From contig NZ_CP035934.2 in assembly GCF_003024525.3 (NCBI RefSeq), positions 124,001 through 188,000 of the forward strand: a DNA stretch of 64,000 nt, in the 5' to 3' direction. The notes under the pieces were generated by a model. That model was not told where the DNA came from. It was given only the letters and a program-made list of their open reading frames with translations, and searched no databases. Shown piece after piece: positions 1 through 64,000 of this stretch (position 1 is its first letter; each line of letters starts with the position of its first letter). The position numbers were made by a program, and so were the translations under genes. The stretch comes from Acinetobacter cumulans. Its GTDB lineage: Bacteria; Pseudomonadota; Gammaproteobacteria; Pseudomonadales; Moraxellaceae.

Positions 1-421
1 AAATCAATTTACCTATATTGATAATGCGGAAGCGCTTATTGAACAGCATCATTTAGCACTTTCTAACTGCTTGGCACAGTCTCGTTTACTTGCCTTTGGT
101 AATGAAGTATTAGATCAAACAGAACTTGAAAATTTACCTGCTTATAAGCAATATGCTGGAAATCAGCCAAGTACTACCGTGTTATTGGATCAATTAACGC
201 CGTATACATTAGGGATGTTAGTTGCGCTATATGAGCACAAAGTATTTGTACAATCAGTCTTGTGGAATATCAATGCTTTCGATCAATGGGGTGTAGAAAA
301 GGGTAAAGAAATTGCCAATCATCTTTTGCCGATTTTAAATCGTGAAGCAGAGGATGTTTCTCACTTTGATTCTTCGACACAAGGTTTGTTAAAGATTTTA
401 TTAGGAAAAAAGAATGGCTAA
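1..421 (+). CDS. pgi: glucose-6-phosphate isomerase, C-terminal part (cut by window edge)
   Basis: The frame is open from base 2, so this is the 3' end of a longer gene. Pgi interconverts glucose 6-phosphate and fructose 6-phosphate in the cytosol. The visible 139 residues contain the family's C-terminal block: [19 protein letters not shown], then the [15 protein letters not shown] segment, whose final Lys belongs to the active site. The stop overlaps galE by 8 bases, so the two are probably translated together. In Acinetobacter, pgi-galE-pgm closes the capsule (K) locus, so capsule genes are expected just left of the window. Identification is firm. Confidence 0.96.
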
Positions 422-1433
422 GATTTTAGTGACGGGTGGTGCAGGTTATATTGGCTCACATACCTGTGTTGAGCTTCTTTGCGCTGGTCATGAAGTTGTA
501 GTCTTAGATAATTTATCCAATAGTGCTGAAGAGGCCTTAGTGCGTGTGCAGAATATTGCATCAAAGTCTTTAGACTTTGTACAGGGTGATATTCGCGATG
601 CTCAGGTTTTGGATACATTATTTGAGCAGCATACAATTGATGCAGTCATTCATTTTGCTGGCTTAAAAGCCGTAGGCGAAAGCCAACAATTTCCTGCGAT
701 GTATTTTGATAATAACATTGCGGGTTCTATCTCTTTAGTACAAGCCATGGCGCGAGCAGGCGTATATAAGCTGGTATTTAGTTCATCGGCTACGGTTTAT
801 GATGAAGCGAATGTATCGCCCTTAAATGAAGAAATGCCAACGGGCATGCCAAATAACAATTATGGTTATACCAAGTTGGTTGTTGAGCAAATGCTACAAA
901 AGTTAGCTGAAGCAGATGAGCGCTGGTCGATTGCCTTGTTGCGTTATTTCAACCCTGTTGGCGCACATAAGAGTGGTCAAATGGGGGAAGACCCACAGGG
1001 CATTCCTAATAACTTAATGCCTTATTTGACACAAGTAGCTGTTGGTCGCCGGGAAAAGTTGTCTATTTTTGGCAATGATTATGAAACCGCTGACGGGACT
1101 GGTGTACGTGATTATATTCATGTGGTCGATTTGGCCAATGCGCATTTATGTGCGCTGAATAATCGTCTGCATCAGACAGGTTGTCGTGCATGGAATATTG
1201 GTACGGGTACAGGTTCTTCTGTTTTAGAACTTAAAAATACGTTTGAGCAAGTGAATCAAATCACCATCCCGTTTGAATTTGCACCACGACGTGCAGGCGA
1301 TGTAGCAATTTCATTTGCGGATAATGCGCGTGCTGTTGCAGAATTAGGCTGGCAACCGAAATATGGATTAGAAGATATGTTGGCAGACAGTTGGAACTGG
1401 CAAAAGCAGAACCCACAAGGTTACCAATCCTAA
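414..1433 (+). CDS. galE: UDP-glucose 4-epimerase
   Basis: GalE interconverts UDP-glucose and UDP-galactose, supplying galactose units for capsule and other glycans. The 339-residue protein has the NAD-binding motif GGAGYIGSH near residues 8-16. The SSSAT segment near 123-127 and the Tyr150-xxx-Lys154 pair (YGYTK) give the extended-SDR catalytic triad. Its length matches the family. The start lies inside the pgi 3' end, an 8-base overlap that indicates an operon. A bidirectional terminator follows, shared with the convergent pgm gene. Confidence 0.97.
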
Positions 1434-1440
1434 GCTAGAA

Positions 1441-1467
1441 AAAAAGAGCCTCGAAAGGCTCTTTTTT
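1441..1467. terminator. bidirectional rho-independent terminator between galE and pgm
   Basis: An A-run, the stem AGAGCC/GGCTCT with a short loop, and a T-run lie between the convergent stops of galE and pgm. With A and T tracts on both sides it can serve both strands. Confidence 0.9.
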
Positions 1468-1478
1468 ATTGCTATCAA

Positions 1479-2849
1479 TTAAGCTTCAATGAGCTGGGTA
1501 AGTAGATCAACATAGTATTGAATAGATTCTGGATTTTTCGATGCTGTTGTTTCGATATTTAGGCGTAACAGTGGCTCAGTATTCGAAGCGCGCACGTTTA
1601 GGCGCCAGTTGCCAAAATCGAGGCTAATGCCATCAGTTTTATCAATCGCAGGATTTTGTGCTGCAAAAAACTCAAAGATCTTTTGAATCGTCACTTGTGT
1701 ATCTTGTACTTTAAAGTTGATTTCGCCAGAGCAAGGGAATTTTGCAATCATGCCTTCTACTAAAGAAGACAGTGTTTGCTGCGTTTCAGACAATACTGAA
1801 ACAGCCAACAACCATGGAATCATGCCGCTGTCGCAGTAAGCAAAATCACGGAAATAATGATGTGCAGACATTTCGCCACCATATACCGCATTTTGTTCAC
1901 GCATCACTTGTTTAATAAATGCATGCCCTGATTTTGATTGTACAGTTTGGCCCTTATATTGTTCTACGATGTCCACGGTATTCCATACGAGGCGTGGGTC
2001 ATGCACAATTTTTTCACCTGCTTGCTTGAGCAAAAATGCTTGAGCAAGTAAGCCAACAATATAATAGCCTTCAATAAATTGACCTTTTTCATCAAATAAG
2101 AAGCAACGGTCAAAGTCACCATCCCAGGCAAGGCCCATATCTGCCCCATGTTCAAGTACTGCATTACGTGTACTGTCACGGTTTTCAACTAGGAGTGGGT
2201 TGGGAATACCATTGGGGAATGTGCCATCCGCTTCATGATGGATTTTAATAAATTCTACAGGCACATTGAGGCTTTTGAATTTTTCTTCAATGGCATCAAT
2301 TACATGGCCTGCTGCACCATTCCCCGCATTGACCACCAGTTTTAATGGACGAATTTTTGCTGGGTCAATATAGCCCATCAAATGCTCTACAAATTCAGGC
2401 AAAATATTGTATTTTTCTGTCGTGCCTTTATGCTCAACTTCATTGAATACACCAGCTTCAGCTAAAGCTTGAATTTCTTTTAAGCCTGTATCAGCGCTAA
2501 TTGGACGTGAATTTTCACGCACCAATTTCATGCCATTATAATCCATAGGATTATGGCTGGCAGTGACTTCAATTCCCCCTTGTACATCAAGATGGAATGC
2601 ACCAAAGTAGACTTCTTCAGTCCCTGTCATACCAAGATCAAGCACATTGACGCCTGCATCATTCAGGCCTTTGATGGTTGCTTGTTTTAAGCCTTCACTG
2701 CTTAAGCGAATGTCACAGCCGACCACGATGGTTTTAGGTTGGTAAATTTGACCATAGGCGCGGCCTACTTTATAGGCGATGTCTTCGTTTAATTCTTCCC
2801 CAAGTTTTCCACGAATGTCATAAGCTTTAAAACAAGTTAAGGTTGTCAT
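1479..2849 (-). CDS. pgm: phosphomannomutase/phosphoglucomutase
   Basis: This alpha-D-phosphohexomutase of 456 residues is of the AlgC/ManB type. It moves phosphate between C6 and C1 of glucose or mannose and so feeds UDP-glucose and GDP-mannose synthesis for capsule and LPS. Visible motifs are the active-site phosphoserine loop TASHNP (Ser98), the metal-binding DGDFDR near residue 243, the sugar-binding GGEMSAHH and the C-terminal phosphate-binding RASNTEP. It starts [14 protein letters not shown], typical of the family. It converges on galE, and a hairpin separates it from glmS. Symbols pgm and manB are both used for this gene. Confidence 0.94.
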
Positions 2850-2874
2850 ATAAAGTTCTCAAATTGTAGTTAGG

Positions 2875-2901
2875 AAAAAGGCTGACAACGTCAGCCTTTT
2901 T
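2875..2901 (-). terminator. terminator downstream of glmS
   Basis: A-run, stem GGCTGAC/GTCAGCC and T-run sit immediately after the glmS stop and upstream of pgm. On the minus strand it follows glmS; it is near symmetric. Confidence 0.85.
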
Positions 2902-2902
2902 G

Positions 2903-4741
2903 TTATTCAACAGTTACGGATTTTGCTAAGTTTCGTGGCTGGTCTACATCTGTACCACGTAAAACAGCAACATGGTATGACAACAGTTGCACAGGAATAC
3001 TGTAAACAATTGGAGCCAGTAGAGCATGAATGTTTGGCACATTCACAATATGTTGGCGATCTTTATTTTTGATGCCACTGTTTTCATCAGCAAAAACAAA
3101 GAGCTCACCGCCACGTGCTTGAACTTCTTCCATGTTAGATTTTAATTTATCCAACATGTCATCTTGCGGTGCAAGAATCACGACAGGCATGTCATTGTCA
3201 ACCAAAGCCAATGGGCCATGTTTGAGTTCGCCTGCAGCATAACCTTCGGCATGAATATATGAAATTTCTTTCAGTTTCAATGCGCCTTCTAGTGCAATTG
3301 GGAAATTCGTACCACGGCCTAAAAATAGGCAGTGTTGTTTTTCTTTAAACAGTTCAGAGAGGCGAAGGATTTCTTCGTTATTTTGTAAAGTATCTAAAAT
3401 AACTTTTGGAAGGTGCCATAGCTCAGCTGTAATTTCTTCAATTGCTTGATTTGAAATATTGCCCTTGATTTGACCAATTTTTAAGGTCAATAACATTAAG
3501 GCAGCGAGCTGTGTGGTAAAGGCCTTGGTTGATGCAACACCAATTTCTGGGCCTGCAAGTGTCAGCAAGCTGTGATTGGTTTCGCGCACCATAGACGATG
3601 TTGCAACGTTACAAATCGTCATGGTTGTAATGTCTAGGCCTTTTGCGAGAGCGCGTTTTTGCGTATCACGAAGTGCCGCTAAAGTATCTGCTGTTTCACC
3701 AGATTGTGAAATACACACATAGAGTGTGTTATTTACAATCACAGGTGAACGATAACGGAATTCGCTGGCAATTTCGACTTGGCAAGGTACATCAATGAGC
3801 TGTTCAAACCAATATTTTGCAATCATACCCGCATGGTAGCTGGTACCACAGGCAATGATTTGCACTTGTTGGATCTTCGCAAAGTCAGCTTCAGCTTCTT
3901 GTAAGAAATCTGAGCGTAATGCATTGCCATTTAAGGCTTGAGAGATGGTTTGCTGAATTGCTTCGGGTTGCTCATAAATTTCTTTGAGCATGAAATGCTT
4001 ATATTCACCCTTTGATGCATTGCTGACAGTCGCATCAAGTTCTTTAATTGGGCGTTCTACACGGTTGCCATTTACAAATACTTCAATGCTGGTACGTGTT
4101 AGGCGCGCGATATCACCTTCTTCAAGGTAAATGAAGCGATTAGTAATAGGCAGGAGTGCCAATTGGTCTGAACTAATAAAGTTTTCACCAAAGCCGACAC
4201 CAATCACCAGTGGTGAGCCTTCACGTACCGTGATCAATTCATTTGGGTGATCTGTATGGACAATACCAAGCGCATAAGCACCTTTCAGCTGTGGTACAAC
4301 TTGGCGTACAGCTTCGAGTAAGCTCGGTGTGGATTTCAGTGCATCATTCACCAAATGTGCCACAACTTCGGTATCTGTTTGTGAGGTAAACACATAGCCC
4401 AAAGCTTCTAAGTCATCTTTGAGCTCTTGGTAGTTTTCGATAATCCCGTTGTGTACAACCGCAACCGTACCAGAAATATGTGGATGCGCATTATTTTCAG
4501 TTGGTTTGCCGTGTGTTGCCCAGCGGGTATGTGCGATTCCAAGTGAACCTGAAATTTGTGATTGATTAACCGCCTCTTCAAGATTCGCAACTTTACCCAC
4601 GCGACGTTCGCGTAGTACATGACCTGAATTGATGAGGGCTAGACCTGCAGAGTCATAGCCACGGTATTCAAGGCGTTTTAAGCCTTCAATTAAAATATTA
4701 GTGATGCTGCGTTCAGCAATGCCGCCTACGATGCCACACAT
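2903..4741 (-). CDS. glmS: glutamine-fructose-6-phosphate aminotransferase
   Basis: GlmS makes glucosamine 6-phosphate from fructose 6-phosphate and glutamine, the first step to UDP-GlcNAc for peptidoglycan and LPS. The 612-residue protein begins MCGIVGG, so Cys2 becomes the N-terminal nucleophile of the class II amidotransferase domain (to about residue 220). Two SIS sugar-isomerase domains follow, with CISQSGETADT near residue 350 and LGRGTNFPIALEGALKLKE near residue 475. The C-terminus LAKSVTVE is diagnostic. It lies 12 bases downstream of glmU, as an operon. The gene 3' end is also the classic Tn7 target; no Tn7 end is seen here. Confidence 0.98.
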   Translation of the reverse strand: MCGIVGGIAERSITNILIEGLKRLEYRGYDSAGLALINSGHVLRERRVGKVANLEEAVNQSQISGSLGIAHTRWATHGKPTENNAHPHISGTVAVVHNGIIENYQELKDDLEALGYVFTSQTDTEVVAHLVNDALKSTPSLLEAVRQVVPQLKGAYALGIVHTDHPNELITVREGSPLVIGVGFGENFISSDQLALLPITNRFIYLEEGDIARLTRTSIEVFVNGNRVERPIKELDATVSNASKGEYKHFMLKEIYEQPEAIQQTISQALNGNALRSDFLQEAEADFAKIQQVQIIACGTSYHAGMIAKYWFEQLIDVPCQVEIASEFRYRSPVIVNNTLYVCISQSGETADTLAALRDTQKRALAKGLDITTMTICNVATSSMVRETNHSLLTLAGPEIGVASTKAFTTQLAALMLLTLKIGQIKGNISNQAIEEITAELWHLPKVILDTLQNNEEILRLSELFKEKQHCLFLGRGTNFPIALEGALKLKEISYIHAEGYAAGELKHGPLALVDNDMPVVILAPQDDMLDKLKSNMEEVQARGGELFVFADENSGIKNKDRQHIVNVPNIHALLAPIVYSIPVQLLSYHVAVLRGTDVDQPRNLAKSVTVE

Positions 4742-4753
4742 AATTTTGACCTC

Positions 4754-6118
4754 TTATTTCTTAATTTTTTGCGGACGCTGATAATTTTCTTTGGCAAATT
4801 GTTTAGAGCGTTCTACAGCTAAACAATTGTCAGCAACATCGCGGGTAATTGTTGAACCCGCACCGACTGTTGCACCATTGCCAATGGTAACAGGAGCAAC
4901 GAGTGAGCTGTTTGAACCAATAAAGGCTGCATCGCCAATAATGGTTTTAAATTTGTTGGCACCATCATAGTTACAGGTAATCGTGCCTGCACCAATATTT
5001 GAGCCTGCACCTACTTCTGCATCGCCGAGGTAAGTGAAGTGATTGGCTTTAGAACCGAGGCCAATTTTAGTATTTTTGACTTCAACAAAGTTGCCAATAT
5101 GCACATCATTGGCTAATTCTGCCCCTGGGCGTAAACGTGCGAAAGGCCCAATTTGAGCATATTCACCTACGACAGCGCTATCAAATACGCTATAAGGTTG
5201 AACTTTGGTGCCTGACGCAATTTTGGTGTTTTTAATTACACAGCCTGCACCAATTTCCACATTGTCACCAAGCTCGCAATCACCTTCGATAATCACATTG
5301 ATATCAATGCGTACATCCTTGCCAGCTGTGAGATTGCCACGTAAATCAAAACGACTCGGATCAATCAAATGTATGCCTTGTTGCATGAGCTGTTTTGCTT
5401 GGAATATTTGAAATTCACGTTCTAAGGCAGCCAGTTGTACGCGGTCATTGACGCCTTCAACTTCAAAAGCAAGCTCTGGTTCTACAGATGCGACTTCTAA
5501 GCCATCCGCAATCGCCATGGCAACGATATCGGTCAGGTAATATTCGCCTTGCGCGTTATTGTTATTTAAGCGTGGAAGCCATTCGTGCAATTTGGCATTG
5601 CTCACAGCATAAATGCCCGTATTGAATTCTTTAATTTTACGTTGTTCTTCAGAAGCGTCTTTGTGTTCTACAATCGCTTGAATTTTACCGTTTTCACGTA
5701 CAATTCGGCCGTAGCCTGTTGCATCAGCAACAGTTAAAGTGACTAAGCCAATACCAGAAGATTGAGATGCGTCGAGTAGCTTTTGCAGGGTTTGCTGCGT
5801 AATGCATGGCACATCACCTGAAAGGATGAGCGATAGGCCTTCTTTTGGTAAGACGGGGAGCGTTACTTTTACCGCATGGCCTGTACCGAGTTGTTCAGCT
5901 TGTTCGACCCATTGAATGTGTTCTTGAGTAAAAGCCTCTTGAACCAAACTGCCACCATGACCGTAGATCGTAATAATATTGGCTGCATTGAGTTTTTTTG
6001 CAGTTTCAATTACGTGTCCCAGTAGAGGGCGTCCTGCTAAGGGTTGCAAGACTTTTGGTAAATTAGAGCGCATACGCGTTCCTTTACCAGCGGCGAGAAT
6101 GATAACGCTTGTTGACAT
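4754..6118 (-). CDS. glmU: bifunctional N-acetylglucosamine-1-phosphate uridyltransferase / glucosamine-1-phosphate acetyltransferase
   Basis: GlmU acetylates glucosamine 1-phosphate and then couples it to UTP, giving UDP-GlcNAc. The N-terminal pyrophosphorylase domain shows [11 protein letters not shown] near residue 10. The C-terminal half is a left-handed beta-helix of hexapeptide repeats from about residue 250, with the acetyltransferase region [17 protein letters not shown] and YDGANK. I chose the ATG at 6118 ([13 protein letters not shown]), giving 454 residues, the usual length. The open frame extends 23 codons further upstream but that stretch is hydrophobic and atypical. glmS follows after 12 bases. 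Confidence 0.97.
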
Positions 6119-6138
6119 GGTTGATCCTAGAAGTATCT

Positions 6139-6660
6139 TCACATCGATAAGAAATAAAAGTATAGGCAAATACACAAGGCTGCCCACAAACCTGCAATGA
6201 TGTCATCGAGCATGATCCCGAATCCACCATCGACGCCACGGTCAATGGCACGAATAGGCCATGGTTTCCAAACATCAAAGAGCCGGAATAAGCCGAATCC
6301 AATCAATGCCCAGATCCAATTCATATTGCCTAAATATAGAAGAGGCAAGAAGGTAATGGATTGGCCTGCGAATTCGTCCCAGACGATACGCCCATCATCG
6401 TGTACGCCCATAATTTGTGCTGTTTTGCCACAAATATAGATTCCAATGACTGACATCAGCACAATAGCAATAATGGTGGCATTCAAACCAATTGCAAGCC
6501 ACGCAGGGATAAACAGTAATGCGAAAGCAGAACCAAAAGTCCCTGGTGCTTTAGGAGCTAAGCCTGACCCAAAACCTACGCCACAAAACACGACGCAACG
6601 TTCAAACCAAGTCATACGCTGGAAATGAATTTTAGGTTTATGCAAAGTGTTGATATCCAT
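6139..6660 (-). CDS. pgpA: phosphatidylglycerophosphatase A
   Basis: PgpA removes phosphate from phosphatidylglycerophosphate to give phosphatidylglycerol at the inner membrane. The 173-residue protein has several hydrophobic segments and the family signatures [16 protein letters not shown] near residue 30, [13 protein letters not shown] near residue 92 and the C-terminal [14 protein letters not shown]. Its start lies 23 bases inside the 3' end of thiL, an arrangement common in gamma-proteobacteria, so translational coupling is likely. Confidence 0.95.
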
Positions 6661-7555
6661 TAGATTGAATGGAGTAATTTACGCCATTTTTTAATAAATT
6701 TAATCCCAAGTTTTGGGTAATTTGTCCAATAATCGTAATCGATGTATTGACGCACTGTTGTTTAATTTTTTGGTAATTTTCAGGGCTGATACTAAAGCAT
6801 AACTCATAGTCATCGCCACCTGCTAATGCAGATTGAAATTTTTCTTGTTCAGATAATTTGTTTACAGTTTCGCTGAGAGGAAGCTTATCTAACTCAATGG
6901 TCGCACCGACATTTGAAGCCGTGAGAATATGTCCCAAATCTTGAGCCAAACCGTCTGAGATGTCGATCATGCTCGAGGCTAAGCCTTTGAGTTGCTCACC
7001 CAGTTCACAGCGAGGTGTTGGATAGTCTAGGCGTTGCTGTAAGGGGTGCCCACGGTGTTTTAAGCCATAAGCTGCATCACCAACTGTGCCGCTGACGCAA
7101 ATGAGGTCGCCGATTTGAGCACCCGAGCGTGTAATGGCTTGACCAGTTTCAATCCAGCCCAGTGCGGTAATGGTAATGGTTAAGTGAGGACTTTGGGTGG
7201 TATCGCCACCAATTAAACTCACACCAAATTGATCGCAACAATCATATAAACCCTGACTAAAGCCTTTGAGCCAGTCATGATCAATTTGGGGTAAGCTCAA
7301 TGCGAGTAAAATGCTATGCGGTTTAGCGCCCATGGCCGCAATATCAGAAAGATTGACGGCAACAGATTTCCAACCAATGGCATGTGGATCTGTATCGAAG
7401 GGGAAGTGTCGTCCAGCAACTGAAGTATCGGCACAGATGACCAATTGTTGCTGTGGAGGAGGGGTGAGCAGGGCTGAGTCGTCACCGACCCCTAAATCGA
7501 CAGAATTTACATTCTTGCGATTAAAATAGGTGTCAATAATCGAAAACTCAGCCAT
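6638..7555 (-). CDS. thiL: thiamine-monophosphate kinase
   Basis: ThiL phosphorylates thiamine monophosphate to the active cofactor thiamine pyrophosphate. The 305-residue protein begins MAEFSIIDTYF and shows the AIRS-fold signatures GVGDDSALL near residue 22, VNLSDIAAMGAKP near residue 68, GGDTTQSP and the C-terminal LAGGDDYELCFS. It lies between nusB and pgpA in a tight minus-strand run (21 bases after nusB, 23-base overlap with pgpA), the conserved nusB-thiL-pgpA order. Confidence 0.97.
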   Translation of the reverse strand: MAEFSIIDTYFNRKNVNSVDLGVGDDSALLTPPPQQQLVICADTSVAGRHFPFDTDPHAIGWKSVAVNLSDIAAMGAKPHSILLALSLPQIDHDWLKGFSQGLYDCCDQFGVSLIGGDTTQSPHLTITITALGWIETGQAITRSGAQIGDLICVSGTVGDAAYGLKHRGHPLQQRLDYPTPRCELGEQLKGLASSMIDISDGLAQDLGHILTASNVGATIELDKLPLSETVNKLSEQEKFQSALAGGDDYELCFSISPENYQKIKQQCVNTSITIIGQITQNLGLNLLKNGVNYSIQSNGYQHFA

Positions 7556-7576
7556 ACAACAATTCGACTTAAAAAC

Positions 7577-8026
7577 TTAGTTCGCTTGCTGCTTTTCTGC
7601 TGCACGTAATGTGGTCGCTAAACGATCCAATACACCATTGATGTATTTATGGCTGTCTGCACCGCCAAAATGTTTAGCTAGCTCGATAGCTTCGTCTAAA
7701 ACGACGCGATATGGAATTTCAAGATGTTCTTTCAATTCATACGCACCTAAACGAAGCGTCGCAAGTTCAACGCCATCAAGCGCTGATAACTCGCGGTCAA
7801 GCACAGGGATTAAAAGCGCATCCAATGCTTCATGATTGGCAACCACCTCGGTCAACAATTCATGATAATAGCCGAGATCCACTTTATGCATAGCATTTTC
7901 CACGCGAGTACGCGCTTCAATTTCATGCACTGGATTGTGGCTCATTTGCCATTCATAAATTCCTTGTACAGCAAAACGGCGTGCTTTGCGTTTTGCTGCA
8001 TAAGTTGCTTGAAGTGTTTGCGACAT
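7577..8026 (-). CDS. nusB: transcription antitermination factor NusB
   Basis: NusB binds NusE (S10) and boxA RNA and keeps RNA polymerase processive on rRNA operons. The 149-residue all-helical protein has the arginine-rich [16 protein letters not shown] near the N-terminus and the family C-terminal block [19 protein letters not shown] followed by YINGVLD. It starts 4 bases after the ribH stop and is probably co-transcribed with the riboflavin genes, a conserved linkage. Confidence 0.97.
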
Positions 8027-8030
8027 AGCG

Positions 8031-8501
8031 TTAAATAGCCTTTAACAAGTTAACCATTTCAATTGCAGTCAATGCAGCTTCGCTGCCTTTATTGCCTGCT
8101 TTTGTTCCTGAGCGTTCAATCGCTTGTTCAATACTGTCCGTAGTCAATACACCGTTGATTACTGGCAAGCCAGCATCTAGGCCAACAACGCCTAAACCTT
8201 TAGCACATTCACCTGCAACAAAGTCGAAGTGAGGTGTGCTACCACGAATCACGGCACCAAGTGCAATGATAGCGTCAAAACGACCTGTTGCTGCGAGTTT
8301 TTTCGCAACGATAGGAAGTTCCCAAGCACCAGGCGCATGAACAACAGTGATATTATCCTCTGATACGCCATGACGTTTCAATGTATCAACGGCACCTTCT
8401 AGCAAATGTTCTACAACAAAGCTATTAAAACGACCAACTAAAATCGCATAACGGTCTTCGTTCGCGAGATGTAACATACCTTCAATACGGCGAACTGCCA
8501 T
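8031..8501 (-). CDS. ribH: 6,7-dimethyl-8-ribityllumazine synthase
   Basis: RibH condenses 5-amino-6-ribitylaminouracil with 3,4-dihydroxy-2-butanone 4-phosphate, the penultimate step of riboflavin synthesis. The 156-residue protein shows [16 protein letters not shown], the substrate motif HAPGAWELP near residue 55, [16 protein letters not shown] with the catalytic His near residue 91, and [23 protein letters not shown]. It sits 18 bases after ribBA, whose product supplies one of its substrates. Confidence 0.97.
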
Positions 8502-8519
8502 AGTAACCTCGATAATTTC

Positions 8520-9635
8520 TTAAGATGTTTGATTTGCGGTGATGTATTCCACCACTTCTAAGTTAAAGCCTGATAGGGCATTGAAACGTAATGGAGAGCT
8601 AAGAAGCTTCATTTTTTCAACACCTAAATCACGTAAAATTTGTGCACCCACACCAATGGTTTGGTATTGCTGAGATAAAGCTGCATTTGATTTGGTTGGT
8701 TTTGGTGCGGTCAAGCTTTCAAGCGCAGGGCCTAGGTCTTGCAAATGACGCTGACCAATCCAGACCAATACACCACGGTCACTGCTGGCAATTTCTTTCA
8801 GTGCTTTGTCTAGGTTCCAAGCTGGCTCGCCATCTTTTTTGTTGATTTTCAACAAATCACGTGCTGGGCTAAAGCCATGTACGCGCACAGTAGTTACGCC
8901 TGCTTTTGGTTCACCTTTGACCAAAGCCAAATGAATGTCTGGGTTACCCACTTCACGGTAACGGAACAATTCAAATGTGCCGTATTCTGTGTCGAGGGTT
9001 TGTTGATCTAAACGTTCTACCGTTTGTTCATTGGTCATACGGTAGTGAATAAGATCGGCAATGGTCCCCATTTTAAGACCATGCTTTTCAGCAAATACTT
9101 CTAAATCTGGACGGCGCGCCATGGTGCCATCTTCATTAATAATTTCACAAATGACAGAAGCAGGTTCTAGCCCAGCTAAACGTGACAGGTCGCAACCCGC
9201 TTCAGTATGACCTGCACGGTGTAATACGCCACCAGGCTGTGCCATCAGTGGGAAAATATGCCCAGGTTGTACGATGTCTGCTGGTTTTGCATGTGCAGCT
9301 ACAGCCGTTTGAATGGTGTGCGCGCGTTCTGCAGGTGAAATGCCAGTCGAAATGCCATTTGCGGCTTCAATCGACAATGTAAAGTTTGTTCCATGCTGTG
9401 CGCCATTGGCATCGACCATGAGTGGTAGATTTAACTGTTGGCAACGCTCTTTGCTTAATGTTAGGCAAACTAAGCCACGTGCATGCGTAATCATGAAGTT
9501 AATGTCTTCAGGGCGCACGTGGGTGGCAGCGATGACTAAATCACCTTCATTTTCACGGTCTTCGTCATCCATTAGAATGACCATTTTACCTGCACGAATA
9601 TCCGCGACGAGCTCTTCAACTGTATTGAGCGGCAT
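8520..9635 (-). CDS. ribBA: 3,4-dihydroxy-2-butanone 4-phosphate synthase with GTP cyclohydrolase II-like domain
   Basis: The 371-residue fusion begins with a complete DHBP synthase domain (about residues 1-200), with DDEDRENEGDLVIAA near 23-37 and the HTEAGCDLSRLAG segment. The C-terminal half resembles GTP cyclohydrolase II but lacks the zinc-binding Cys-x2-GDxxxSxxCxC cluster; the aligned area reads VRVHGFSPARDLLKI. The second domain is therefore probably not a working cyclohydrolase, as in many proteobacterial fusions, and a separate ribA should exist elsewhere. It is the first gene of the minus-strand rib-nus-thi-pgp run. Confidence 0.93.
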   Translation of the reverse strand: MPLNTVEELVADIRAGKMVILMDDEDRENEGDLVIAATHVRPEDINFMITHARGLVCLTLSKERCQQLNLPLMVDANGAQHGTNFTLSIEAANGISTGISPAERAHTIQTAVAAHAKPADIVQPGHIFPLMAQPGGVLHRAGHTEAGCDLSRLAGLEPASVICEIINEDGTMARRPDLEVFAEKHGLKMGTIADLIHYRMTNEQTVERLDQQTLDTEYGTFELFRYREVGNPDIHLALVKGEPKAGVTTVRVHGFSPARDLLKINKKDGEPAWNLDKALKEIASSDRGVLVWIGQRHLQDLGPALESLTAPKPTKSNAALSQQYQTIGVGAQILRDLGVEKMKLLSSPLRFNALSGFNLEVVEYITANQTS

Positions 9636-9976
9636 CAGCCTTCACCTTCTTTTTCGTCTTCTGTGAAGACATTAAACTTATATAGATTGTTGCATAGTCT
9701 AACGTTTTTTTGTGCGTTTTGCCTATGCTTATCATTTTCCCTTTCAGGTCCATTGTTATACACAGTCCGAACCAATTTTTAAAGTCAGGCTGAATTTAAA
9801 AGAATCGCTTTATGCATAATCTTTAAGCAATTGAAAAGAATAAAAAATGACAAAGTTAGTGTGGAAAGGCATAAAGCACAGCATTTTGTCCCTTAGTATC
9901 GATGGCTATGACTGCTTTACGAAAAAGTAATTATGAGCAATGACCCTTGATCAGCGTTATTTACATGTATATGAAT
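9636..9976. other. intergenic region upstream of ribBA
   Basis: These 341 bases separate ribBA from the TetR-family gene; transcripts on both sides leave or enter on the minus strand. It should hold the ribBA promoter. I see no FMN-riboswitch signature. A 27-codon reading frame on the plus strand (9847-9930, starting MTKLVWKGIKH) has no good ribosome-binding site and no recognised relatives. Confidence 0.5.
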
Positions 9977-10546
9977 TTATTGTGCCAAATGATAAAGATA
10001 ATTTCGCATCATGGTTTTATTGGCCTGAAGAATCTGCTGTTGGAGACTAGGGTCTGGAATCGCACGAGCAATTAAAATGGCACCAACCAGCTGGCAGAGC
10101 ATAGCCCAAGCTTTATCTGGGCATCCTAAGTGTTGTGTAAACAGTGCATGACCACGAAGCAGTTCTTGTTGATAGGTATATTTGATGTCGTCATTGGCGC
10201 GTGCCACTTCACTGGCCAATGCAGGGAGTACACAACCTTGATCTGCATGTTTTAAATGCGAAGGGGTCAAATAACGGTCCAACTCAAAATCAACCCATTC
10301 TGCTAACGTCTGATGGGGATTATTTTCCCAATGGGCAAAACTGTGTTGCAATTCTGTTTCTATTAATGCTTTAAACAAATCTTGCTTACTCGAAAAATGT
10401 GAGTAAAACGCACCGCTGGTGACACCAGCTACCTTCATAAAGCTGTCTACGCCTGTAGCAGCGAAGCCATTTTGTTTTGCTAACTGGCCACTGATGTGAA
10501 GCAATTCTTGCCGTTTTTGTTGTTTGTATTCGGGTTTGTAGCGCAT
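9977..10546 (-). CDS. TetR/AcrR-family transcriptional regulator
   Basis: This 189-residue one-component repressor has an N-terminal helix-turn-helix (about residues 10-55: GFAATGVDSFMKVAG, then VTSGAFYSHFSSKQDLF). A variable ligand-binding domain follows, resembling the TetR_C group found beside oxidoreductase genes. I chose ATG 10546 over the GTG at 10552 because an AGGG ribosome-binding site is better spaced for it. It is divergent from the SDR gene, with a palindromic candidate operator in the 128-base gap. It probably represses that SDR and its own gene in response to an unknown small hydrophobic ligand. Confidence 0.88.
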   Translation of the reverse strand: MRYKPEYKQQKRQELLHISGQLAKQNGFAATGVDSFMKVAGVTSGAFYSHFSSKQDLFKALIETELQHSFAHWENNPHQTLAEWVDFELDRYLTPSHLKHADQGCVLPALASEVARANDDIKYTYQQELLRGHALFTQHLGCPDKAWAMLCQLVGAILIARAIPDPSLQQQILQANKTMMRNYLYHLAQ

Positions 10547-10606
10547 GAGCACGACCCTGAAATTAAGATTGACGATAATTTAATCATAACATAGTATTCG
10601 TTATAG

Positions 10607-10618
10607 TAACGATCGTTA
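10607..10618. promoter_or_regulatory. candidate TetR-family operator
   Basis: The perfect palindrome TAACGATCGTTA lies between the divergent TetR gene and SDR gene. Size and location fit an operator for the adjacent repressor; this is inference. Confidence 0.55.
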
Positions 10619-10674
10619 TCTAATAGAATATTGATAGCGCATGGAATAAAACAATCCAGCACGAGGGGATCGTC

Positions 10675-11364
10675 ATGGAAAATAATCAGCTGTCTCATCC
10701 AGCCAAGGGCGTGGCATTAATCATTGGTGCAGGAGATGCGACTGGCGGTGAAATTGCCAAGCGTTTTGCCCGCGGTGGCTATATAGCCTGCATGACGCGA
10801 AGAAATGCAGATAAGCTCGTGCCTCTAATAGAAGAAATTGAACAGCAGGGGGGCACGGCATTTGGTTTTGCTTCTGATGCGCGTAAAGAAGAACAGGTCG
10901 TTGAGCTGATGGAGCGGATTGAGTCTGAAATAGGGCCGATCGAAGTGCTGGTATTTAATATTGGTGCCAATGTGCCTTGTAGTATTTTGGAAGAAACAGC
11001 ACGTAAATATTTTAAAATATGGGAAATGGCCTGCTTTGGCGCATTTTTGACTGGCCGTGAAGCGGCGAAACGCATGGTGACACGGGAGCGTGGCACGATT
11101 ATTTTTACTGGTGCAACGGCGGGTATACGTGGTGCAGCCGGCTTTGCGGCTTTTGCAGGTGCAAAACATGCGCTTCGTGCCTTGGCGCAAAGTATGGCGA
11201 GAGAACTTGGCCCCCGTAATATTCATGTGGCGCATGTGGTGGTCGATGGTGCGATTGATACTGACTTTATTAAAGATACCTTTCCTGAGATGTATATGAA
11301 AAAGGCGCAAGACGGTATTTTAAACTCTGCACATATTGCTGAAAATTATTGGCATCTTTCATAG
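10675..11364 (+). CDS. SDR-family oxidoreductase, shortened by an in-frame TAG
   Basis: This short-chain dehydrogenase/reductase-like protein has a Rossmann glycine motif GAGDATGGEIA (about residues 18-28) and the conserved VFNIGAN segment near residue 95. The position of the usual catalytic Tyr in YxxxK is Phe here (FAGAK, near residue 160), so a classical SDR mechanism is doubtful. The frame stops at TAG 11362, but reads on for 19 more codons to TAA at 11422-11424. In the second copy (33761-33975) the TAG codon is CAG (Gln) and the downstream 19 residues are the same. The native length is thus 249 residues, and this copy loses its last 20. A GAGGGG ribosome-binding site precedes ATG 10675. 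Possibly still folded; it may be a recent pseudogene. Confidence 0.85.
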   Translation: MENNQLSHPAKGVALIIGAGDATGGEIAKRFARGGYIACMTRRNADKLVPLIEEIEQQGGTAFGFASDARKEEQVVELMERIESEIGPIEVLVFNIGANVPCSILEETARKYFKIWEMACFGAFLTGREAAKRMVTRERGTIIFTGATAGIRGAAGFAAFAGAKHALRALAQSMARELGPRNIHVAHVVVDGAIDTDFIKDTFPEMYMKKAQDGILNSAHIAENYWHLS

Positions 11365-11473
11365 CAACCACGGGATGCATGGACACATGAATTAGACCTC
11401 AGACCCTGGATGGAGCGCTGGTAAGGATATAAAAAGAATTGAATGGACACATAAAATGACGAGGACTTTGAAA

Positions 11474-12058
11474 ATGAGCAAGATTGAATTTTATTTTGAT
11501 TTAGGTAGCCCATATAGCTTTTTGGGGTTTCACCGTATACAGCAGATTGCTGAGCAACATCAGGCAGAAATGATATGGAAACCGATGTTATTAGGAGGGG
11601 TCTTTAAAGCGACTGGGAATAACAGTCCAATGGCTGTGCCAGCCAAAGCACGCTATTCGATGATTGATTTACAGCGCTGGGCCAAGCTATGGCATATTCC
11701 TGTACAGATGAATCCTTATTTTCCAATTAATACCTTAATGCTAATGCGTTTGCTTACTGCTGTGCAGTTATATCAGCCAGCGCATTTTCAACGGGTTTTG
11801 ACTGCGCTATTTGATGCCATGTTTGCTCAGCCACGTAGTTTAAATGATGTGACAGAGCTGATGAATTTAGCGCAAGAATTAGGTTTTGAAGTCACTCAAG
11901 TACAGGCGTGGCTAGAAGATGAAAAGGTGAAATCTGAGCTGAAGGCGGTCACACAAGAAGCGATTGATCGTGGGGTGTTTGGTGCACCAACGTGGTTTGT
12001 AGCAGATGAAATGTATTGGGGGGTTGACCATCTGCATTTTGTGGAAGCTGCGCTATAG
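11474..12058 (+). CDS. DsbA-fold 2-hydroxychromene-2-carboxylate isomerase-like protein (copy 1)
   Basis: This is a thioredoxin-fold protein of the kappa-GST/HCCA-isomerase group, 194 residues. It begins with the signature FYFDLGSPYSFLG, where Ser replaces the redox Cys of true DsbA. It ends with GVFGAPTWFVADEMYWGVDHL, the family's cis-Pro and C-terminal motif. Such enzymes are glutathione-dependent isomerases in aromatic degradation, but the substrate here is unknown. I chose ATG 11474 because GAGG lies 9 bases upstream; an ATG at 11456 lacks a good site. It follows the SDR gene in the same direction and converges on aldehyde dehydrogenase. The protein is identical to that at 34025-34609. 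Confidence 0.88.
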   Translation: MSKIEFYFDLGSPYSFLGFHRIQQIAEQHQAEMIWKPMLLGGVFKATGNNSPMAVPAKARYSMIDLQRWAKLWHIPVQMNPYFPINTLMLMRLLTAVQLYQPAHFQRVLTALFDAMFAQPRSLNDVTELMNLAQELGFEVTQVQAWLEDEKVKSELKAVTQEAIDRGVFGAPTWFVADEMYWGVDHLHFVEAAL

Positions 12059-12089
12059 AGAATTGAATAGCTTCTAAACAGGTCAAATA

Positions 12090-12115
12090 AAAAAGCGAAC
12101 CGAAGTTCGCTTTTT
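12090..12115. terminator. bidirectional terminator between DsbA-like gene and aldehyde dehydrogenase (copy 1)
   Basis: Stem AAGCGAAC/GTTCGCTT with A and T runs sits between two convergent stops. The same hairpin recurs at 34641-34666. Confidence 0.9.
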
Positions 12116-12140
12116 AGGGTTTAACCATAGACTAACTCAA

Positions 12141-13652
12141 TTAGAAGAAGCCCATAGGTTTAGTAGAATAGCTCACCAACAGGTTTTTGGTTTGTTGGTA
12201 ATGGTCGAGCATCATTTTGTGGTTTTCACGGCCGATGCCTGATTTTTTGTAGCCACCGAAGGCCGCATGCGCAGGATAGATATGGTAGCAGTTGGTCCAT
12301 ACGCGACCGGCTTGAACCGCACGGCCTGCTCGGTATGAAGTATGTGCTGATCGTGACCATACGCCTGCGCCAAGGCCATAAATCGTGTCGTTGGCGATCT
12401 TGATGGCATCATCGAAATCTTTAAATGTGGTTACAGCAAGTACGGGCCCAAAAATTTCTTCTTGGAAAGTTTTCATGCTGTTGTTGCCTTTAAAGATGGT
12501 TGGTTCGATGTAGAAGCCTGTACCAACTTCTTGGCGTTCACCACCACCGGTCAGCACTTGCGCACCTTCTGCACGACCAGTTGCGATACAACCTAAGATT
12601 TTATCTTGTTGCTCTTGCGAAGCTTGAGCGCCAATCATGGTGTTAGTATCCAGTGGGTGGCCAGTCTTAATGCGCTTTACACGTTCAATGGCTTTTTCAA
12701 GGAATTTATCTGCAATGCTTTCATGGACTAAAGCACGTGAAGGACAGGTACAAATTTCACCTTGGTTGAGTGCAAACATGGCAAAGCCTTCCAGCGCTTT
12801 ATCCAAAAAGTCATCGTCTTGATCCATCACATCTTCAAAGAAAATGTTTGGTGATTTTCCACCAAGTTCCAGTGTTACAGGAATAATATTTTCAGTGGCA
12901 TACTGCATGATCATTTGGCCGACAGCCGTAGAACCCGTAAATGCAATTTTGGCAATACGTGGATTAGTTGCCAATGGACGGCCGACTTCTACGCCGTATC
13001 CGTTGACAATATTCAGTACGCCAGCAGGTAGGATGTCTTGGATTAATTCTGCCAAAACCAAAATGCTGGCTGGAGTTTGCTCAGCAGGTTTAAGCACAAT
13101 GCAGTTACCCGCAGCCAAGGCAGGTGCAAGTTTCCAAGCCGCCATTAAGATAGGGAAGTTCCAAGGAATAATTTGCCCCACAACACCCAAAGGTTCATGG
13201 AAATGGTAAGCAATGGTGTCACCATCAATTTCCGAAATACCGCCTTCTTGTGCGCGGATGCAGCTAGCAAAGTAGCGGAAATGGTCAATGGTGAGTGGAA
13301 TGTCTGCAGCCAGTGTTTCACGTACAGGTTTGCCGTTGTCCCATGTTTCTGCAACGGCCAATAATTCTAGATTTTCTTCTAAGCGATCTGCAATTTTCAG
13401 TAACAGATTAGAGCGAGTAGTCGGTGATGTATTGTTCCATTCGGCTTTGGCTGCGTGCGCAGCATCGAGCGCTAACTCAATATCTTCAGCCGATGAACGT
13501 GGAATTTTGGTAAATGCTTTGCCGTCAACTGGGGAGATGTTGTCAAAATATTCGCCTTTTACTGGTGCGACCCATTTGCCACCAATAAAGTTTTCATATT
13601 GTGATTTAAATTGAACTTTTGAGCCGTCTGTATTTGGATCTGCGTAACGCAT
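12141..13652 (-). CDS. NAD-dependent aldehyde dehydrogenase (copy 1)
   Basis: The enzyme oxidises aldehydes to acids. The 503-residue protein starts [20 protein letters not shown] and is of the ExaC/AcoD type used in ethanol and acetoin metabolism. Motifs are the NAD-binding FTGSTAVGQ, the general-base Glu in [11 protein letters not shown], the catalytic Cys in [11 protein letters not shown] near residue 300, and [11 protein letters not shown] use ATG 13652; the open frame runs 24 codons further without family resemblance. From about 12240 on, the coding sequence appears the same as the copy at 34692-36203, while flanking DNA differs. Unlike copy 2, no regulator gene is next to it. Confidence 0.95.
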
Positions 13653-13984
13653 ATTGACTGTTCCTTTGCTTATTATGGTGTTCTTCAACGTCATACAAAG
13701 CCTATGCTTTGTTCTCAGGTACAACTGCGCGTTTTTAGTCGCTCTTTGAATATAAGAGTGGATGGTGGTGCTTTGAATGGCAAATTACATCTTTTAGACA
13801 ATTTATTTAGGGTGTGGGTGCTTGGCTGTTAACTCAGTCACGATTTTGTTTTGTATGGGATATTTCGAAGCAATAAAGGAGATAAGGCACTCGCTTAGTT
13901 TAGTGTTGGACTAACATTTAGATGTGGCCTTAAAGATGTGTAGAAGGTGATCCCTTTAAGGCCTAGGCTGGTGAGATTGTAAAA
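13653..13984. other. gap between aldehyde dehydrogenase and hydrolase (copy 1)
   Basis: These 332 bases occupy the place where copy 2 carries a GAF-domain activator gene (36414-37601). I see no recognisable remnant of that gene. The aldehyde dehydrogenase promoter should lie here. Confidence 0.5.
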
Positions 13985-14950
13985 TTACAATCCTTTGTGG
14001 TTAAGCCAAGTAAATAATTGTTGGTATACCTGTTCGCGTACAGGCTTTTGCGATAGCACTAAGTCGTGAAGGCCATGATGAATACTTTGGATGGTGACAT
14101 CGCCCTGAATTTTTTTCGCATATTTAGCAATATCTTTCACGCCTAAAATTACATCGCTGCTTTGTGCATCTTTACCCCATTTACGCGGATTTTTGGTTTG
14201 ATTGGAATGCATGACTAAAATTGGAATATTTAACTGAACACCTTGATGGATTTCTTTTTGTGCTTCATGAATGGCGGTGATAAAGCTTAGGCGTACTTTG
14301 GGGTAGGTGGTCTTTTTCCAATCTAGGTTAAAGTCCCATTCACCTTTTAAGTCTTTGTGAAGACTGGGTGTGTACCACTTGTTGAGCTCACTTGGAAACT
14401 GTAAGTCTGGAAAAACTTTGCCTAGCCGACTCAGCTGAGGAACACCAAGCTTGCGTTTCAGTGGATTCATATTGAAGTCATAAAAAGGGCTGTTGACCCA
14501 AAGTGCTTTAATCAGTGGGTGATTAGGATTGTGACTTGCATATAGTGTTGTGGTTAAGCCACCAGTGGAGTGCCCACAGAGCAGTACTGCATCGTGGTCT
14601 TCTGCTCCAATGATATCAAGGGCTTGATTAATTTCTGCATCATATTCGGCAATCTTACGCACGTTATAGTATTTTTGATGTGGCAAAATTGAGCGTCCGT
14701 ATTTTCTTAAATCGAGTGCATAAAAATCAAAACCGTGTTGGTTAAATTGCGCCGCCATTTCTGTTTGAAAAAAATAATCAATAAAGCCGTGAATATATAA
14801 AACAGCTTTAGAGGTGGTTGAAGTGGCTTTTTTGCGGATTAAGGTTGCTGTGACGGGGCCTTCAAAATCATCGGAAAATTTTAGGGTTGTTTGCTCATAG
14901 CCTGCGCCCAAGATGTCGGGCTGATAGGTGCATGCAGAAAGATCATTCAT
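13985..14950 (-). CDS. alpha/beta hydrolase (copy 1, intact)
   Basis: A serine hydrolase of 321 residues in the alpha/beta fold. Its oxyanion region is LYIHGFIDYFF, the nucleophile elbow is LLCGHSTGGL, and the catalytic His lies in HHGLHDLV near the C-terminus. It resembles lysophospholipase-like enzymes; the substrate is unknown. I chose ATG 14950 (MNDLSACTYQPD) because the paralogue at 37611-38579 starts at the matching place (TYQPD); the frame runs 33 codons further. It directly abuts the tRNA-Gly remnant that bounds the island, so it is probably the last native gene on the left side. Confidence 0.87.
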   Translation of the reverse strand: MNDLSACTYQPDILGAGYEQTTLKFSDDFEGPVTATLIRKKATSTTSKAVLYIHGFIDYFFQTEMAAQFNQHGFDFYALDLRKYGRSILPHQKYYNVRKIAEYDAEINQALDIIGAEDHDAVLLCGHSTGGLTTTLYASHNPNHPLIKALWVNSPFYDFNMNPLKRKLGVPQLSRLGKVFPDLQFPSELNKWYTPSLHKDLKGEWDFNLDWKKTTYPKVRLSFITAIHEAQKEIHQGVQLNIPILVMHSNQTKNPRKWGKDAQSSDVILGVKDIAKYAKKIQGDVTIQSIHHGLHDLVLSQKPVREQVYQQLFTWLNHKGL

Positions 14951-15049
14951 TGTTATTCTCAGCGTTTGATTTTTAATCTTATCCTTGATGAAGGCATTGG
15001 ATTTGTCAACGACTGTCTGAGTGGTATTTTTTGTGTTTTGTATGGGCAT

Positions 15050-15081
15050 AAAAAAACCCTCATCAAAGATGAGGGTTTTTT
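15050..15081. terminator. terminator next to the left tRNA-Gly remnant
   Basis: A-run, stem AACCCTCATC/GATGAGGGTT and T-run. A related hairpin lies at the same distance from the complete tRNA-Gly at 48.74 kb, so it is probably the original tRNA terminator. Confidence 0.8.
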
Positions 15082-15132
15082 GAATTTGGAGCGGGAAAGG
15101 AGACTCGAACTCCCGACCCCAACCTTGGCAAG
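15077..15132. repeat. left attachment repeat: 3' part of tRNA-Gly (attL)
   Basis: These 56 bases are identical to 48741-48796. They cover five T residues, the flank GAATT and the 3' 46 bases of tRNA-Gly(GCC), ending inside the anticodon stem at CCAACCTTGGCAAG. The 5' part of the tRNA is missing; instead AGTCACCGAC follows, which resembles the sequence beside the middle core at 31661. This is the expected scar of an element integrated into a tRNA gene. Confidence 0.82.
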
Positions 15133-15490
15133 AGTCACCGACATAAAATACACTAAATTACATAATTGGTATGTTAATAAACTCTATATATAACAGTTAT
15201 ATAGAGTTTTAATTTTGTGTGACGTAATTTAAGGTGGGGTAGGGTACTTTGATTTTTGGTCACTAATTTATTGTGATAATCAACAATAATAACTAACATT
15301 CATATGCTTAATCTAAGAGTGTTTTACTGACTGGTATAATTTTATGATGAGAGGGGTGTTGCCTGAGGCTACGGTTTCTGTTTGGCCTTTTGGCGTAAGA
15401 CGTACAAATATAAGCTTTCTACTTTTTCACGTGTCCATGGTGTGGTACGCAAGAATCGTAATGATGATTTAACACTTGGGTCTATGCAAA
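15133..15490. other. left end of the island, no intact gene
   Basis: AT-rich DNA starting AGTCACCGAC. It holds a TGGTCAC motif at 15257-15263 and an inverted repeat around 15180-15210 (AAACTCTATATA, six-base loop, matching arm). Spacing and composition resemble 31661-31800, so both may be end arms of related elements. An open stretch near 15408-15490 (reading [13 protein letters not shown]) may be a gene scrap that I cannot identify. Confidence 0.5.
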
Positions 15491-15745
15491 AACTGAACCG
15501 TACCGGGTTTGTCGGAGACTTTTTTATTTAAGTTAGGCCACCTGACCTAACGGGTTAATCTTATAATCGTACATTGCTTCAAGCTCAAAAGACGATACAT
15601 AACTCAGCGCATCAAGCACCATATCTGTATTCTTACGTGTTGATACTTTCCAGCCAACAATTGCACATGAAAAAACATCAATAATAAATGTGGTTTAGAC
15701 CCAATCTGAATGAGTTTTAATATATGTGAAGTCAGCGACCTGAGA
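15491..15745 (-). pseudogene. IS3-family transposase remnant
   Basis: The minus-strand translation gives VADFTYIKTHSDWV, a stop, then TTFIIDVFSCAIVGWKVSTRK and NTDMVLDAL, the catalytic-core pattern of IS3-family OrfB. It then jumps to YVSSFELEAMYD, the C-terminal end of such proteins. An internal deletion and a stop codon show it is dead. The outer IS end (ACCGTACCGGGTTTGTCGG region) follows at 15497-15520. Confidence 0.75.
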
Positions 15746-15776
15746 TACCGTCTTGGTAGTCAATCAGGTTTTGAGA

Positions 15777-15841
15777 TTATTCGGCTAATAAATAATCTCT
15801 TTGATAGGCAGCCTGATGTTTTAAAACGCTATAACACAGAT
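15777..15841 (-). pseudogene. IS110-family transposase C-terminus, distal piece
   Basis: This piece reads CYSVLKHQAAYQRDYLLAE then stop on the minus strand. Removing the composite transposon (15842-20171) and one 9-base duplicate joins it in frame to the piece at 20172-20226, giving NKMCALGAAMRKLIYLCYSV, the typical IS110-family C-terminal block. It is the target of the composite transposon. Confidence 0.72.
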
Positions 15842-15859
15842 CTCTGTACACGACAAATT

Positions 15860-16956
15860 TCATAGGATCCTTGTCCTATCAGGCTTTTCTTTCTTAAAAT
15901 TGCTAGCACTTTCTTAAATTCTTCTTTTTTTCCAAAACCAATCAAACGTAGAATAGCCATTTGAACATAGTCCAAACCGTAGCGAAATAAACTTACTGAA
16001 AGTCGTCCATGCTTCTTTATTTTTATCGCTTTTTTCCGATCATGTTGCCATTCACCTGTTAAATAGCACCAACAGAAACCGATAGCTAGCACTGCTATCA
16101 ATTTCTTGACTCGTCTAGGGTGGGTCTGTTAAACGAGTATTTTCAAGATTGAATCCACGTCCTTTGAGACAACTAAATAACGTTTCGATTTCCCAGCGTA
16201 ATGCATAATCACGAATAGCAGAAGCATTAAACATAGGAGAAACAACAAGTAAAAGTTCTCCATCTTCTAATCGTAGCGCACTAATATACAGTTTCACTCG
16301 ACCAACCCAAATACGTCGTTTACGACATTCAGTTTGACCAACTTGAAGATGACGAAATAAATCACTAATTTTATGATTCTTGGCTAAGTGATTGGTCACA
16401 ATAAAGTTTTTTTAACACGTATACAGAAGTTAATGTCATTTTCAATTAACCATGTAAACCATTTCTCACCGATAAATTCTCTGTCTGCAAACACATTCAC
16501 AATACGATCTTTACCAAAAATGGAGATAAAGCGTTGAATCAAAGCAATACGCTCTTTTGTATCTGAATTTCCACGTTTATTGAGCAATGTCCAAACAATA
16601 GGTATCGCTATTCCACGATAGACGATGGCTAACATCAAGATATTAATATCTCGTTTTCCCCATTTCCAATTAGTTCTATCCAAAGTTAATTGGACTTTAT
16701 CGAATGAAAATATATTGAAAATTAACTGAGAAATTTGACGATAATCGAAATACTGATCTGCAAAGAAGCGTTGTATACGTCGATAAAATGATTGTGGTAA
16801 GCACTTGATGGGTAAGGCTTTAGATGCAGAAGAAAGATTACATGTCTGTTTTACAATTAATGCAAGCATAATCAGTGTAAAACATTTTGCATGTGACTTG
16901 TTCCACTTTAGATATTTGTTTAAGATGAGATGTAACTCATTGAAATGTGTCATCAT
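15860..16956 (-). pseudogene. IS4-family transposase, broken (left copy)
   Basis: The N-terminal ORF (16396-16956) contains LTLDRTNWKWG and NVFADREF, the first two acidic catalytic regions. A second ORF (16115-16399) and a third (15829-16101) hold the rest, including YALRWEIETLFSCLKGRGF (catalytic Glu, YREK-like signature). The first break is at an A-run, and the two-ORF layout there is also known for ISAba1. The second break is a 4-base insertion near 16120 relative to the right copy, which disrupts the gene. It is probably inactive. Confidence 0.8.
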
Positions 16957-16964
16957 ATTCGTCG

Positions 16965-16992
16965 TCAGAAAACAAGTATTATGCCATTATTT
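16965..16992 (+). promoter_or_regulatory. outward promoter of the left IS, facing oleate hydratase
   Basis: TCAGAA (16965-16970), a 16-base spacer and TTATTT (16987-16992) match the layout of the well-known ISAba1 outward promoter (TTAGAA, 16 bases, TTATTT), with one base changed in the -35 box. It points right, toward the gene at 17337. Activity is inferred. Confidence 0.65.
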
Positions 16993-17336
16993 CAATGAGT
17001 TATCTTTTTTTGTCGTGTACAAAGATATTTTTTAATGATAAATAAAAAGCCTATTTTTAAAGAAATTTAGCATACGGCATAGTGAAAACAACAATAGAGC
17101 AATTACTCAACAATAAACATTAACATCAATTATTTAGATCATATTCAATTTTAATAAAAAGACAAATGTGTATTAAAAATAGCCATCATACGTCTATTTT
17201 TGATTACAAAATATAATGAGGGGATTGCTTCCCATTTCATACATTTTTCATATATAAAAAGACATACTATTTTTAAGGTTTTTCTAAACCAATTTTTTTA
17301 CTTCATAATTTTTAACATCATAATTAAAGGTGAACC

Positions 17337-18956
17337 ATGCAAAATAAGAAGCGCACCCCATTAGACGCGCAACAGTCCCATCTTTGGATTATTGGTGGTG
17401 GTATCGCAGGTATGGCTGCTGCTGCATTTGCAATCCGTGATGCCAAAGTCCCTGCCAAAAATATCCATATTTTAGAAGAACTCGATATTTCAGGTGGTTC
17501 GATGGATGGTGGACATACACCGCATGCCGCGCAAGCTTGGGTAACACGTGGTGGGCGAATGCTGACCGATGAAACTTATTTGTGCCTATGGGACTTATTT
17601 TCCAGTATTCCATCTTTGGAAAATCCAGACATTTCGGTGCGTGAAGAATGTCGTGAGTTTAATGAAAAAGTGAAAACCCACGCCAATGCACGGTTGATTG
17701 ATGCCGAACATGTCATTGCGGATGCAGCAAAGCTTGGTCTGAATACGCTACATCGTGCACAGATGCTGCGCCTATTAGCTTCAAAAGAAGAAAAAATTGG
17801 CAGTCGCCGCATTGATGAGTTTTTTGATGAAACCTTTTTTGAAACCAATTTCTGGCGCATGTGGCGCACGACTTTCGCTTTTCAAAAATGGCACAGTGCA
17901 GCAGAGTTAAGACGCTATTTCTTGCGTTTTATTCAAGAATTGCCACGCATTCATACCTTAGCGGGTGTGAAACGTACCAAGTACAACCAATATGACTCGA
18001 TGATTCTGCCCCTACAGCGTTGGTTAGTCGCACAAGGCGTCGATGTGCGTTTTGGACACTATGTCACAGATGCAGACTTCATTACCAATGCTGAAACTCA
18101 AGAACGCTACGCTTCACGCCTATATGTACAATTGCCTGAAGGCTCAGAGCAAATTAATCTGAAAGCCAATGATTTAGCTATTTTCACTTTAGGCTCTATT
18201 ACAGCAGACTCACGTTATGGCGGTAATCATGACGTGCCTGCCCTTATTCGTCATCGAGAAGATCATGGCTGGACGCTTTGGGAAACGCTGGCACAAAAAG
18301 CCCCAGACTTTGGCCGTCCAATGACTTTTTATGGCAATGTCGATGAACATAAGTGGGAGTCTTTCACTCTGACCATGAAAGATGACGTGCTACTTAAACG
18401 TATTATTGACTATACAGGCAATGAACCAGGCACAGGCGCACTCATGACTTGGTATGAGTCGGGTTGGCATTTATCCATCGTGGTTCCTGCACAGCCACAC
18501 TTTGCCGACTTACCTGAAGGTTTATATACCTTATGGGGCTACGGTTTCCAAATTGACCATATAGGCGATTACATCAAAAAACCAATGTCCGAAGCCACGG
18601 GGCAAGAAATCCTAACAGAACTGATTAAACAGCTCGGTTTTGACGACATTTTAGATCATGTTTTGGCAACGACTGATGTTACTACCGCCATGATGCCATA
18701 CGCCTCTGCCCTATTCGCCTGCCGTAAACCGGGGGATCGTCCACAGGTAATTCCACAAGGCTCACAAAACTTTGCTTTCCTTGGACAGTTTGTGGAAATT
18801 GAAGATGACGTGGTCTTTACTGTGGAATATTCAGTTCGTGGGGCGATGCTTGCCATTTATGAATTTTTTGGGGTGGAACGTGAAATCCCTGAAATTTACA
18901 ACGGTCTACTTGATCCTAAAGTGGGTTTAAAAGCTTTAGAAACAGTGTTCCACTAA
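17337..18956 (+). CDS. ohyA: oleate hydratase (MCRA family)
   Basis: This FAD-dependent enzyme adds water to the 9,10 double bond of oleic acid, giving 10-hydroxystearate, and is thought to detoxify unsaturated fatty acids. The 539-residue protein has the FAD motif IIGGGIAGMAAAAFAIRD (about residues 18-35), the family hallmark GGSMDGGHTPHAAQAWVTRG near 52-71, and the central YNQYDSMILPLQRWL. An AAAGGTG ribosome-binding site precedes ATG 17337. It is the only gene of the composite transposon. The 312 bases upstream are AT-rich and hold the IS promoter just beyond. Confidence 0.93.
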   Translation: MQNKKRTPLDAQQSHLWIIGGGIAGMAAAAFAIRDAKVPAKNIHILEELDISGGSMDGGHTPHAAQAWVTRGGRMLTDETYLCLWDLFSSIPSLENPDISVREECREFNEKVKTHANARLIDAEHVIADAAKLGLNTLHRAQMLRLLASKEEKIGSRRIDEFFDETFFETNFWRMWRTTFAFQKWHSAAELRRYFLRFIQELPRIHTLAGVKRTKYNQYDSMILPLQRWLVAQGVDVRFGHYVTDADFITNAETQERYASRLYVQLPEGSEQINLKANDLAIFTLGSITADSRYGGNHDVPALIRHREDHGWTLWETLAQKAPDFGRPMTFYGNVDEHKWESFTLTMKDDVLLKRIIDYTGNEPGTGALMTWYESGWHLSIVVPAQPHFADLPEGLYTLWGYGFQIDHIGDYIKKPMSEATGQEILTELIKQLGFDDILDHVLATTDVTTAMMPYASALFACRKPGDRPQVIPQGSQNFAFLGQFVEIEDDVVFTVEYSVRGAMLAIYEFFGVEREIPEIYNGLLDPKVGLKALETVFH

Positions 18957-19358
18957 GTTTTTAATATATAGCGATAAGAGCACCTTTATGTCGCCACTAT
19001 TACATAGTTTAATTTAAGCAACGTTTGGATACACGAGTGTGGCAGGGATGCCACACGTTATCCATCATAATAGGGATGTTATGTATGGGTAACAAAGGCT
19101 TTTGCTTTCTTTTGGCTTATCAAAAGTAAGGGTATTGCCTACACAAACACCTTTTATACTTTATTGAAAGTTGAGGCCGTGTACGCACCTAATTTTAAAT
19201 TGGATAAAAAGAAAAATTAGATAAAACTTTATACCTCATTCGTAAATAAATTGACTAATCAACATAGGAAAAACATCTCCACGTTTTAAATAATACTCCG
19301 AAACTGACTAAGTGCTTTTCTATCTTTTTCTCATGATTTTAGATTTCATAAAAATTAC
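18957..19358. other. non-coding part of composite transposon
   Basis: These 402 bases hold no convincing gene. An inverted repeat GTGTGGCA/TGCCACAC lies near 19037-19056. A block of short GGGATG motifs and a TTTTGGCTTATCAAAAG palindrome follow to 19128; the hairpin may end the oleate hydratase transcript. Confidence 0.5.
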
Positions 19359-20171
19359 CTCTGTACACGACAAATTTCATAGGGTCCTTGTCCTATCAGG
19401 CTTTTTCTTTCTTAAAATTGCTAGCACTTTCTTAAATTCTTCTTTTTTTCCAAAACCAATCAAACGTAGAATAGCCATTTGAACATAGTCCAAACCGTAG
19501 CGAAATAAACTTACTGAAAGTCGTCCATGCTTCTTTATTTTTATCGCTTTTTTCCGATCATGTTGCCATTCACCTGTTAAATAGCACCAACAGAAACCGA
19601 TAGCTAGCACTGCTATCAATTTCTTGACTCGTCTAGGGTCTGTTAAACGAGTATTTTCAAGATTGAATCCACGTCCTTTGAGACAACTAAATAACGTTTC
19701 GATTTCCCAGCGTAATGCATAATCACGAATAGCAGAAGCATTAAACATAGGAGAAACAACAAGTAAAAGCTCTCCATCTTCTAATCGTAGCGCACTAATA
19801 TACAGTTTCACTCGACCAACCCAAATACGTCGTTTACGACATTCAGTTTGACCAACTTGAAGATGACGAAATAAATCACTAATTTTATGATTCTTGGCTA
19901 AGTGATTGGTCACAATAAAGTTTTTTAACACGTATACAGAAGTTAATGTCATTTTCAATTAACCATGTAAACCATTTCTCACCGATAAATTCTCTGTCTG
20001 CAAACACATTCACAATACGATCTTTACCAAAATTTGCATGTGACTTGTTCCACTTTAGATATTTGTTTAAGATGAGATGTAACTCATTGAACTGTGTCAT
20101 CATATTCGTCGTCAGAAAACAAGTATTATGCCATTATTTCAATGAGTTATCTTTTTTTGTCGTGTACAAAG
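19359..20171 (-). mobile_element. IS4-family insertion sequence, ISAba1-like, right copy with internal deletion
   Basis: Ends are as in the left copy. It is only 813 bases because about 365 bases of the transposase N-terminal half are missing; the junction is near 20030-20036, where TTTACCAAAA meets TTTGCATGTG. The remaining frames (19377-19958 and 19885-20103) encode the C-terminal half and a scrap of the N-terminus. It cannot make an active transposase, but its outer end and outward promoter are kept. Confidence 0.85.
20112..20139 (+). promoter_or_regulatory. outward promoter of the right IS, facing the fru operon
   Basis: Same TCAGAA, 16-base spacer, TTATTT arrangement as at 16965. It faces the fructose operon, whose first start codon is 274 bases downstream, with only a dead IS110 scrap between. 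It could add to fruB-fruK-fruA expression. Confidence 0.55.
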
Positions 20172-20226
20172 AACACAGATATATAAGCTTGCGCATTGCA
20201 GCACCTAAAGCACACATTTTATTCTT
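20172..20226 (-). pseudogene. IS110-family transposase C-terminus, proximal piece
   Basis: Reads NKMCALGAAMRKLIYLC on the minus strand and is the partner of 15777-15841 across the composite transposon. An upstream stop shows the gene was already a fragment. Confidence 0.65.
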
Positions 20227-20412
20227 ACCCTAGCTTAATAATCGCAACACTGAACTCTGAAGAATCTCGTCGTTTCTTAATTACGTTGTAATGATGATCA
20301 TGAAGATAAAATCAAAAAATACAGATTTTTGTGTAAATCCTGAGTAGAATTCGACTTATTTTTTCTGCAGTAAAAAGCATCTTCTCACTATGCTGCTTTG
20401 CAAGGACGTTTT

Positions 20413-23277
20413 ATGCTCGCGCTAGATATACAACATGTTCGAATGAAACAACACGCCACTGATAAGGCACAAGCGTTGCAATGTCTAGTCGATATCTTGG
20501 TCGAAGACCAATTGGTTACACCTGATTATATTCATGGGTTGACCGTGCGCGAACAACAAAGTGCAACGTATTTAGGGCAAGGAATTGCCATTCCGCATGG
20601 GACGCCTCAGTCTCGCCAATATATTTTAAAAACTGGGATTCGTCTGGCGCACTTTCCTGAAGGAGTTGTTTGGGACGGTGAAAATAAAATTTATTTAGCA
20701 GTAGTGATTGCTGCGAAATCAGATGAGCATTTGCAAGTCTTACAAATTTTGACGCGGGCTTTAATTAATGATGTCGCTGATCAAGTGAAACATGCTCAAT
20801 CCGCAGAGCAAATTATTGCATTATTACAAGCCCAACCTGCATCTTTGGCATTGCATGAAAATTTAATCGCCACTCAAGTTCCCGCACTTGATGTAGAAGA
20901 TTTAATTTGGCAGGCAACACAGCTGCTGAAACAGCAAAAAATGGTGGAGTGTGGTTTTCTGTCGGGTTTAAACCTAAACAGCATGATTCATTTAGGGGAG
21001 GGGGTCTGGTCGATCACTTCTAACCAGCATGTTTTGAGCCCAGCTGTAAGTTTGGTAAAAGCGGAACAGGTTTTAAGCCATCAGCAGGAAATGCTCAAGA
21101 CTTTGGTGTGTATTGCCAGTAATGAGCAACTGGATATGCAACGGTTTCAACGGTTAATGGATATTTTGTTTGATACTGAACAAGTTCATACCCTCAACCA
21201 AGAGCAAGATAGTCACCAATTGGCGCAGTTAATTGGTGCTGAACTAATTCCTGATTGGCCATCTCGTCGTATTGTCTTAGCTAATGCTCATGGTCTACAT
21301 GCGCGTCCCGCGACACACTTGGTCAATATGACCAAGAAATTTGCAGGGGATATTCTCGTTGCTGTAGATGAGGGGGCTTACGTTTCGGCAAAAAGTTTAA
21401 CCAAATTATTAGCTATGGGATGCCGTCGTGGTCAAACTCTGACTTTTATTGCACAACCTGATACCGATGCTGTAGCAAGCTTAGAACAGATTATTGATGC
21501 AGTTCAGCAGGGCTTAGGAGAAGAGGTTGAAGCTGTTGACCTTGCATCTCATCAGCATAGCAGTAGTGACCCAGTCGTAAATACTTTGGAATTAATGCCT
21601 TTTGAATCACATGGCGATACGGGTAGCTGCGGTATTGCGGCATCAACTGGCCTTGCTTTTGGTCCTGCTCATGTGGTGAAGCCACGCGAATTTAGTTATG
21701 AACGTCGCGGACAGAGTTTTAAAGCTGAGAATGAAAAGCTCGAAATTGCGCTTCATCAGGTGAAAAATAGCTTACGTCAATTCATTGCACATACTGAATC
21801 TACTGCCATTAAGCAGATCTTCATGGCACATTTGGAAATGCTGGATGATCCAGACCTCCTCCAAAGTGTACAACGCGGTTTAAAACAGGGGTTGTCTGCT
21901 GCTGCAGCTTGGCATGATCATATTGAAGTGGCTGCTACCGCACAGGCTGCACTTAGCGATCGTTTACTGGCAGAGCGTGCGGCTGATTTAAGGGATATTG
22001 GTGAGCGTGTTTTGGCTGCTTTGTGCGGTGTGGCCGATGTCACAGAACCCGAGCAACCTTATATCTTAATTATGCATGATGTTGGTCCAAGTGATGTCGC
22101 GCGTCTGAATAAAGATCGTGTTGCAGGCATTTTGACCGCGGTTGGTGGAGCGAGTGCCCATAGTGCTATTGTGGCACGTGCTCTGGCTATTCCAGCAGTC
22201 GTAGGTGCGGGTGTAGCTGTTTTAAATATTGAGAGCCATGCCACAGTACTAATTAATGGGGATACTGGTGAGTATGTGGTCTCACCCGAGCAAAGTCAGA
22301 TTGATCATGCCATTGCAGAGCGCCAACGCCAGCGTGAGTTGCGAGGACAAGCGGAACAGCATTGTTTAGAACCTGCCATCACACTGGATCAACATCAAGT
22401 TGAAATCGCAGCCAATATTGGCAAAGTGGGCGCTACCATACAGGCTGTGGCCGATGGGGCAGAAGCAATTGGTTTGCTACGCACAGAATTGGTCTTTATG
22501 TCACACAGCAGTGCGCCTGATGAGGCTACACAGGAAGCCGATTATCGGGTGGTGTTAGATGCTTTGGCAGGTCGTCCATTGGTGGTACGTACACTTGATG
22601 TGGGCGGAGACAAACCTTTGCCGTATTTGCCTATTGAAAAGGAAGAAAATCCATTCTTGGGCTTACGTGGTATTCGTCTGACTTTACGTAAGCCAGAGTT
22701 GTTACGTCAGCAATTGGTTGCTTTACTTAAAGCAGCGGATAATCGCCCATTAAGAATTATGTTTCCGATGATTGGGCGGGTTGAAGAATGGCGAGCAGCA
22801 AAAGCAATTTTGGATGAGGTTCGCATACAGCATCCATGTGAAAACTTACAAGTCGGTATTATGATTGAGGTTCCTGCGGCAGCATTGTTGGCTCCAATTC
22901 TTGCTCAAGAAGTTGATTTTTTTAGTATTGGAACCAACGATTTGACTCAATATACTCTGGCGATTGACCGTGGTCATCCACTGTTGTCTGCTGAAGCTGA
23001 TGGCTTACATCCGAGTATTTTGCTATTGATTGATCAAACGGTTCGGGCAGCACATCAGCATGGTAAATGGGTGGGCATTTGTGGTGAATTGGCTGCTAAT
23101 CCAAAAGCTGTGCCTGTATTGATAGGCTTGGGCGTGGATGAGTTGAGTATGTCGAGTACCAGTATTCCATTGGTGAAGGCGCAAATTCGTGGTTTGAACT
23201 ATATAAATTGCCAACAGGTCGCACAGCAAGCCTTAACTTGTGACAGTGCGTCTGCCGTACGTGCATTGGTGGAGTAA
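20413..23277 (+). CDS. fruB: fructose PTS multiphosphoryl transfer protein (EIIA-HPr-EI)
   Basis: One 954-residue polypeptide contains the cytosolic phosphate relay of the fructose phosphotransferase system. An EIIA-Fru domain comes first, with phospho-acceptor His62 in GIAIPHGTP. An HPr domain has His296 in NAHGLHARPATHL. A complete enzyme I has His583 in GGASAHSAIVAR and Cys890 in GICGELAANP. It takes phosphate from PEP and passes it to FruA. I chose ATG 20413 with AAGGA upstream; the TTG at 20398 would place that site inside the gene. It is first in the fruB-fruK-fruA operon (6-base gap to fruK). Confidence 0.95.
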   Translation: MLALDIQHVRMKQHATDKAQALQCLVDILVEDQLVTPDYIHGLTVREQQSATYLGQGIAIPHGTPQSRQYILKTGIRLAHFPEGVVWDGENKIYLAVVIAAKSDEHLQVLQILTRALINDVADQVKHAQSAEQIIALLQAQPASLALHENLIATQVPALDVEDLIWQATQLLKQQKMVECGFLSGLNLNSMIHLGEGVWSITSNQHVLSPAVSLVKAEQVLSHQQEMLKTLVCIASNEQLDMQRFQRLMDILFDTEQVHTLNQEQDSHQLAQLIGAELIPDWPSRRIVLANAHGLHARPATHLVNMTKKFAGDILVAVDEGAYVSAKSLTKLLAMGCRRGQTLTFIAQPDTDAVASLEQIIDAVQQGLGEEVEAVDLASHQHSSSDPVVNTLELMPFESHGDTGSCGIAASTGLAFGPAHVVKPREFSYERRGQSFKAENEKLEIALHQVKNSLRQFIAHTESTAIKQIFMAHLEMLDDPDLLQSVQRGLKQGLSAAAAWHDHIEVAATAQAALSDRLLAERAADLRDIGERVLAALCGVADVTEPEQPYILIMHDVGPSDVARLNKDRVAGILTAVGGASAHSAIVARALAIPAVVGAGVAVLNIESHATVLINGDTGEYVVSPEQSQIDHAIAERQRQRELRGQAEQHCLEPAITLDQHQVEIAANIGKVGATIQAVADGAEAIGLLRTELVFMSHSSAPDEATQEADYRVVLDALAGRPLVVRTLDVGGDKPLPYLPIEKEENPFLGLRGIRLTLRKPELLRQQLVALLKAADNRPLRIMFPMIGRVEEWRAAKAILDEVRIQHPCENLQVGIMIEVPAAALLAPILAQEVDFFSIGTNDLTQYTLAIDRGHPLLSAEADGLHPSILLLIDQTVRAAHQHGKWVGICGELAANPKAVPVLIGLGVDELSMSSTSIPLVKAQIRGLNYINCQQVAQQALTCDSASAVRALVE

Positions 23278-23283
23278 TTACGA

Positions 23284-24216
23284 ATGGCTAAGATATTAAG
23301 TATTACTCTGAATCCTGCAATTGACCTCACCGTGCAGTTGGATCAACTAAAAGTTGGCGAGGTCAATCGTCAGTTAACGGCCCAAAGCCATGCAGCAGGT
23401 AAAGGCTTAAACGTGGCACAGGTCCTTAAGGATTTGGGACATGAACTGATTGTGAGTGGCTTTTTGGGGCAAGAAAACCGTCAAATTTTTGACCATCATA
23501 TCCAGCAAGAGCAATTTGATAACCAATTTATTTATGTTGCAGGTGAAACACGGCAAAACATTAAGGTTGCAGAAGCTTCTGGTCAGATGACTGACATCAA
23601 TGGCAAGGGCTTTTTTGTAGATACCTCAGCAAAACAACAACTACGTGAACGCCTATCTCAACTGATTTTAGAGGTTGATGTGATTGTGATTGCAGGTAGT
23701 TTGCCACAAGGTTTTTCTGCAGAAGAGCTTTCGATACTGATTCTATGGTTACAGTCTGCGGGTAAAAAAGTCGCAGTAGATACCAGTGGTGTTGCGTTGA
23801 AAGCAGCAATTGCTGCCCATCCTTGGTTGATTAAGCCTAATACAGATGAGTTGACGGAAACCTACCATTTGCCAGCAGAAACGTTTGCAGAACAGCAGCA
23901 TCTTTTTGCCAGTTTAAATAGTCAGATCGAACATATTGTGGTCTCGATGGGTGAAAACGGAGTGAACTGGTTTCACCGCACGCACCCCCTGCATGCTACT
24001 GCACCGAAGGTCACCGTCCAAAGTACGGTGGGTGCGGGAGATTCCTTGTTGGCAGGTATGATTCATGGCTTGTTGAGTTCAACTTCCCCAGAAGAAACAT
24101 TGAAAACAGCAACCGCAATTGCGAGCAATGCTGTGACCCAAATTGGGTTTGCCCTTCCAGACTTTGCTGTTATTGAAGATTTGAAAGCGCAAATCTCAGT
24201 CCAATCATTGAGTTAA
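23284..24216 (+). CDS. fruK: 1-phosphofructokinase
   Basis: FruK phosphorylates fructose 1-phosphate, made by the fructose PTS, to fructose 1,6-bisphosphate. The 310-residue PfkB-family kinase shows TLNPAIDLTVQLD near the N-terminus, the sugar-binding AGKGLNVAQVLKDLG near residue 39, and the ATP/catalytic motif VGAGDSLLAGMIHG near residue 250 with the base Asp. It lies between fruB and fruA with gaps of 6 and 4 bases. Confidence 0.96.
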   Translation: MAKILSITLNPAIDLTVQLDQLKVGEVNRQLTAQSHAAGKGLNVAQVLKDLGHELIVSGFLGQENRQIFDHHIQQEQFDNQFIYVAGETRQNIKVAEASGQMTDINGKGFFVDTSAKQQLRERLSQLILEVDVIVIAGSLPQGFSAEELSILILWLQSAGKKVAVDTSGVALKAAIAAHPWLIKPNTDELTETYHLPAETFAEQQHLFASLNSQIEHIVVSMGENGVNWFHRTHPLHATAPKVTVQSTVGAGDSLLAGMIHGLLSSTSPEETLKTATAIASNAVTQIGFALPDFAVIEDLKAQISVQSLS

Positions 24217-24220
24217 TACG

Positions 24221-25903
24221 ATGCAAGAGATAAAACATATTTTATTTGTGCCACATAGTCCCGAGCAGCCGATTAATGCAGTGATTTTGGCCAAAAAATT
24301 GTCCAAAGCAGCAACAGCACTTGGTATTTCCAATGATGTGGCGACATCAGTTGAGCATCTTGATTTATCAAATGTGATTGATACTGTTGTTTTTGTTGGA
24401 CAGAAGTCGGCAGATGCGGATCAACTGCGTGACAAGGTTGTGAAAGTCATTGGTTTGAATAATGCACAACACGATGCGATCATGCTTTTGCAACAAGTTT
24501 TTGAGCATTCAGATGCTTTAGATGAAACTATTGCAGCCAATGCAGGGGTTACACGGTTTGTCGCCATTACAGCATGTCCAACTGGTGTTGCGCATACGTT
24601 TATGGCGGCCGAAGCCTTACAACAAGGTGCAGTAAAGCACGGTTATCAGATTGATGTTGAAACCCAAGGATCGGTTGGGGCTAAAAATATTTTATCGGCA
24701 GAAAGTATTGCCAAAGCAGATGTGGTGATCTTAGCAACGGATATTGAGGTCAATACAGATCGCTTTGTAGGCAAACGTGTATATCGCTGCAGTACAGGAT
24801 TTGCCCTTAAGCAAACGGATAAGACTTTTGCAAATGCAATTGCTGAGGCCAAAGTGCTTGAAACGGGTAAGCAAACAGCCACTAAGACAGAAAATGAAAA
24901 CAAAGAAAAAACTGGAATTTATAAACACCTTTTAACAGGGGTGTCTTTCATGCTGCCGATGGTGGTGGCGGGCGGTTTGATCATTGCCATCTCGTTTATG
25001 TTTGGCCTCAATCCTGTTGAAGGAAGCTTTGCCGCATCCTTAAAGCAAATAGGTGCTGCAGCATTTACTCTTATGGTACCTATGCTGGCAGGTTACATTG
25101 CTTATTCTATTGCGGATCGCCCGGGTTTAACTCCAGGTTTGATTGGCGGTTTACTTGCCACACAATTAGAGGCAGGCTTTCTCGGTGGATTAGTTGCAGG
25201 TTTTATTGCAGGTTATATTGCGTTATTTTTATCGAAGCAGCTTAAACTCCCAAGTAGCCTAGAAGCATTAAAACCAATATTGATTATTCCACTATTGGCC
25301 AGTTTAGCTGTTGGTTTAATCATGATTTATGTGGTTGGACAGCCTGTTGCACAATTGTTTGAATTACTCACACACTTCCTTGCCAATATGGGGACGACCA
25401 ATGCCATGATCATGGGGATTATCCTTGGGAGTATGATGTGTATTGATGTTGGGGGGCCAATAAATAAAGCGGCTTATGCCTTTACGGTGGGCTTACTTAC
25501 GTCACAAACATACGGACCGATGGCGATTACCATGGCTGCGGGTATGGTACCGCCATTGGGTATGGCAATTGCAACTTTTCTGGCAAAGCATAAATTTGCC
25601 AAACCTGAGCAAGATGCAGGGAAGGCTGCTGTAGTTCTGGGCCTATGTTTCATTTCGGAAGGGGCTATTCCGTTTGCTGCCAAAGACCCGATTCGAGTGC
25701 TTCCATGCGCGATCGCAGGTGGTGCTGTAACTGGGGCTTTGGTTGCATTATTTAAATGTGAACTAGTCACTCCTCATGGCGGTGTAATGGTACTGATCAT
25801 TCCGAATGCGATGAATTATCCATTAAAATATTTATTGGCGATTGCGATTGGAAGTGTGGTGACTGGTGTAGCTTATGCCGTAATAAAACAACGGTTAGAA
25901 TAA
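24221..25903 (+). CDS. fruA: fructose-specific PTS enzyme IIBC
   Basis: This inner-membrane permease imports and phosphorylates fructose to fructose 1-phosphate. The 560-residue protein begins with a degenerate IIB-like segment (about 1-100). A true IIB domain follows, with the phosphorylated Cys in TACPTGVAHTFMAAEAL near residue 124. A IIC domain of about ten hydrophobic segments runs from residue 240, with MCIDVGGPINKAAYAF. It is last in the operon; a broken hipA copy follows 35 bases later. Confidence 0.95.
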   Translation: MQEIKHILFVPHSPEQPINAVILAKKLSKAATALGISNDVATSVEHLDLSNVIDTVVFVGQKSADADQLRDKVVKVIGLNNAQHDAIMLLQQVFEHSDALDETIAANAGVTRFVAITACPTGVAHTFMAAEALQQGAVKHGYQIDVETQGSVGAKNILSAESIAKADVVILATDIEVNTDRFVGKRVYRCSTGFALKQTDKTFANAIAEAKVLETGKQTATKTENENKEKTGIYKHLLTGVSFMLPMVVAGGLIIAISFMFGLNPVEGSFAASLKQIGAAAFTLMVPMLAGYIAYSIADRPGLTPGLIGGLLATQLEAGFLGGLVAGFIAGYIALFLSKQLKLPSSLEALKPILIIPLLASLAVGLIMIYVVGQPVAQLFELLTHFLANMGTTNAMIMGIILGSMMCIDVGGPINKAAYAFTVGLLTSQTYGPMAITMAAGMVPPLGMAIATFLAKHKFAKPEQDAGKAAVVLGLCFISEGAIPFAAKDPIRVLPCAIAGGAVTGALVALFKCELVTPHGGVMVLIIPNAMNYPLKYLLAIAIGSVVTGVAYAVIKQRLE

Positions 25904-25938
25904 GCCCTTCATAGAAGCTTTGTGAAAGCTATTTAGTG

Positions 25939-26352
25939 CAATAAATGAATATTATGCTCAATCCTATTTTGGATCAGTTGGAGAGTCTCTGCTTGAATTT
26001 GTCCAGGTAATAGGTCATGAGCGATATTGCTGAATCAGATTGTAACCTTACAAATCGAGCCAATAATTTCATCAACTTCTTGGACACAAAGTTCCGCTTC
26101 CTGAGTACCAAGTTTCACAAGAGCTTGTCGAGGAATATTCAGTGCCTCACCCATGATATCCATTTGATGTGGAGGAAAGTTCTAAACCTTTACTGATCGC
26201 TTCTGCACTGTATTCAAAGGCGATTAATGGCCGACCTGTGATTGCGGTTGAGGAGACCAATGTACCCCAAAGCCAATATTCACCCCATCCATTGTAGTAA
26301 ACATTAAGTTTTTGAGCATGGATTTATTTCCTTTTGATACGTTGGCGAGCAG
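25939..26352 (-). pseudogene. hipA remnant (deleted copy of the 31.9-33.2 kb gene)
   Basis: The sequence matches the hipA gene at 31911-33200 closely but lacks two internal blocks: about 825 bases between copies of CCATTTGATG, and about 47 bases between copies of AGGAAAGTTC. Those short repeats stand at 32131 and 32956, and at 32969 and 33016, in the full copy. Both ends of hipA and a few bases of hipB remain. No HipA function can remain. It makes a direct repeat with 31.9-33.2 kb around the helicase and hipBA genes. Confidence 0.85.
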
Positions 26353-26416
26353 TACTGTTCTGAAATGACAGCTTTGTCCGTTATAATTGTATAAACATTT
26401 TTGGTTTCTGGTAATT

Positions 26417-29400
26417 ATGTCCTCATTGATCAATTTTCTATCTCGCTTTAGTACTGCAACTCTTCAGCGCAGTCTGAGCTATGCTAAACACATTGATAGG
26501 GAAACGATTGAGTTCTTTGAGGAAAAAGACGGGGTTACGATGTATGCCCAAATTGAAGGAACAGATTATTACGATACCGCAATTACCTATAATCCCCAAA
26601 AAGACCGTTTAATCGATGACGACTGCACTTGTCCGGTTGGATATAACTGTAAACATGCTGCTGCTTTAGCGCGGTTATTCTTTCAGGAATATCGCCAGGA
26701 ATTTCAGCAGCGTTATGCTGACTCTCAATCCCCGCAGGGAATCACAAAACGCCAACGGGGGGATGATCAGGCGCAGCGCTGGTTGAATGATTTTAAACGG
26801 TATTTACAACAGACTGAACCAGAGCAATCTGTCAAAACAAACAATTATTTAATTTACCTGCTAGATCAGTCTGTCAGCTTAAAGAAATTGACAGTTGATG
26901 TTCAGAAGGCCAGACGCAATAAAAACGGCTCAATTGCGGGGGAAAGTTATTATACCCAATATGAAAATATCACCAGAAAGCATCTGACTTTACCTGAACA
27001 AAAACGACAATTATTTAACCAGATTTATTATTATGCCAAAATAAACAGTGACGAACGCTTTTATCAAAGCAATCTTGATATCTCCAGAATTTTATTGGAG
27101 CATTTCAAATCTTTTATTCAAAGTGGCGATGTGTACTGGCAAAAAAAGAGCCATACTGCACTTCAATGGTCAGAACAAGGCTATCACATCGAACTGATCT
27201 GGCAACAAGGTGTAAACAAACAGACAGAGCATTTAAATATTGAATTGGTCAATGGTGATATTCGACTCGATTTAAAATCAAATCCACATATCCAAATTCT
27301 CGCTAGCCAGCCACCGTGTTATGTGGATATTCAACAGAACACGGTGGGCCAGTTATATGGTGAATATACGGCAAATCTTCTGTACCATTTTTTACAGATG
27401 CCTGATCTTCCATCTATGCTCTTGCCAGAGTTTGAGAAACTGACTCATCAATATTCAGACGTGAAAAATCTGCCTCAGCCCGAGTCTATTCAGCATATTG
27501 ATGTCCTTGAGGGTAGTCCCCAGCCAATTTTACGCTTCGGTGTTTTAGATAAATTTGATTGGAAATGGGAAGAGTCTGTTTGTGCTGAAATTGAATTCTC
27601 CTATACAGGCGGAAGAATAAAAGCAGGTACATCAGGTGACAGTTTTATTGGTGAGCAGCATGACAAAATGGTACGACAGCTTCGGGACTTAGTTCAGGAA
27701 CAACAGTCAATCCAGCGTTTACAGCTATTGGTCGAATCACTGAAGTGGGTGAAAGATCTTAGTTATGACCATCAATTAAAACTGGATAAACAACGTCTAG
27801 ATTCTATGGTTTTTGCTTTCTATGGAGACTGGATCAAACAGCTGATGCCCATCAATCAAATTGAGTTGATGGACTGGCAGATAGAGCATCTGGAAAACAG
27901 CCCCTTTAATCTGCAATATGTTGAAAATTTAAATATTTCTATCACTGAATCTGAAGGTCAGCAGGACTGGTTCAATATCGGGGCGACGGTTCAAGACAGT
28001 GCAGGCAATTCTTATAATTTGCTTGATGCACTCGTAGCTTTGGTGCGAGTAAATCCTGATTTACTTGATCCACGGACTTTTATTCATCTGCATGACAGTC
28101 AAATTTTCACAGTGAAAACTGCAGTTGATCAACCTGATTTGGCTCTATCCGCTAGGGATATTAAGCCGGTATTGTTGCATCTGCAGAGCATTTTACAGCA
28201 AGAAGAGCGCAGTATTGATCGCTATGATGCGAGTCAATTATTAGAATTGCAGCATAATCTTGAGATGACATGGCAGGTCAGTGATCGCCTGCAACAATTT
28301 GTACAGAAATTCAAACAAGGCTATCAGCAACAACTGCCGACACCACAAGGTTTTCAGGGGGAGCTGCGTCCATACCAGCAGCAGGGCTTAGGTTGGTTAC
28401 AGTTTTTAAGGGAAACCCAACATGGCGGGATTCTGGCAGATGATATGGGCTTGGGGAAAACAGCACAAACTTTAGCCCATTTACTCATGGAAAAGCAGGC
28501 TGGATATTTGCAGGACAGTCCCGCCTTAATTGTTGCACCCACATCGTTGATGCATAACTGGTTCAAAGAAGCGGAGAAATTTACCCCTCAGCTGAAGGTA
28601 TTGCTGCTACAGGGGCCCGACCGCCATCAGTATTTTGAGCAGATTCCGCACTATGATATTGTGTTAACCACCTATCCGCTTCTAGCGAGAGATGAAGAAC
28701 AATTAAAGCAATATGAATATCATCAACTCATTTTGGATGAGGCGCAGAATATCAAAAATCCGCGTGCCAAAGCTGCACAGGTAGTACGGCAATTAACAGC
28801 ACGACATCGTTTGTGTCTAACAGGTACCCCGATGGAAAATCATTTGGGTGAACTGTGGGCACTATTTTATTTTCTAATGCCAGGATTTTTATATTCACAA
28901 GAAATCTTTAATAAAAAGTACCGCTATCCTATTGAAAAACGCGGTGATCAGCAGTTAAGGCAAAAGTTGGTAAACCGCATTAAACCCTTTATTTTACGTC
29001 GCTTGAAAACTGACGTTGCCAAGGAATTGCCTGAAAAAACCACGATTGAAGTCAATATTGACATGAATGAGCAGCAATCCAAGCTATACGAGGCTGTTCG
29101 CGCCACGATGCAGGCAAATATTCAGAAAATTGTGGCAGAAAAAGGCTTTAAGCGTAGTCAAATCCAAATTTTAGATGCCTTGCTGAAGCTGCGTCAGGTC
29201 TGTTGTCATCCTAGCTTGCTGAAACTGGATTCAGTTAAAACCGGGCAGGCGTATTCTGCCAAACTTGAACAGTTGATGGATATGGTTGTTCCAATGGTGG
29301 AAGAGGGACGAAAAATTCTTATTTTCTCTCAGTTTACCTCAATGTTGGAACTGATTGAACAACAGCTCTATCACGCAAAAATTGGCTATGTGAAGCTGAC

Positions 29401-29764
29401 TGGAAAGACCAAAAAGCGAGATGAAGTCATTACAGCATTTCAGTCTGGACAAGTGCCGGTATTTTTAATCAGTCTGAAAGCAGGAGGGGTTGGTCTGAAT
29501 CTAACTGCCGCAGATACGGTCATTCACTATGATCCATGGTGGAACCCTGCTGCTGAAGATCAAGCTTCAGATCGTGCATGGCGGATTGGACAGGACAAGC
29601 CGGTATTTGTGTATAAGCTGATTACCAATAAAAGCATAGAAGAAAAAATTATTGCCTTGCAGCAGAATAAAGCAGAACTGGCACAGTCTATTCTAAGCAC
29701 AGATCATGAGGGAGAAGCGAAACTGACGGAAAATGATGTGATGAAATTGTTTGAGAAATTTTAG
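26417..29764 (+). CDS. SNF2/RapA-type helicase with SWIM zinc finger
   Basis: A large DNA-dependent ATPase of about 1,115 residues. Near residue 65 it has a SWIM zinc finger, CTCPVGYNCKHAAAL. A long central region without known motifs follows. From about residue 650 the SNF2 ATPase core shows GILADDMGLGKTAQTLA (Walker A), LILDEAQNIKN (motif II), LTGTPMENHLGELWAL (III), then helicase C with ILIFSQFT, SLKAGGVGLNLTAADTVIHYDPWWNP and RAWRIGQ. It probably remodels or translocates on DNA; similar SNF2 proteins occur in defence islands but also as housekeeping genes. ATG 26417 (MSSLINFLSRF) is my choice; another ATG is at 26387. It is flanked by hipA sequences. Confidence 0.88.
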   Translation: MSSLINFLSRFSTATLQRSLSYAKHIDRETIEFFEEKDGVTMYAQIEGTDYYDTAITYNPQKDRLIDDDCTCPVGYNCKHAAALARLFFQEYRQEFQQRYADSQSPQGITKRQRGDDQAQRWLNDFKRYLQQTEPEQSVKTNNYLIYLLDQSVSLKKLTVDVQKARRNKNGSIAGESYYTQYENITRKHLTLPEQKRQLFNQIYYYAKINSDERFYQSNLDISRILLEHFKSFIQSGDVYWQKKSHTALQWSEQGYHIELIWQQGVNKQTEHLNIELVNGDIRLDLKSNPHIQILASQPPCYVDIQQNTVGQLYGEYTANLLYHFLQMPDLPSMLLPEFEKLTHQYSDVKNLPQPESIQHIDVLEGSPQPILRFGVLDKFDWKWEESVCAEIEFSYTGGRIKAGTSGDSFIGEQHDKMVRQLRDLVQEQQSIQRLQLLVESLKWVKDLSYDHQLKLDKQRLDSMVFAFYGDWIKQLMPINQIELMDWQIEHLENSPFNLQYVENLNISITESEGQQDWFNIGATVQDSAGNSYNLLDALVALVRVNPDLLDPRTFIHLHDSQIFTVKTAVDQPDLALSARDIKPVLLHLQSILQQEERSIDRYDASQLLELQHNLEMTWQVSDRLQQFVQKFKQGYQQQLPTPQGFQGELRPYQQQGLGWLQFLRETQHGGILADDMGLGKTAQTLAHLLMEKQAGYLQDSPALIVAPTSLMHNWFKEAEKFTPQLKVLLLQGPDRHQYFEQIPHYDIVLTTYPLLARDEEQLKQYEYHQLILDEAQNIKNPRAKAAQVVRQLTARHRLCLTGTPMENHLGELWALFYFLMPGFLYSQEIFNKKYRYPIEKRGDQQLRQKLVNRIKPFILRRLKTDVAKELPEKTTIEVNIDMNEQQSKLYEAVRATMQANIQKIVAEKGFKRSQIQILDALLKLRQVCCHPSLLKLDSVKTGQAYSAKLEQLMDMVVPMVEEGRKILIFSQFTSMLELIEQQLYHAKIGYVKLTGKTKKRDEVITAFQSGQVPVFLISLKAGGVGLNLTAADTVIHYDPWWNPAAEDQASDRAWRIGQDKPVFVYKLITNKSIEEKIIALQQNKAELAQSILSTDHEGEAKLTENDVMKLFEKF

Positions 29765-29782
29765 CTTGGTTACAGGTTTCCT

Positions 29783-31072
29783 CTAATCATCTGTAAGTAT
29801 CTGAAAGTCTGGATGCAATTTTTTCCAATGTTCTCTTAATTTTTCTTTATGAACAGAAATCATAGGTAAGTCTAGTAATAGCGCTGGCCATACTGACCGT
29901 GCTTTGTCCATAATGGCGTGAAGTTGTTTTTCAATAACACGCCATGGAACACCGACTTTTTCAGCCCATTGTTCAAAGTGTTTCATCTCAGCTAAATACC
30001 AATCTTTATTTTTGGCAAGATTCAATGCGAAATGAAGCTCATTTTCAATATATACACTAGTCATCAATATATCGTATGCGGGAGATAATCTTGGTGTTCT
30101 TTTGTCCTGATAAATCATACTCCAGTTTTTTAAGTGTGCATCTCCATTGGCGAGCAAAATGTTGACAAGTAAGCGGCTGGCAAATTGCTGAATATCAAGA
30201 ATTTTGTTATCTGAAAATTGATAAATGATCTTTCCTATCTGCTCATAATTTGTGGTGCTGTATTTCTGCTGTGGATATGCACCGAAGATCTGAGCAAAGT
30301 CTTCGATGTGAATAAGCTCTGTAGTATCAGCAGTACTCTGTCTATCAAATCTTTTGATTGCAAAAGCATATTGCTCTTGGGGTAAATTTAATGGTGGAAG
30401 GTTTTGTAAGAGTGCCATATCCACCAAGCGAATCTCAGGGACATCTATTCCGACCATTTTGGCAAGGCTCATCATAGAATATTCATTTAGCGGAACAAAA
30501 GCATGTCTGGAAGAAGGAGTTTTGATAATCCAGTCCCCGAGTAGAGACGATTCCGTTGCCTGGACTAGTGTAAAACGCCCATCTTTGGCTTTCATGGAAA
30601 ACTTCATTTGGACGCCGGCCAAGGAAAACTTATTATCTGTTCGAATCTCTTGCTTTAAGATCTGATCTGGATTAGAGATCTGCAGTTTGAATTTTATTTC
30701 ATCTGGAATTTCTTCTGGATCTAATGGAGTCGCAATGAGTGCTCCAGGTAAATCATGACCTAAAGTTGCCAATAACTGAAATTCATTGTCTATATGTACT
30801 TTGAGGCTTTGTGCAATCAGTTCGCGTAATGCACCTTCTGGTAGCAAGTTTGATAGCAAGGGATGTAAACGCTGATGTGTAACATAGGTCTTTTCTAAAA
30901 TCTTATCCACTTGAGGATACAAGGGGGAAGTCAACAGGCTCAAGGTCGGGCGTTGCTGATCAGAGCGGAAAGAATCTGTAAAAACCAGAATATTTTTTCC
31001 GCTCTGAAATCCTGCCAAGTATCCAACGATACCGTGATGTAATGTTAATTTCAGGACGGCAACAGTATTCAT
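29783..31072 (-). CDS. hipA: HipA-family kinase toxin (pair 1)
   Basis: HipA proteins are Ser/Thr kinases that inactivate translation factors such as glutamyl-tRNA synthetase and induce dormancy. The 429-residue protein has the N-terminal HipA subdomain, a nucleotide-loop region SLAGVQMKFSM near residue 150, the catalytic loop ANGDAHLKNWS near residue 305, and the metal-binding SPAYDILM. I chose ATG 31072, with GGAGAGGAACC before it and a 4-base ATGA overlap with hipB. Sequence is quite unlike the HipA at 31904. It converges on the helicase with an 18-base gap. Confidence 0.9.
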   Translation of the reverse strand: MNTVAVLKLTLHHGIVGYLAGFQSGKNILVFTDSFRSDQQRPTLSLLTSPLYPQVDKILEKTYVTHQRLHPLLSNLLPEGALRELIAQSLKVHIDNEFQLLATLGHDLPGALIATPLDPEEIPDEIKFKLQISNPDQILKQEIRTDNKFSLAGVQMKFSMKAKDGRFTLVQATESSLLGDWIIKTPSSRHAFVPLNEYSMMSLAKMVGIDVPEIRLVDMALLQNLPPLNLPQEQYAFAIKRFDRQSTADTTELIHIEDFAQIFGAYPQQKYSTTNYEQIGKIIYQFSDNKILDIQQFASRLLVNILLANGDAHLKNWSMIYQDKRTPRLSPAYDILMTSVYIENELHFALNLAKNKDWYLAEMKHFEQWAEKVGVPWRVIEKQLHAIMDKARSVWPALLLDLPMISVHKEKLREHWKKLHPDFQILTDD

Positions 31073-31377
31073 GGTTCCTCTCCTCCGAGAAGACCCTTCC
31101 ATGGGTTAGTCATTAAGTCATCCTGATCTTCAATAGTGACTTTAATTTCATCATTCAATAATTGTCTGATCAAATGAACCTTATCATCAGGGATGAGCAT
31201 CAGTTGAGCATTTAATCCTGCCGCTATAATTTCTAAGGTCTCTAATCGAGGGTTGCCCTGACTTTCCAGTTTTTGGTACTGCTGTCTTGAAATGCCTGTA
31301 CGGGATTGCATATCAACTTGCTTTAAGCCCAATTGGGTTCGTCTTTTTTTGATTTGCTGAAGTAAAGACTTATTCAT
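31069..31377 (-). CDS. hipB: HipB-like HTH antitoxin (pair 1)
   Basis: A 102-residue Cro/C1-type helix-turn-helix protein: RRTQLGLKQVDMQSRTGIS, then RQQYQKLESQGNPRLETLEIIA. It binds its operator and HipA, neutralising the kinase. I chose ATG 31377 (MNKSLLQQIKKRR). The frame runs 42 codons further through low-complexity lysine-rich sequence without family resemblance. It is directly upstream of hipA, sharing an ATGA. Confidence 0.88.
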   Translation of the reverse strand: MNKSLLQQIKKRRTQLGLKQVDMQSRTGISRQQYQKLESQGNPRLETLEIIAAGLNAQLMLIPDDKVHLIRQLLNDEIKVTIEDQDDLMTNPWKGLLGGEEP

Positions 31378-31644
31378 TGTAGATACATTTATTGCTTTTA
31401 GGTTCTGTAAGAAACATATTAGTTTCTTTTTTTTTGAAAAGCAATTTATGACTTTATCATTTCGATCTATAAAAGCCTTAGCTACGTAGTGATCTGAAAT
31501 CACTCTGAAAATACAGTTAAAATACGCGGTTCAATTTACCTTAATCTCCTTACGTAATTGGCAGCCAGATCTGAACTGTTGGCAACTCTCTGGCAAAATT
31601 TCCTGGCAGCCCTGCATTTAACTGCCTAGCGCAATCTGATAATA

Positions 31645-31662
31645 CCCCAACCTTGGCAAGGT
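31645..31662. repeat. middle copy of attachment core
   Basis: CCCCAACCTTGGCAAGGT matches 18 bases of the tRNA-Gly gene (48781-48798), but without the rest of the tRNA. GTCACCGA follows, as at 15134. It is consistent with the junction of two related elements stacked at one site. Confidence 0.7.
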
Positions 31663-31903
31663 CACCGAGATTTATACCATTAAATTATGTTAATTGTAAG
31701 TATATGATTTAATTGAATGTAATTGGTTTTTAGTGGGGCGAAATTTTTAGCAATTTAGATCATTTAAGGGTATTTTGGTCACTTCATATTGGAAATTTTT
31801 GTCCATAAAAGTCACCTATGTTTTAATACTGATTTTCATAAGAAAGAACAACAGTATATGATTTAATATAATGATTATTAATCCTCATGAAAATGTTTTA
31901 TAT
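31663..31903. other. end arm of right sub-element
   Basis: AT-rich non-coding DNA. It holds TGGTCAC at 31776-31782 and AAGTCACC near 31817, and resembles 15133-15270 in layout: core, GTCACCGA, then a TGGTCAC about 116-125 bases on. Confidence 0.5.
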
Positions 31904-33163
31904 TCAATTCAATAAATGAATATTATGCTCAATCCTATTTTGGATCATTTGGAGAGTCTCTGCTTGAATTTGTCCAGGTAATAGATCATGAGCGATATTG
32001 CTGAATCGGATTGCAACCTTACAAATCGAGCCAATAATTTCATCGACTTCTTGAGCAGAAAGTTCCGCTTCCTGAGTACCAAGTTTTACAAGAGCTTGTC
32101 GAGGAATATCCAGTGCCTCACCCATGATATCCATTTGATGATATCCACCTGGCCCTTCACAGAAAGTAACATCATAGGCAGGGGCGAGTTTCCATTGCCC
32201 ATTTTGGGACATTAGAAATGAAAAGTTTTTGCAATGATCATCTCGATTATTGAAGACTACATTGAAAACAGCTCGCTTGAATGCAATTGCTTTTTCGCGA
32301 ACATCATTGGTGCAAAAGTGTGCAGCGCGAAGAAAGTTACTGTAGTCTAAACTCCCTGGTGATTTAAAATCAGCTCCGGTAAAGGCAGCTAAACTTTGCA
32401 TAGGGATACGCATGCCATCGTGGCGGTCAAATCTTTTTGATGCAAATGCAGTTAATCCATTCGGAAGACTAAAATATTGGGTGTCAGGGGTATCAATATC
32501 ACAATGACGCAAACATTCTGCATAAACAGCTTCAATTGCACAAACTTCAGGATGCTCTTGCTGAGCGGGAAATTTGATCAGCCAGGCTTCATGTTGATGT
32601 GAGCTAACTGTTGAGAATTCGTTGGTGACAGGATCACGATAGACGAGTGCTTTTGGCCTTGCACCTTGTGGTGATCCACCCATAACTAATAAATGCTGTA
32701 AAAATTCAGCACCTTCTCCTTTGAGAACTTCCTGGACTTCTTGGGCGAGTTTAAGCAGTGGAATATTTTCAGTTAATGCTAACTCAGGTGCTGAAGGTTC
32801 AAAGGATAATGCCCCCATCGCATGTGTATTAATATACGTGAGTCTTTCTAATGGCCCAATCCGTGCTGGATTGAGTCCATTTTTTTTAAATAAGCGATCC
32901 ATAAGGAGCATGCCCCAACCATCGGGTAGGGCATCATATATAGGACCTGGCAATCCCATTTGATGTGCAGGAAAGTTCGTTCTTAATGGGTCACCTTTTA
33001 ACGGAAGTAGGTAAGAGGAAAGTTCTAAACCTTTACTGATCGCTTCTGCACTGTATTCAAAGGCGATTAATGGTCGACCTGTGATTGCGGTTGAGGAGAC
33101 CAGTGTACCCCAAAGCCAATATTCACCCCATCCATTGTAGTAAACATTAAGTTTTTTGAGCAT
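31904..33163 (-). CDS. hipA: HipA-family kinase toxin (pair 2)
   Basis: A 419-residue HipA-like kinase starting MLKKLNVYYNGWGEYWLWGTL. It shows the substrate/nucleotide region MGGSPQGARPKALV, the core WLIKFPAQQEHPE near residue 200, the catalytic loop NNRDDHCKNFSF near residue 305 and the metal motif LAPAYDVTF. I chose ATG 33163, 4 bases after hipB; the frame extends 20 codons into hipB. A deleted copy of this gene is at 25939-26352. Confidence 0.9.
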   Translation of the reverse strand: MLKKLNVYYNGWGEYWLWGTLVSSTAITGRPLIAFEYSAEAISKGLELSSYLLPLKGDPLRTNFPAHQMGLPGPIYDALPDGWGMLLMDRLFKKNGLNPARIGPLERLTYINTHAMGALSFEPSAPELALTENIPLLKLAQEVQEVLKGEGAEFLQHLLVMGGSPQGARPKALVYRDPVTNEFSTVSSHQHEAWLIKFPAQQEHPEVCAIEAVYAECLRHCDIDTPDTQYFSLPNGLTAFASKRFDRHDGMRIPMQSLAAFTGADFKSPGSLDYSNFLRAAHFCTNDVREKAIAFKRAVFNVVFNNRDDHCKNFSFLMSQNGQWKLAPAYDVTFCEGPGGYHQMDIMGEALDIPRQALVKLGTQEAELSAQEVDEIIGSICKVAIRFSNIAHDLLPGQIQAETLQMIQNRIEHNIHLLN

Positions 33164-33167
33164 GGAT

Positions 33168-33470
33168 TTATTTCCTTTTGATACGTTGGCGAGCCGTATT
33201 ACTCTCATAGCGGAGAATGTCATCTACACTGTTTAAATGAGGTTTAAAGAGTTCCTCTAATTCTTTTAATCGACCCAGTACCATGGCAACGCGTACTAAA
33301 TTTTCAAATGAAACATTTCGACCAGCTTCCAAATTAGATACTGTATTTACACCAATACCAGCACGTGTAGCGACGTCTGCCTGAGTCATTTCCAGATAAA
33401 GTCGTTCTTTACGAAGCCTTTCACATAATAAAGTAACAACTTCTTCAGGTTTTTTGAATTTTAAATCCAT
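33168..33470 (-). CDS. hipB: HipB-like HTH antitoxin (pair 2)
   Basis: A 100-residue Cro/C1-type HTH protein: RLYLEMTQADVATRAGIG, then VNTVSNLEAGRNVSFENLVRVA. It lies just upstream of hipA and is its probable antitoxin and autorepressor. A few of its 3' bases remain at 26340-26352 beside the hipA remnant. Confidence 0.88.
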   Translation of the reverse strand: MDLKFKKPEEVVTLLCERLRKERLYLEMTQADVATRAGIGVNTVSNLEAGRNVSFENLVRVAMVLGRLKELEELFKPHLNSVDDILRYESNTARQRIKRK

Positions 33471-33590
33471 AATATTGGGTCTTATATCTATATATGTGTA
33501 TTAAACCACAAAATAATGGAGTTATAAAATAAATCGACTTAGTCGGTAAGGAGGGTACTTTATTGGCCTGATTAGATCCTATTAGAGGAC

Positions 33591-33760
33591 CTGGGTAATA
33601 CGATGATCTCGAACGTCTTGCAGAACTGCAAGCCGTTGAATTTCTTTGTCAGACATAGTGATCAGCGTCTATATTTATATCCAGTCCATGGTGATAAAAA
33701 CCATCATAAACTAGACATTTTTATTGGTGAGAATATAGACACTTTAAATGGGTTCTAACA
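33591..33760 (-). mobile_element. ISNCY-type IS remnant, 5' end only
   Basis: On the minus strand an ATG at 33656 starts MSDKEIQRLAVLQDV followed by RDHRITQ, the same N-terminus pattern as the intact transposases at 42.1 and 43.6 kb (MSEKELKRLSVLQEI). The IS end TGTTAGAACCC stands at 33760, and the 47 outermost bases are identical to the left end of the element at 41981. The rest of the IS is gone, fused to the hipB upstream region. At 33761 the broken SDR gene begins. Confidence 0.78.
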
Positions 33761-33975
33761 GCCCTCGTAATATTCATGTGGCGCATGTGGTGGTCGATGG
33801 TGCGATTGATACCGACTTTATTAAAGATACTTTTCCCGATTTGTACGCAAAAAAAGAGCAAGATGGCATTTTAAATCCAGTACATATTGCAGAGAATTAT
33901 TGGCATCTTTCGCAGCAACCACGAGATGCATGGACACATGAATTAGACCTCAGACCCTGGATGGAGCGCTGGTAA
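33761..33975 (+). pseudogene. SDR gene fragment, 3' end (copy 2)
   Basis: Only the last 71 codons remain, from PRNIHVAHVVVDGAIDTDF to the end MERW. They match the SDR at 11.2 kb at about four fifths of bases up to 33925 and almost fully after that. The 5' part was lost where the ISNCY remnant now ends. Unlike copy 1 it has CAG, not TAG, at the twentieth codon from the end. Confidence 0.85.
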
Positions 33976-34024
33976 GGATATAAAAAGAATTGAATGGACA
34001 CATAAAATGACGAGGACTTTGAAA

Positions 34025-34609
34025 ATGAGCAAGATTGAATTTTATTTTGATTTAGGTAGCCCATATAGCTTTTTGGGGTTTCACCGTATACAGCAGATTG
34101 CTGAGCAACATCAGGCAGAAATGATATGGAAACCGATGTTATTAGGAGGGGTCTTTAAAGCGACTGGGAATAACAGTCCAATGGCTGTGCCAGCCAAAGC
34201 ACGCTATTCGATGATTGATTTACAGCGCTGGGCCAAGCTATGGCATATTCCTGTACAGATGAATCCTTATTTTCCAATTAATACCTTAATGCTAATGCGT
34301 TTGCTTACTGCTGTGCAGTTATATCAGCCAGCGCATTTTCAACGGGTTTTGACTGCGCTATTTGATGCCATGTTTGCTCAGCCACGTAGTTTAAATGATG
34401 TGACAGAGCTGATGAATTTAGCGCAAGAATTAGGTTTTGAAGTCACTCAAGTACAGGCGTGGCTAGAAGATGAAAAGGTGAAATCTGAGCTGAAAGCGGT
34501 CACACAAGAAGCGATTGATCGTGGGGTATTTGGTGCACCAACGTGGTTTGTAGCAGATGAAATGTATTGGGGGGTTGATCATCTGCATTTTGTGGAAGCT
34601 GCGCTATAG
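34025..34609 (+). CDS. DsbA-fold 2-hydroxychromene-2-carboxylate isomerase-like protein (copy 2)
   Basis: The protein is identical to that at 11474-12058 (194 residues, FYFDLGSPYSFLG start and GAPTWFVADEMYWG end). Only a few silent base differences are seen, for example near 34495, 34528 and 34580. The start is again set by GAGG upstream. Its SDR partner gene is broken here. Confidence 0.88.
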   Translation: MSKIEFYFDLGSPYSFLGFHRIQQIAEQHQAEMIWKPMLLGGVFKATGNNSPMAVPAKARYSMIDLQRWAKLWHIPVQMNPYFPINTLMLMRLLTAVQLYQPAHFQRVLTALFDAMFAQPRSLNDVTELMNLAQELGFEVTQVQAWLEDEKVKSELKAVTQEAIDRGVFGAPTWFVADEMYWGVDHLHFVEAAL

Positions 34610-34640
34610 AGAATTGAACAGCTCATAATCAGGTCAAATA

Positions 34641-34666
34641 AAAAAGCGAACCGAAGTTCGCTTTTT
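34641..34666. terminator. bidirectional terminator (copy 2)
   Basis: Same AAGCGAAC/GTTCGCTT hairpin with A and T runs as at 12090, between convergent stops. Confidence 0.9.
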
Positions 34667-34691
34667 AGGGTTTAACTATAGACTAACTCAA

Positions 34692-36203
34692 TTAGAAGAA
34701 GCCCATAGGTTTAGTAGAATAGCTCACCAACAGGTTTTTGGTTTGTTGATAGTGATCGAGCATCATTTTGTGGTTTTCACGGCCGATGCCTGATTTCTTG
34801 TAGCCACCGAAGGCCGCATGCGCAGGATAGATATGGTAGCAGTTGGTCCATACGCGACCGGCTTGAACCGCACGGCCTGCTCGGTATGAAGTATGTGCTG
34901 ATCGTGACCATACGCCTGCGCCAAGGCCATAAATCGTGTCGTTGGCGATCTTGATGGCATCATCGAAATCTTTAAATGTGGTTACAGCAAGTACGGGCCC
35001 AAAAATTTCTTCTTGGAAAGTTTTCATGCTGTTGTTGCCTTTAAAGATGGTTGGTTCGATGTAGAAGCCTGTACCAACTTCTTGGCGTTCACCACCACCG
35101 GTCAGCACTTGCGCACCTTCTGCACGACCAGTTGCGATACAACCTAAGATTTTATCTTGTTGCTCTTGCGAAGCTTGAGCGCCAATCATGGTGTTAGTAT
35201 CCAGTGGGTGGCCAGTCTTAATGCGCTTTACACGTTCAATGGCTTTTTCAAGGAATTTATCTGCAATGCTTTCATGGACTAAAGCACGTGAAGGACAGGT
35301 ACAAATTTCACCTTGGTTGAGTGCAAACATGGCAAAGCCTTCCAGCGCTTTATCCAAAAAGTCATCGTCTTGATCCATCACATCTTCAAAGAAAATGTTT
35401 GGTGATTTTCCACCAAGTTCCAGTGTTACAGGAATAATATTTTCAGTGGCATACTGCATGATCATTTGGCCGACAGCCGTAGAACCCGTAAATGCAATTT
35501 TGGCAATACGTGGATTAGTTGCCAATGGACGGCCGACTTCTACGCCGTATCCGTTGACAATATTCAGTACGCCAGCAGGTAGGATGTCTTGGATTAATTC
35601 TGCCAAAACCAAAATGCTGGCTGGAGTTTGCTCAGCAGGTTTAAGCACAATGCAGTTACCCGCAGCCAAGGCAGGTGCAAGTTTCCAAGCCGCCATTAAG
35701 ATAGGGAAGTTCCAAGGAATAATTTGCCCCACAACACCCAAAGGTTCATGGAAATGGTAAGCAATGGTGTCACCATCAATTTCCGAAATACCGCCTTCTT
35801 GTGCGCGGATGCAGCTAGCAAAGTAGCGGAAATGGTCAATGGTGAGTGGAATGTCTGCAGCCAGTGTTTCACGTACAGGTTTGCCGTTGTCCCATGTTTC
35901 TGCAACGGCCAATAATTCTAGATTTTCTTCTAAGCGATCTGCAATTTTCAGTAACAGATTAGAGCGAGTAGTCGGTGATGTATTGTTCCATTCGGCTTTG
36001 GCTGCGTGCGCAGCATCGAGCGCTAACTCAATATCTTCAGCCGATGAACGTGGAATTTTGGTAAATGCTTTGCCGTCAACTGGGGAGATGTTGTCAAAAT
36101 ATTCGCCTTTTACTGGTGCGACCCATTTGCCACCAATAAAGTTTTCATATTGTGATTTAAATTGAACTTTTGAGCCGTCTGTATTTGGATCTGCGTAACG
36201 CAT
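34692..36203 (-). CDS. NAD-dependent aldehyde dehydrogenase (copy 2)
   Basis: The 503-residue protein is identical to the copy at 12141-13652, with the same catalytic Cys motif GEICTCPSR and Glu motif [12 protein letters not shown] 36203 is used; upstream bases diverge at once from copy 1. It is divergent from a GAF-domain activator and near an iron-containing alcohol dehydrogenase. This copy therefore sits in a more complete alcohol-to-aldehyde-to-acid locus and is likely controlled by that activator. Confidence 0.95.
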
Positions 36204-36413
36204 ACATATATTCCTTTGTTTATTATGATGTTTTCTGTCACCAAGCGTATACAGCTTTGGTATAAGGTACTTTTGCACATTATTTGATTAGCATACTTAC
36301 TATAAGGTTGGAAAAAGGTTGGTTGTTGGTCTGTTTACAAGTGGCTGACAAAAAACGTTACAAGGCAAAGAGGATGGCATAACAATAATCAACCCGAGTT
36401 GAGAAACTCTAGG

Positions 36414-37601
36414 ATGGCAGAGATGAAAAATTTAATTGAAAAACGTAAGCAAATAGAACAGTTTAGACAAAGTAATAGCCTCTCGCCACAGCATGCGGAA
36501 CAGCTGGGACAGAGTATTCATAGTTCGTGGCGCAGATCACATTCTGCAGCTATTCCTAAAGACAGAATTGCAGCGCCACTGCAACAAGATAGGGAGCAAG
36601 TGCCCGATGCATTGCAACGCGCTCTAAATCGCTGCGCAGATGACTTGAAACATATTGCTGAGCAGTCATCAATGGTTGTGGCTGTGGGCGATGTGGGGAG
36701 CACCATTGTCTGGAGTGCATCCAGTCGGCAAATGCAAAGCGCTGCCGAAAGCGTGCACTTTATGCAGGGCGGACAGTGGAAAGAAGAATTGGTTGGAACC
36801 AATGCTTTGGCATTGTCGCTAAAGACGCAACAATCCAGCTGTGTGTTTTCCAATGAACACTATATGACTTCCATTCATGACTGGGTCTGCTATGCAGCAC
36901 CAATTATTGATCCCTATTCAAAACAAGTGTTGGGCGTGATTGACTTATCGACCACATGGCAACATCACAACAGCTTAGGTTTGCTGGCTGCTGAACGCTG
37001 TGCGTCCATTGTGCAGGCGGCATTACTCGAACAACATCAACAGCAGTTATATATCCGTGCATTCGCAGCTTCACAGGTTTTGTTTAACGGCAAAATGCTG
37101 GTGATGACACCGCGCCAAATTGAAATTTTAACCATTCTTGCACTCTGTCCGCAGGGCATGACCTTAGATACTTTACATCAGGCTTTATATGGTGAGCGCA
37201 AAGTTAGTATAGGCACTTTAAAGGCCGAAATGTCACAGCTACGTGATGTGCTGGGAGGCATGCTGGGCTCACGGCCATATCGAATTTTAGCCAACGTGGA
37301 GGCAGATTTTTTACAGGCAGAACAAGCACTGGATGCAGGCTATACTGAGTCGGCTTTAAAGTTATGTTCGGGCGTATTTTTAGCAAAAACTGAAAGCCCG
37401 TTTTTATGTACATGGCGTGACTGCTTAGAGTCACGTTTGAGTGATGCAATTTTTAAGGCCGATGAAACCGATGTGTTGCTCAAGCACGTCGCGCGTTTTC
37501 CAGAAGCCGTTGATGCAGTAGAAAGATTGATTGAGTTGATGCCGAAGAATCATCCCGTGCATCAGCATCTACTTCGGAGCAAAGCATTCAACGGTAACTA
37601 A
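36414..37601 (+). CDS. GAF-domain transcriptional activator, AcoR-like N-terminus
   Basis: About 395 residues. The N-terminal part resembles AcoR-type regulators: SWRRSHSAAIPKDRI near residue 30, then a GAF domain with GSTIVWSASS, EELVGTNALALSL and HDWVCYAAPIIDP. The AAA+ sigma-54 domain of AcoR is absent. Instead, from about residue 220, MTPRQIEILTILALCPQGMTL and SIGTLKAEMSQLRDVLGG form a winged-helix-like DNA-binding domain. It probably senses an alcohol or aldehyde and activates the divergent aldehyde dehydrogenase. The start may be 36414 or 36423; AGGA at 36411 is better spaced for the second. Confidence 0.82.
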   Translation: MAEMKNLIEKRKQIEQFRQSNSLSPQHAEQLGQSIHSSWRRSHSAAIPKDRIAAPLQQDREQVPDALQRALNRCADDLKHIAEQSSMVVAVGDVGSTIVWSASSRQMQSAAESVHFMQGGQWKEELVGTNALALSLKTQQSSCVFSNEHYMTSIHDWVCYAAPIIDPYSKQVLGVIDLSTTWQHHNSLGLLAAERCASIVQAALLEQHQQQLYIRAFAASQVLFNGKMLVMTPRQIEILTILALCPQGMTLDTLHQALYGERKVSIGTLKAEMSQLRDVLGGMLGSRPYRILANVEADFLQAEQALDAGYTESALKLCSGVFLAKTESPFLCTWRDCLESRLSDAIFKADETDVLLKHVARFPEAVDAVERLIELMPKNHPVHQHLLRSKAFNGN

Positions 37602-37610
37602 GTTGTAGTA

Positions 37611-38579
37611 TTACAGCCCTTTGCTGTCCAGCCAGTTGAATAGTTGCTGATAGACATTGTGTCGTACGGATTTTTCGGACAGCACCAAATCATGCAAGCC
37701 ATTTTTAATGCTTTGAATACTGACATCACCCTGAATTTTCTCAGCATATTTTTGAATGTCTTTGACGCCTAAAATCACATCGCTACTTTGCGCATCTTTG
37801 CCCCATTTACGTGGATTCTTGGTTTGATGTGAGTGCATCACCAATACTGGTACATCGATTTGCACACCTTGATGAATTTCTTTTTGCGCTTCATGTATAG
37901 CAGTCACAAAACTCAGACGAACCATTGGATATTTGCTTTTTTTCCAGTCAAGGCTAAAGCCCCATTCGCCCTTTAAATCCTTATGTAGGCTAGCGGTATA
38001 CCATTTATGGAGTTCGCTGGGAAATTGTAAATCTGGAAATAATTTTCCAACACGGCTCAACTGTGGCACACCCAATTTGCGCTTAATTGGATTCATATTG
38101 AAATCATAAAAAGGACTGTTGACCCAGAGCGCTTTAATCAGCGGATGATTCGGATGATGTGATGCATATAAGGTCGTAGTTAAACCACCTGTAGAGTGCC
38201 CACAGAGCAAAACTTCATCATGGCCTTCGGTGCCAATAATCTCGAGCGCTTGATCAATTTCCGCCTCATATTCGCTAATGTCACGCACATTATAATATTT
38301 TTGATGTGGCAGAATTGAGCGCCCGTATTTACGTAAATCCAGTGCATAAAAATCGAAACCGTGCTGATTAAACTGCTCAGCCATTTCAGTCTGATAAAAA
38401 TAATCAATAAAACCATGAATGTATAAAACGGCTTTTTTTGTAGCTGTGTCGGCTTTTTTTCAAACTAAAGTCGCTGTAACAGCACCTTCAAAATCGTCTG
38501 GAAAGTTTAAAGTGGTTTGCTCATAGCCTGTACCAAGGTGATCGGGCTGATAGGTTGGAGAGGTGTGGACTGCTGACAT
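37611..38579 (-). pseudogene. alpha/beta hydrolase (copy 2) with in-frame TGA
   Basis: The full frame from ATG 38579 (MSAVHTSPTYQPD) would give 322 residues, closely related to the hydrolase at 13985-14950 and keeping LLCGHSTGGL and NGLHDLV. TGA at 38460-38462 interrupts it after TATLV; the intact copy has an Arg codon (CGC) there. A restart at 38384 would lose the N-terminal strand and the oxyanion HGF motif. It is likely non-functional, unless the stop is a sequencing error. Confidence 0.85.
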
Positions 38580-38658
38580 ATTTTGCTCTGTTTTTATTGC
38601 CGCGGATGCCTCTCATCCTTGATGAACTATGGAATTTTGTCAACAGCAAAGCTAAAAA

Positions 38659-38700
38659 GCACTTTAAGCGCGCGATGAATGGATTAAGCGCTTAAAGTGC
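38659..38700. terminator. long hairpin between alcohol dehydrogenase and hydrolase
   Basis: Arms GCACTTTAAGCGC and GCGCTTAAAGTGC with a 16-base loop, lying after the alcohol dehydrogenase stop. It has no strong T-run, so it may be a terminator or a binding site. Confidence 0.6.
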
Positions 38701-38726
38701 AGTTGGGGTGGGAGAGTACTTATTGC

Positions 38727-39938
38727 TTAGCCTGCTGCTTTAAAGCTCTGTACAGTTGCGCTTGGCTTTAATGCGGCTTTAAAGATATCGACCACTTGTG
38801 CATGTGTTGCTTTGCGTGGGTTGGTCAGCATGCAGGCATCTTTTTGCGCATTTTCAGACATAACGCTGAGATCTTGTTCTTTTACGCCAAGCTCTAACAA
38901 GCTAGAAGGAATACCAATAGATGCAGACAGTGCACGTATCGCATCAATGGCTGCAAAGGCTGCTTCATTGATAGTCAGTCCGTCTGTATTTACGCCCATC
39001 AACTGCGCAATACGGGCATAGCGGTCTGGACAAGCGATTAAATTAAACTCGCATACATGCGGTAGTAATACGGCATTGCAGACACCATGTGGTAGGTTGT
39101 AGAAACCGCCTAATTGATGCGCCATTGCATGTACATAACCTAATGATGCGTTGTTAAAAGCCATACCTGCAAGATATTGTGCATAGCTCATCGCATCACG
39201 TGCTTCTAGGTTTTCACCATTTGCCACAGCTGGGCTCAGCCATTCACTGATCATGCTGATGGCTTTTTCTGCGCAAGCGTCGGTAATTGGGTTGGCTGCT
39301 GTAGATACATAAGCTTCGACCGCATGTGTAAGGGCATCCATACCTGTTGCTGCTGTAAGCGCAGCAGGTTTTGCGATCATGAGTTTTGGATCATCAATTG
39401 CGATGAGTGGGGTACAGCGCCAGTCCACAATAGCCATTTTTACGTGCGTGTCTGTGTTGGTAATAATACAGAAACGTGTCATTTCTGAAGCCGTACCCGC
39501 AGTGGTATTAATCGCAATCAACGGTGTCATAGGCACGGTGCTTTTATCAATGCCTTCATAATCACGGATATGGCCACCACCTGCGGTTACCAAGCCAATG
39601 CCTTTGGCACAGTCATGTGAAGAACCACCACCCAGTGACACAATAAAATCACAGCCTTGGTCGTTATATTCTTTTACGCCATTATGCACGTTAATGTCGG
39701 TCGGATTAGGTTCTGCGCCAGGGAAAATATGGCTATCTACGCCAGCTTCTTTCAGATAGCCTGCGATGGTGTCCGCGACGCCAAATTTAAACAGGCCAGC
39801 ATCGGTGACGATCAATGCTTTTTTGGCACCGAGATTTTGTGCTTTTGCACCAATTTCTTTGGCACAGCCTGGGCCGAAAAGTGAAACACAAGGGATGTAA
39901 AAACCGTTTGTTTGATCTGCAATATTTTTAAAAGCCAT
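38727..39938 (-). CDS. iron-containing alcohol dehydrogenase
   Basis: A group III alcohol dehydrogenase of 403 residues that oxidises primary alcohols to aldehydes with NAD. It shows SLFGPGCAKEIG, the nucleotide-binding VSLGGGSSHDCAKGIGLV near residue 100, TTAGTASEMTRF near residue 145, and metal ligands in ATGMDALTHAVEAY and GYVHAMAHQLGGFYNLPHG. ATG 39938 is preferred over an upstream ATG. With the aldehyde dehydrogenase it would take an alcohol to the acid. Confidence 0.93.
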   Translation of the reverse strand: MAFKNIADQTNGFYIPCVSLFGPGCAKEIGAKAQNLGAKKALIVTDAGLFKFGVADTIAGYLKEAGVDSHIFPGAEPNPTDINVHNGVKEYNDQGCDFIVSLGGGSSHDCAKGIGLVTAGGGHIRDYEGIDKSTVPMTPLIAINTTAGTASEMTRFCIITNTDTHVKMAIVDWRCTPLIAIDDPKLMIAKPAALTAATGMDALTHAVEAYVSTAANPITDACAEKAISMISEWLSPAVANGENLEARDAMSYAQYLAGMAFNNASLGYVHAMAHQLGGFYNLPHGVCNAVLLPHVCEFNLIACPDRYARIAQLMGVNTDGLTINEAAFAAIDAIRALSASIGIPSSLLELGVKEQDLSVMSENAQKDACMLTNPRKATHAQVVDIFKAALKPSATVQSFKAAG

Positions 39939-40364
39939 GGTGCGATTCCTTCTACCATTATTTATCATCATTGTTATGGGTGATGCTTACCCTAAAATGA
40001 GTATTCAATAGCACTTAAAAAAAATACACCTACCAAAGACCTACCATGTATAAGGTTTTATTCTTGGCAAAGAAAATTTATATCTAATGTTTTTTAAATA
40101 TTTGACTTTAGAAGATTTATATTAAATTAAACAACAATTAAAATTTTTTAAAACATAGTGTTATGTCATGCTGCTAAGGCAAAGATGTTTGAAACACAAG
40201 CTTGATAAATCTTAATTTTTAATTGATAATAATTATCATTAATTTTGAAAAACATGATTCCTTCTTTCTAGCTTCAGAAGGCAGGGCAGATAGCACGTAT
40301 TCATAATTGCCTTGTGTCTTCTGTAATTGCACCAGAATACTGCTTCCTCAAAACACTTTTGCAC
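39939..40364. other. AT-rich gap between alcohol dehydrogenase and IS5
   Basis: Holds the alcohol dehydrogenase promoter region and a Fur-box-like palindrome. A minus-strand open frame (about 40241-40364) runs without an internal stop from the IS end, translating FEEAVFWCNYRRHKAIMNT, and ends just before the Fur box. It may be the C-terminal scrap of a gene cut by the IS; I do not recognise it. Confidence 0.45.
40224..40238. promoter_or_regulatory. Fur-box-like palindrome
   Basis: TGATAATAATTATCA is a perfect 7-1-7 match to the Fur consensus TGATAATNATTATCA. No intact gene now lies downstream on the right, because the IS5 element begins 126 bases away. In AT-rich DNA it could be chance. Confidence 0.5.
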
Positions 40365-41403
40365 GGCTTTGTTGCACAAAGATTTGAAATGCAAAGCGCC
40401 CCTAATTGAGCTAAATTTAAGGCGTAACTTGGGTAAGTGGTCGACCTAATTCCGTAAATCTGTTAAGGACTGCTACACGTGCATGGATCTCATTCACTTG
40501 GCTATCAAAACTCCTTGCACTGAGTTTATCTCCTAATAATTTGATGCAATGCATCTTAGTTTCAACCAAACTTCGCCGATGATAGCCTGACCATTTTTTC
40601 CATAGTGTCCTGCCTAAACGTTTAATTGTTCGAAGTAATTCATTTCGCTCTAGGGAGCTACTCTTTGTATCTTTCCATGGTTTCGCATTTTTTCTAGGTG
40701 GAATCACCGCATGCCCTTGCCGATCTGCAATGACCTGACGGCATTGCTTGGTGTCATAAGCTCCATCGGTATAAACAGAGTCAATCTGCTCATCTTGTGG
40801 AATCTGATTAAGTAAATCACCAAGCACCTGTGAATCACTGACATTATTGGTTGTAAGCTGAACTGCTCGTATTTGTAGGGTTTTAGCATCTATACCAATA
40901 TGAAGTTTACGCCCTTGGCGACGATATTCAGGTCCATGTTTCTTGCGCTTCCATTCGCTCTCACCTAGAAACTTCATGCCTGTAGAGTCCATGAGTAGAT
41001 GCAGCCCATCGCTACTTTTTTGGTAGCTGATTGCAATATCAATATGCTTTTGTCTTCTACAAAGCGTACTGTAATCTGGTGCTGTCCAATTTAATCTGCA
41101 AAGTATAATCAGACTTTGCACAAAGCCAGTAACCATACGTAAAGACAGACGGAATAAGGATTTAATCATTAAGCAGCATTGGATGGCTGCGTCGGAGTAG
41201 GTTTGATTTCGCCCTTGTTTGCCTTTTGATGGCGCATACCATTGCGTAGCAGGATCAAACCAAATGGCAATATTTCCGCGACTCATGAGTGCTCGGTTAT
41301 ATGCGGGCCAATTGGTTGTGCGGTAGATGTTGTGTGTAGGCTTCTTCATTTGAAAATTATATCGCTGAAAAAGCCTTTACAGATAAGTTTGTGCAACAAA
41401 GCC
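40365..41403 (-). mobile_element. IS5-family insertion sequence (IS903-like group)
   Basis: It is 1,039 bases bounded by perfect 16-base inverted repeats GGCTTTGTTGCACAAA and its complement. The outside flanks (CTTTTGCAC left, CTTTCATGG right) are not a clean duplication, so DNA next to it has probably been rearranged. Confidence 0.88.
40417..41349 (-). CDS. IS5-family transposase
   Basis: The 310-residue DDE transposase opens with NWPAYNRALMSRGNIAIWFD, the IS903-group N-terminus. It shows LMDSTGMKFLGE (first Asp), DSVYTDGAYDTKQ (second Asp) and YHRRSLVETKMHCIKLLG (Glu). It fills the element and is intact, so the IS may be active. Confidence 0.93.
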   Translation of the reverse strand: MKKPTHNIYRTTNWPAYNRALMSRGNIAIWFDPATQWYAPSKGKQGRNQTYSDAAIQCCLMIKSLFRLSLRMVTGFVQSLIILCRLNWTAPDYSTLCRRQKHIDIAISYQKSSDGLHLLMDSTGMKFLGESEWKRKKHGPEYRRQGRKLHIGIDAKTLQIRAVQLTTNNVSDSQVLGDLLNQIPQDEQIDSVYTDGAYDTKQCRQVIADRQGHAVIPPRKNAKPWKDTKSSSLERNELLRTIKRLGRTLWKKWSGYHRRSLVETKMHCIKLLGDKLSARSFDSQVNEIHARVAVLNRFTELGRPLTQVTP

Positions 41404-41532
41404 CTTTCATGGTAGAAAATATCCATCTTATTTTCCTAATATTAGCAATATTTTTGGGCATTAAACTTGCTCAAAGATTAGATTCAAAATGAATGCATTT
41501 AAGATGTGTATACAATTAAAAATAGGAATTGT

Positions 41533-41943
41533 ATGAGCAATCAGTTCAAGTGGATATTTTTGTATGGTGGATTAGGGTGGGGCATACCGTTTGCATGCAT
41601 CATGTATGTTATTCGAGAAATTGAAGGTAAGTCGATGGCCTTTGGTTCACTTCCTGTGTTTCTTATCATCTGCATCCTTTCTGGAATGTTTTTTGGAGCT
41701 ATAAATTTCAAATATCTATCAAAAAATAAATATGAAAAATTGAATCTGAAATTTGAAAAATTATCTCAAGTCTTATTAGCCTGGATAGTCATCTATAGTA
41801 TATATGGTCTAATCATCAAGTTTTTACTAGTTCCTCTAAATTACAATGACACTATTGGTTCAAATATTTTTGGTTGGTTTTTTTGGGCTATTGCTTTCCA
41901 TATATCTTTCAAAATTTTTGAAAAAAATAAAACACCTGATTAA
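41533..41943 (+). CDS. small predicted membrane protein
   Basis: I do not recognise this 136-residue protein. It has four hydrophobic segments (about residues 8-25, 35-55, 75-95 and 105-125) joined by short charged loops, with a lysine-rich stretch after the second, so it is probably an inner-membrane protein. ATG 41533 has AGGA upstream. It is boxed in between the IS5 element and the ISNCY pair. A 27-codon frame just before it (41410-41493, MVENIHLIFLILAIFLGIK) is also hydrophobic and may be a separate small protein or the end of a gene cut by the IS. Confidence 0.6.
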   Translation: MSNQFKWIFLYGGLGWGIPFACIMYVIREIEGKSMAFGSLPVFLIICILSGMFFGAINFKYLSKNKYEKLNLKFEKLSQVLLAWIVIYSIYGLIIKFLLVPLNYNDTIGSNIFGWFFWAIAFHISFKIFEKNKTPD

Positions 41944-41980
41944 ATCCATTTAACATAATGGCTGTTATACGAATTTCCAT

Positions 41981-43455
41981 TGTTAGAACCCATTTAAAGT
42001 GTCTATATTCTCACCAATAAAAATGTCCGCTTTTAGAATATGCACTTTTGCAATTTCCTTAGCGGACGGTTTGATATGTTGGTGTCTATGTCGGAGAAAG
42101 AACTTAAACGATTGTCGGTCTTGCAGGAAATCTGCGATCAACGCATAACTCAATCTCAGGCTGCTCAGCTACTTCATATTTCAGAACGTCAGATCAGACG
42201 CTTACTGCAGAAATACAAAGCCCAAGGTCCAGTTGCATTAGCCCATGCCGGTCGTGGCCAAATCAGCAATTCCAAACTTCCTGAAGAACTCAGACTCAAA
42301 TGCCTCAATATTGTTTCTGACCAACTCCATGGTTTCGGACCCACTTTAGCGCATGAAAAGCTCACCACCGTACATGGATTCGATCTTTCAGTAGAAACCC
42401 TGCGTTCCTGGATGATTGCAGCTGACTTATGGATTCCTCGATCCAAGCGCCTGTATCAGCCTCGTTACAACCGGGATTGCTTTGGTGAACTGATCCAAAT
42501 TGATGGCTCACACCATGACGGGTTTGAAGGACGCGCTACTAAATGCTGTCTACTGGTGTTCATTGATGATGCCACAGGCAAATTACAGCATTTACGCTTT
42601 TGTGAGTCAGAATCAACTTTTGACTATATGATTTCAACACGTTTATATATCGAACAGCATGGTAAGCCATTGGCATTTTACAGTGACAAACATTCAGTTT
42701 TTAGGGTGAATCAAAGTAGCAAGAAAGACACCAAGATTACCCAGTTCGGACGTGTTCTGAGCACTCTCAACATCGATATCATTTTCGCTAACTCCCCTCA
42801 AGCCAAAGGTCGTGTAGAACGAGCGAATAGAACACTTCAGGATCGTCTGATTAAGGAGATGCGTCTAGAAGGCATCAGTTCGATTGCAGAGGCCAATATA
42901 TGGTTACCCTGCTTTATTGAGCAGTTCAATCAGAAGTTCGCCAAATGTGCGCGAAACTCAAAGAACCTGCATCGGCCATTAAGCGAATCTGATCTTGAAC
43001 TGGATGATATTTTTACCTGGCAGGAACCGCGTAAGGTCACCAAGAATCTGACCCTGACCTATGACAAGTGTATTTATATGCTTGAACCGACAGAGCTGAA
43101 TCATAAGCTTGTTGGGCTATACATTTCATTTCTGGAGTACCCGGATGGTACTGTGGCAATCATGCATGAAGGACGGAAGATCAACTATAGCGTCTTCAAT
43201 AAACTGGCTGGACTGCAGCAAAATGCAGTGGTTGAGAATAAAAGATTAGGCTCGGTTCTGGCCCATATCCAGCAGCAACATGAGGAGTTGGAGAAACAGA
43301 ATAAACGTTCCCGTCTCAAGAAAAGTATGCCGAGTCGTAAAGCTCAGAAAGCTGTTATTGAACAAAGATATTTAAATCCTGTTCTTGACTCTTGCAGTTA
43401 AAAACAGGACATTTTAAATGGTTTATCGCATAGACATTTTAATTGGTGAATAGCA
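41981..43455 (+). mobile_element. ISNCY-type insertion sequence 1 (IS1202-like group)
   Basis: It is 1,475 bases from TGTTAGAACCC to GGTGAATAGCA. It is flanked on both sides by TCCAT (41976-41980 and 43456-43460), a 5-base target duplication. Both ends carry two copies of a CCAnTnAAAATGTC-like box, probably transposase-binding sites. Its outer left end matches the remnant at 33760, while its interior matches IS 2. Confidence 0.82.
42076..43401 (+). CDS. ISNCY-type transposase 1
   Basis: A DDE integrase of about 441 residues. It has an N-terminal helix-turn-helix (ITQSQAAQLLHISERQIRRLLQK), a second HTH-like region, and an rve catalytic core with LIQIDGSHHDGF, CLLVFIDDATGKLQ, FYSDKHSVF and NSPQAKGRVERANRTLQDRL, supplying the acidic triad. 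About the first 275 residues are identical to transposase 2; after EGISSIAEAN they differ markedly. The start may be 42076 or 42088. Confidence 0.9.
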   Translation: MLVSMSEKELKRLSVLQEICDQRITQSQAAQLLHISERQIRRLLQKYKAQGPVALAHAGRGQISNSKLPEELRLKCLNIVSDQLHGFGPTLAHEKLTTVHGFDLSVETLRSWMIAADLWIPRSKRLYQPRYNRDCFGELIQIDGSHHDGFEGRATKCCLLVFIDDATGKLQHLRFCESESTFDYMISTRLYIEQHGKPLAFYSDKHSVFRVNQSSKKDTKITQFGRVLSTLNIDIIFANSPQAKGRVERANRTLQDRLIKEMRLEGISSIAEANIWLPCFIEQFNQKFAKCARNSKNLHRPLSESDLELDDIFTWQEPRKVTKNLTLTYDKCIYMLEPTELNHKLVGLYISFLEYPDGTVAIMHEGRKINYSVFNKLAGLQQNAVVENKRLGSVLAHIQQQHEELEKQNKRSRLKKSMPSRKAQKAVIEQRYLNPVLDSCS

Positions 43456-43460
43456 TCCAT

Positions 43461-44933
43461 TGTAACTCCAAAATAGAAATGTCCGGTTTCTCCAAAGTAA
43501 AAATGTCCGCTTTTAGAATATGCACTTTTGCAATTTCCTTAGCGGACGGTTTGATATGTTGGTGTCTATGTCGGAGAAAGAACTTAAACGATTGTCGGTC
43601 TTGCAGGAAATCTGCGATCAACGCATAACTCAATCTCAGGCTGCTCAGCTACTTCATATTTCAGAACGTCAGATCAGACGCTTACTGCAGAAATACAAAG
43701 CCCAAGGTCCAGTTGCATTAGCCCATGCCGGTCGTGGCCAAATCAGCAATTCCAAACTTCCTGAAGAACTCAGACTCAAATGCCTCAATATTGTTTCTGA
43801 CCAACTCCATGGTTTCGGACCCACTTTAGCGCATGAAAAGCTCACCACCGTACATGGATTCGATCTTTCAGTAGAAACCCTGCGTTCCTGGATGATTGCA
43901 GCTGACTTATGGATTCCTCGATCCAAGCGCCTGTATCAGCCTCGTTACAACCGGGATTGCTTTGGTGAACTGATCCAAATTGATGGCTCACACCATGACG
44001 GGTTTGAAGGACGCGCTACTAAATGCTGTCTACTGGTGTTCATTGATGATGCCACAGGCAAATTACAGCATTTACGCTTTTGTGAGTCAGAATCAACTTT
44101 TGACTATATGATTTCAACACGTTTATATATCGAACAGCATGGTAAGCCATTGGCATTTTACAGTGACAAACATTCAGTTTTTAGGGTGAATCAAAGTAGC
44201 AAGAAAGACACCAAGATTACCCAGTTCGGACGTGTTCTGAGCACTCTCAACATCGATATCATTTTCGCTAACTCCCCTCAAGCCAAAGGTCGTGTAGAAC
44301 GAGCGAATAGAACACTTCAGGATCGTCTGATTAAGGAGATGCGTCTAGAAGGCATCAGTTCAATTGCAGATGCCAATAAGTGGCTGCCGTGCTTTATTGA
44401 GCAATTTAATCGTAAATTCGCCAAGATGGCTTTTAATCCCAAGGATCTACATCGACCTATCGCTGAAACAGCCGAAGAATTAGATGATGTTTTTACCTGG
44501 CGTGAACCCCGCAGAGTCACGAATAGCCTGACGATTACTTATGATAAATGCGTATATCTCTTGGAAAACACCGAAGAAAATCAGAGGTTGATCGGTAAGT
44601 ATCTTGAGTTCCTGGAATACCCGGATGGTACTGTAGCCATCATGCATAATAGCCGAAAGATCAATTACAGCCTCTTCGATAAATTAAGTCAGCTGAATCA
44701 GCGAGAGATTGTTGAGAATAAACGGTTGAGTGCTGTTCTGAATCATGTCCAACAACAGCATGAAGAACTGGAACAGCAAAACAAACGTAATCGTTCTCAA
44801 AAGATGCCAAGCAGACGTGCACAGAAAACAGCAATCAAAGAACGAAATCTAAATCCTGTGCTTGACTTGGAAATGTCCATATAGGACATTTCTATTTGGT
44901 TAGTAGGTAGGACATTTCTACTTGGGAATAACA
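43461..44933 (+). mobile_element. ISNCY-type insertion sequence 2
   Basis: It is 1,473 bases from TGTAACTCC to GGGAATAACA. Ends carry repeated CCAAATAGAAATGTCC-like boxes, two per end. It has no matching duplication (TCCAT left, TAAAA right). It stands directly after IS 1, separated only by the 5-base TCCAT. Confidence 0.8.
43556..44884 (+). CDS. ISNCY-type transposase 2
   Basis: A DDE transposase of about 442 residues with the same HTH and rve core as transposase 1 (LIQIDGSHHDGF, FYSDKHSVF, GRVERANRTLQD). Its C-terminal third (from EGISSIADANKW) is its own version, with the conserved EYPDGTVAIMHNSRKINYS. The stop lies within the IS end repeats. Confidence 0.9.
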   Translation: MLVSMSEKELKRLSVLQEICDQRITQSQAAQLLHISERQIRRLLQKYKAQGPVALAHAGRGQISNSKLPEELRLKCLNIVSDQLHGFGPTLAHEKLTTVHGFDLSVETLRSWMIAADLWIPRSKRLYQPRYNRDCFGELIQIDGSHHDGFEGRATKCCLLVFIDDATGKLQHLRFCESESTFDYMISTRLYIEQHGKPLAFYSDKHSVFRVNQSSKKDTKITQFGRVLSTLNIDIIFANSPQAKGRVERANRTLQDRLIKEMRLEGISSIADANKWLPCFIEQFNRKFAKMAFNPKDLHRPIAETAEELDDVFTWREPRRVTNSLTITYDKCVYLLENTEENQRLIGKYLEFLEYPDGTVAIMHNSRKINYSLFDKLSQLNQREIVENKRLSAVLNHVQQQHEELEQQNKRNRSQKMPSRRAQKTAIKERNLNPVLDLEMSI

Positions 44934-44935
44934 TA

Positions 44936-44967
44936 AAAAAATGGGAGCTATCAGCTCCCATTTTTTA
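44936..44967. terminator. terminator after IS 2
   Basis: A-run, stem ATGGGAGCT/AGCTCCCAT and T-run, between IS 2 and the convergent small gene at 44965. Confidence 0.88.
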
Positions 44968-45270
44968 TTTTTGCTCATGTTCTTTGTAGTACTGATGTGC
45001 TCTCTTAGAATTATGTTTCCAACTTTTAGCAACTTTATAAACGTAAGTCGGAAAATCATCCCAAACATGAGGTAAGCCTGTACCACGTGCTACACGAATT
45101 TTAAGCGAATAGCTTTTGTATTCAATACGATGTAAGAAATAAAAGCTACGTTCTTGCTGAGTACTGAATTTCTTAAATATAGAGCTTCTGACATTAGGGT
45201 AAATTTTCCAAAGATAATCATGTCGAGTACTTTGTATTGATTGCCTGTATTGATGTTTTAGTCTTTTCAT
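44965..45270 (-). CDS. small basic protein of unknown function
   Basis: I do not recognise this 101-residue protein. It is rich in Lys, Arg, His and Tyr (IEYKSYSLKIRVARGTG, YKVAKSWKHNSKRAHQYYKE), suggesting nucleic-acid binding. A good ribosome-binding site, AGGAGG, precedes ATG 45270 on the minus strand, and a terminator follows, so it is probably a real gene. The upstream TAGGTAACATTACCTA palindrome near 45279-45294 could be its operator. Confidence 0.6.
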   Translation of the reverse strand: MKRLKHQYRQSIQSTRHDYLWKIYPNVRSSIFKKFSTQQERSFYFLHRIEYKSYSLKIRVARGTGLPHVWDDFPTYVYKVAKSWKHNSKRAHQYYKEHEQK

Positions 45271-45361
45271 TGTTCCTCCTAGGTAACATTACCTAGAAGG
45301 GATCCTCTGCAAAATAGTACATCGTCTTTAATCCTATGAATTAAAAATTAGTATTTAAAAA

Positions 45362-45401
45362 TACCACAAAGTGGTATAAAATAAACTACTACAAGGTAGT
45401 A
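45362..45401. promoter_or_regulatory. twin palindromic operators before the toxin-antitoxin pair
   Basis: TACCACAAAGTGGTA (45362-45376) and TACTACAAGGTAGTA (45387-45401) are two 15-base palindromes with centres 25 bases apart, immediately before the toxin start. This is the expected layout for autoregulation by the HTH antitoxin. Confidence 0.7.
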
Positions 45402-45404
45402 TGA

Positions 45405-45737
45405 ATGCAAGAAATGTATACAATATGTGAGACCCCATTATTTACTAAATACTGTCTTGTTTATTGGACTCAGGAAGAATATGAGGAATTCAAAACATTT
45501 TTAGCATTAAACCCTGAAGCAGGAGATGTTGAGCCTAATGCAGGCGGTATTCGTAAGATTAGATGGACTAGCGGTAGTAGAGGTAAAAGTGGTGGTGTCA
45601 GAGTCATCTACTTTAATCGTTTAGCAAATGGAGAGATTTGGTTATTAACCTTGTACAGTAAAAAGCAAACTGTACAGCTTAGTAAGAAGACTCTTCAAAC
45701 ATTGGTGGAGAAACTAAATGACTCGTTTAATGACTGA
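45405..45737 (+). CDS. RelE/HigB-type toxin
   Basis: A 110-residue toxin of the RelE/ParE superfamily, HigB2-like. Members cut mRNA on the ribosome. It shows TKYCLVYWTQEEYEEFKTFLAL, IRKIRWTSGSRGKSGGVRVIYF and EIWLLTLYSKKQTVQLSKK, the typical C-terminal strand pattern. The start at 45405 has AAGG eight bases upstream, within the second operator. The antitoxin gene overlaps its end by 20 bases. The toxin-first order is typical of HigBA. Confidence 0.85.
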   Translation: MQEMYTICETPLFTKYCLVYWTQEEYEEFKTFLALNPEAGDVEPNAGGIRKIRWTSGSRGKSGGVRVIYFNRLANGEIWLLTLYSKKQTVQLSKKTLQTLVEKLNDSFND

Positions 45738-46032
45738 AAAAGAACTGCAATCTTTTGAAGAAACTAGGGATATTGAAGCTGAAATATTACAAGGCATCGA
45801 CGATATGCTTGCTAATAATGCAGCGAAAAGAACAGTAATCACTGAGACAGATGTTGCGTTAGCTCGTAGAAAGGCTCAACTAACACAAGATCAGTTTGCT
45901 AAGATTCTTGGCGTATCAAGACGTACCCTTGAATCCTGGGAACAAGGTGCGAGAAGACCATCAGGAGCAGCAACATCGCTTATTCGATTATTTATTGTTG
46001 ATCCAAAATTTGTAAAAGAGAGTCTGGCTTAA
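45718..46032 (+). CDS. HigA-type HTH antitoxin
   Basis: A 104-residue antitoxin with an acidic helical N-terminus (MTEKELQSFEETRDIEAEIL), likely to wrap the toxin. A C-terminal Cro/C1-type HTH follows: ARRKAQLTQDQFAKILGV, then SRRTLESWEQGARRPSGA. GGAG is placed 8 bases before ATG 45718. It should repress the operon via the twin palindromes. Confidence 0.87.
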   Translation: MTRLMTEKELQSFEETRDIEAEILQGIDDMLANNAAKRTVITETDVALARRKAQLTQDQFAKILGVSRRTLESWEQGARRPSGAATSLIRLFIVDPKFVKESLA

Positions 46033-46084
46033 TTTAAATGGCTCTCCTTTGAGAGCTATTTACTATATTCATTTAAGGTTTTTT

Positions 46085-46399
46085 ATGAAGCACTTAGGAT
46101 TTGTTGGAAAAAGTACTGAATATTTAGGGTATACCCATGTTGAAATTATCAATAGCTCATTACGCTTATCTTTCAATATTCCATCGAAAAATGATCTAAA
46201 AGAAACCTTTAAAAAGATGGTCGAAAATAACTATGATTTACTTATGGAAACATCAGCTGAAATAGAGTTCGATTTAGAAAGCGAAACTATAGCAAAGATA
46301 GAAACCATCATAAAAGAAAAAGAGATTGAACTTGATGAGTTTGTCCAAAATGCGCTGATTAAATTTATCAACCAAAATGAATCGACTAAGATTGATTAA
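46085..46399 (+). CDS. hypothetical protein following the toxin-antitoxin pair
   Basis: I do not recognise this 104-residue protein. The C-terminal third (ESETIAKIETIIKEKEIEL, then DEFVQNALIKFI) looks like a ribbon-helix-helix arrangement of strand and two helices, so DNA binding is possible. ATG 46085 with AAGG upstream is preferred over an upstream start. A strong terminator follows. It could be a third member of the toxin-antitoxin operon or independent. Confidence 0.6.
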   Translation: MKHLGFVGKSTEYLGYTHVEIINSSLRLSFNIPSKNDLKETFKKMVENNYDLLMETSAEIEFDLESETIAKIETIIKEKEIELDEFVQNALIKFINQNESTKID

Positions 46400-46417
46400 C
46401 CCTTAAATGTAGATAAT

Positions 46418-46446
46418 AAAAAGCCCAACATCCTGTTGGGCTTTTT
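46418..46446. terminator. terminator before the CRISPR fragment
   Basis: A-run, stem AGCCCAACA/TGTTGGGCT, T-run, after the gene at 46085. Confidence 0.9.
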
Positions 46447-46561
46447 CGTATGGGTTCGCTCGGTATAACTCCTGTCGTACCTTACAGTCCTTGTGCGTAT
46501 CTATGTTCTTATTATTGTGTGGAACTTCCTGTTCCTGATGAATCCATCATAGGAAATTGCA

Positions 46562-46814
46562 GCTAGATCGTATATAGGCAGCTTAGAAAAGCGGAATGCG
46601 ATGACGGTGTGAGATCTCAATATTCACTGCCATATAGGCAGCTTAGAAAATAAAAAGCGTCAGACTAAAAACAGCACGGCGGTTCACTGCCATATAGGCA
46701 GCTTAGAAAAATATCGCTATTGTCGGTGGTGTGGCCTTGCTGTTCACTGCCATATAGGCAGCTTAGAAATTTAAGCTTATCAACCTTGATTTGCTGTCCA
46801 GGTTCACTGCCATA
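46562..46814 (+). CRISPR. type I-F-like CRISPR fragment: five repeat units, four spacers, no cas genes
   Basis: A 28-base repeat beginning GTTCACTGCC, then ATATAGGCA, ending GCTTAGAAA, recurs with an exact 60-base period at 46562, 46622, 46682, 46742 and 46802. The four spacers are all 32 bases (46590-46621, 46650-46681, 46710-46741, 46770-46801). The 28/32 geometry and the TAGAAA end are the I-F pattern. Repeats 3 and 4 are identical. Repeat 2 has one change at its first base. Repeat 1 keeps only its last 19 bases. Repeat 5 stops after 13 bases, where the integrase gene begins. No cas gene is in the window and no leader is recognised. Confidence 0.9.
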
Positions 46815-47698
46815 CAGAAGACAAAACTGGATTTACCATTATTTAAGCTTTTCTGTTGCAGAAAGGCTTGGTACGCCCGGTCATTCATCTGGATCGTGCG
46901 GTCAGAACCATAAGTTTTGGTTCCACCAAGCACACCATTCACTAACGCTTCACGAATGTGGATTTCCCGACGTTGTAAGTCCACATTTTTCCATTGCAGA
47001 CCATCGATTTCACTGGTACGCATACCCGTAAAAAAGCGAATGGTGTAATAGGGGCGGAAGTCTTCACGCACTGTGGTAAGAATTTTATGCACCTCTTCCA
47101 GAGAAAAAGGTGTGACTTCAATCTTGCTTTCCTTCAGATTGTTAATATTTTTATAAGGCGACTCAAACTCGTATCGTTCAGCCGCATCATTGAGTATCAT
47201 ACGTAAAGGCGTCATGATTTGATTGATCCTCGATGCTTTTAGACTTGTCTGATCTTTTCCGTGAGTCACTTTGGCGAGGGAAGCACGGAAGTTCAGCAAG
47301 TCTGACTTCTTGATTTTCGAGAGAACCTGATTACCAAAAGCAGGAATCAAATAATTTTTAATAATGATTGAAATCTTATGTTGATAAGATGTTCTCCACT
47401 CAATCTGTTTTTGTTTAAACCATAATTCAGTAAACTCTTTAAAAAGAGGAACTTTAGTTTGTACAGCGATTTGCTGACTTCTTTTTTCCTTAAACTGCTC
47501 GACACGTTTACTTTTGGGGAAGTACTTTTCATATTCGAAAGTTCCCAAAGTAATTTCAGCTTCAAGCTGCTCGAGACGTTTTTTCAAAATGCGACGATTA
47601 TAGGCGTTGTCTTCAAGATTGGGTGTTTCTCTGCAACGAATGCCCATGTAGCGGAAATCGGCAATCAGTTTGCCGCTTCGTTCTCGGATGGTAGCCAT
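46815..47698 (-). pseudogene. tyrosine-recombinase integrase, 3' end lost at the CRISPR junction
   Basis: The protein opens with ATIRERSGKLIADFRYMGIRC, an N-terminal DUF3596-like region, followed by a core-binding domain (KSDLLNFRASLAKVTHGKDQ) and the start of the catalytic domain. The latter has the first Arg in FFTGMRTSEIDGLQW and then GGTKTYGSDRTIQM. The His-x-x-Arg box and the nucleophile Tyr are absent: after SSFVFC the frame runs into CRISPR repeat 5 and spacer 4 and stops at 46763. About a quarter of the expected length is lost. It is probably inactive, and it lies beside an excisionase-like gene and the tRNA site. Confidence 0.85.
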
Positions 47699-47717
47699 CA
47701 GTTAGACCTCCTGAAAC

Positions 47718-47927
47718 TTATTGCAAAGCATCCATGCTTAAACCAGTAAATTTAAGCATTTCAGTTTCAATGCGTTCCCAAACAAAAAGAATTTTACGAC
47801 CACCGAAAGGACGGATGTAGTGCACACCTTCAATAAAGACACTATCCTTCAGTTGGTTGCGAATAGTAAAAGCGTCGTACTGAATTTTTTCAGCCAGTTG
47901 TTGGGCTGTAAGATAGGTATATGACAT
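47718..47927 (-). CDS. small HTH protein, excisionase-like
   Basis: This 69-residue protein with YLTAQQLAEKIQYDAFTIR, then RPFGGRKILFVWERIE resembles AlpA/Xis-like winged-helix proteins that pair with integrases. It lies 19 bases upstream of the integrase in the same direction and probably directs excision or regulates the integrase. GTAACTAGG-type DNA upstream may be its control region. Confidence 0.72.
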   Translation of the reverse strand: MSYTYLTAQQLAEKIQYDAFTIRNQLKDSVFIEGVHYIRPFGGRKILFVWERIETEMLKFTGLSMDALQ

Positions 47928-48038
47928 AATAAAGCCTCTGATTTTTACCAGGTAACTAGGAAAAATTATTCCTTAGGCGTAATTTATCATATTTTTATTA
48001 CTTTACAAGTACTTTTTACCATTTAAGTAGGAGATTTT

Positions 48039-48254
48039 ATGATTATTTCAAACTTGGCAGTTTTACTAGCTGAGCGAAAGTTAAAAGTAGCTGATTTAGT
48101 TAGAAGTACAGGAATAAATAAATCTACATTGCATAAGCTCTATAACGATGAATCAGTCAGAATTGATTTTGAGACAATTGATAAGATTTGTGTGGCTTTA
48201 AATGTAGAAGTTGGTGATTTATTAATTTTTAAACAAAATGAAAATAATCAATAA
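48039..48254 (+). CDS. Cro/C1-type HTH regulator
   Basis: A 71-residue protein that is nearly all helix-turn-helix: LAERKLKVADLVRSTGIN, then KSTLHKLYNDESVRIDFETIDKICVALNVEVGDLL. It resembles YozG-type phage or plasmid repressors. AGGAG stands before ATG 48039. It is divergent from the excisionase-integrase genes and is likely their repressor. Confidence 0.85.
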   Translation: MIISNLAVLLAERKLKVADLVRSTGINKSTLHKLYNDESVRIDFETIDKICVALNVEVGDLLIFKQNENNQ

Positions 48255-48268
48255 TATATATTGTATTT

Positions 48269-48625
48269 TGGTCACAGATGGTCACATCAAAATGTCAGTT
48301 GGTCACAAATTCAGTCTATGATTAGGATGATCGTTAAAATTTTTTATTAAGGGGTCGATTATATTTTTGAATAATTACTTCGATGGTGAAAGAACTCACT
48401 TTTTTATTGTAATTTTTTGGTCACCGATGGTCACATGAAAAAATTGATTGGTCACAAATTTAAGAAAATTAGTTCAAACCTTGAACTAAAATTCTATTTT
48501 CTAGGTCCAGTTTTTGGTTTTGGATGAGTTATAAAGTACATATAATTTGGTGAAATTTGAGGTTATTTAAAGTTATTTAAAGTTATTTATAATGTGGTGG
48601 CACAAAATGGTCACATCTTGGTCAC
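48269..48625. repeat. eight TGGTCAC motifs next to the integration site
   Basis: TGGTCAC starts at 48269, 48279, 48300, 48418, 48428, 48449, 48608 and 48619. The first two groups of three have the same spacing (0, 10, 31). Similar motifs are at 15257 and 31776, close to the other attachment cores. They may be arm-type integrase-binding sites. The stretch 48255-48740 holds no gene. Confidence 0.65.
48562..48590. repeat. three tandem 10-base AT-rich repeats
   Basis: GTTATTTAAA is repeated three times in direct succession (the last ends TAT). The period is about one helical turn, which favours bent DNA or an IHF-like assembly at the attachment region. Confidence 0.6.
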
Positions 48626-48740
48626 CGAAGATAGGGACGACTAATAAAACTTATAAGTAGGCTTTAGTAAATAATTCTAATTAGATTAAAAAACATTAAT
48701 TAAATCAACAATAAAAAAGCCCCCATCTTTCGATGAGGGC

Positions 48741-48796
48741 TTTTTGAATTTGGAGCGGGAAAGGAGACTCGAACTCCCGACCCCAACCTTGGCAAG
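48741..48796. repeat. right attachment repeat (attR) inside tRNA-Gly
   Basis: 56 bases identical to 15077-15132, here part of the complete tRNA-Gly gene and its downstream flank. A hairpin related to the one at 15.06 kb lies just left of it. Confidence 0.82.
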
Positions 48797-48826
48797 GTTA
48801 TGCTCTACCAACTGAGCTATTCCCGC
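48751..48826 (-). tRNA. tRNA-Gly(GCC), with encoded CCA
   Basis: A full 76-base cloverleaf: acceptor GCGGGAA pairing with TTCCCGC, D-arm AGCTCAGTTGGTAGAGC, anticodon loop CTTGCCAA (GCC), T-loop GTTCGAGTC, discriminator T and encoded CCA. Its 3' 46 bases are repeated at 15087-15132. Confidence 0.97.
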
Positions 48827-48873
48827 GGAGTCTATCCAATTTTTTAAATAAAAAACCGAATGAAAAAATTTTG

Positions 48874-48946
48874 AGCGGGAAAGGAGACTCGAACTCCCGA
48901 CCCCAACCTTGGCAAGGTTATGCTCTACCAACTGAGCTATTCCCGC
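48874..48946 (-). tRNA. tRNA-Gly(GCC), second copy, CAA instead of CCA
   Basis: The body is identical to the tRNA at 48751, but the three bases after the discriminator are CAA, so CCA must be added or repaired by the CCA-adding enzyme. The two genes are 47 bases apart and co-directional; this one is transcribed first. Confidence 0.96.
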
Positions 48947-49107
48947 ATGCCACGTATAATACAGTAAAGCCTTTTTCGGTCAATAGAATTATGCAAAAGC
49001 TTGTGTTGTTTGCATAAAATAAAATCAATTTTTGCAATTTTAAGCTGTTTTTTTCAGCGCAGACTGTTTTTTTCGTCTGTGCGCTGGCGCAATGCCACGA
49101 AAGAAGC

Positions 49108-49461
49108 ATGTATACTCAAACGATAAATTTGGATTTTTGGAGTCAGGTCTTGAACTTGGAGCAACAATTGATTGAGCGTTTACAGCAATTAACGCCAAGT
49201 CATTTAGAGGTGGTGAACGAATCTGCTGGGCATGGTGGTTATTTCCCAGGTAAAGAGTCACACTTTAAAGCAATCATTGTGAGCGAAGCCTTTAGTGGTT
49301 TACGGTTAGTCCAGCGCCACCAAAAAGTATATAGCGCTGCAGGTGACTTATTAGGTGCAGGTAAAATCCATGCTTTGGCAATTCATGCTTTTTTGCCTGA
49401 AGAATGGGCAGGACAAGCTACACCGAGCCCAGAATGCGCTCATGCACCGAAAGCGGAATAA
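49108..49461 (+). CDS. BolA-family protein
   Basis: BolA proteins act with monothiol glutaredoxins in iron-sulfur handling and stress response. The 117-residue protein has the family core HLEVVNESAGHGG followed by SHFKAIIVSEAF, RLVQRHQKVYSAAG and GKIHALAIHAF, with the conserved His residues. A C-terminal tail rich in Pro and Ala follows. It is 6 bases before the SirB2-like gene. Confidence 0.93.
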   Translation: MYTQTINLDFWSQVLNLEQQLIERLQQLTPSHLEVVNESAGHGGYFPGKESHFKAIIVSEAFSGLRLVQRHQKVYSAAGDLLGAGKIHALAIHAFLPEEWAGQATPSPECAHAPKAE

Positions 49462-49467
49462 GTCACG

Positions 49468-49860
49468 ATGGATACACATTTACTGATTAAGATTGTACAC
49501 ATGAGTGGCGCAACCTTGGCGTGCTTGGCTGTTTTAGTACGTGCATTTACACTATTCCAAGGGGTACAAGGCAATCAGCCAAACCCCGTAGCACGTAAAT
49601 TATTTGTTGCGTTACAGCATGGTGCCATGACGCTCATTGCATTGACGGGCATTGTTTTATTGTGGATGAAAAACTTTGATGTACAGCCTTGGTTTTATGC
49701 CAAAGTGGTGTTGTTTTTAGTTTTGTTGTCTTCTTTGGGTAAAGCATACCGCAAGGGAGATGAGATCTTATTGGTACAACGCCGTGCAGGTCTATTTTTG
49801 GCGGTGCTATCTTTAGTTTCAATTATTGGTTTAGTGATTTTAAAGCCAAACTTTGGTTAA
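49468..49860 (+). CDS. SirB2-like membrane protein
   Basis: The 130-residue protein has four predicted membrane segments (about 5-25, 45-65, 73-90 and 105-125) and begins MDTHLLIKIVHMSGATLACLAV, the SirB family pattern with conserved His. The function is poorly known; the name comes from a Salmonella invasion locus. It is probably in an operon with the BolA gene. Confidence 0.85.
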   Translation: MDTHLLIKIVHMSGATLACLAVLVRAFTLFQGVQGNQPNPVARKLFVALQHGAMTLIALTGIVLLWMKNFDVQPWFYAKVVLFLVLLSSLGKAYRKGDEILLVQRRAGLFLAVLSLVSIIGLVILKPNFG

Positions 49861-49949
49861 TTGTCCGACATGATTGGGCAAGCCAAATTGGGTCTTGGTT
49901 AAACTAAGACCCATCGATGAATATCAATAATAAAATTTGAGGGGACAAC

Positions 49950-50786
49950 ATGCGGACGCGCGTGGTATTTAATCAAAAGGGTGGGGTCGGTAAATCCAGT
50001 ATTACCGTCAATTTGGCAGCCATTAGTGCTCATCAAGGTCTAAAAACTTTGGTGATTGACTTAGACCCACAAGCCAACTCGAGTCAATATTTGTTAGGCG
50101 ATGACGCAACTTATTCGGCAGACAAACCTGCACTTGAGCCAAATATTGAAAATTATTTTGAGGACGTTTTAGGCGCACCCCAAAGTAAAGGCCTATTAGG
50201 CAATGCCATTGGTTCATTGTTAAAAAATCGTTCCAAAGGTCTTGAAGGCTATGTGCATCAATCGCCATTTAAAAATTTAGACGTGATTCCTGCCAGCCCA
50301 AGTTTAGGTGCTTTGGCGCATGTATTAGAATCTAAGCATAAAATTTATAAGCTCCGCGATGCATTGCAACAGCTAAATGGGCAATATGATCGGATCTTTA
50401 TTGATACGCCACCTGCATTTAACTTTTTTACTTTATCGGCTTTAATTGCAGCGGATCGTGTATTAATTCCTTTTGATTGCGATGTATTTTCTAAGCGTGC
50501 CTTACAAACCCTGATTGAAAACGTGATTGAAACTCAAGATGATCATAATGATCGCTTAGAAATTGAAGGCATTGTCGTCAATCAGTTTCAGGCACAGGCT
50601 AAATTACCGCGTGAGGTGGTACAGCAATTAAAGGATGAAGGTTTACCTGTTTTAGAGAGCATGTTGCCACCGTCTATTATTATGAAAGAATCGCATCATA
50701 AAAATCAGCCATTGATTCATTTGGCTGCAGAACATAAATTGACGCAAGCCTATCAATTATTGTTCAATGAAATTGAAAAGAAGTAG
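49950..50786 (+). CDS. ParA/MinD-family ATPase
   Basis: The 278-residue protein has the deviant Walker A motif FNQKGGVGKSSITVN near residue 8, the LVIDLDPQANSSQYLLG segment and the Walker B region YDRIFIDTPPAFN. Relatives position plasmids, chromosomes or protein complexes on DNA. No parB lies next to it, so this is an orphan ParA whose cargo is unknown. A lipoprotein gene follows 12 bases later. Confidence 0.9.
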   Translation: MRTRVVFNQKGGVGKSSITVNLAAISAHQGLKTLVIDLDPQANSSQYLLGDDATYSADKPALEPNIENYFEDVLGAPQSKGLLGNAIGSLLKNRSKGLEGYVHQSPFKNLDVIPASPSLGALAHVLESKHKIYKLRDALQQLNGQYDRIFIDTPPAFNFFTLSALIAADRVLIPFDCDVFSKRALQTLIENVIETQDDHNDRLEIEGIVVNQFQAQAKLPREVVQQLKDEGLPVLESMLPPSIIMKESHHKNQPLIHLAAEHKLTQAYQLLFNEIEKK

Positions 50787-50798
50787 TTTGAGAACAGA

Positions 50799-51194
50799 AT
50801 GAAAGCGATCTATGTCAGCCTTTTGGTTACAAGTACAATGCTCTTAGGTGCTTGTGCAACGACGGTAAAACCAACTTATGTCTCACCAACGCAGTATCAA
50901 GCACTGAGTTGCTACCAATTGCAAAGTGAGTACAACCGAATTCAGCAACATTTAAATGATGGTGTACAACCTGCAAAACGTACAGGTATGGGGATCGGGC
51001 TTGGTTTAGGCGGTGGTTGGGGAAGTCGCGGTGGCTGGGGTATTGGACCGAGTGTATCTGTGAATATGGGTCAATCATCTAATACCAAAAATACTGAAAT
51101 TGCTCGTTTAAAAGGGGAGCAAGAAGCGGTATTACAAGCTGCGAATTTTAAAGGTTGTGCAATGGTTCCACGTACAGCAACACCTGCAAAATAA
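50799..51194 (+). CDS. predicted lipoprotein with glycine-rich segment
   Basis: A signal peptide with lipobox LLGAC (Cys19) makes this 131-residue protein a likely outer-membrane lipoprotein. The middle is glycine-rich (MGIGLGLGGGWGSRGGWGIG) and a helix ends in IARLKGEQEAVLQAA. Function unknown. It follows the ParA gene closely. After it, 51195-51524 holds no gene that I can support, only a possible hairpin GCCTGT/ACAGGC near 51212-51231. Confidence 0.8.
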   Translation: MKAIYVSLLVTSTMLLGACATTVKPTYVSPTQYQALSCYQLQSEYNRIQQHLNDGVQPAKRTGMGIGLGLGGGWGSRGGWGIGPSVSVNMGQSSNTKNTEIARLKGEQEAVLQAANFKGCAMVPRTATPAK

Positions 51195-51524
51195 TCATTC
51201 GATCTGATGCTTGGCCTGTCATGTGCCACAGGCTGAGCATGAGAAAAGTGTAATAAAATTTGTCTTTTTCTTTACATTCTCTTGGCCTCTTTATGGCCAG
51301 CTCAGTATTAAATAAAAGCCCCGCTTTAAATTTAAATTATTTCTATAAATCAATATCTTTTAATTATTCTGATATTTTCTTCACCTGCTTCATTTCAATT
51401 TTTGAATAGGGCATTGTCTCGCTTTGTGATGGCTTAAATACATTTTTTTGATCGGATGCGTACTTGTTTTTTGTCAATCTTGGCAGATAATGGCGATCGA
51501 TTTTTGTTGAATTTCTTAGGTTTT

Positions 51525-52121
51525 ATGATTGAGAGTTGGCTTTTTGTATTGGCTGTGATTGCCGTTCTGATGACACCAGGACCGACGAATGCCTTACTAG
51601 CAAGCTCAGCGCATCAGCAGGGTGTTGCGAAAACCAGCCTGTTTATTCCTGCACAGTTTTTTGGTTATTTTTATGCCATTAATTTGTGGGCCTTGTTTAT
51701 TCATCTAAGTTCACCGACTTGGCCACATTTAATCTTAATTTTGCATCTTTTTAGCGTGGGCTATGTGTTTTGGCTGGCGTTTCATTTATGGACGGCCAAA
51801 CATTTACAGCAACATAATGCGCGTTTTAATGGTATTCGACCGCATCAATTATTTTTTTCGACCTTAAAAAATCCAAAGGCTTTGCTTTTTGCTGCCGGGA
51901 TTTTTCCACTCAATACATGGGACAATCCGACCAGTTTTATTTTGGTATTTGCGGTTTTTAGCTTAGTGCTTTGCCCAGTGGCGATGTTTTGGATGGCTTT
52001 TGGTCGTGCTATTTTGGCGGGAAATTTAAAGCAAATAAAAGCCGATCTTTTATATAAAGGATCGGCCATGTTATTGGTGTTATGTATGTGCCCAGTGATT
52101 ATGCGATTTTTTTCGGCATAA
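51525..52121 (+). CDS. LysE-family transporter
   Basis: A small exporter of about 198 residues with five or six membrane segments. The N-terminus MIESWLFVLAVIAVLMTPGPTN carries the LysE/RhtB signature MTPGP, and LFFSTLKNPKALLFAAGIFP is the family's middle motif. It probably exports amino acids or related metabolites. I chose ATG 51525; the upstream 23 codons lack resemblance. It converges on DedA with an 11-base gap. Confidence 0.88.
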   Translation: MIESWLFVLAVIAVLMTPGPTNALLASSAHQQGVAKTSLFIPAQFFGYFYAINLWALFIHLSSPTWPHLILILHLFSVGYVFWLAFHLWTAKHLQQHNARFNGIRPHQLFFSTLKNPKALLFAAGIFPLNTWDNPTSFILVFAVFSLVLCPVAMFWMAFGRAILAGNLKQIKADLLYKGSAMLLVLCMCPVIMRFFSA

Positions 52122-52132
52122 AGGGCAAGCAC

Positions 52133-52774
52133 TTATGCTGAAGGATTAGACTTTTTCAGCTTTTGGCGAATAAAACCAATGATGCCGGGTAAAACACTGA
52201 TGATAATGATGCCGAAAATAAGATGAGTAAAATTGTCTTTTACAATCGGCATATTGCCAAATAAGTAACCCAATAAAATGAATGAACCTGTCCAGCAGAA
52301 CGCACCAATGACGTTATAAGTCAGGAAGAATTTGTAATTCATACTGCCTGCACCAGCTACAAAAGGTGCAAAGGTACGCGCAAACGGAATGAAACGCGCA
52401 AAAATAATGGTTTTACCACCATGTTTTTCAAAGAATTTTTGTGTTGCAATCAAATGCTGTTTATTAATAAAACGCGATTCAATTTCAAACACACGTGGGC
52501 CAATATACTTACCAATATGATAGTTTAGCGTATCACCCAACACAGCCGCCATAAACAATAAGATAAACAATACCCAAGGATTCATTGCACCAGTAGATGC
52601 AGCCAATGCCCCTGCAGCAAATAATAGACTATCGCCAGGTAAAAACGGCATCACCACAAGGCCAGTTTCTACAAAAATAATCAGGAAAAGAATGGCATAA
52701 ATCCATCCCCCATAATTACGAATGAATTCGAGTAAATGGGTATCGACATGCAATATAAAATCAATAAGTTCCAT
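52133..52774 (-). CDS. DedA-family membrane protein
   Basis: The 213-residue inner-membrane protein has the VTT/SNARE-associated domain: VVMPFLPGDSLLFAAGALAA near residue 42, GKYIGPRVFE, FFEKHGGKTIIFARFIPFARTFAPFVAG near residue 112, and YNVIGAFCWTG. DedA proteins help recycle lipid carriers such as undecaprenyl phosphate and maintain membrane potential. Confidence 0.93.
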   Translation of the reverse strand: MELIDFILHVDTHLLEFIRNYGGWIYAILFLIIFVETGLVVMPFLPGDSLLFAAGALAASTGAMNPWVLFILLFMAAVLGDTLNYHIGKYIGPRVFEIESRFINKQHLIATQKFFEKHGGKTIIFARFIPFARTFAPFVAGAGSMNYKFFLTYNVIGAFCWTGSFILLGYLFGNMPIVKDNFTHLIFGIIIISVLPGIIGFIRQKLKKSNPSA

Positions 52775-52967
52775 GAATATTCAACACGTAAAAATGTGGT
52801 TTGATGCTATCAGCACCCTTATAGAAAGTCAGTATTAATTACAGACTAATTTATCATTAATTCGTTCTATTTATAGGACGAAGGTTATTAAAAATCAGGT
52901 TTATTCCGAAAAGGCAACAAAATAACATAGCCACATCAAATGAATAGATTTTAATCAGGTGAATAAG

Positions 52968-53387
52968 ATGTTAAATCCAAATACTGTGCTGAAACAGGCT
53001 AGTGAAAATCCTGTCGTGAGTGCATTGAGTTCTGTAATAGGGCGCGCACTATTGGCTTTTATTTTTATTATTGCGGGCTGGGGTAAGCTAACGGCTTATC
53101 AAGCAACACAAGGTTATATGGAAGCAATGGGTGTTCCTGGTGGCTTATTACCTTTGACTATTTTAATGGAATTGGGTGGAGGCATAGCCATTTTACTGGG
53201 CTTACAAACACGTCTTGTTGCATTGGGTTTAGCCGGTTTTAGCATAGTAAAGGCGCTTATTTTCCATTCAGGTGCAGAAGACAGCATTAACTTGATGAAA
53301 AACTTGGCGATGGCAGGTGGTTTTATCTTCTTGGCACTGCATGGTGCAGGCAAAATTAGTCTAGATGCTTTATTTGAAAAATCATAA
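52968..53387 (+). CDS. DoxX-family membrane protein
   Basis: A 139-residue protein with four hydrophobic segments: LLAFIFIIAGWGKLTAY, GLLPLTILMELGGGIAILLG, LVALGLAGFSIVKALIF and NLAMAGGFIFLALHGAG. This is the DoxX pattern. The function is uncertain; some relatives take part in redox stress complexes. ATG 52968 has AGG eight bases upstream. Confidence 0.9.
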   Translation: MLNPNTVLKQASENPVVSALSSVIGRALLAFIFIIAGWGKLTAYQATQGYMEAMGVPGGLLPLTILMELGGGIAILLGLQTRLVALGLAGFSIVKALIFHSGAEDSINLMKNLAMAGGFIFLALHGAGKISLDALFEKS

Positions 53388-53529
53388 TAGCATCAGTATC
53401 TTATTGCTATATAAGGCGGTCATAAGACCGCTTTAATTTTGCGTATAACATTTACAAAAAGGCACATCTAAGCGGGCAGAATTTTGTTTAGATAGAATTT
53501 CAAATAAATACAAATATAGAGACAAAATA

Positions 53530-53895
53530 ATGAATAAATATCGAATAGCGTGGGTGCTTGTTGGTTCATTGGCTCTATCTGCACATGCCTTGGCACAACA
53601 AGATGTGATACAGACCACTCAGCAAGCAGAGCAACATGCGGTACACGTTGCTGACATTAAACATTTGGCCAATGCAGATGTCGTCCAGCTGACGGGGACG
53701 TTGGTTAAACATTTGAATTTAGATAATTATGAATTTAACGATGGGACAGGGTTAATTTTATTAGAAATGAATGAAAAAACTTGGAAAGCAGCAGGTATAC
53801 ATGCTGGAGATCAAGTGCATATTGATGCTGAAGTTGCTAAGCATAGCTATAAGCCTACAGGTTTGCATGTCCTAAAAATTGAAAAAGCGACCTGA
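53530..53895 (+). CDS. YgiW/YdeI-family periplasmic OB-fold protein
   Basis: The 121-residue protein has a signal peptide (cleavage after AHALA) and a BOF/OB-fold domain: DVVQLTGTLVKHLNLDNYEFND, then GLILLEMNEKTWKA, DQVHIDAEV and LHVLKIEKA. Relatives give tolerance to peroxide, metals or cationic peptides. Confidence 0.88.
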   Translation: MNKYRIAWVLVGSLALSAHALAQQDVIQTTQQAEQHAVHVADIKHLANADVVQLTGTLVKHLNLDNYEFNDGTGLILLEMNEKTWKAAGIHAGDQVHIDAEVAKHSYKPTGLHVLKIEKAT

Positions 53896-54080
53896 AGATA
53901 ATTTTACTTTGCTGAGCATACCTTTTTGCAAATCATGACTGTCGGTATGTCTCAGCATAAAAGCAGTGTGATGCAAGGAGATTGTTTGTTTTTAGAGCTT
54001 GTCCGAATAATGTGCGTTAGCCTGAGAAAAATGATAGAATGGCGCGCTAATCCTTCGTTAGCCTTTCATAGTTGTTTGTC

Positions 54081-55649
54081 ATGACTACCAATACTCAAAT
54101 TACCGAAGATCGTATCCTCATTTTGGATTTCGGCTCTCAATATAGTCAGTTAATTGCACGTCGCGTACGTGAAGCTGGCGTATATTCTGAAATGTATGCT
54201 TTTGATATGTCTGAAGAAGACATTCGCGCATTTAATCCAAACGGTATCATCTTATCAGGTGGCCCAGAAAGCGTTTATGTTGATGGTAGCCCTCGCGCAC
54301 CTCAAGTTGTGTTTGAGCTTGGTGTTCCTGTTCTAGGGATTTGCTATGGCCTTCAAACCATGTCACAACAACTTGGCGGTAAAGTAGAGCCAGGTGATGT
54401 GCATGAATTTGGTTATGCAGAAGTAGATATTCAAGTTCGTGACAAATTGATTGGTGATCTTGAAGATTCTGCAGACAAGCTTAAGGTTTGGATGAGTCAT
54501 GGCGATAAAGTGACTGCCATTCCAGAAGGCTTCCAAGTCACTGCAAGCACACCAAGTTGCCCATTTGCCATGGTGTCTGACGAAGCGCGTCGTTTCTACG
54601 GTATTCAATTCCACCCAGAAGTAACACACACTGCAAAAGGTGCTGAATTACTGTCGAACTTCGTTCACGGTATTTGTGGTTGCCGTAGCTTGTGGAATTC
54701 TGAAAACATCATCGATTTACGTGTAGAACAACTTCGCGCGCAAATTGGCGATCAAAAAGTTCTTTTAGGTCTTTCAGGTGGTGTTGACTCATCTGTTGTG
54801 GCTGCACTTTTACACCGTGCGATTGGCGATCAATTGACATGTGTATTTGTAGATAACGGTTTACTTCGTTTGAACGAAGGCGAACAAGTGATGGACATGT
54901 TTGCGAAAAACATGGGTATCCATGTGATTCGTGCCGATGCTGAAAATCGCTTCTTAACTGCGCTTGCAGGCGAAGTTGATCCTGAGAAAAAACGTAAAAT
55001 TATTGGTCGTGAGTTCATTGAAGTATTTGCTGAAGAAGCACGTAAGCTTGACGGCGTAAACTTCCTTGCTCAAGGTACAATTTACCCTGACGTGATTGAA
55101 TCTGCTGCCACTAAAAATGGTAAAGCGCACGTGATTAAATCACACCATAACGTGGGTGGTTTACCAGAAGATTTAGCGTTTGAATTGGTTGAACCAATCC
55201 GTGATTTGTTCAAAGACGAAGTACGCCGTTTAGGTACAACTTTAGGTCTTCCGTTTGAGATGCTTTATCGTCACCCATTCCCGGGTCCGGGTCTAGGTGT
55301 TCGTATTCTTGGTGAAGTGAAAAAAGAATATGCTGACATTCTTCGTTTAGCAGATGACATCTTCATGCAAGAGCTTCGTGCAAGCGGTTGGTATGACAAA
55401 ACTGCGCAAGCATTCGCTGTATTCCAACCTGTTAAATCTGTTGGTGTAGTAGGTGATGGTCGCCGTTACGCATGGGTAATCGCACTTCGTGCAGTTGAAA
55501 CTGTTGACTTTATGACAGCGCGTTTCGCTCACCTTCCATACGACTTAGTAGACAAGATTTCTACACGTATCATGAATGAAATTGCTGAAGTTTCTCGTGT
55601 TGTTTATGACGTTTCGTCTAAACCGCCTGCAACGATTGAATGGGAGTAA
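54081..55649 (+). CDS. guaA: GMP synthase (glutamine-hydrolysing)
   Basis: GuaA aminates XMP to GMP. The 522-residue protein has a class I amidotransferase domain with nucleophile Cys in [11 protein letters not shown] near residue 88 and the His-Glu pair in QFHPEVTH. It is followed by the ATP-pyrophosphatase motif [17 protein letters not shown] near residue 230 and the dimerisation domain ending [11 protein letters not shown] 54081 is chosen; the TTG at 54072 is unneeded. It is probably monocistronic. Confidence 0.98.
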
Positions 55650-55809
55650 TTTAGGGGTTTCAAGAAACAACGTTTCTTGCCTAAATTAGGCCGAAAGCTA
55701 TGCTTGAGGCATGCTGGGCTTTCACGAAGCACTTATTCGTGCCATTTTTACGCCAAGGGCTGTGCCCGCAGGAGCTAGGGATTTATAAATTTAGTCTCTA
55801 ACTTTCAAT

Positions 55810-55837
55810 AAAAAAGGACGCTTAGGCGTCCTTTTTT
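55810..55837. terminator. terminator before mcrB
   Basis: A-run, stem GGACGC/GCGTCC, T-run, between guaA and mcrB. It probably ends guaA transcription. Confidence 0.85.
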
Positions 55838-55883
55838 ATGTCTATAATATTGATAGAACATGAATAATTTTTACAGGGTGCTT

Positions 55884-57629
55884 ATGTCTTTTTTTTCAAT
55901 ACGTACAAATGATCAGGATTCAATAAGAAAAATTTTAGATGGTGAAGAACAGGTCATTATTCCCGGTATTACATGGCTCTTTGATAAGGTTGAAAATGAT
56001 AATTTAGTTTTTATCGTTTTGAGTGGGGATGAAAGTAAAAAAGAATTTTCTTATTCAAATGGTTTGAAAGCAATTGCAAAAGTAGAAGGTAAAACGATTG
56101 ATGAATACAAAGATAAAGAGGGGGCAAAAATAAAGTCTTATTCTGTTCACTTAAAAATTATCAGTTTTTTGCCAAAAGTTATTACGAAAAAAGATTTTTA
56201 CTTATATCCTGACTTATTGGATTGTCCGAGTATTGGGCCTGAAACAAAAAGCTCACCAAACCAAGCATTAGGACAAATTGAGTCAGGTATCAGTGTTCTA
56301 CAAGCAGTGAATGATCTATATCCAAGTGAATTGCCACAAGAATTATTGGATTTAATTCCATGTGATTTAGCCTTAAATAAGGCTATGTTAAAAGATACTA
56401 AAAATGATTTAGAAAAATTGCCTCAAATTTTAGATCGAGAAGTATTGGTTGGTGAGTTTGTAAAATGGTTTAATAAACCAGAGAACTTTAAAACATCATA
56501 TGATGGAGTAATTCAGGAAAAAGTCATTTTAAGTTGGGACGAGATTTTTTTTGATAGCAAATTGTTTAATATTGATGTTAATGATCTTAAGCAATCAATT
56601 CAGACAGTTAAAGTCTTGAAGAAAGAAGGTGATGAACAGAATGAGAGCTGGAATTCATTTAGTGAATATGTCAGTAAAGGAGTTCCTAAAGCTGTATTAG
56701 GGGATAATAATTATTTAAAATTTTTAGATGAGTTTGATTTCGGCCAATTCATACAAGATGAAAAATATGAGTTAAAGCATGTAATCGAAAAAGGATGTTT
56801 CATAGACGAAAATGTTTTATCTAACTATCTTCTACAGTTAAAGCAGAAGAAAAATATTATTTTACAAGGTCCACCTGGAACAGGAAAAACATGGTTAGCA
56901 CAGCAACTAGCTAAAGTTATAGTTCAGTATCCTAATCAGCAAAATATTCAAAATGTTCAGTTCCACCCTAATTATTCTTATGAAGACCTAATTCGTGGTT
57001 GGCGTCCACGTTCAGATGGTAAGCTGGAATTGGTTGATGGACCTTTTTTAGCAATGATTGATTTAGCAAAACAATACCCAGCTCAAAGCTTTGTGTTCAT
57101 TTTTGATGAAATTAATCGTGGCGACCCATCGGTAATTTTTGGTGAGATGCTGACTTTACTGGAAAATAGTAAGCGAAGCGAACAATATGCACTTAGTTTG
57201 ACATATAGGAAGCATGAACTGGAAAAGGTTTATATTCCAGATAATCTTTATATCATCGGTACGATGAATACAGCAGATAAGTCGCTTAATCATATGGATT
57301 TTGCATTTAGACGTCGTTTTAGCTTCTTTACTTTACAGCCATTGTTAAATGATGCTTGGGCAAGTTGGCTAGAAAAACAGTGTGGTATTAAAAAAGATTT
57401 CTCAGATCAAATACGTGATTTTGTGATGGAAGTTAATGCAAACATTGAAAAGAATAATGGCGTCGCTTATATGTTAGGCCACAGCTTTTTTGTCCCTGTT
57501 GACAAAGTTGGAGATACAGCAGAACAACTTCTGTGGATGCAGAATGTGGTGGAAAATGAGATTAAACCTTTATTGGCAGAATATTGGTATGACGATATAG
57601 AAAAAGTACAAAGTATAAGTTTTGAATAA
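55884..57629 (+). CDS. mcrB: McrB-type AAA+ NTPase of a restriction system
   Basis: The motor subunit of an McrBC-type nuclease, about 581 residues. The N-terminal half is unlike known McrB and probably recognises DNA. The AAA+ domain has Walker A GPPGTGKTWLAQQLA near residue 329, Walker B FVFIFDEINRGDPSVIFGEML, and the McrB-specific MNTADKSLNHMDFAFRRRF, which marks GTP preference. I chose ATG 55884 (MSFFSIRTND) with AGGGTG upstream. mcrC follows after 14 bases. Confidence 0.9.
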   Translation: MSFFSIRTNDQDSIRKILDGEEQVIIPGITWLFDKVENDNLVFIVLSGDESKKEFSYSNGLKAIAKVEGKTIDEYKDKEGAKIKSYSVHLKIISFLPKVITKKDFYLYPDLLDCPSIGPETKSSPNQALGQIESGISVLQAVNDLYPSELPQELLDLIPCDLALNKAMLKDTKNDLEKLPQILDREVLVGEFVKWFNKPENFKTSYDGVIQEKVILSWDEIFFDSKLFNIDVNDLKQSIQTVKVLKKEGDEQNESWNSFSEYVSKGVPKAVLGDNNYLKFLDEFDFGQFIQDEKYELKHVIEKGCFIDENVLSNYLLQLKQKKNIILQGPPGTGKTWLAQQLAKVIVQYPNQQNIQNVQFHPNYSYEDLIRGWRPRSDGKLELVDGPFLAMIDLAKQYPAQSFVFIFDEINRGDPSVIFGEMLTLLENSKRSEQYALSLTYRKHELEKVYIPDNLYIIGTMNTADKSLNHMDFAFRRRFSFFTLQPLLNDAWASWLEKQCGIKKDFSDQIRDFVMEVNANIEKNNGVAYMLGHSFFVPVDKVGDTAEQLLWMQNVVENEIKPLLAEYWYDDIEKVQSISFE

Positions 57630-57643
57630 TTAGGGGAGTTGTT

Positions 57644-58753
57644 ATGCCAAATATTCCTATTCAAAATTTATGGTTTTTAATGTTGTATGCTTCTGAATAC
57701 TTACATCAAAATTTAACTGATCAATTTCAGTTGGAGCAGATGGACGGTTTGGAAGCATTGATAGGAAAAGTATTTTCTCAGCATTTGTCAGATTATATAC
57801 ATCAACATTTAAGAAAACAGTTAAAGGCCAAATCAAAAGAGCTTGCTGTAGTAAAAGGAAAAATTGATTTTTATCAAACAGAAATCCGTCAGTCGTTGGC
57901 GAAGGGACGGGTTTATTGTTCATATAATGAAACAACGTACAATACAAATCGTCATGCTTATATGATGAGTGCCTTGGAGTTAATTTTAACATTTGATCTT
58001 TCGACAACAGTTCGCAAACAGTTAATGAAGGATCAATTTGAACTGAAAAGTTATGGTGTGATAGCAAATTCAAAATATCGCTTAGATAGGGATCATTTTT
58101 CTAGTTTTGAACATGTGTGTAAACACGTTATCCATTTATCAAAATTGATACATGATATGAAATTGTTATCTACAGAAACTGGTGATTCGATACAGCCAAA
58201 ATTGATGTTAACGAATGAAAAAATAAGAAAAATCTTTGAAAAGGGGATTGCTGGATTCTTTAAATTAAATCTAGACAAAGGAAAATATAGGTTTATTTCT
58301 GAGCAAGGTTCTAAAGTTGATCTAGATTTAGAAAATCCTTATGGAGGTGTTTATAAATGCTTTCCACATATGTATCTTGATATGATGATTCAAACAAAAT
58401 CGAAAGATTTTGGATTGATTATTGATACAAAATTTACAGATATGCTTAAAAATGAAAGGAATGGTAAAAGACAAATTAGTAGTGAATATATCCGCCAAAT
58501 TTATACCTATACAATGAGCTATAAAATTGCAGACCCAGATAGTCATTATGCTGGAATGCTACTTTATCCTCTAGTTGATGAAAATTTTGAAATGAGTGTA
58601 AAAATGTTAGGGGTTCCTCTTTATTTTTATACGGTGGATTTAAGTCAGAAAATACCGGATATCCACCGACAATTAATTAAAATGATTGATGTTATTTTTG
58701 AGGAACTAAAACTTCCAAAATCTGTTCCCCAATTCGTTGAATCAATGGCATAG
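57644..58753 (+). CDS. mcrC: McrC-type nuclease subunit
   Basis: The nuclease partner of the McrB NTPase, 369 residues. It starts MPNIPIQNLWFLMLYASEYL, as McrC proteins do. Its PD-(D/E)XK-type core is visible late in the chain as MIQTKSKDFGLIIDTKFTD, with Asp and Lys about residues 255-265. GGGGAG precedes the start. The 3' end overlaps the convergent methyltransferase gene by 62 bases. Confidence 0.9.
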   Translation: MPNIPIQNLWFLMLYASEYLHQNLTDQFQLEQMDGLEALIGKVFSQHLSDYIHQHLRKQLKAKSKELAVVKGKIDFYQTEIRQSLAKGRVYCSYNETTYNTNRHAYMMSALELILTFDLSTTVRKQLMKDQFELKSYGVIANSKYRLDRDHFSSFEHVCKHVIHLSKLIHDMKLLSTETGDSIQPKLMLTNEKIRKIFEKGIAGFFKLNLDKGKYRFISEQGSKVDLDLENPYGGVYKCFPHMYLDMMIQTKSKDFGLIIDTKFTDMLKNERNGKRQISSEYIRQIYTYTMSYKIADPDSHYAGMLLYPLVDENFEMSVKMLGVPLYFYTVDLSQKIPDIHRQLIKMIDVIFEELKLPKSVPQFVESMA

Positions 58754-59735
58754 TGACGGAATTTCCTGCTTGCATATACAATGCACTATTTGACATTTTT
58801 TCAGGGAAAATCATTTGATTGACGGGGTAGCCTTGAAACGCAAAGCACTCTTTTGGTGTAAGTTTACGGATTCCATTATTATCAAGCAACAACGGTACGT
58901 TATGACCACCTGCACCCATATTTGCTGTTAAAGTCGGGCAAACATTACTTTTATTTTCACGAACATATACACGACGCCACTGATACAAGGTGTCTCGAGA
59001 AGTCATGCTTTCACTTAATATTGGATAATACATGTGATCTTGTTTGTAATAATACTTCTGATCTACTTTCTCAGTTTCTAAAAAATCATGAATCGTCTTC
59101 GTTAATGGTATCGCTTCAGGAAATTGAAAATCAGCATGATTAGGAACTAGAGTTTCATGAAATGCCACAATAAAAATACGTTCACGATTTTGAGGTACAT
59201 TGGCATGAATCATACTATTTAAAACTTGAAAATAAACGGCATAACCTAGTTCCTTTAAAGTGTTTTTAATCACTTCAAAGGTATTGCCTTTATCGTGAGA
59301 AACTAAATTTTTAACATTCTCTAAAAAAATTACACGGGGCTGATGTTTCTTTGCAATATCGACAATATCAAAAAATAAGGTCCCACGAGTTTCATTAAAC
59401 CCTTTTTGATTACCCGCAATAGAAAAGGCTTGACAAGGAAAACCACCACATAAAATGTCAAATTGTTCAGGAATTTTAGCTTTAGTTTCGTCTAAAGTGA
59501 TGTCACCCTCAGGATATTCACCATAATTTTGAAAATATGTTTCTTTTGCGTGTTGATTCCATTCACTAGTAAAAACACAACGTCCGTCAAGATTTTGTAA
59601 TGCCATACGGAAACCACCGACACCTGCAAACAAATCTATAAATTCGAATTTTGGATTTGCTGGTTGAAGAAAAGGTGTTGGGAGTAAATCGGATTGCATG
59701 AACAGCTCAATTACAAACTTGTGAAAATTTTGCAT
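58692..59735 (-). CDS. DNA cytosine-5 methyltransferase
   Basis: A 347-residue m5C methyltransferase with its ordered motifs: I FIDLFAGVGGFRMA (about 32-45), IV GGFPCQAFS with catalytic Cys101, VI FLENVKNL, VIII QNRERIFIV, and IX-X RKLTPKECFAFQGYP and YMQAGNSVTMPL. It methylates a specific short site that I cannot predict. It faces mcrBC convergently with overlap. Together they look like a BsuMI/LlaJI-like restriction-modification locus, in which the methylase protects from the McrBC-like nuclease. The start may instead be ATG 59699. Confidence 0.93.
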   Translation of the reverse strand: MQNFHKFVIELFMQSDLLPTPFLQPANPKFEFIDLFAGVGGFRMALQNLDGRCVFTSEWNQHAKETYFQNYGEYPEGDITLDETKAKIPEQFDILCGGFPCQAFSIAGNQKGFNETRGTLFFDIVDIAKKHQPRVIFLENVKNLVSHDKGNTFEVIKNTLKELGYAVYFQVLNSMIHANVPQNRERIFIVAFHETLVPNHADFQFPEAIPLTKTIHDFLETEKVDQKYYYKQDHMYYPILSESMTSRDTLYQWRRVYVRENKSNVCPTLTANMGAGGHNVPLLLDNNGIRKLTPKECFAFQGYPVNQMIFPEKMSNSALYMQAGNSVTMPLIQRIGEQILEVLVPQK

Positions 59736-59780
59736 TCATTGTAATTAAAAAATTAAAAATATAAAGCAAAAGCCCTGAGT

Positions 59781-61121
59781 TTATTTTGTATCGGCTAATT
59801 CAAAGTTATGTTTTGCATTCTTCAATGCTTTAATTCGTTCTATCGCTTCAGGATTTGGAAAGCTATGGGTTTGATCAGGTTTTTCAGTCATAGATACATC
59901 ATAGCGAACAATACAATTTCGACCATTGGCTTTGGCTTGATAAAGAGCAATATCGGCTTGTTTAATGAGCTCATCTAAACTTTGCTCAGGTGATCTGAGT
60001 TCAGCCACTCCAACAGAAACAGTGAACTTAAGTTTAACATCGGGTTTTAAATATAACTGAGCTTGAGAGATGCTGAGACGGATTCGCTCTGCAATCATTA
60101 AACAGTCGTCAATTTGCGTTTCGGGGATCAGTGCAATAAATTCCTCACCGCCAAAGCGTGCCAAAATATCATGATGGCGCATTTCTTTACGCGCTGTATT
60201 GGCAATAATCTGTAGGACTTGGTCACCAATATCATGGCCATGCTGATCATTGATTTTTTTAAAATGATCGACATCAAACATCAGTAAGCAGGTGCCTGCC
60301 GGTGTAGGCCATTCATGGATTTTGTGCTCGGCGGCATACACAAATTGGCGGCGGTTATACAGCTGTGTCAGCTCATCTGTATGTGCAAGGTCATTTAAAT
60401 TATTCAGATACCATTCGTCTAATAAGGTTCTTAAAAAAGTACGGCGACCATTAAGCGTATTGTTCCAGCTAATATAAAGACTAAACAGACAAATCGGACC
60501 AAGGGTGAGTGCAAAAATAATGGCTTGTGGCGCAGACATCAGCATAAGTGCACCAAAGCCTGCAATCACGCAAATGAAAATAGAACAATAAATCGCGGGC
60601 TTAAAACTGACTTGTATACATATATTGGCAATCAATACAAAAATTACCGAGGTATATAAGTAATTGTCGCTCCACGGGCTATTGGATTGAAGCAACATAT
60701 ACACCCACAGTGCCGTACTGAGCACTGTACCAATCGGCAGTACCATATCTGCAATTTGAATATTTTTTCGAACACGAATTAAATAAAAACACGCACTCAT
60801 TACAAAAAATGCCAGTCCTAAGCGAAAGCCTGCGGAATACAGTTGCATGTCTGCAATCACCAGCATATCGGCAAAGTAATACAGCAAGAAAACAAGCTGA
60901 GCAATGTAATTGGCTTGAATCAGGAAATGGCGTTGTTGGTAATATTGATAGTCTAAATATGCACGGCGAAAGCAGTCTGGAATAGGCGCGTGTTTATCCC
61001 TCAACGCCATCTCAATGACATTGCGATGCTCAGCATTACGTTCTTCTGGTTTGAGTAAATGTAATGTTGATGGGTAGGGCTGAGAAGCCCCATTCAGCAT
61101 AGGCCTTGCTTTTGCCACCAT
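59781..61121 (-). CDS. membrane-bound diguanylate cyclase
   Basis: The 446-residue protein makes the second messenger c-di-GMP. About six hydrophobic segments span residues 55-215, probably a membrane sensor. The C-terminal GGDEF domain has DELTQLYNRRQFVYAAE, MFDVDHFKKINDQHGHDIGD and the active-site RFGGEEF near residues 321-327. RHHD stands five residues before GGEEF, a product-inhibition I-site. AGGAAT precedes ATG 61121. Confidence 0.93.
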   Translation of the reverse strand: MVAKARPMLNGASQPYPSTLHLLKPEERNAEHRNVIEMALRDKHAPIPDCFRRAYLDYQYYQQRHFLIQANYIAQLVFLLYYFADMLVIADMQLYSAGFRLGLAFFVMSACFYLIRVRKNIQIADMVLPIGTVLSTALWVYMLLQSNSPWSDNYLYTSVIFVLIANICIQVSFKPAIYCSIFICVIAGFGALMLMSAPQAIIFALTLGPICLFSLYISWNNTLNGRRTFLRTLLDEWYLNNLNDLAHTDELTQLYNRRQFVYAAEHKIHEWPTPAGTCLLMFDVDHFKKINDQHGHDIGDQVLQIIANTARKEMRHHDILARFGGEEFIALIPETQIDDCLMIAERIRLSISQAQLYLKPDVKLKFTVSVGVAELRSPEQSLDELIKQADIALYQAKANGRNCIVRYDVSMTEKPDQTHSFPNPEAIERIKALKNAKHNFELADTK

Positions 61122-61515
61122 ATAATTATTCCTGCGTGGGGCAAGATGTATTGATTATTATGGAAAATAATAAATAAAAGGTATCCCTAGAAATAGGGAA
61201 TTTATATTTTGTTTTTAACAATATATGCATAAATATTAATCTAAAAACTGAAAAAAAATCAGTAGCCAATATGACCATTAATCCGAATACAGCATTAATT
61301 TAAATATGTTTTTATATGAATAACTGAATGCGACGGCTGTACTTCTTGCTTGAGTAACTGTGCTCAGAGACGATTGTGATGTCACAAAAATAAGATTGTC
61401 CTATTTATAAAATTCAGCATATTAATGGGAGTGTAGCTGAGCGATTCATAAGTCATTAATATAAGCTACATCAACCATCGCTTGAACCTGAATGGGTAAG
61501 TTTTAGGATAGAACT
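61122..61515. other. gap between diguanylate cyclase and pirin genes
   Basis: A 394-base AT-rich divergent promoter region. I see no gene or repeat in it. Confidence 0.4.
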
Positions 61516-62463
61516 ATGAGCAATAGCAATTATGATGAAATTTCACACTCTGATGATTGTGAAAAATATGTAAATCAATTTATTCAAAATTTCCCATTAC
61601 GTCGTGCTGAAATTGGACAAGGTACGGTCATTAAGCGTGCATTACCAAGTCGTCATAAACGCATGATTGGCGCGTGGTGTTTCTTAGATCATGCTGGCCC
61701 AGTGGTGTTTCCACAAGGCGATGGCTTAGATGTTGGGCCACATCCACATATTGGCTTACAGACCTTCACTTGGATGATTGAAGGGACCATGATGCATACT
61801 GACAGTTTAGGAACGAAGCAATTGATTCGCCCGCGTCAGGTCAATTTGATGACAGCAGGCTACGGCATTTCACATACTGAAGTGGCGCCCGATACTGAAA
61901 CCCACATGCATGCCGCACAGTTATGGATTGCTTTGCCTGATGATAAAATCAATATGGCACCACAATTTGATCACTATCCTGAACTTCCTGTTGTACATCA
62001 TGATGATGTTGCGATCACGGTCTTAGTGGGTGAGTTTTTAAAGACCAAGTCGCCTGTGGCGGTACATACAGAGCTTTTGGGTGTCGATTTAGAAGCCAAA
62101 GACAATAGCCGCACACGTTTGCCATTAAATCCAAAATTTGAATATGGCTTTATGGCTTTGGAAGGCACGGCACACATTAATGGTCATGAATTAACTGCAG
62201 ACAACATGGTGGTGCTTGAGCCAGGTCTAGAACATGTGGATATTGAAATTCATGCCAACAGCCGTGTGTTGCTATTGGGCGGCGAACCGTTTGAATCACC
62301 TATTCTACTGTGGTGGAATTTTGTTGGTCGTACCCAAGAAGAGCTGTGCCTTGCACGTGAACAATGGATAAATGCCGATGCTCGTTTTGGCACAATTCCA
62401 GACTATGAAGGCCCACGTCTCGAAGCACCTGTCTTCCCAGATAAAATGCGTGCTTCAAAATAA
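61516..62463 (+). CDS. pirin-family protein
   Basis: A double-cupin protein of 315 residues. The metal-binding cupin is PHPHIGLQTFTWMIEGTMMHTDSLG (His pair near residues 77-79, further His near 94) and later HTEVAPDTETHMHAAQLWIALP. Bacterial pirins can be quercetinases or redox-linked regulators; the role here is unknown. An AGGA site precedes the start. Confidence 0.92.
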   Translation: MSNSNYDEISHSDDCEKYVNQFIQNFPLRRAEIGQGTVIKRALPSRHKRMIGAWCFLDHAGPVVFPQGDGLDVGPHPHIGLQTFTWMIEGTMMHTDSLGTKQLIRPRQVNLMTAGYGISHTEVAPDTETHMHAAQLWIALPDDKINMAPQFDHYPELPVVHHDDVAITVLVGEFLKTKSPVAVHTELLGVDLEAKDNSRTRLPLNPKFEYGFMALEGTAHINGHELTADNMVVLEPGLEHVDIEIHANSRVLLLGGEPFESPILLWWNFVGRTQEELCLAREQWINADARFGTIPDYEGPRLEAPVFPDKMRASK

Positions 62464-62539
62464 TGAATTGATTGTGTTGAGGTTCAGCTTATAGGCTGAA
62501 CCTTTCGCTTTGTACAAATAAAACAGCTGGAGAATAACA

Positions 62540-62938
62540 ATGGGATTAATTGCGAGCGCCAAAGTTCAGACTTTAACAGCACCATGGGCTGGTCAAATTA
62601 CAAGTACTCAACATACTTTACTCACAGATAAGCCAGAATCTTTTGGTGGTGGCGACACGGGCTTGGCGCCCTATGATTTTATTTGTAGTGGCCTTATTTC
62701 ATGCACCATGATTACCTTACGTATGTATGCACAGCATAAGGGATTGGAGCTTGGAGAGTTTAGTGTCGAAGCTGAGTTTCATGCCAATAAAGAAGGCAAG
62801 GAATGGATTGAACGTAAATTGCATTTTCAAACACCATTGAGTGAAGAGTTACAGCAAAAAGTATTGGCCATTAGCTCGAAAACGCCTGTAACCAAAACTT
62901 TACTGCGTAGTGTAGATATCAACACCGTATTGCTTTAA
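62540..62938 (+). CDS. OsmC-family protein
   Basis: The 132-residue protein has the OsmC/Ohr fold: DTGLAPYDFICSGLISCTMITLRMYA, with the conserved Cys in the SGLISC segment near residue 55, then ELGEFSVEAEFHA and KVLAISSKTPVTKTL. Such proteins reduce organic hydroperoxides. TGGAG lies before the start. It sits with pirin and a glutathione transferase in a probable stress cluster. Confidence 0.9.
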   Translation: MGLIASAKVQTLTAPWAGQITSTQHTLLTDKPESFGGGDTGLAPYDFICSGLISCTMITLRMYAQHKGLELGEFSVEAEFHANKEGKEWIERKLHFQTPLSEELQQKVLAISSKTPVTKTLLRSVDINTVLL

Positions 62939-63035
62939 GCTGGAAGGCGGGTAAAAGACTGGTATTTGCACCCAATGTGCGTGCAACCAGTTTTCGGCTT
63001 TAAATAACAATAAAAATGAGAGAGGAGTAAGTGAA

Positions 63036-63698
63036 ATGTTGAGGCTGCATCATTTAGAAAAATCACGTTCATTTCGGATTTTGTGGGCTTTGGAAGAGCT
63101 GAATCTCGACTATCAAGTAAAATATTATCCTCGGCAGGCCGATTACTCAGGCTCACCTGAATTAAAAAAAATCCATCCTTTGGGAAAAGCACCAGTGCTA
63201 GAGCACGATGGCGTGGTGATTGCGGAATCCGCTGTCATTTTAGAGCATGTGCAAGCGCAGTTTGATACAGCCTCAAATTTCAAGCCTACAGAACTTAACG
63301 CACAGCAACAGTACCGTTATTGGATGCACTATGCAGAAGGCTCACTGATGCCTTTATTGGTGATGACCTTGGTGATGGAAAAAATGCCGACGCATGTACC
63401 TTGGCCGATTCGACCAATTGCCAAGAAAATTGGCGAAGGGGTGAAAGCCGGTTTTGTGGGGGCACGTTTGCCTGCACATATTGAATTTATGGAACAGCAC
63501 TTAGCACAACATGATTATTTTGCAGATGATTTTAGCTTTGCCGATATTCAAATGAGCTTTCCGCTGATTGCATTACAAGAGCGGACAGGGCGAAGTTATC
63601 CGCAAATTCAAGCCTATGTTGAGCGCTTAAAACAGCGCCCAGCGTATCAGCGTGCACTGCAAAAAGAACGTGCTTTAGAGCAATCAGGCAAGCTTTAA
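63036..63698 (+). CDS. glutathione S-transferase
   Basis: The 220-residue protein has an N-terminal thioredoxin-like domain, HHLEKSRSFRILWALEEL with the G-site Ser, and the glutathione-binding HPLGKAPVLEHDGVVIAESAVIL near residue 48. An all-helical C-terminal domain contains FADDFSFADIQMSFPL. It conjugates glutathione to electrophiles. AGAGAGGAG before the start is a strong ribosome-binding site. Confidence 0.94.
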   Translation: MLRLHHLEKSRSFRILWALEELNLDYQVKYYPRQADYSGSPELKKIHPLGKAPVLEHDGVVIAESAVILEHVQAQFDTASNFKPTELNAQQQYRYWMHYAEGSLMPLLVMTLVMEKMPTHVPWPIRPIAKKIGEGVKAGFVGARLPAHIEFMEQHLAQHDYFADDFSFADIQMSFPLIALQERTGRSYPQIQAYVERLKQRPAYQRALQKERALEQSGKL

Positions 63699-63716
63699 CT
63701 GTAGATATTTAGAAAT

Positions 63717-63744
63717 AAAAAACGGGCGATCTGCCCGTTTTTTT
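63717..63744. terminator. terminator between glutathione transferase and histidine kinase genes
   Basis: A-run, stem ACGGGC/GCCCGT and T-run between convergent genes. Confidence 0.9.
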
Positions 63745-63781
63745 ATGTTGAGATCTGCCCGTGTTATACGATGCCGAAAGA

Positions 63782-64000
63782 TTAAGAAACGTGATAAAGA
63801 CGTTCTTTGGGAAACACCACTTTAAATATTGAACCTTGGTTTTCTTTAGATTCAATTTCGAGGTAGGCCTGATGTTGCATCAGTACGTGTTTTACAATCG
63901 CTAAGCCTAATCCTGTGCCACCACTTTGACGGCTACGTGCACTGTCGACGCGATAGAAACGTTCAGTCAAACGTGGTAAGTGTTTAGGGTCAATCCCGAT
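63782..64000 (-). CDS. sensor histidine kinase, C-terminal part (cut by window edge)
   Basis: The frame is open to base 64000 and reads [21 protein letters not shown], then [14 protein letters not shown], the F and G2 boxes of the ATP-binding domain of a histidine kinase. The [16 protein letters not shown] wording is typical of PhoR, the phosphate sensor, but the sensor half is outside the window. Confidence 0.88.

Follow-up and report, generated by a model that had tools for sequence, protein, structure and literature searches.

A four-unit type I-F CRISPR array segment beside a truncated island integrase in Acinetobacter cumulans, probably the relic of an island-borne CRISPR-Cas system

How does a short piece of CRISPR array come to lie between plasmid-type DNA and the broken end of an integrase gene, and could it still serve any purpose there? 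The question is raised by a stretch of 64,000 nucleotides from the genome of Acinetobacter cumulans (contig NZ_CP035934.2, positions 124,001 to 188,000 of the forward strand; hereafter the window). On its plus strand, the 240 bases from 46575 to 46814 are exactly four 60-base units of a type I-F CRISPR array, opened in the repeat loop at both ends, as judged from repeat spacing, Rfam and BLAST. The repeats follow each other in 60-base steps, and the spacers of 32 bases are unique. The sequence GTTCACTGCCATATAGGCAGCTTAGAAA occurs in three copies in the window with 0–1 mismatches (0.00 expected from 100 shuffles), and all three, repeats 2–4, exceed the cut-off of 35 bits of the Rfam model CRISPR-DR4 (two at 44.8 bits, one at 41.7). 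Read along the plus strand, a hybrid repeat 1 (46562–46589) and spacer 1 (46590–46621) are followed by repeat 2 (46622–46649), which has an intact hairpin and A instead of G as its first base, spacer 2 (46650–46681), repeat 3 (46682–46709), spacer 3 (46710–46741), repeat 4 (46742–46769), spacer 4 (46770–46801), and the first 13 bases of repeat 5 (46802–46814); repeats 3 and 4 have the consensus sequence. A first-pass annotation, made from the letters alone, had described an orphan I-F-like fragment with both ends within repeats, with which the Rfam scores and the break points agree, and its five repeat starts at 60-base steps with 32-base spacers were borne out in spacing and spacer coordinates.

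The limits of the segment follow from BLAST comparisons with relatives of its two flanks. Homology to an A. johnsonii plasmid runs to 46574, and integrase homology starts at 46815 in L002, L037, L038, and L040, four of the seven loci compared at this end (for L052 and L064, the matches listed do not extend to this place). The array segment is therefore 46575–46814. Repeat 1 agrees with the consensus from its position 11 (46572) onward and differs at position 10; its positions 1–10 are plasmid-type sequence, and the bases ATA (46572–46574) are common to the array repeat and the plasmid-type flank. Since ATA can also be counted as plasmid-type, the loss from repeat 1 amounts to 10 to 13 bases; the truncation had been recognized earlier, but the figure of nine bases given for it was too low. 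Repeat 5 ends after base 13 at the integrase gene, just as previously noted. Here the array shares the bases TA with 10 of 25 integrase relatives and not with the other 15. Both breaks fall within the five-base hairpin loop, where each separates A13 from T14 of the repeat. By simple post hoc arithmetic, breaks in the same phase are expected by chance in about 1 of 10 cases, shared bases allowed for, and breaks that both fall in the loop (one base either side) in about 1 of 70.

To the left, positions 44880–46574 (plus strand) are a plasmid-type block that consists of a toxin-antitoxin-like pair, a small gene, and a conserved non-coding element. It is 99% identical to the A. johnsonii plasmid p_ajICE_NC (CP090417.1; 99.0% over 44880–46287 and 99.3% over 46279–46574). 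The non-coding element, which comes after a hairpin with a T run, makes up the last ~155 bases of the block (46420–46574) and is strongly conserved among Acinetobacter plasmids, where its neighbours are unrelated cargo genes. It was matched by 24 of the best 40 of 348 records, and 11 of these 24 matches reach query base 173–175, where the array starts. In all eight aligned plasmids the element continues beyond the array join, in seven of them as GGCGCAAAG; thus, the array cuts into a conserved plasmid element midway. Among the matches listed for the 148 other genomes of the genus, none contains this left junction. The element is a candidate transfer origin, and one report mentions an R388-like oriT on Acinetobacter plasmids (PMC7315799). 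The border of a pdif/XerCD module was also considered and rejected, as only the CGTATA part of the flank resembled, by eye, the pdif sites given in that report.

To the right, the array adjoins a tyrosine integrase gene on the minus strand (46815–47698) that is cut in codon 295. Its open frame (46763–47698) takes its last residues from the array, and the Pfam match ends at position 100 of the 172 positions of the catalytic domain. All 25 related loci match residues 1–295 only, although their own integrases are 387–394 aa long; the ~100 further residues of their frames, missing in the window, include the motifs RHT, LGH, and YSRY, which we take to hold the catalytic residues. Judged from its sequence, the window integrase is unlikely to work as a recombinase. 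Toward higher coordinates come, next to the integrase, a small protein without a Pfam match (47718–47927, minus strand), which has a counterpart in L052 and L040 and is, from its position, possibly an excisionase, then a Cro/C1-type HTH regulator (48039–48254, plus strand), and two tRNA-Gly(gcc) genes on the minus strand (48751–48826 and 48873–48946), the first of which is the presumed island insertion site. A 56-base sequence at the 3′ end of this tRNA gene (48741–48796, plus strand) is exactly repeated in direct orientation at 15077–15132; the two copies are candidate att sites, and the latter may mark the far end of the island. A tRNA-Gly(gcc) gene lies ~0.9–1.2 kb before the integrase in 17 of 17 loci scanned (of the 25), as it does in the window, and such a gene also precedes the integrases of the genomes G003, G142, and G075. 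The sequence context thus assigns the integrase fragment to Acinetobacter islands inserted at tRNA-Gly genes.

Two further duplications were observed elsewhere in the window. A direct duplication of 2.5 kb (11210–13686 and 33761–36235), 98.3% identical and ~22.5 kb apart, contains what look like aldehyde dehydrogenase and DsbA-like genes. Neighbouring transposase copies, ISNCY-like by look, lie at 42008–43203 and 43488–44683; they are 92% identical over 1.2 kb and diverge at their 3′ ends.

What such islands may carry is seen in related genomes. The integrase is present in 36 other genomes (149 searched, host included), and 19 of these 36 also contain Cas6f. In three of the 19 (G003, G013, and G142) the two genes share a contig, lie within 20 kb of each other, and enclose an array; G075 has the same order, split by a contig end inside the array, and in the remaining 15 the genes are unlinked or cannot be judged owing to contig breaks. 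By our own arithmetic, chance would produce ~0.2 linked integrase–Cas6f pairs among 19 genomes. The order in the four related genomes is integrase, DUF1376 gene, DnaC-like gene, I-F array, cas6f, and further cas genes; array and integrase run in opposite directions, as they do in the window. The array starts 1.7–1.8 kb behind the integrase wherever this was measured (L064, L052, L040, and L065); the window retains this order and orientation, minus the 1.7–1.8 kb stretch and the integrase tail.

The island systems are of type I-F1 in three genomes and I-F2 in the fourth. In A. kyonggiensis (L052, from G013), the integrase is followed by the DUF1376 gene, an IstB/DnaC-like ATPase gene, an array of 28 repeats, two of them variant, and cas6f, csy3, csy2, and csy1 (Csy1 scores 154.2 bits, below the curated cut-off of 169.4). 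The locus of A. schindleri (L040, from G075) has the same start and reaches the contig end with the exact repeat of the window; a second contig opens with two more such repeats and continues with cas6f, csy3, csy2, csy1, and cas3. In G003 (L064:3933-19001), 252 repeats are located between integrase and cas6f inside the tRNA-Gly island, and csy3, csy2, csy1, cas3, and cas1 come after cas6f. The island end is present twice in G142, each time with 95 repeats, and in the copy examined the array is followed by cas6f, Cas5fv, Cas7fv, Cas3fv, and cas1, the gene set of subtype I-F2. The two copies (L065 and L066; G142:C1:78500-90500 and 2562000-2574000) are 99.8% identical, one of them with a split cas6f, and reflect either a real duplication or an assembly error. 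Since the same integrase and tRNA-Gly setting is combined with I-F2 in G142 (L074) and with I-F1 in G003 (L073), the CRISPR cargo of these islands seems to have been exchanged.

Because the relatives carry an I-F array and cas genes beside the same integrase and in the same orientation, the piece in the window was most likely left after deletions. We therefore regard it, with a probability of roughly three in four, as what remains, now inert, of an I-F CRISPR-Cas system once carried by the island. One deletion would have joined integrase codon 295 to the interior of the array, with loss of the last quarter of the integrase, the DUF1376 gene, the DnaC-like gene, and the trailer. A second rearrangement, with the three shared bases ATA, would have fused the array's opposite side with the plasmid-type block and removed the leader and the cas genes. 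That the A. schindleri island carries the window's exact repeat supports this origin. In the window the integrase is incomplete, and by eye no DUF1376 gene, DnaC-like gene, or cas operon is present among its listed open frames. At best, the window island would thus be a decayed copy of a tRNA-Gly island with an I-F locus. The parts, the break points, the gene order in relatives, and the loss of the I-F1 effector genes from this genome are direct observations; we infer that this very island once carried the whole locus, how many deletions there were and in which order, and that the remaining scrap has no function. No spacer is common to the window and the related islands or the 174 other genomes of the genus searched, so that the spacers lend no support to descent from the same array, and, as the islands differ in their systems, what the window island carried is uncertain; the comparison comprised one genome per species and contained no intermediate strain. 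Simple decay, moreover, does not predict exactly four units, and the whole-unit length and the loop position of both breaks remain odd. Palindromic, hairpin-extruding CRISPR repeats might be preferred break points in array decay and shed whole-unit pieces into adjoining mobile DNA, an idea that we consider quite improbable.

Alternatively, the fragment could stem from another array, on a plasmid, a prophage, or the chromosome, and illegitimate recombination could have trapped it between its present neighbours, the plasmid-type block and the integrase; its place beside the latter would then be due to chance. We judge this unlikely, albeit the strongest of the alternatives. The left flank is plasmid-type, and plasmids do carry I-F-like arrays: the array part was matched by 15 of the best 40 of 348 records, and one plasmid (L004) has the same repeat. 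A source on viral DNA is conceivable too, given a viral contig with a leader-like stretch and 16 copies of this repeat. However, the orientation and neighbourhood of the fragment fit the island-borne loci, and no credible spacer match was obtained in the plasmids or viral contigs searched. Comparison of the spacers with phage, plasmid, and island sequences, proposed in the first-pass annotation, yielded no credible match for any of the four among 50,697 phage records and 72,556 plasmid records, where the best candidates, in Streptomyces phages (20 bases, E = 0.08) and a Sinorhizobium plasmid (26 bases, E = 0.06), were dismissed as targets. Equally, none was found in IMG/VR at 24 specified bases, in the 174 other genomes of the genus at up to three mismatches besides five free positions, in 64 related loci at up to six mismatches, or elsewhere in the host genome within the mismatches allowed. 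Of the notion of an array piece captured by recombination, the array piece held, whereas the capture probably reverses what happened.

The viral contig (IMGVR_UViG_2791355504_000004, 65.5 kb) deserves a description of its own. At L072:5150-6500 it contains a leader-like stretch, resembling that of the second I-F locus of our host, and 16 repeats identical to those of the window. This array is located directly behind a long, phage-like-looking frame, and the 6.7 kb examined contain no cas gene; as judged from these features, it would be an orphan array, still accompanied by its leader, within viral DNA.

The host's own second I-F locus (~C1:2249346-2256968) is an unlikely source. All 16 of its repeats differ from the window repeat at one base and it shares no spacer with the window, and an origin from this array was rejected on these grounds. 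The operon of this locus (C1:2250410-2256003) is itself degraded. Its cas6f is intact (C1:2250410-2251009, an open frame of 206 aa) and cas1 is whole. With a closer query, the first 79 aa of csy1 were recovered, which have no Pfam match, only the last 20–22 codons of csy3 remain, and an IS3-family transposase, in two frames, separates the two remnants. cas3 has an in-frame stop that leaves open frames of 503 and 587 aa. Neither csy1, csy2, nor a complete csy3 was found in the host genome. A search for I-F cas genes elsewhere in the genome, as suggested in the first-pass annotation, was therefore answered in part, with cas6f and cas1 preserved, csy1–csy3 mostly lost, and cas3 interrupted. With these losses, the findings from this assembly allow no complete I-F1 interference complex. 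A search of the window and of 29 kb surrounding this locus gave no match for the I-F2 effectors Cas5fv and Cas7fv.

These losses bear on the proposal that the fragment is a working mini-array or an RNA anti-CRISPR, transcribed from outside and cut by the host Cas6f, and directed against competing elements or serving as a decoy for Cas6f/Cas7f. Repeats 2–4 form the Cas6f hairpin (3 of 5 repeats; 5-bp stem, −7.8 kcal/mol), and the intact host cas6f would leave processing of any transcript conceivable. Viral mini-arrays and solitary I-F repeats acting as Racrs are known (PMC11656645; PMC10651486), and the search for I-F2 effectors covered the window and the 29 kb mentioned above. Nevertheless, repeats 1 and 5 gave no hairpin on folding, so that at best spacers 2 and 3 could yield standard crRNAs, and for no spacer was a target found. 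A leader is absent beside the first repeat, as plasmid-type sequence runs on into repeat 1; the arrays of L052 and of the host's second I-F locus have a leader-like stretch, behind cas6f, ahead of their first repeat. No sigma-70-like promoter was found in 46380–46860 (mean of 1.3 in shuffles), no cas genes adjoin the array, the single Cas6f gene found in the genome is ~2.08 Mb away, and the adjoining integrase is broken. The earlier observation that cas genes and a visible leader are missing is confirmed by these results, while the suggestion made along with it, a mini-array served by the I-F Cas proteins of a host, finds neither the I-F1 effector genes nor the leader, the two outer hairpins, or the spacer matches that would speak for it, and we regard function of this kind as very improbable. 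Least credible is the insertion of a 240-base circle of four units, excised by recombination between repeats, in one piece where plasmid-type block and integrase met: it would account for the exact 240 bases and for both breaks between A13 and T14, but the left join is ambiguous by three bases, TA is shared in 10 of 25 relatives at the right, the equal phase is a coincidence of about 1 in 10, and insertion into a pre-existing joined site was rejected, as no phage or plasmid record has both flanks joined without the array (such a record, with a query coverage of ~60%, would rank first, and the best one covers 41%).

We thus return to the relic of an island-borne system. The fragment gives a glimpse of the way in which mobile islands may lose a CRISPR-Cas system, and it cautions that cas-less arrays on mobile DNA need not all be weapons. 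Of more use is perhaps a side result, the Acinetobacter tRNA-Gly island family in which integrase, DUF1376, and DnaC-like genes stand beside a whole I-F system, I-F1 in some members and I-F2 in another, with arrays of up to 252 repeats. The window fragment itself is most likely a degraded example of something already familiar.

Among the systems with which it can be compared, the anti-cas orphan I-F arrays (CRISPR4) that Almendros reportedly described from E. coli in 2016 likewise lack cas genes. In contrast to them, the window spacers match neither the 64 loci nor any of the 174 other genomes of the genus, with Cas6f present in at least 60 of these (60 of the 148 searched for it), and anti-cas spacers were rejected accordingly. 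Subtype I-Fb loci are reported on genomic islands of A. baumannii (PMC4338279). The repeat class and the carriage on an island are alike, and the tRNA-Gly relatives of the window likewise keep array and cas genes together, whereas the window has lost leader, trailer, and cas genes and retains three whole repeats. Among the matches listed in the open literature, no title or abstract opening describes an I-F system located where this integrase inserts at tRNA-Gly. The island GI1 of A. baumannii NCIMB8209, likened here by its description in Table 2 of the report (PMC7392541), has an integrase near tRNA-Gly-GCC, toxin-antitoxin genes, and insertion sequences, but the NCIMB8209 genome is said in that report to lack CRISPR-cas. 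Finally, orphan CRISPR arrays have been discussed as remnants of decaying systems (PMC9071438). The window fragment resembles these as a short, cas-less array by mobile DNA, and differs from them in that the way genes are ordered in its relatives reveals a probable parent locus.
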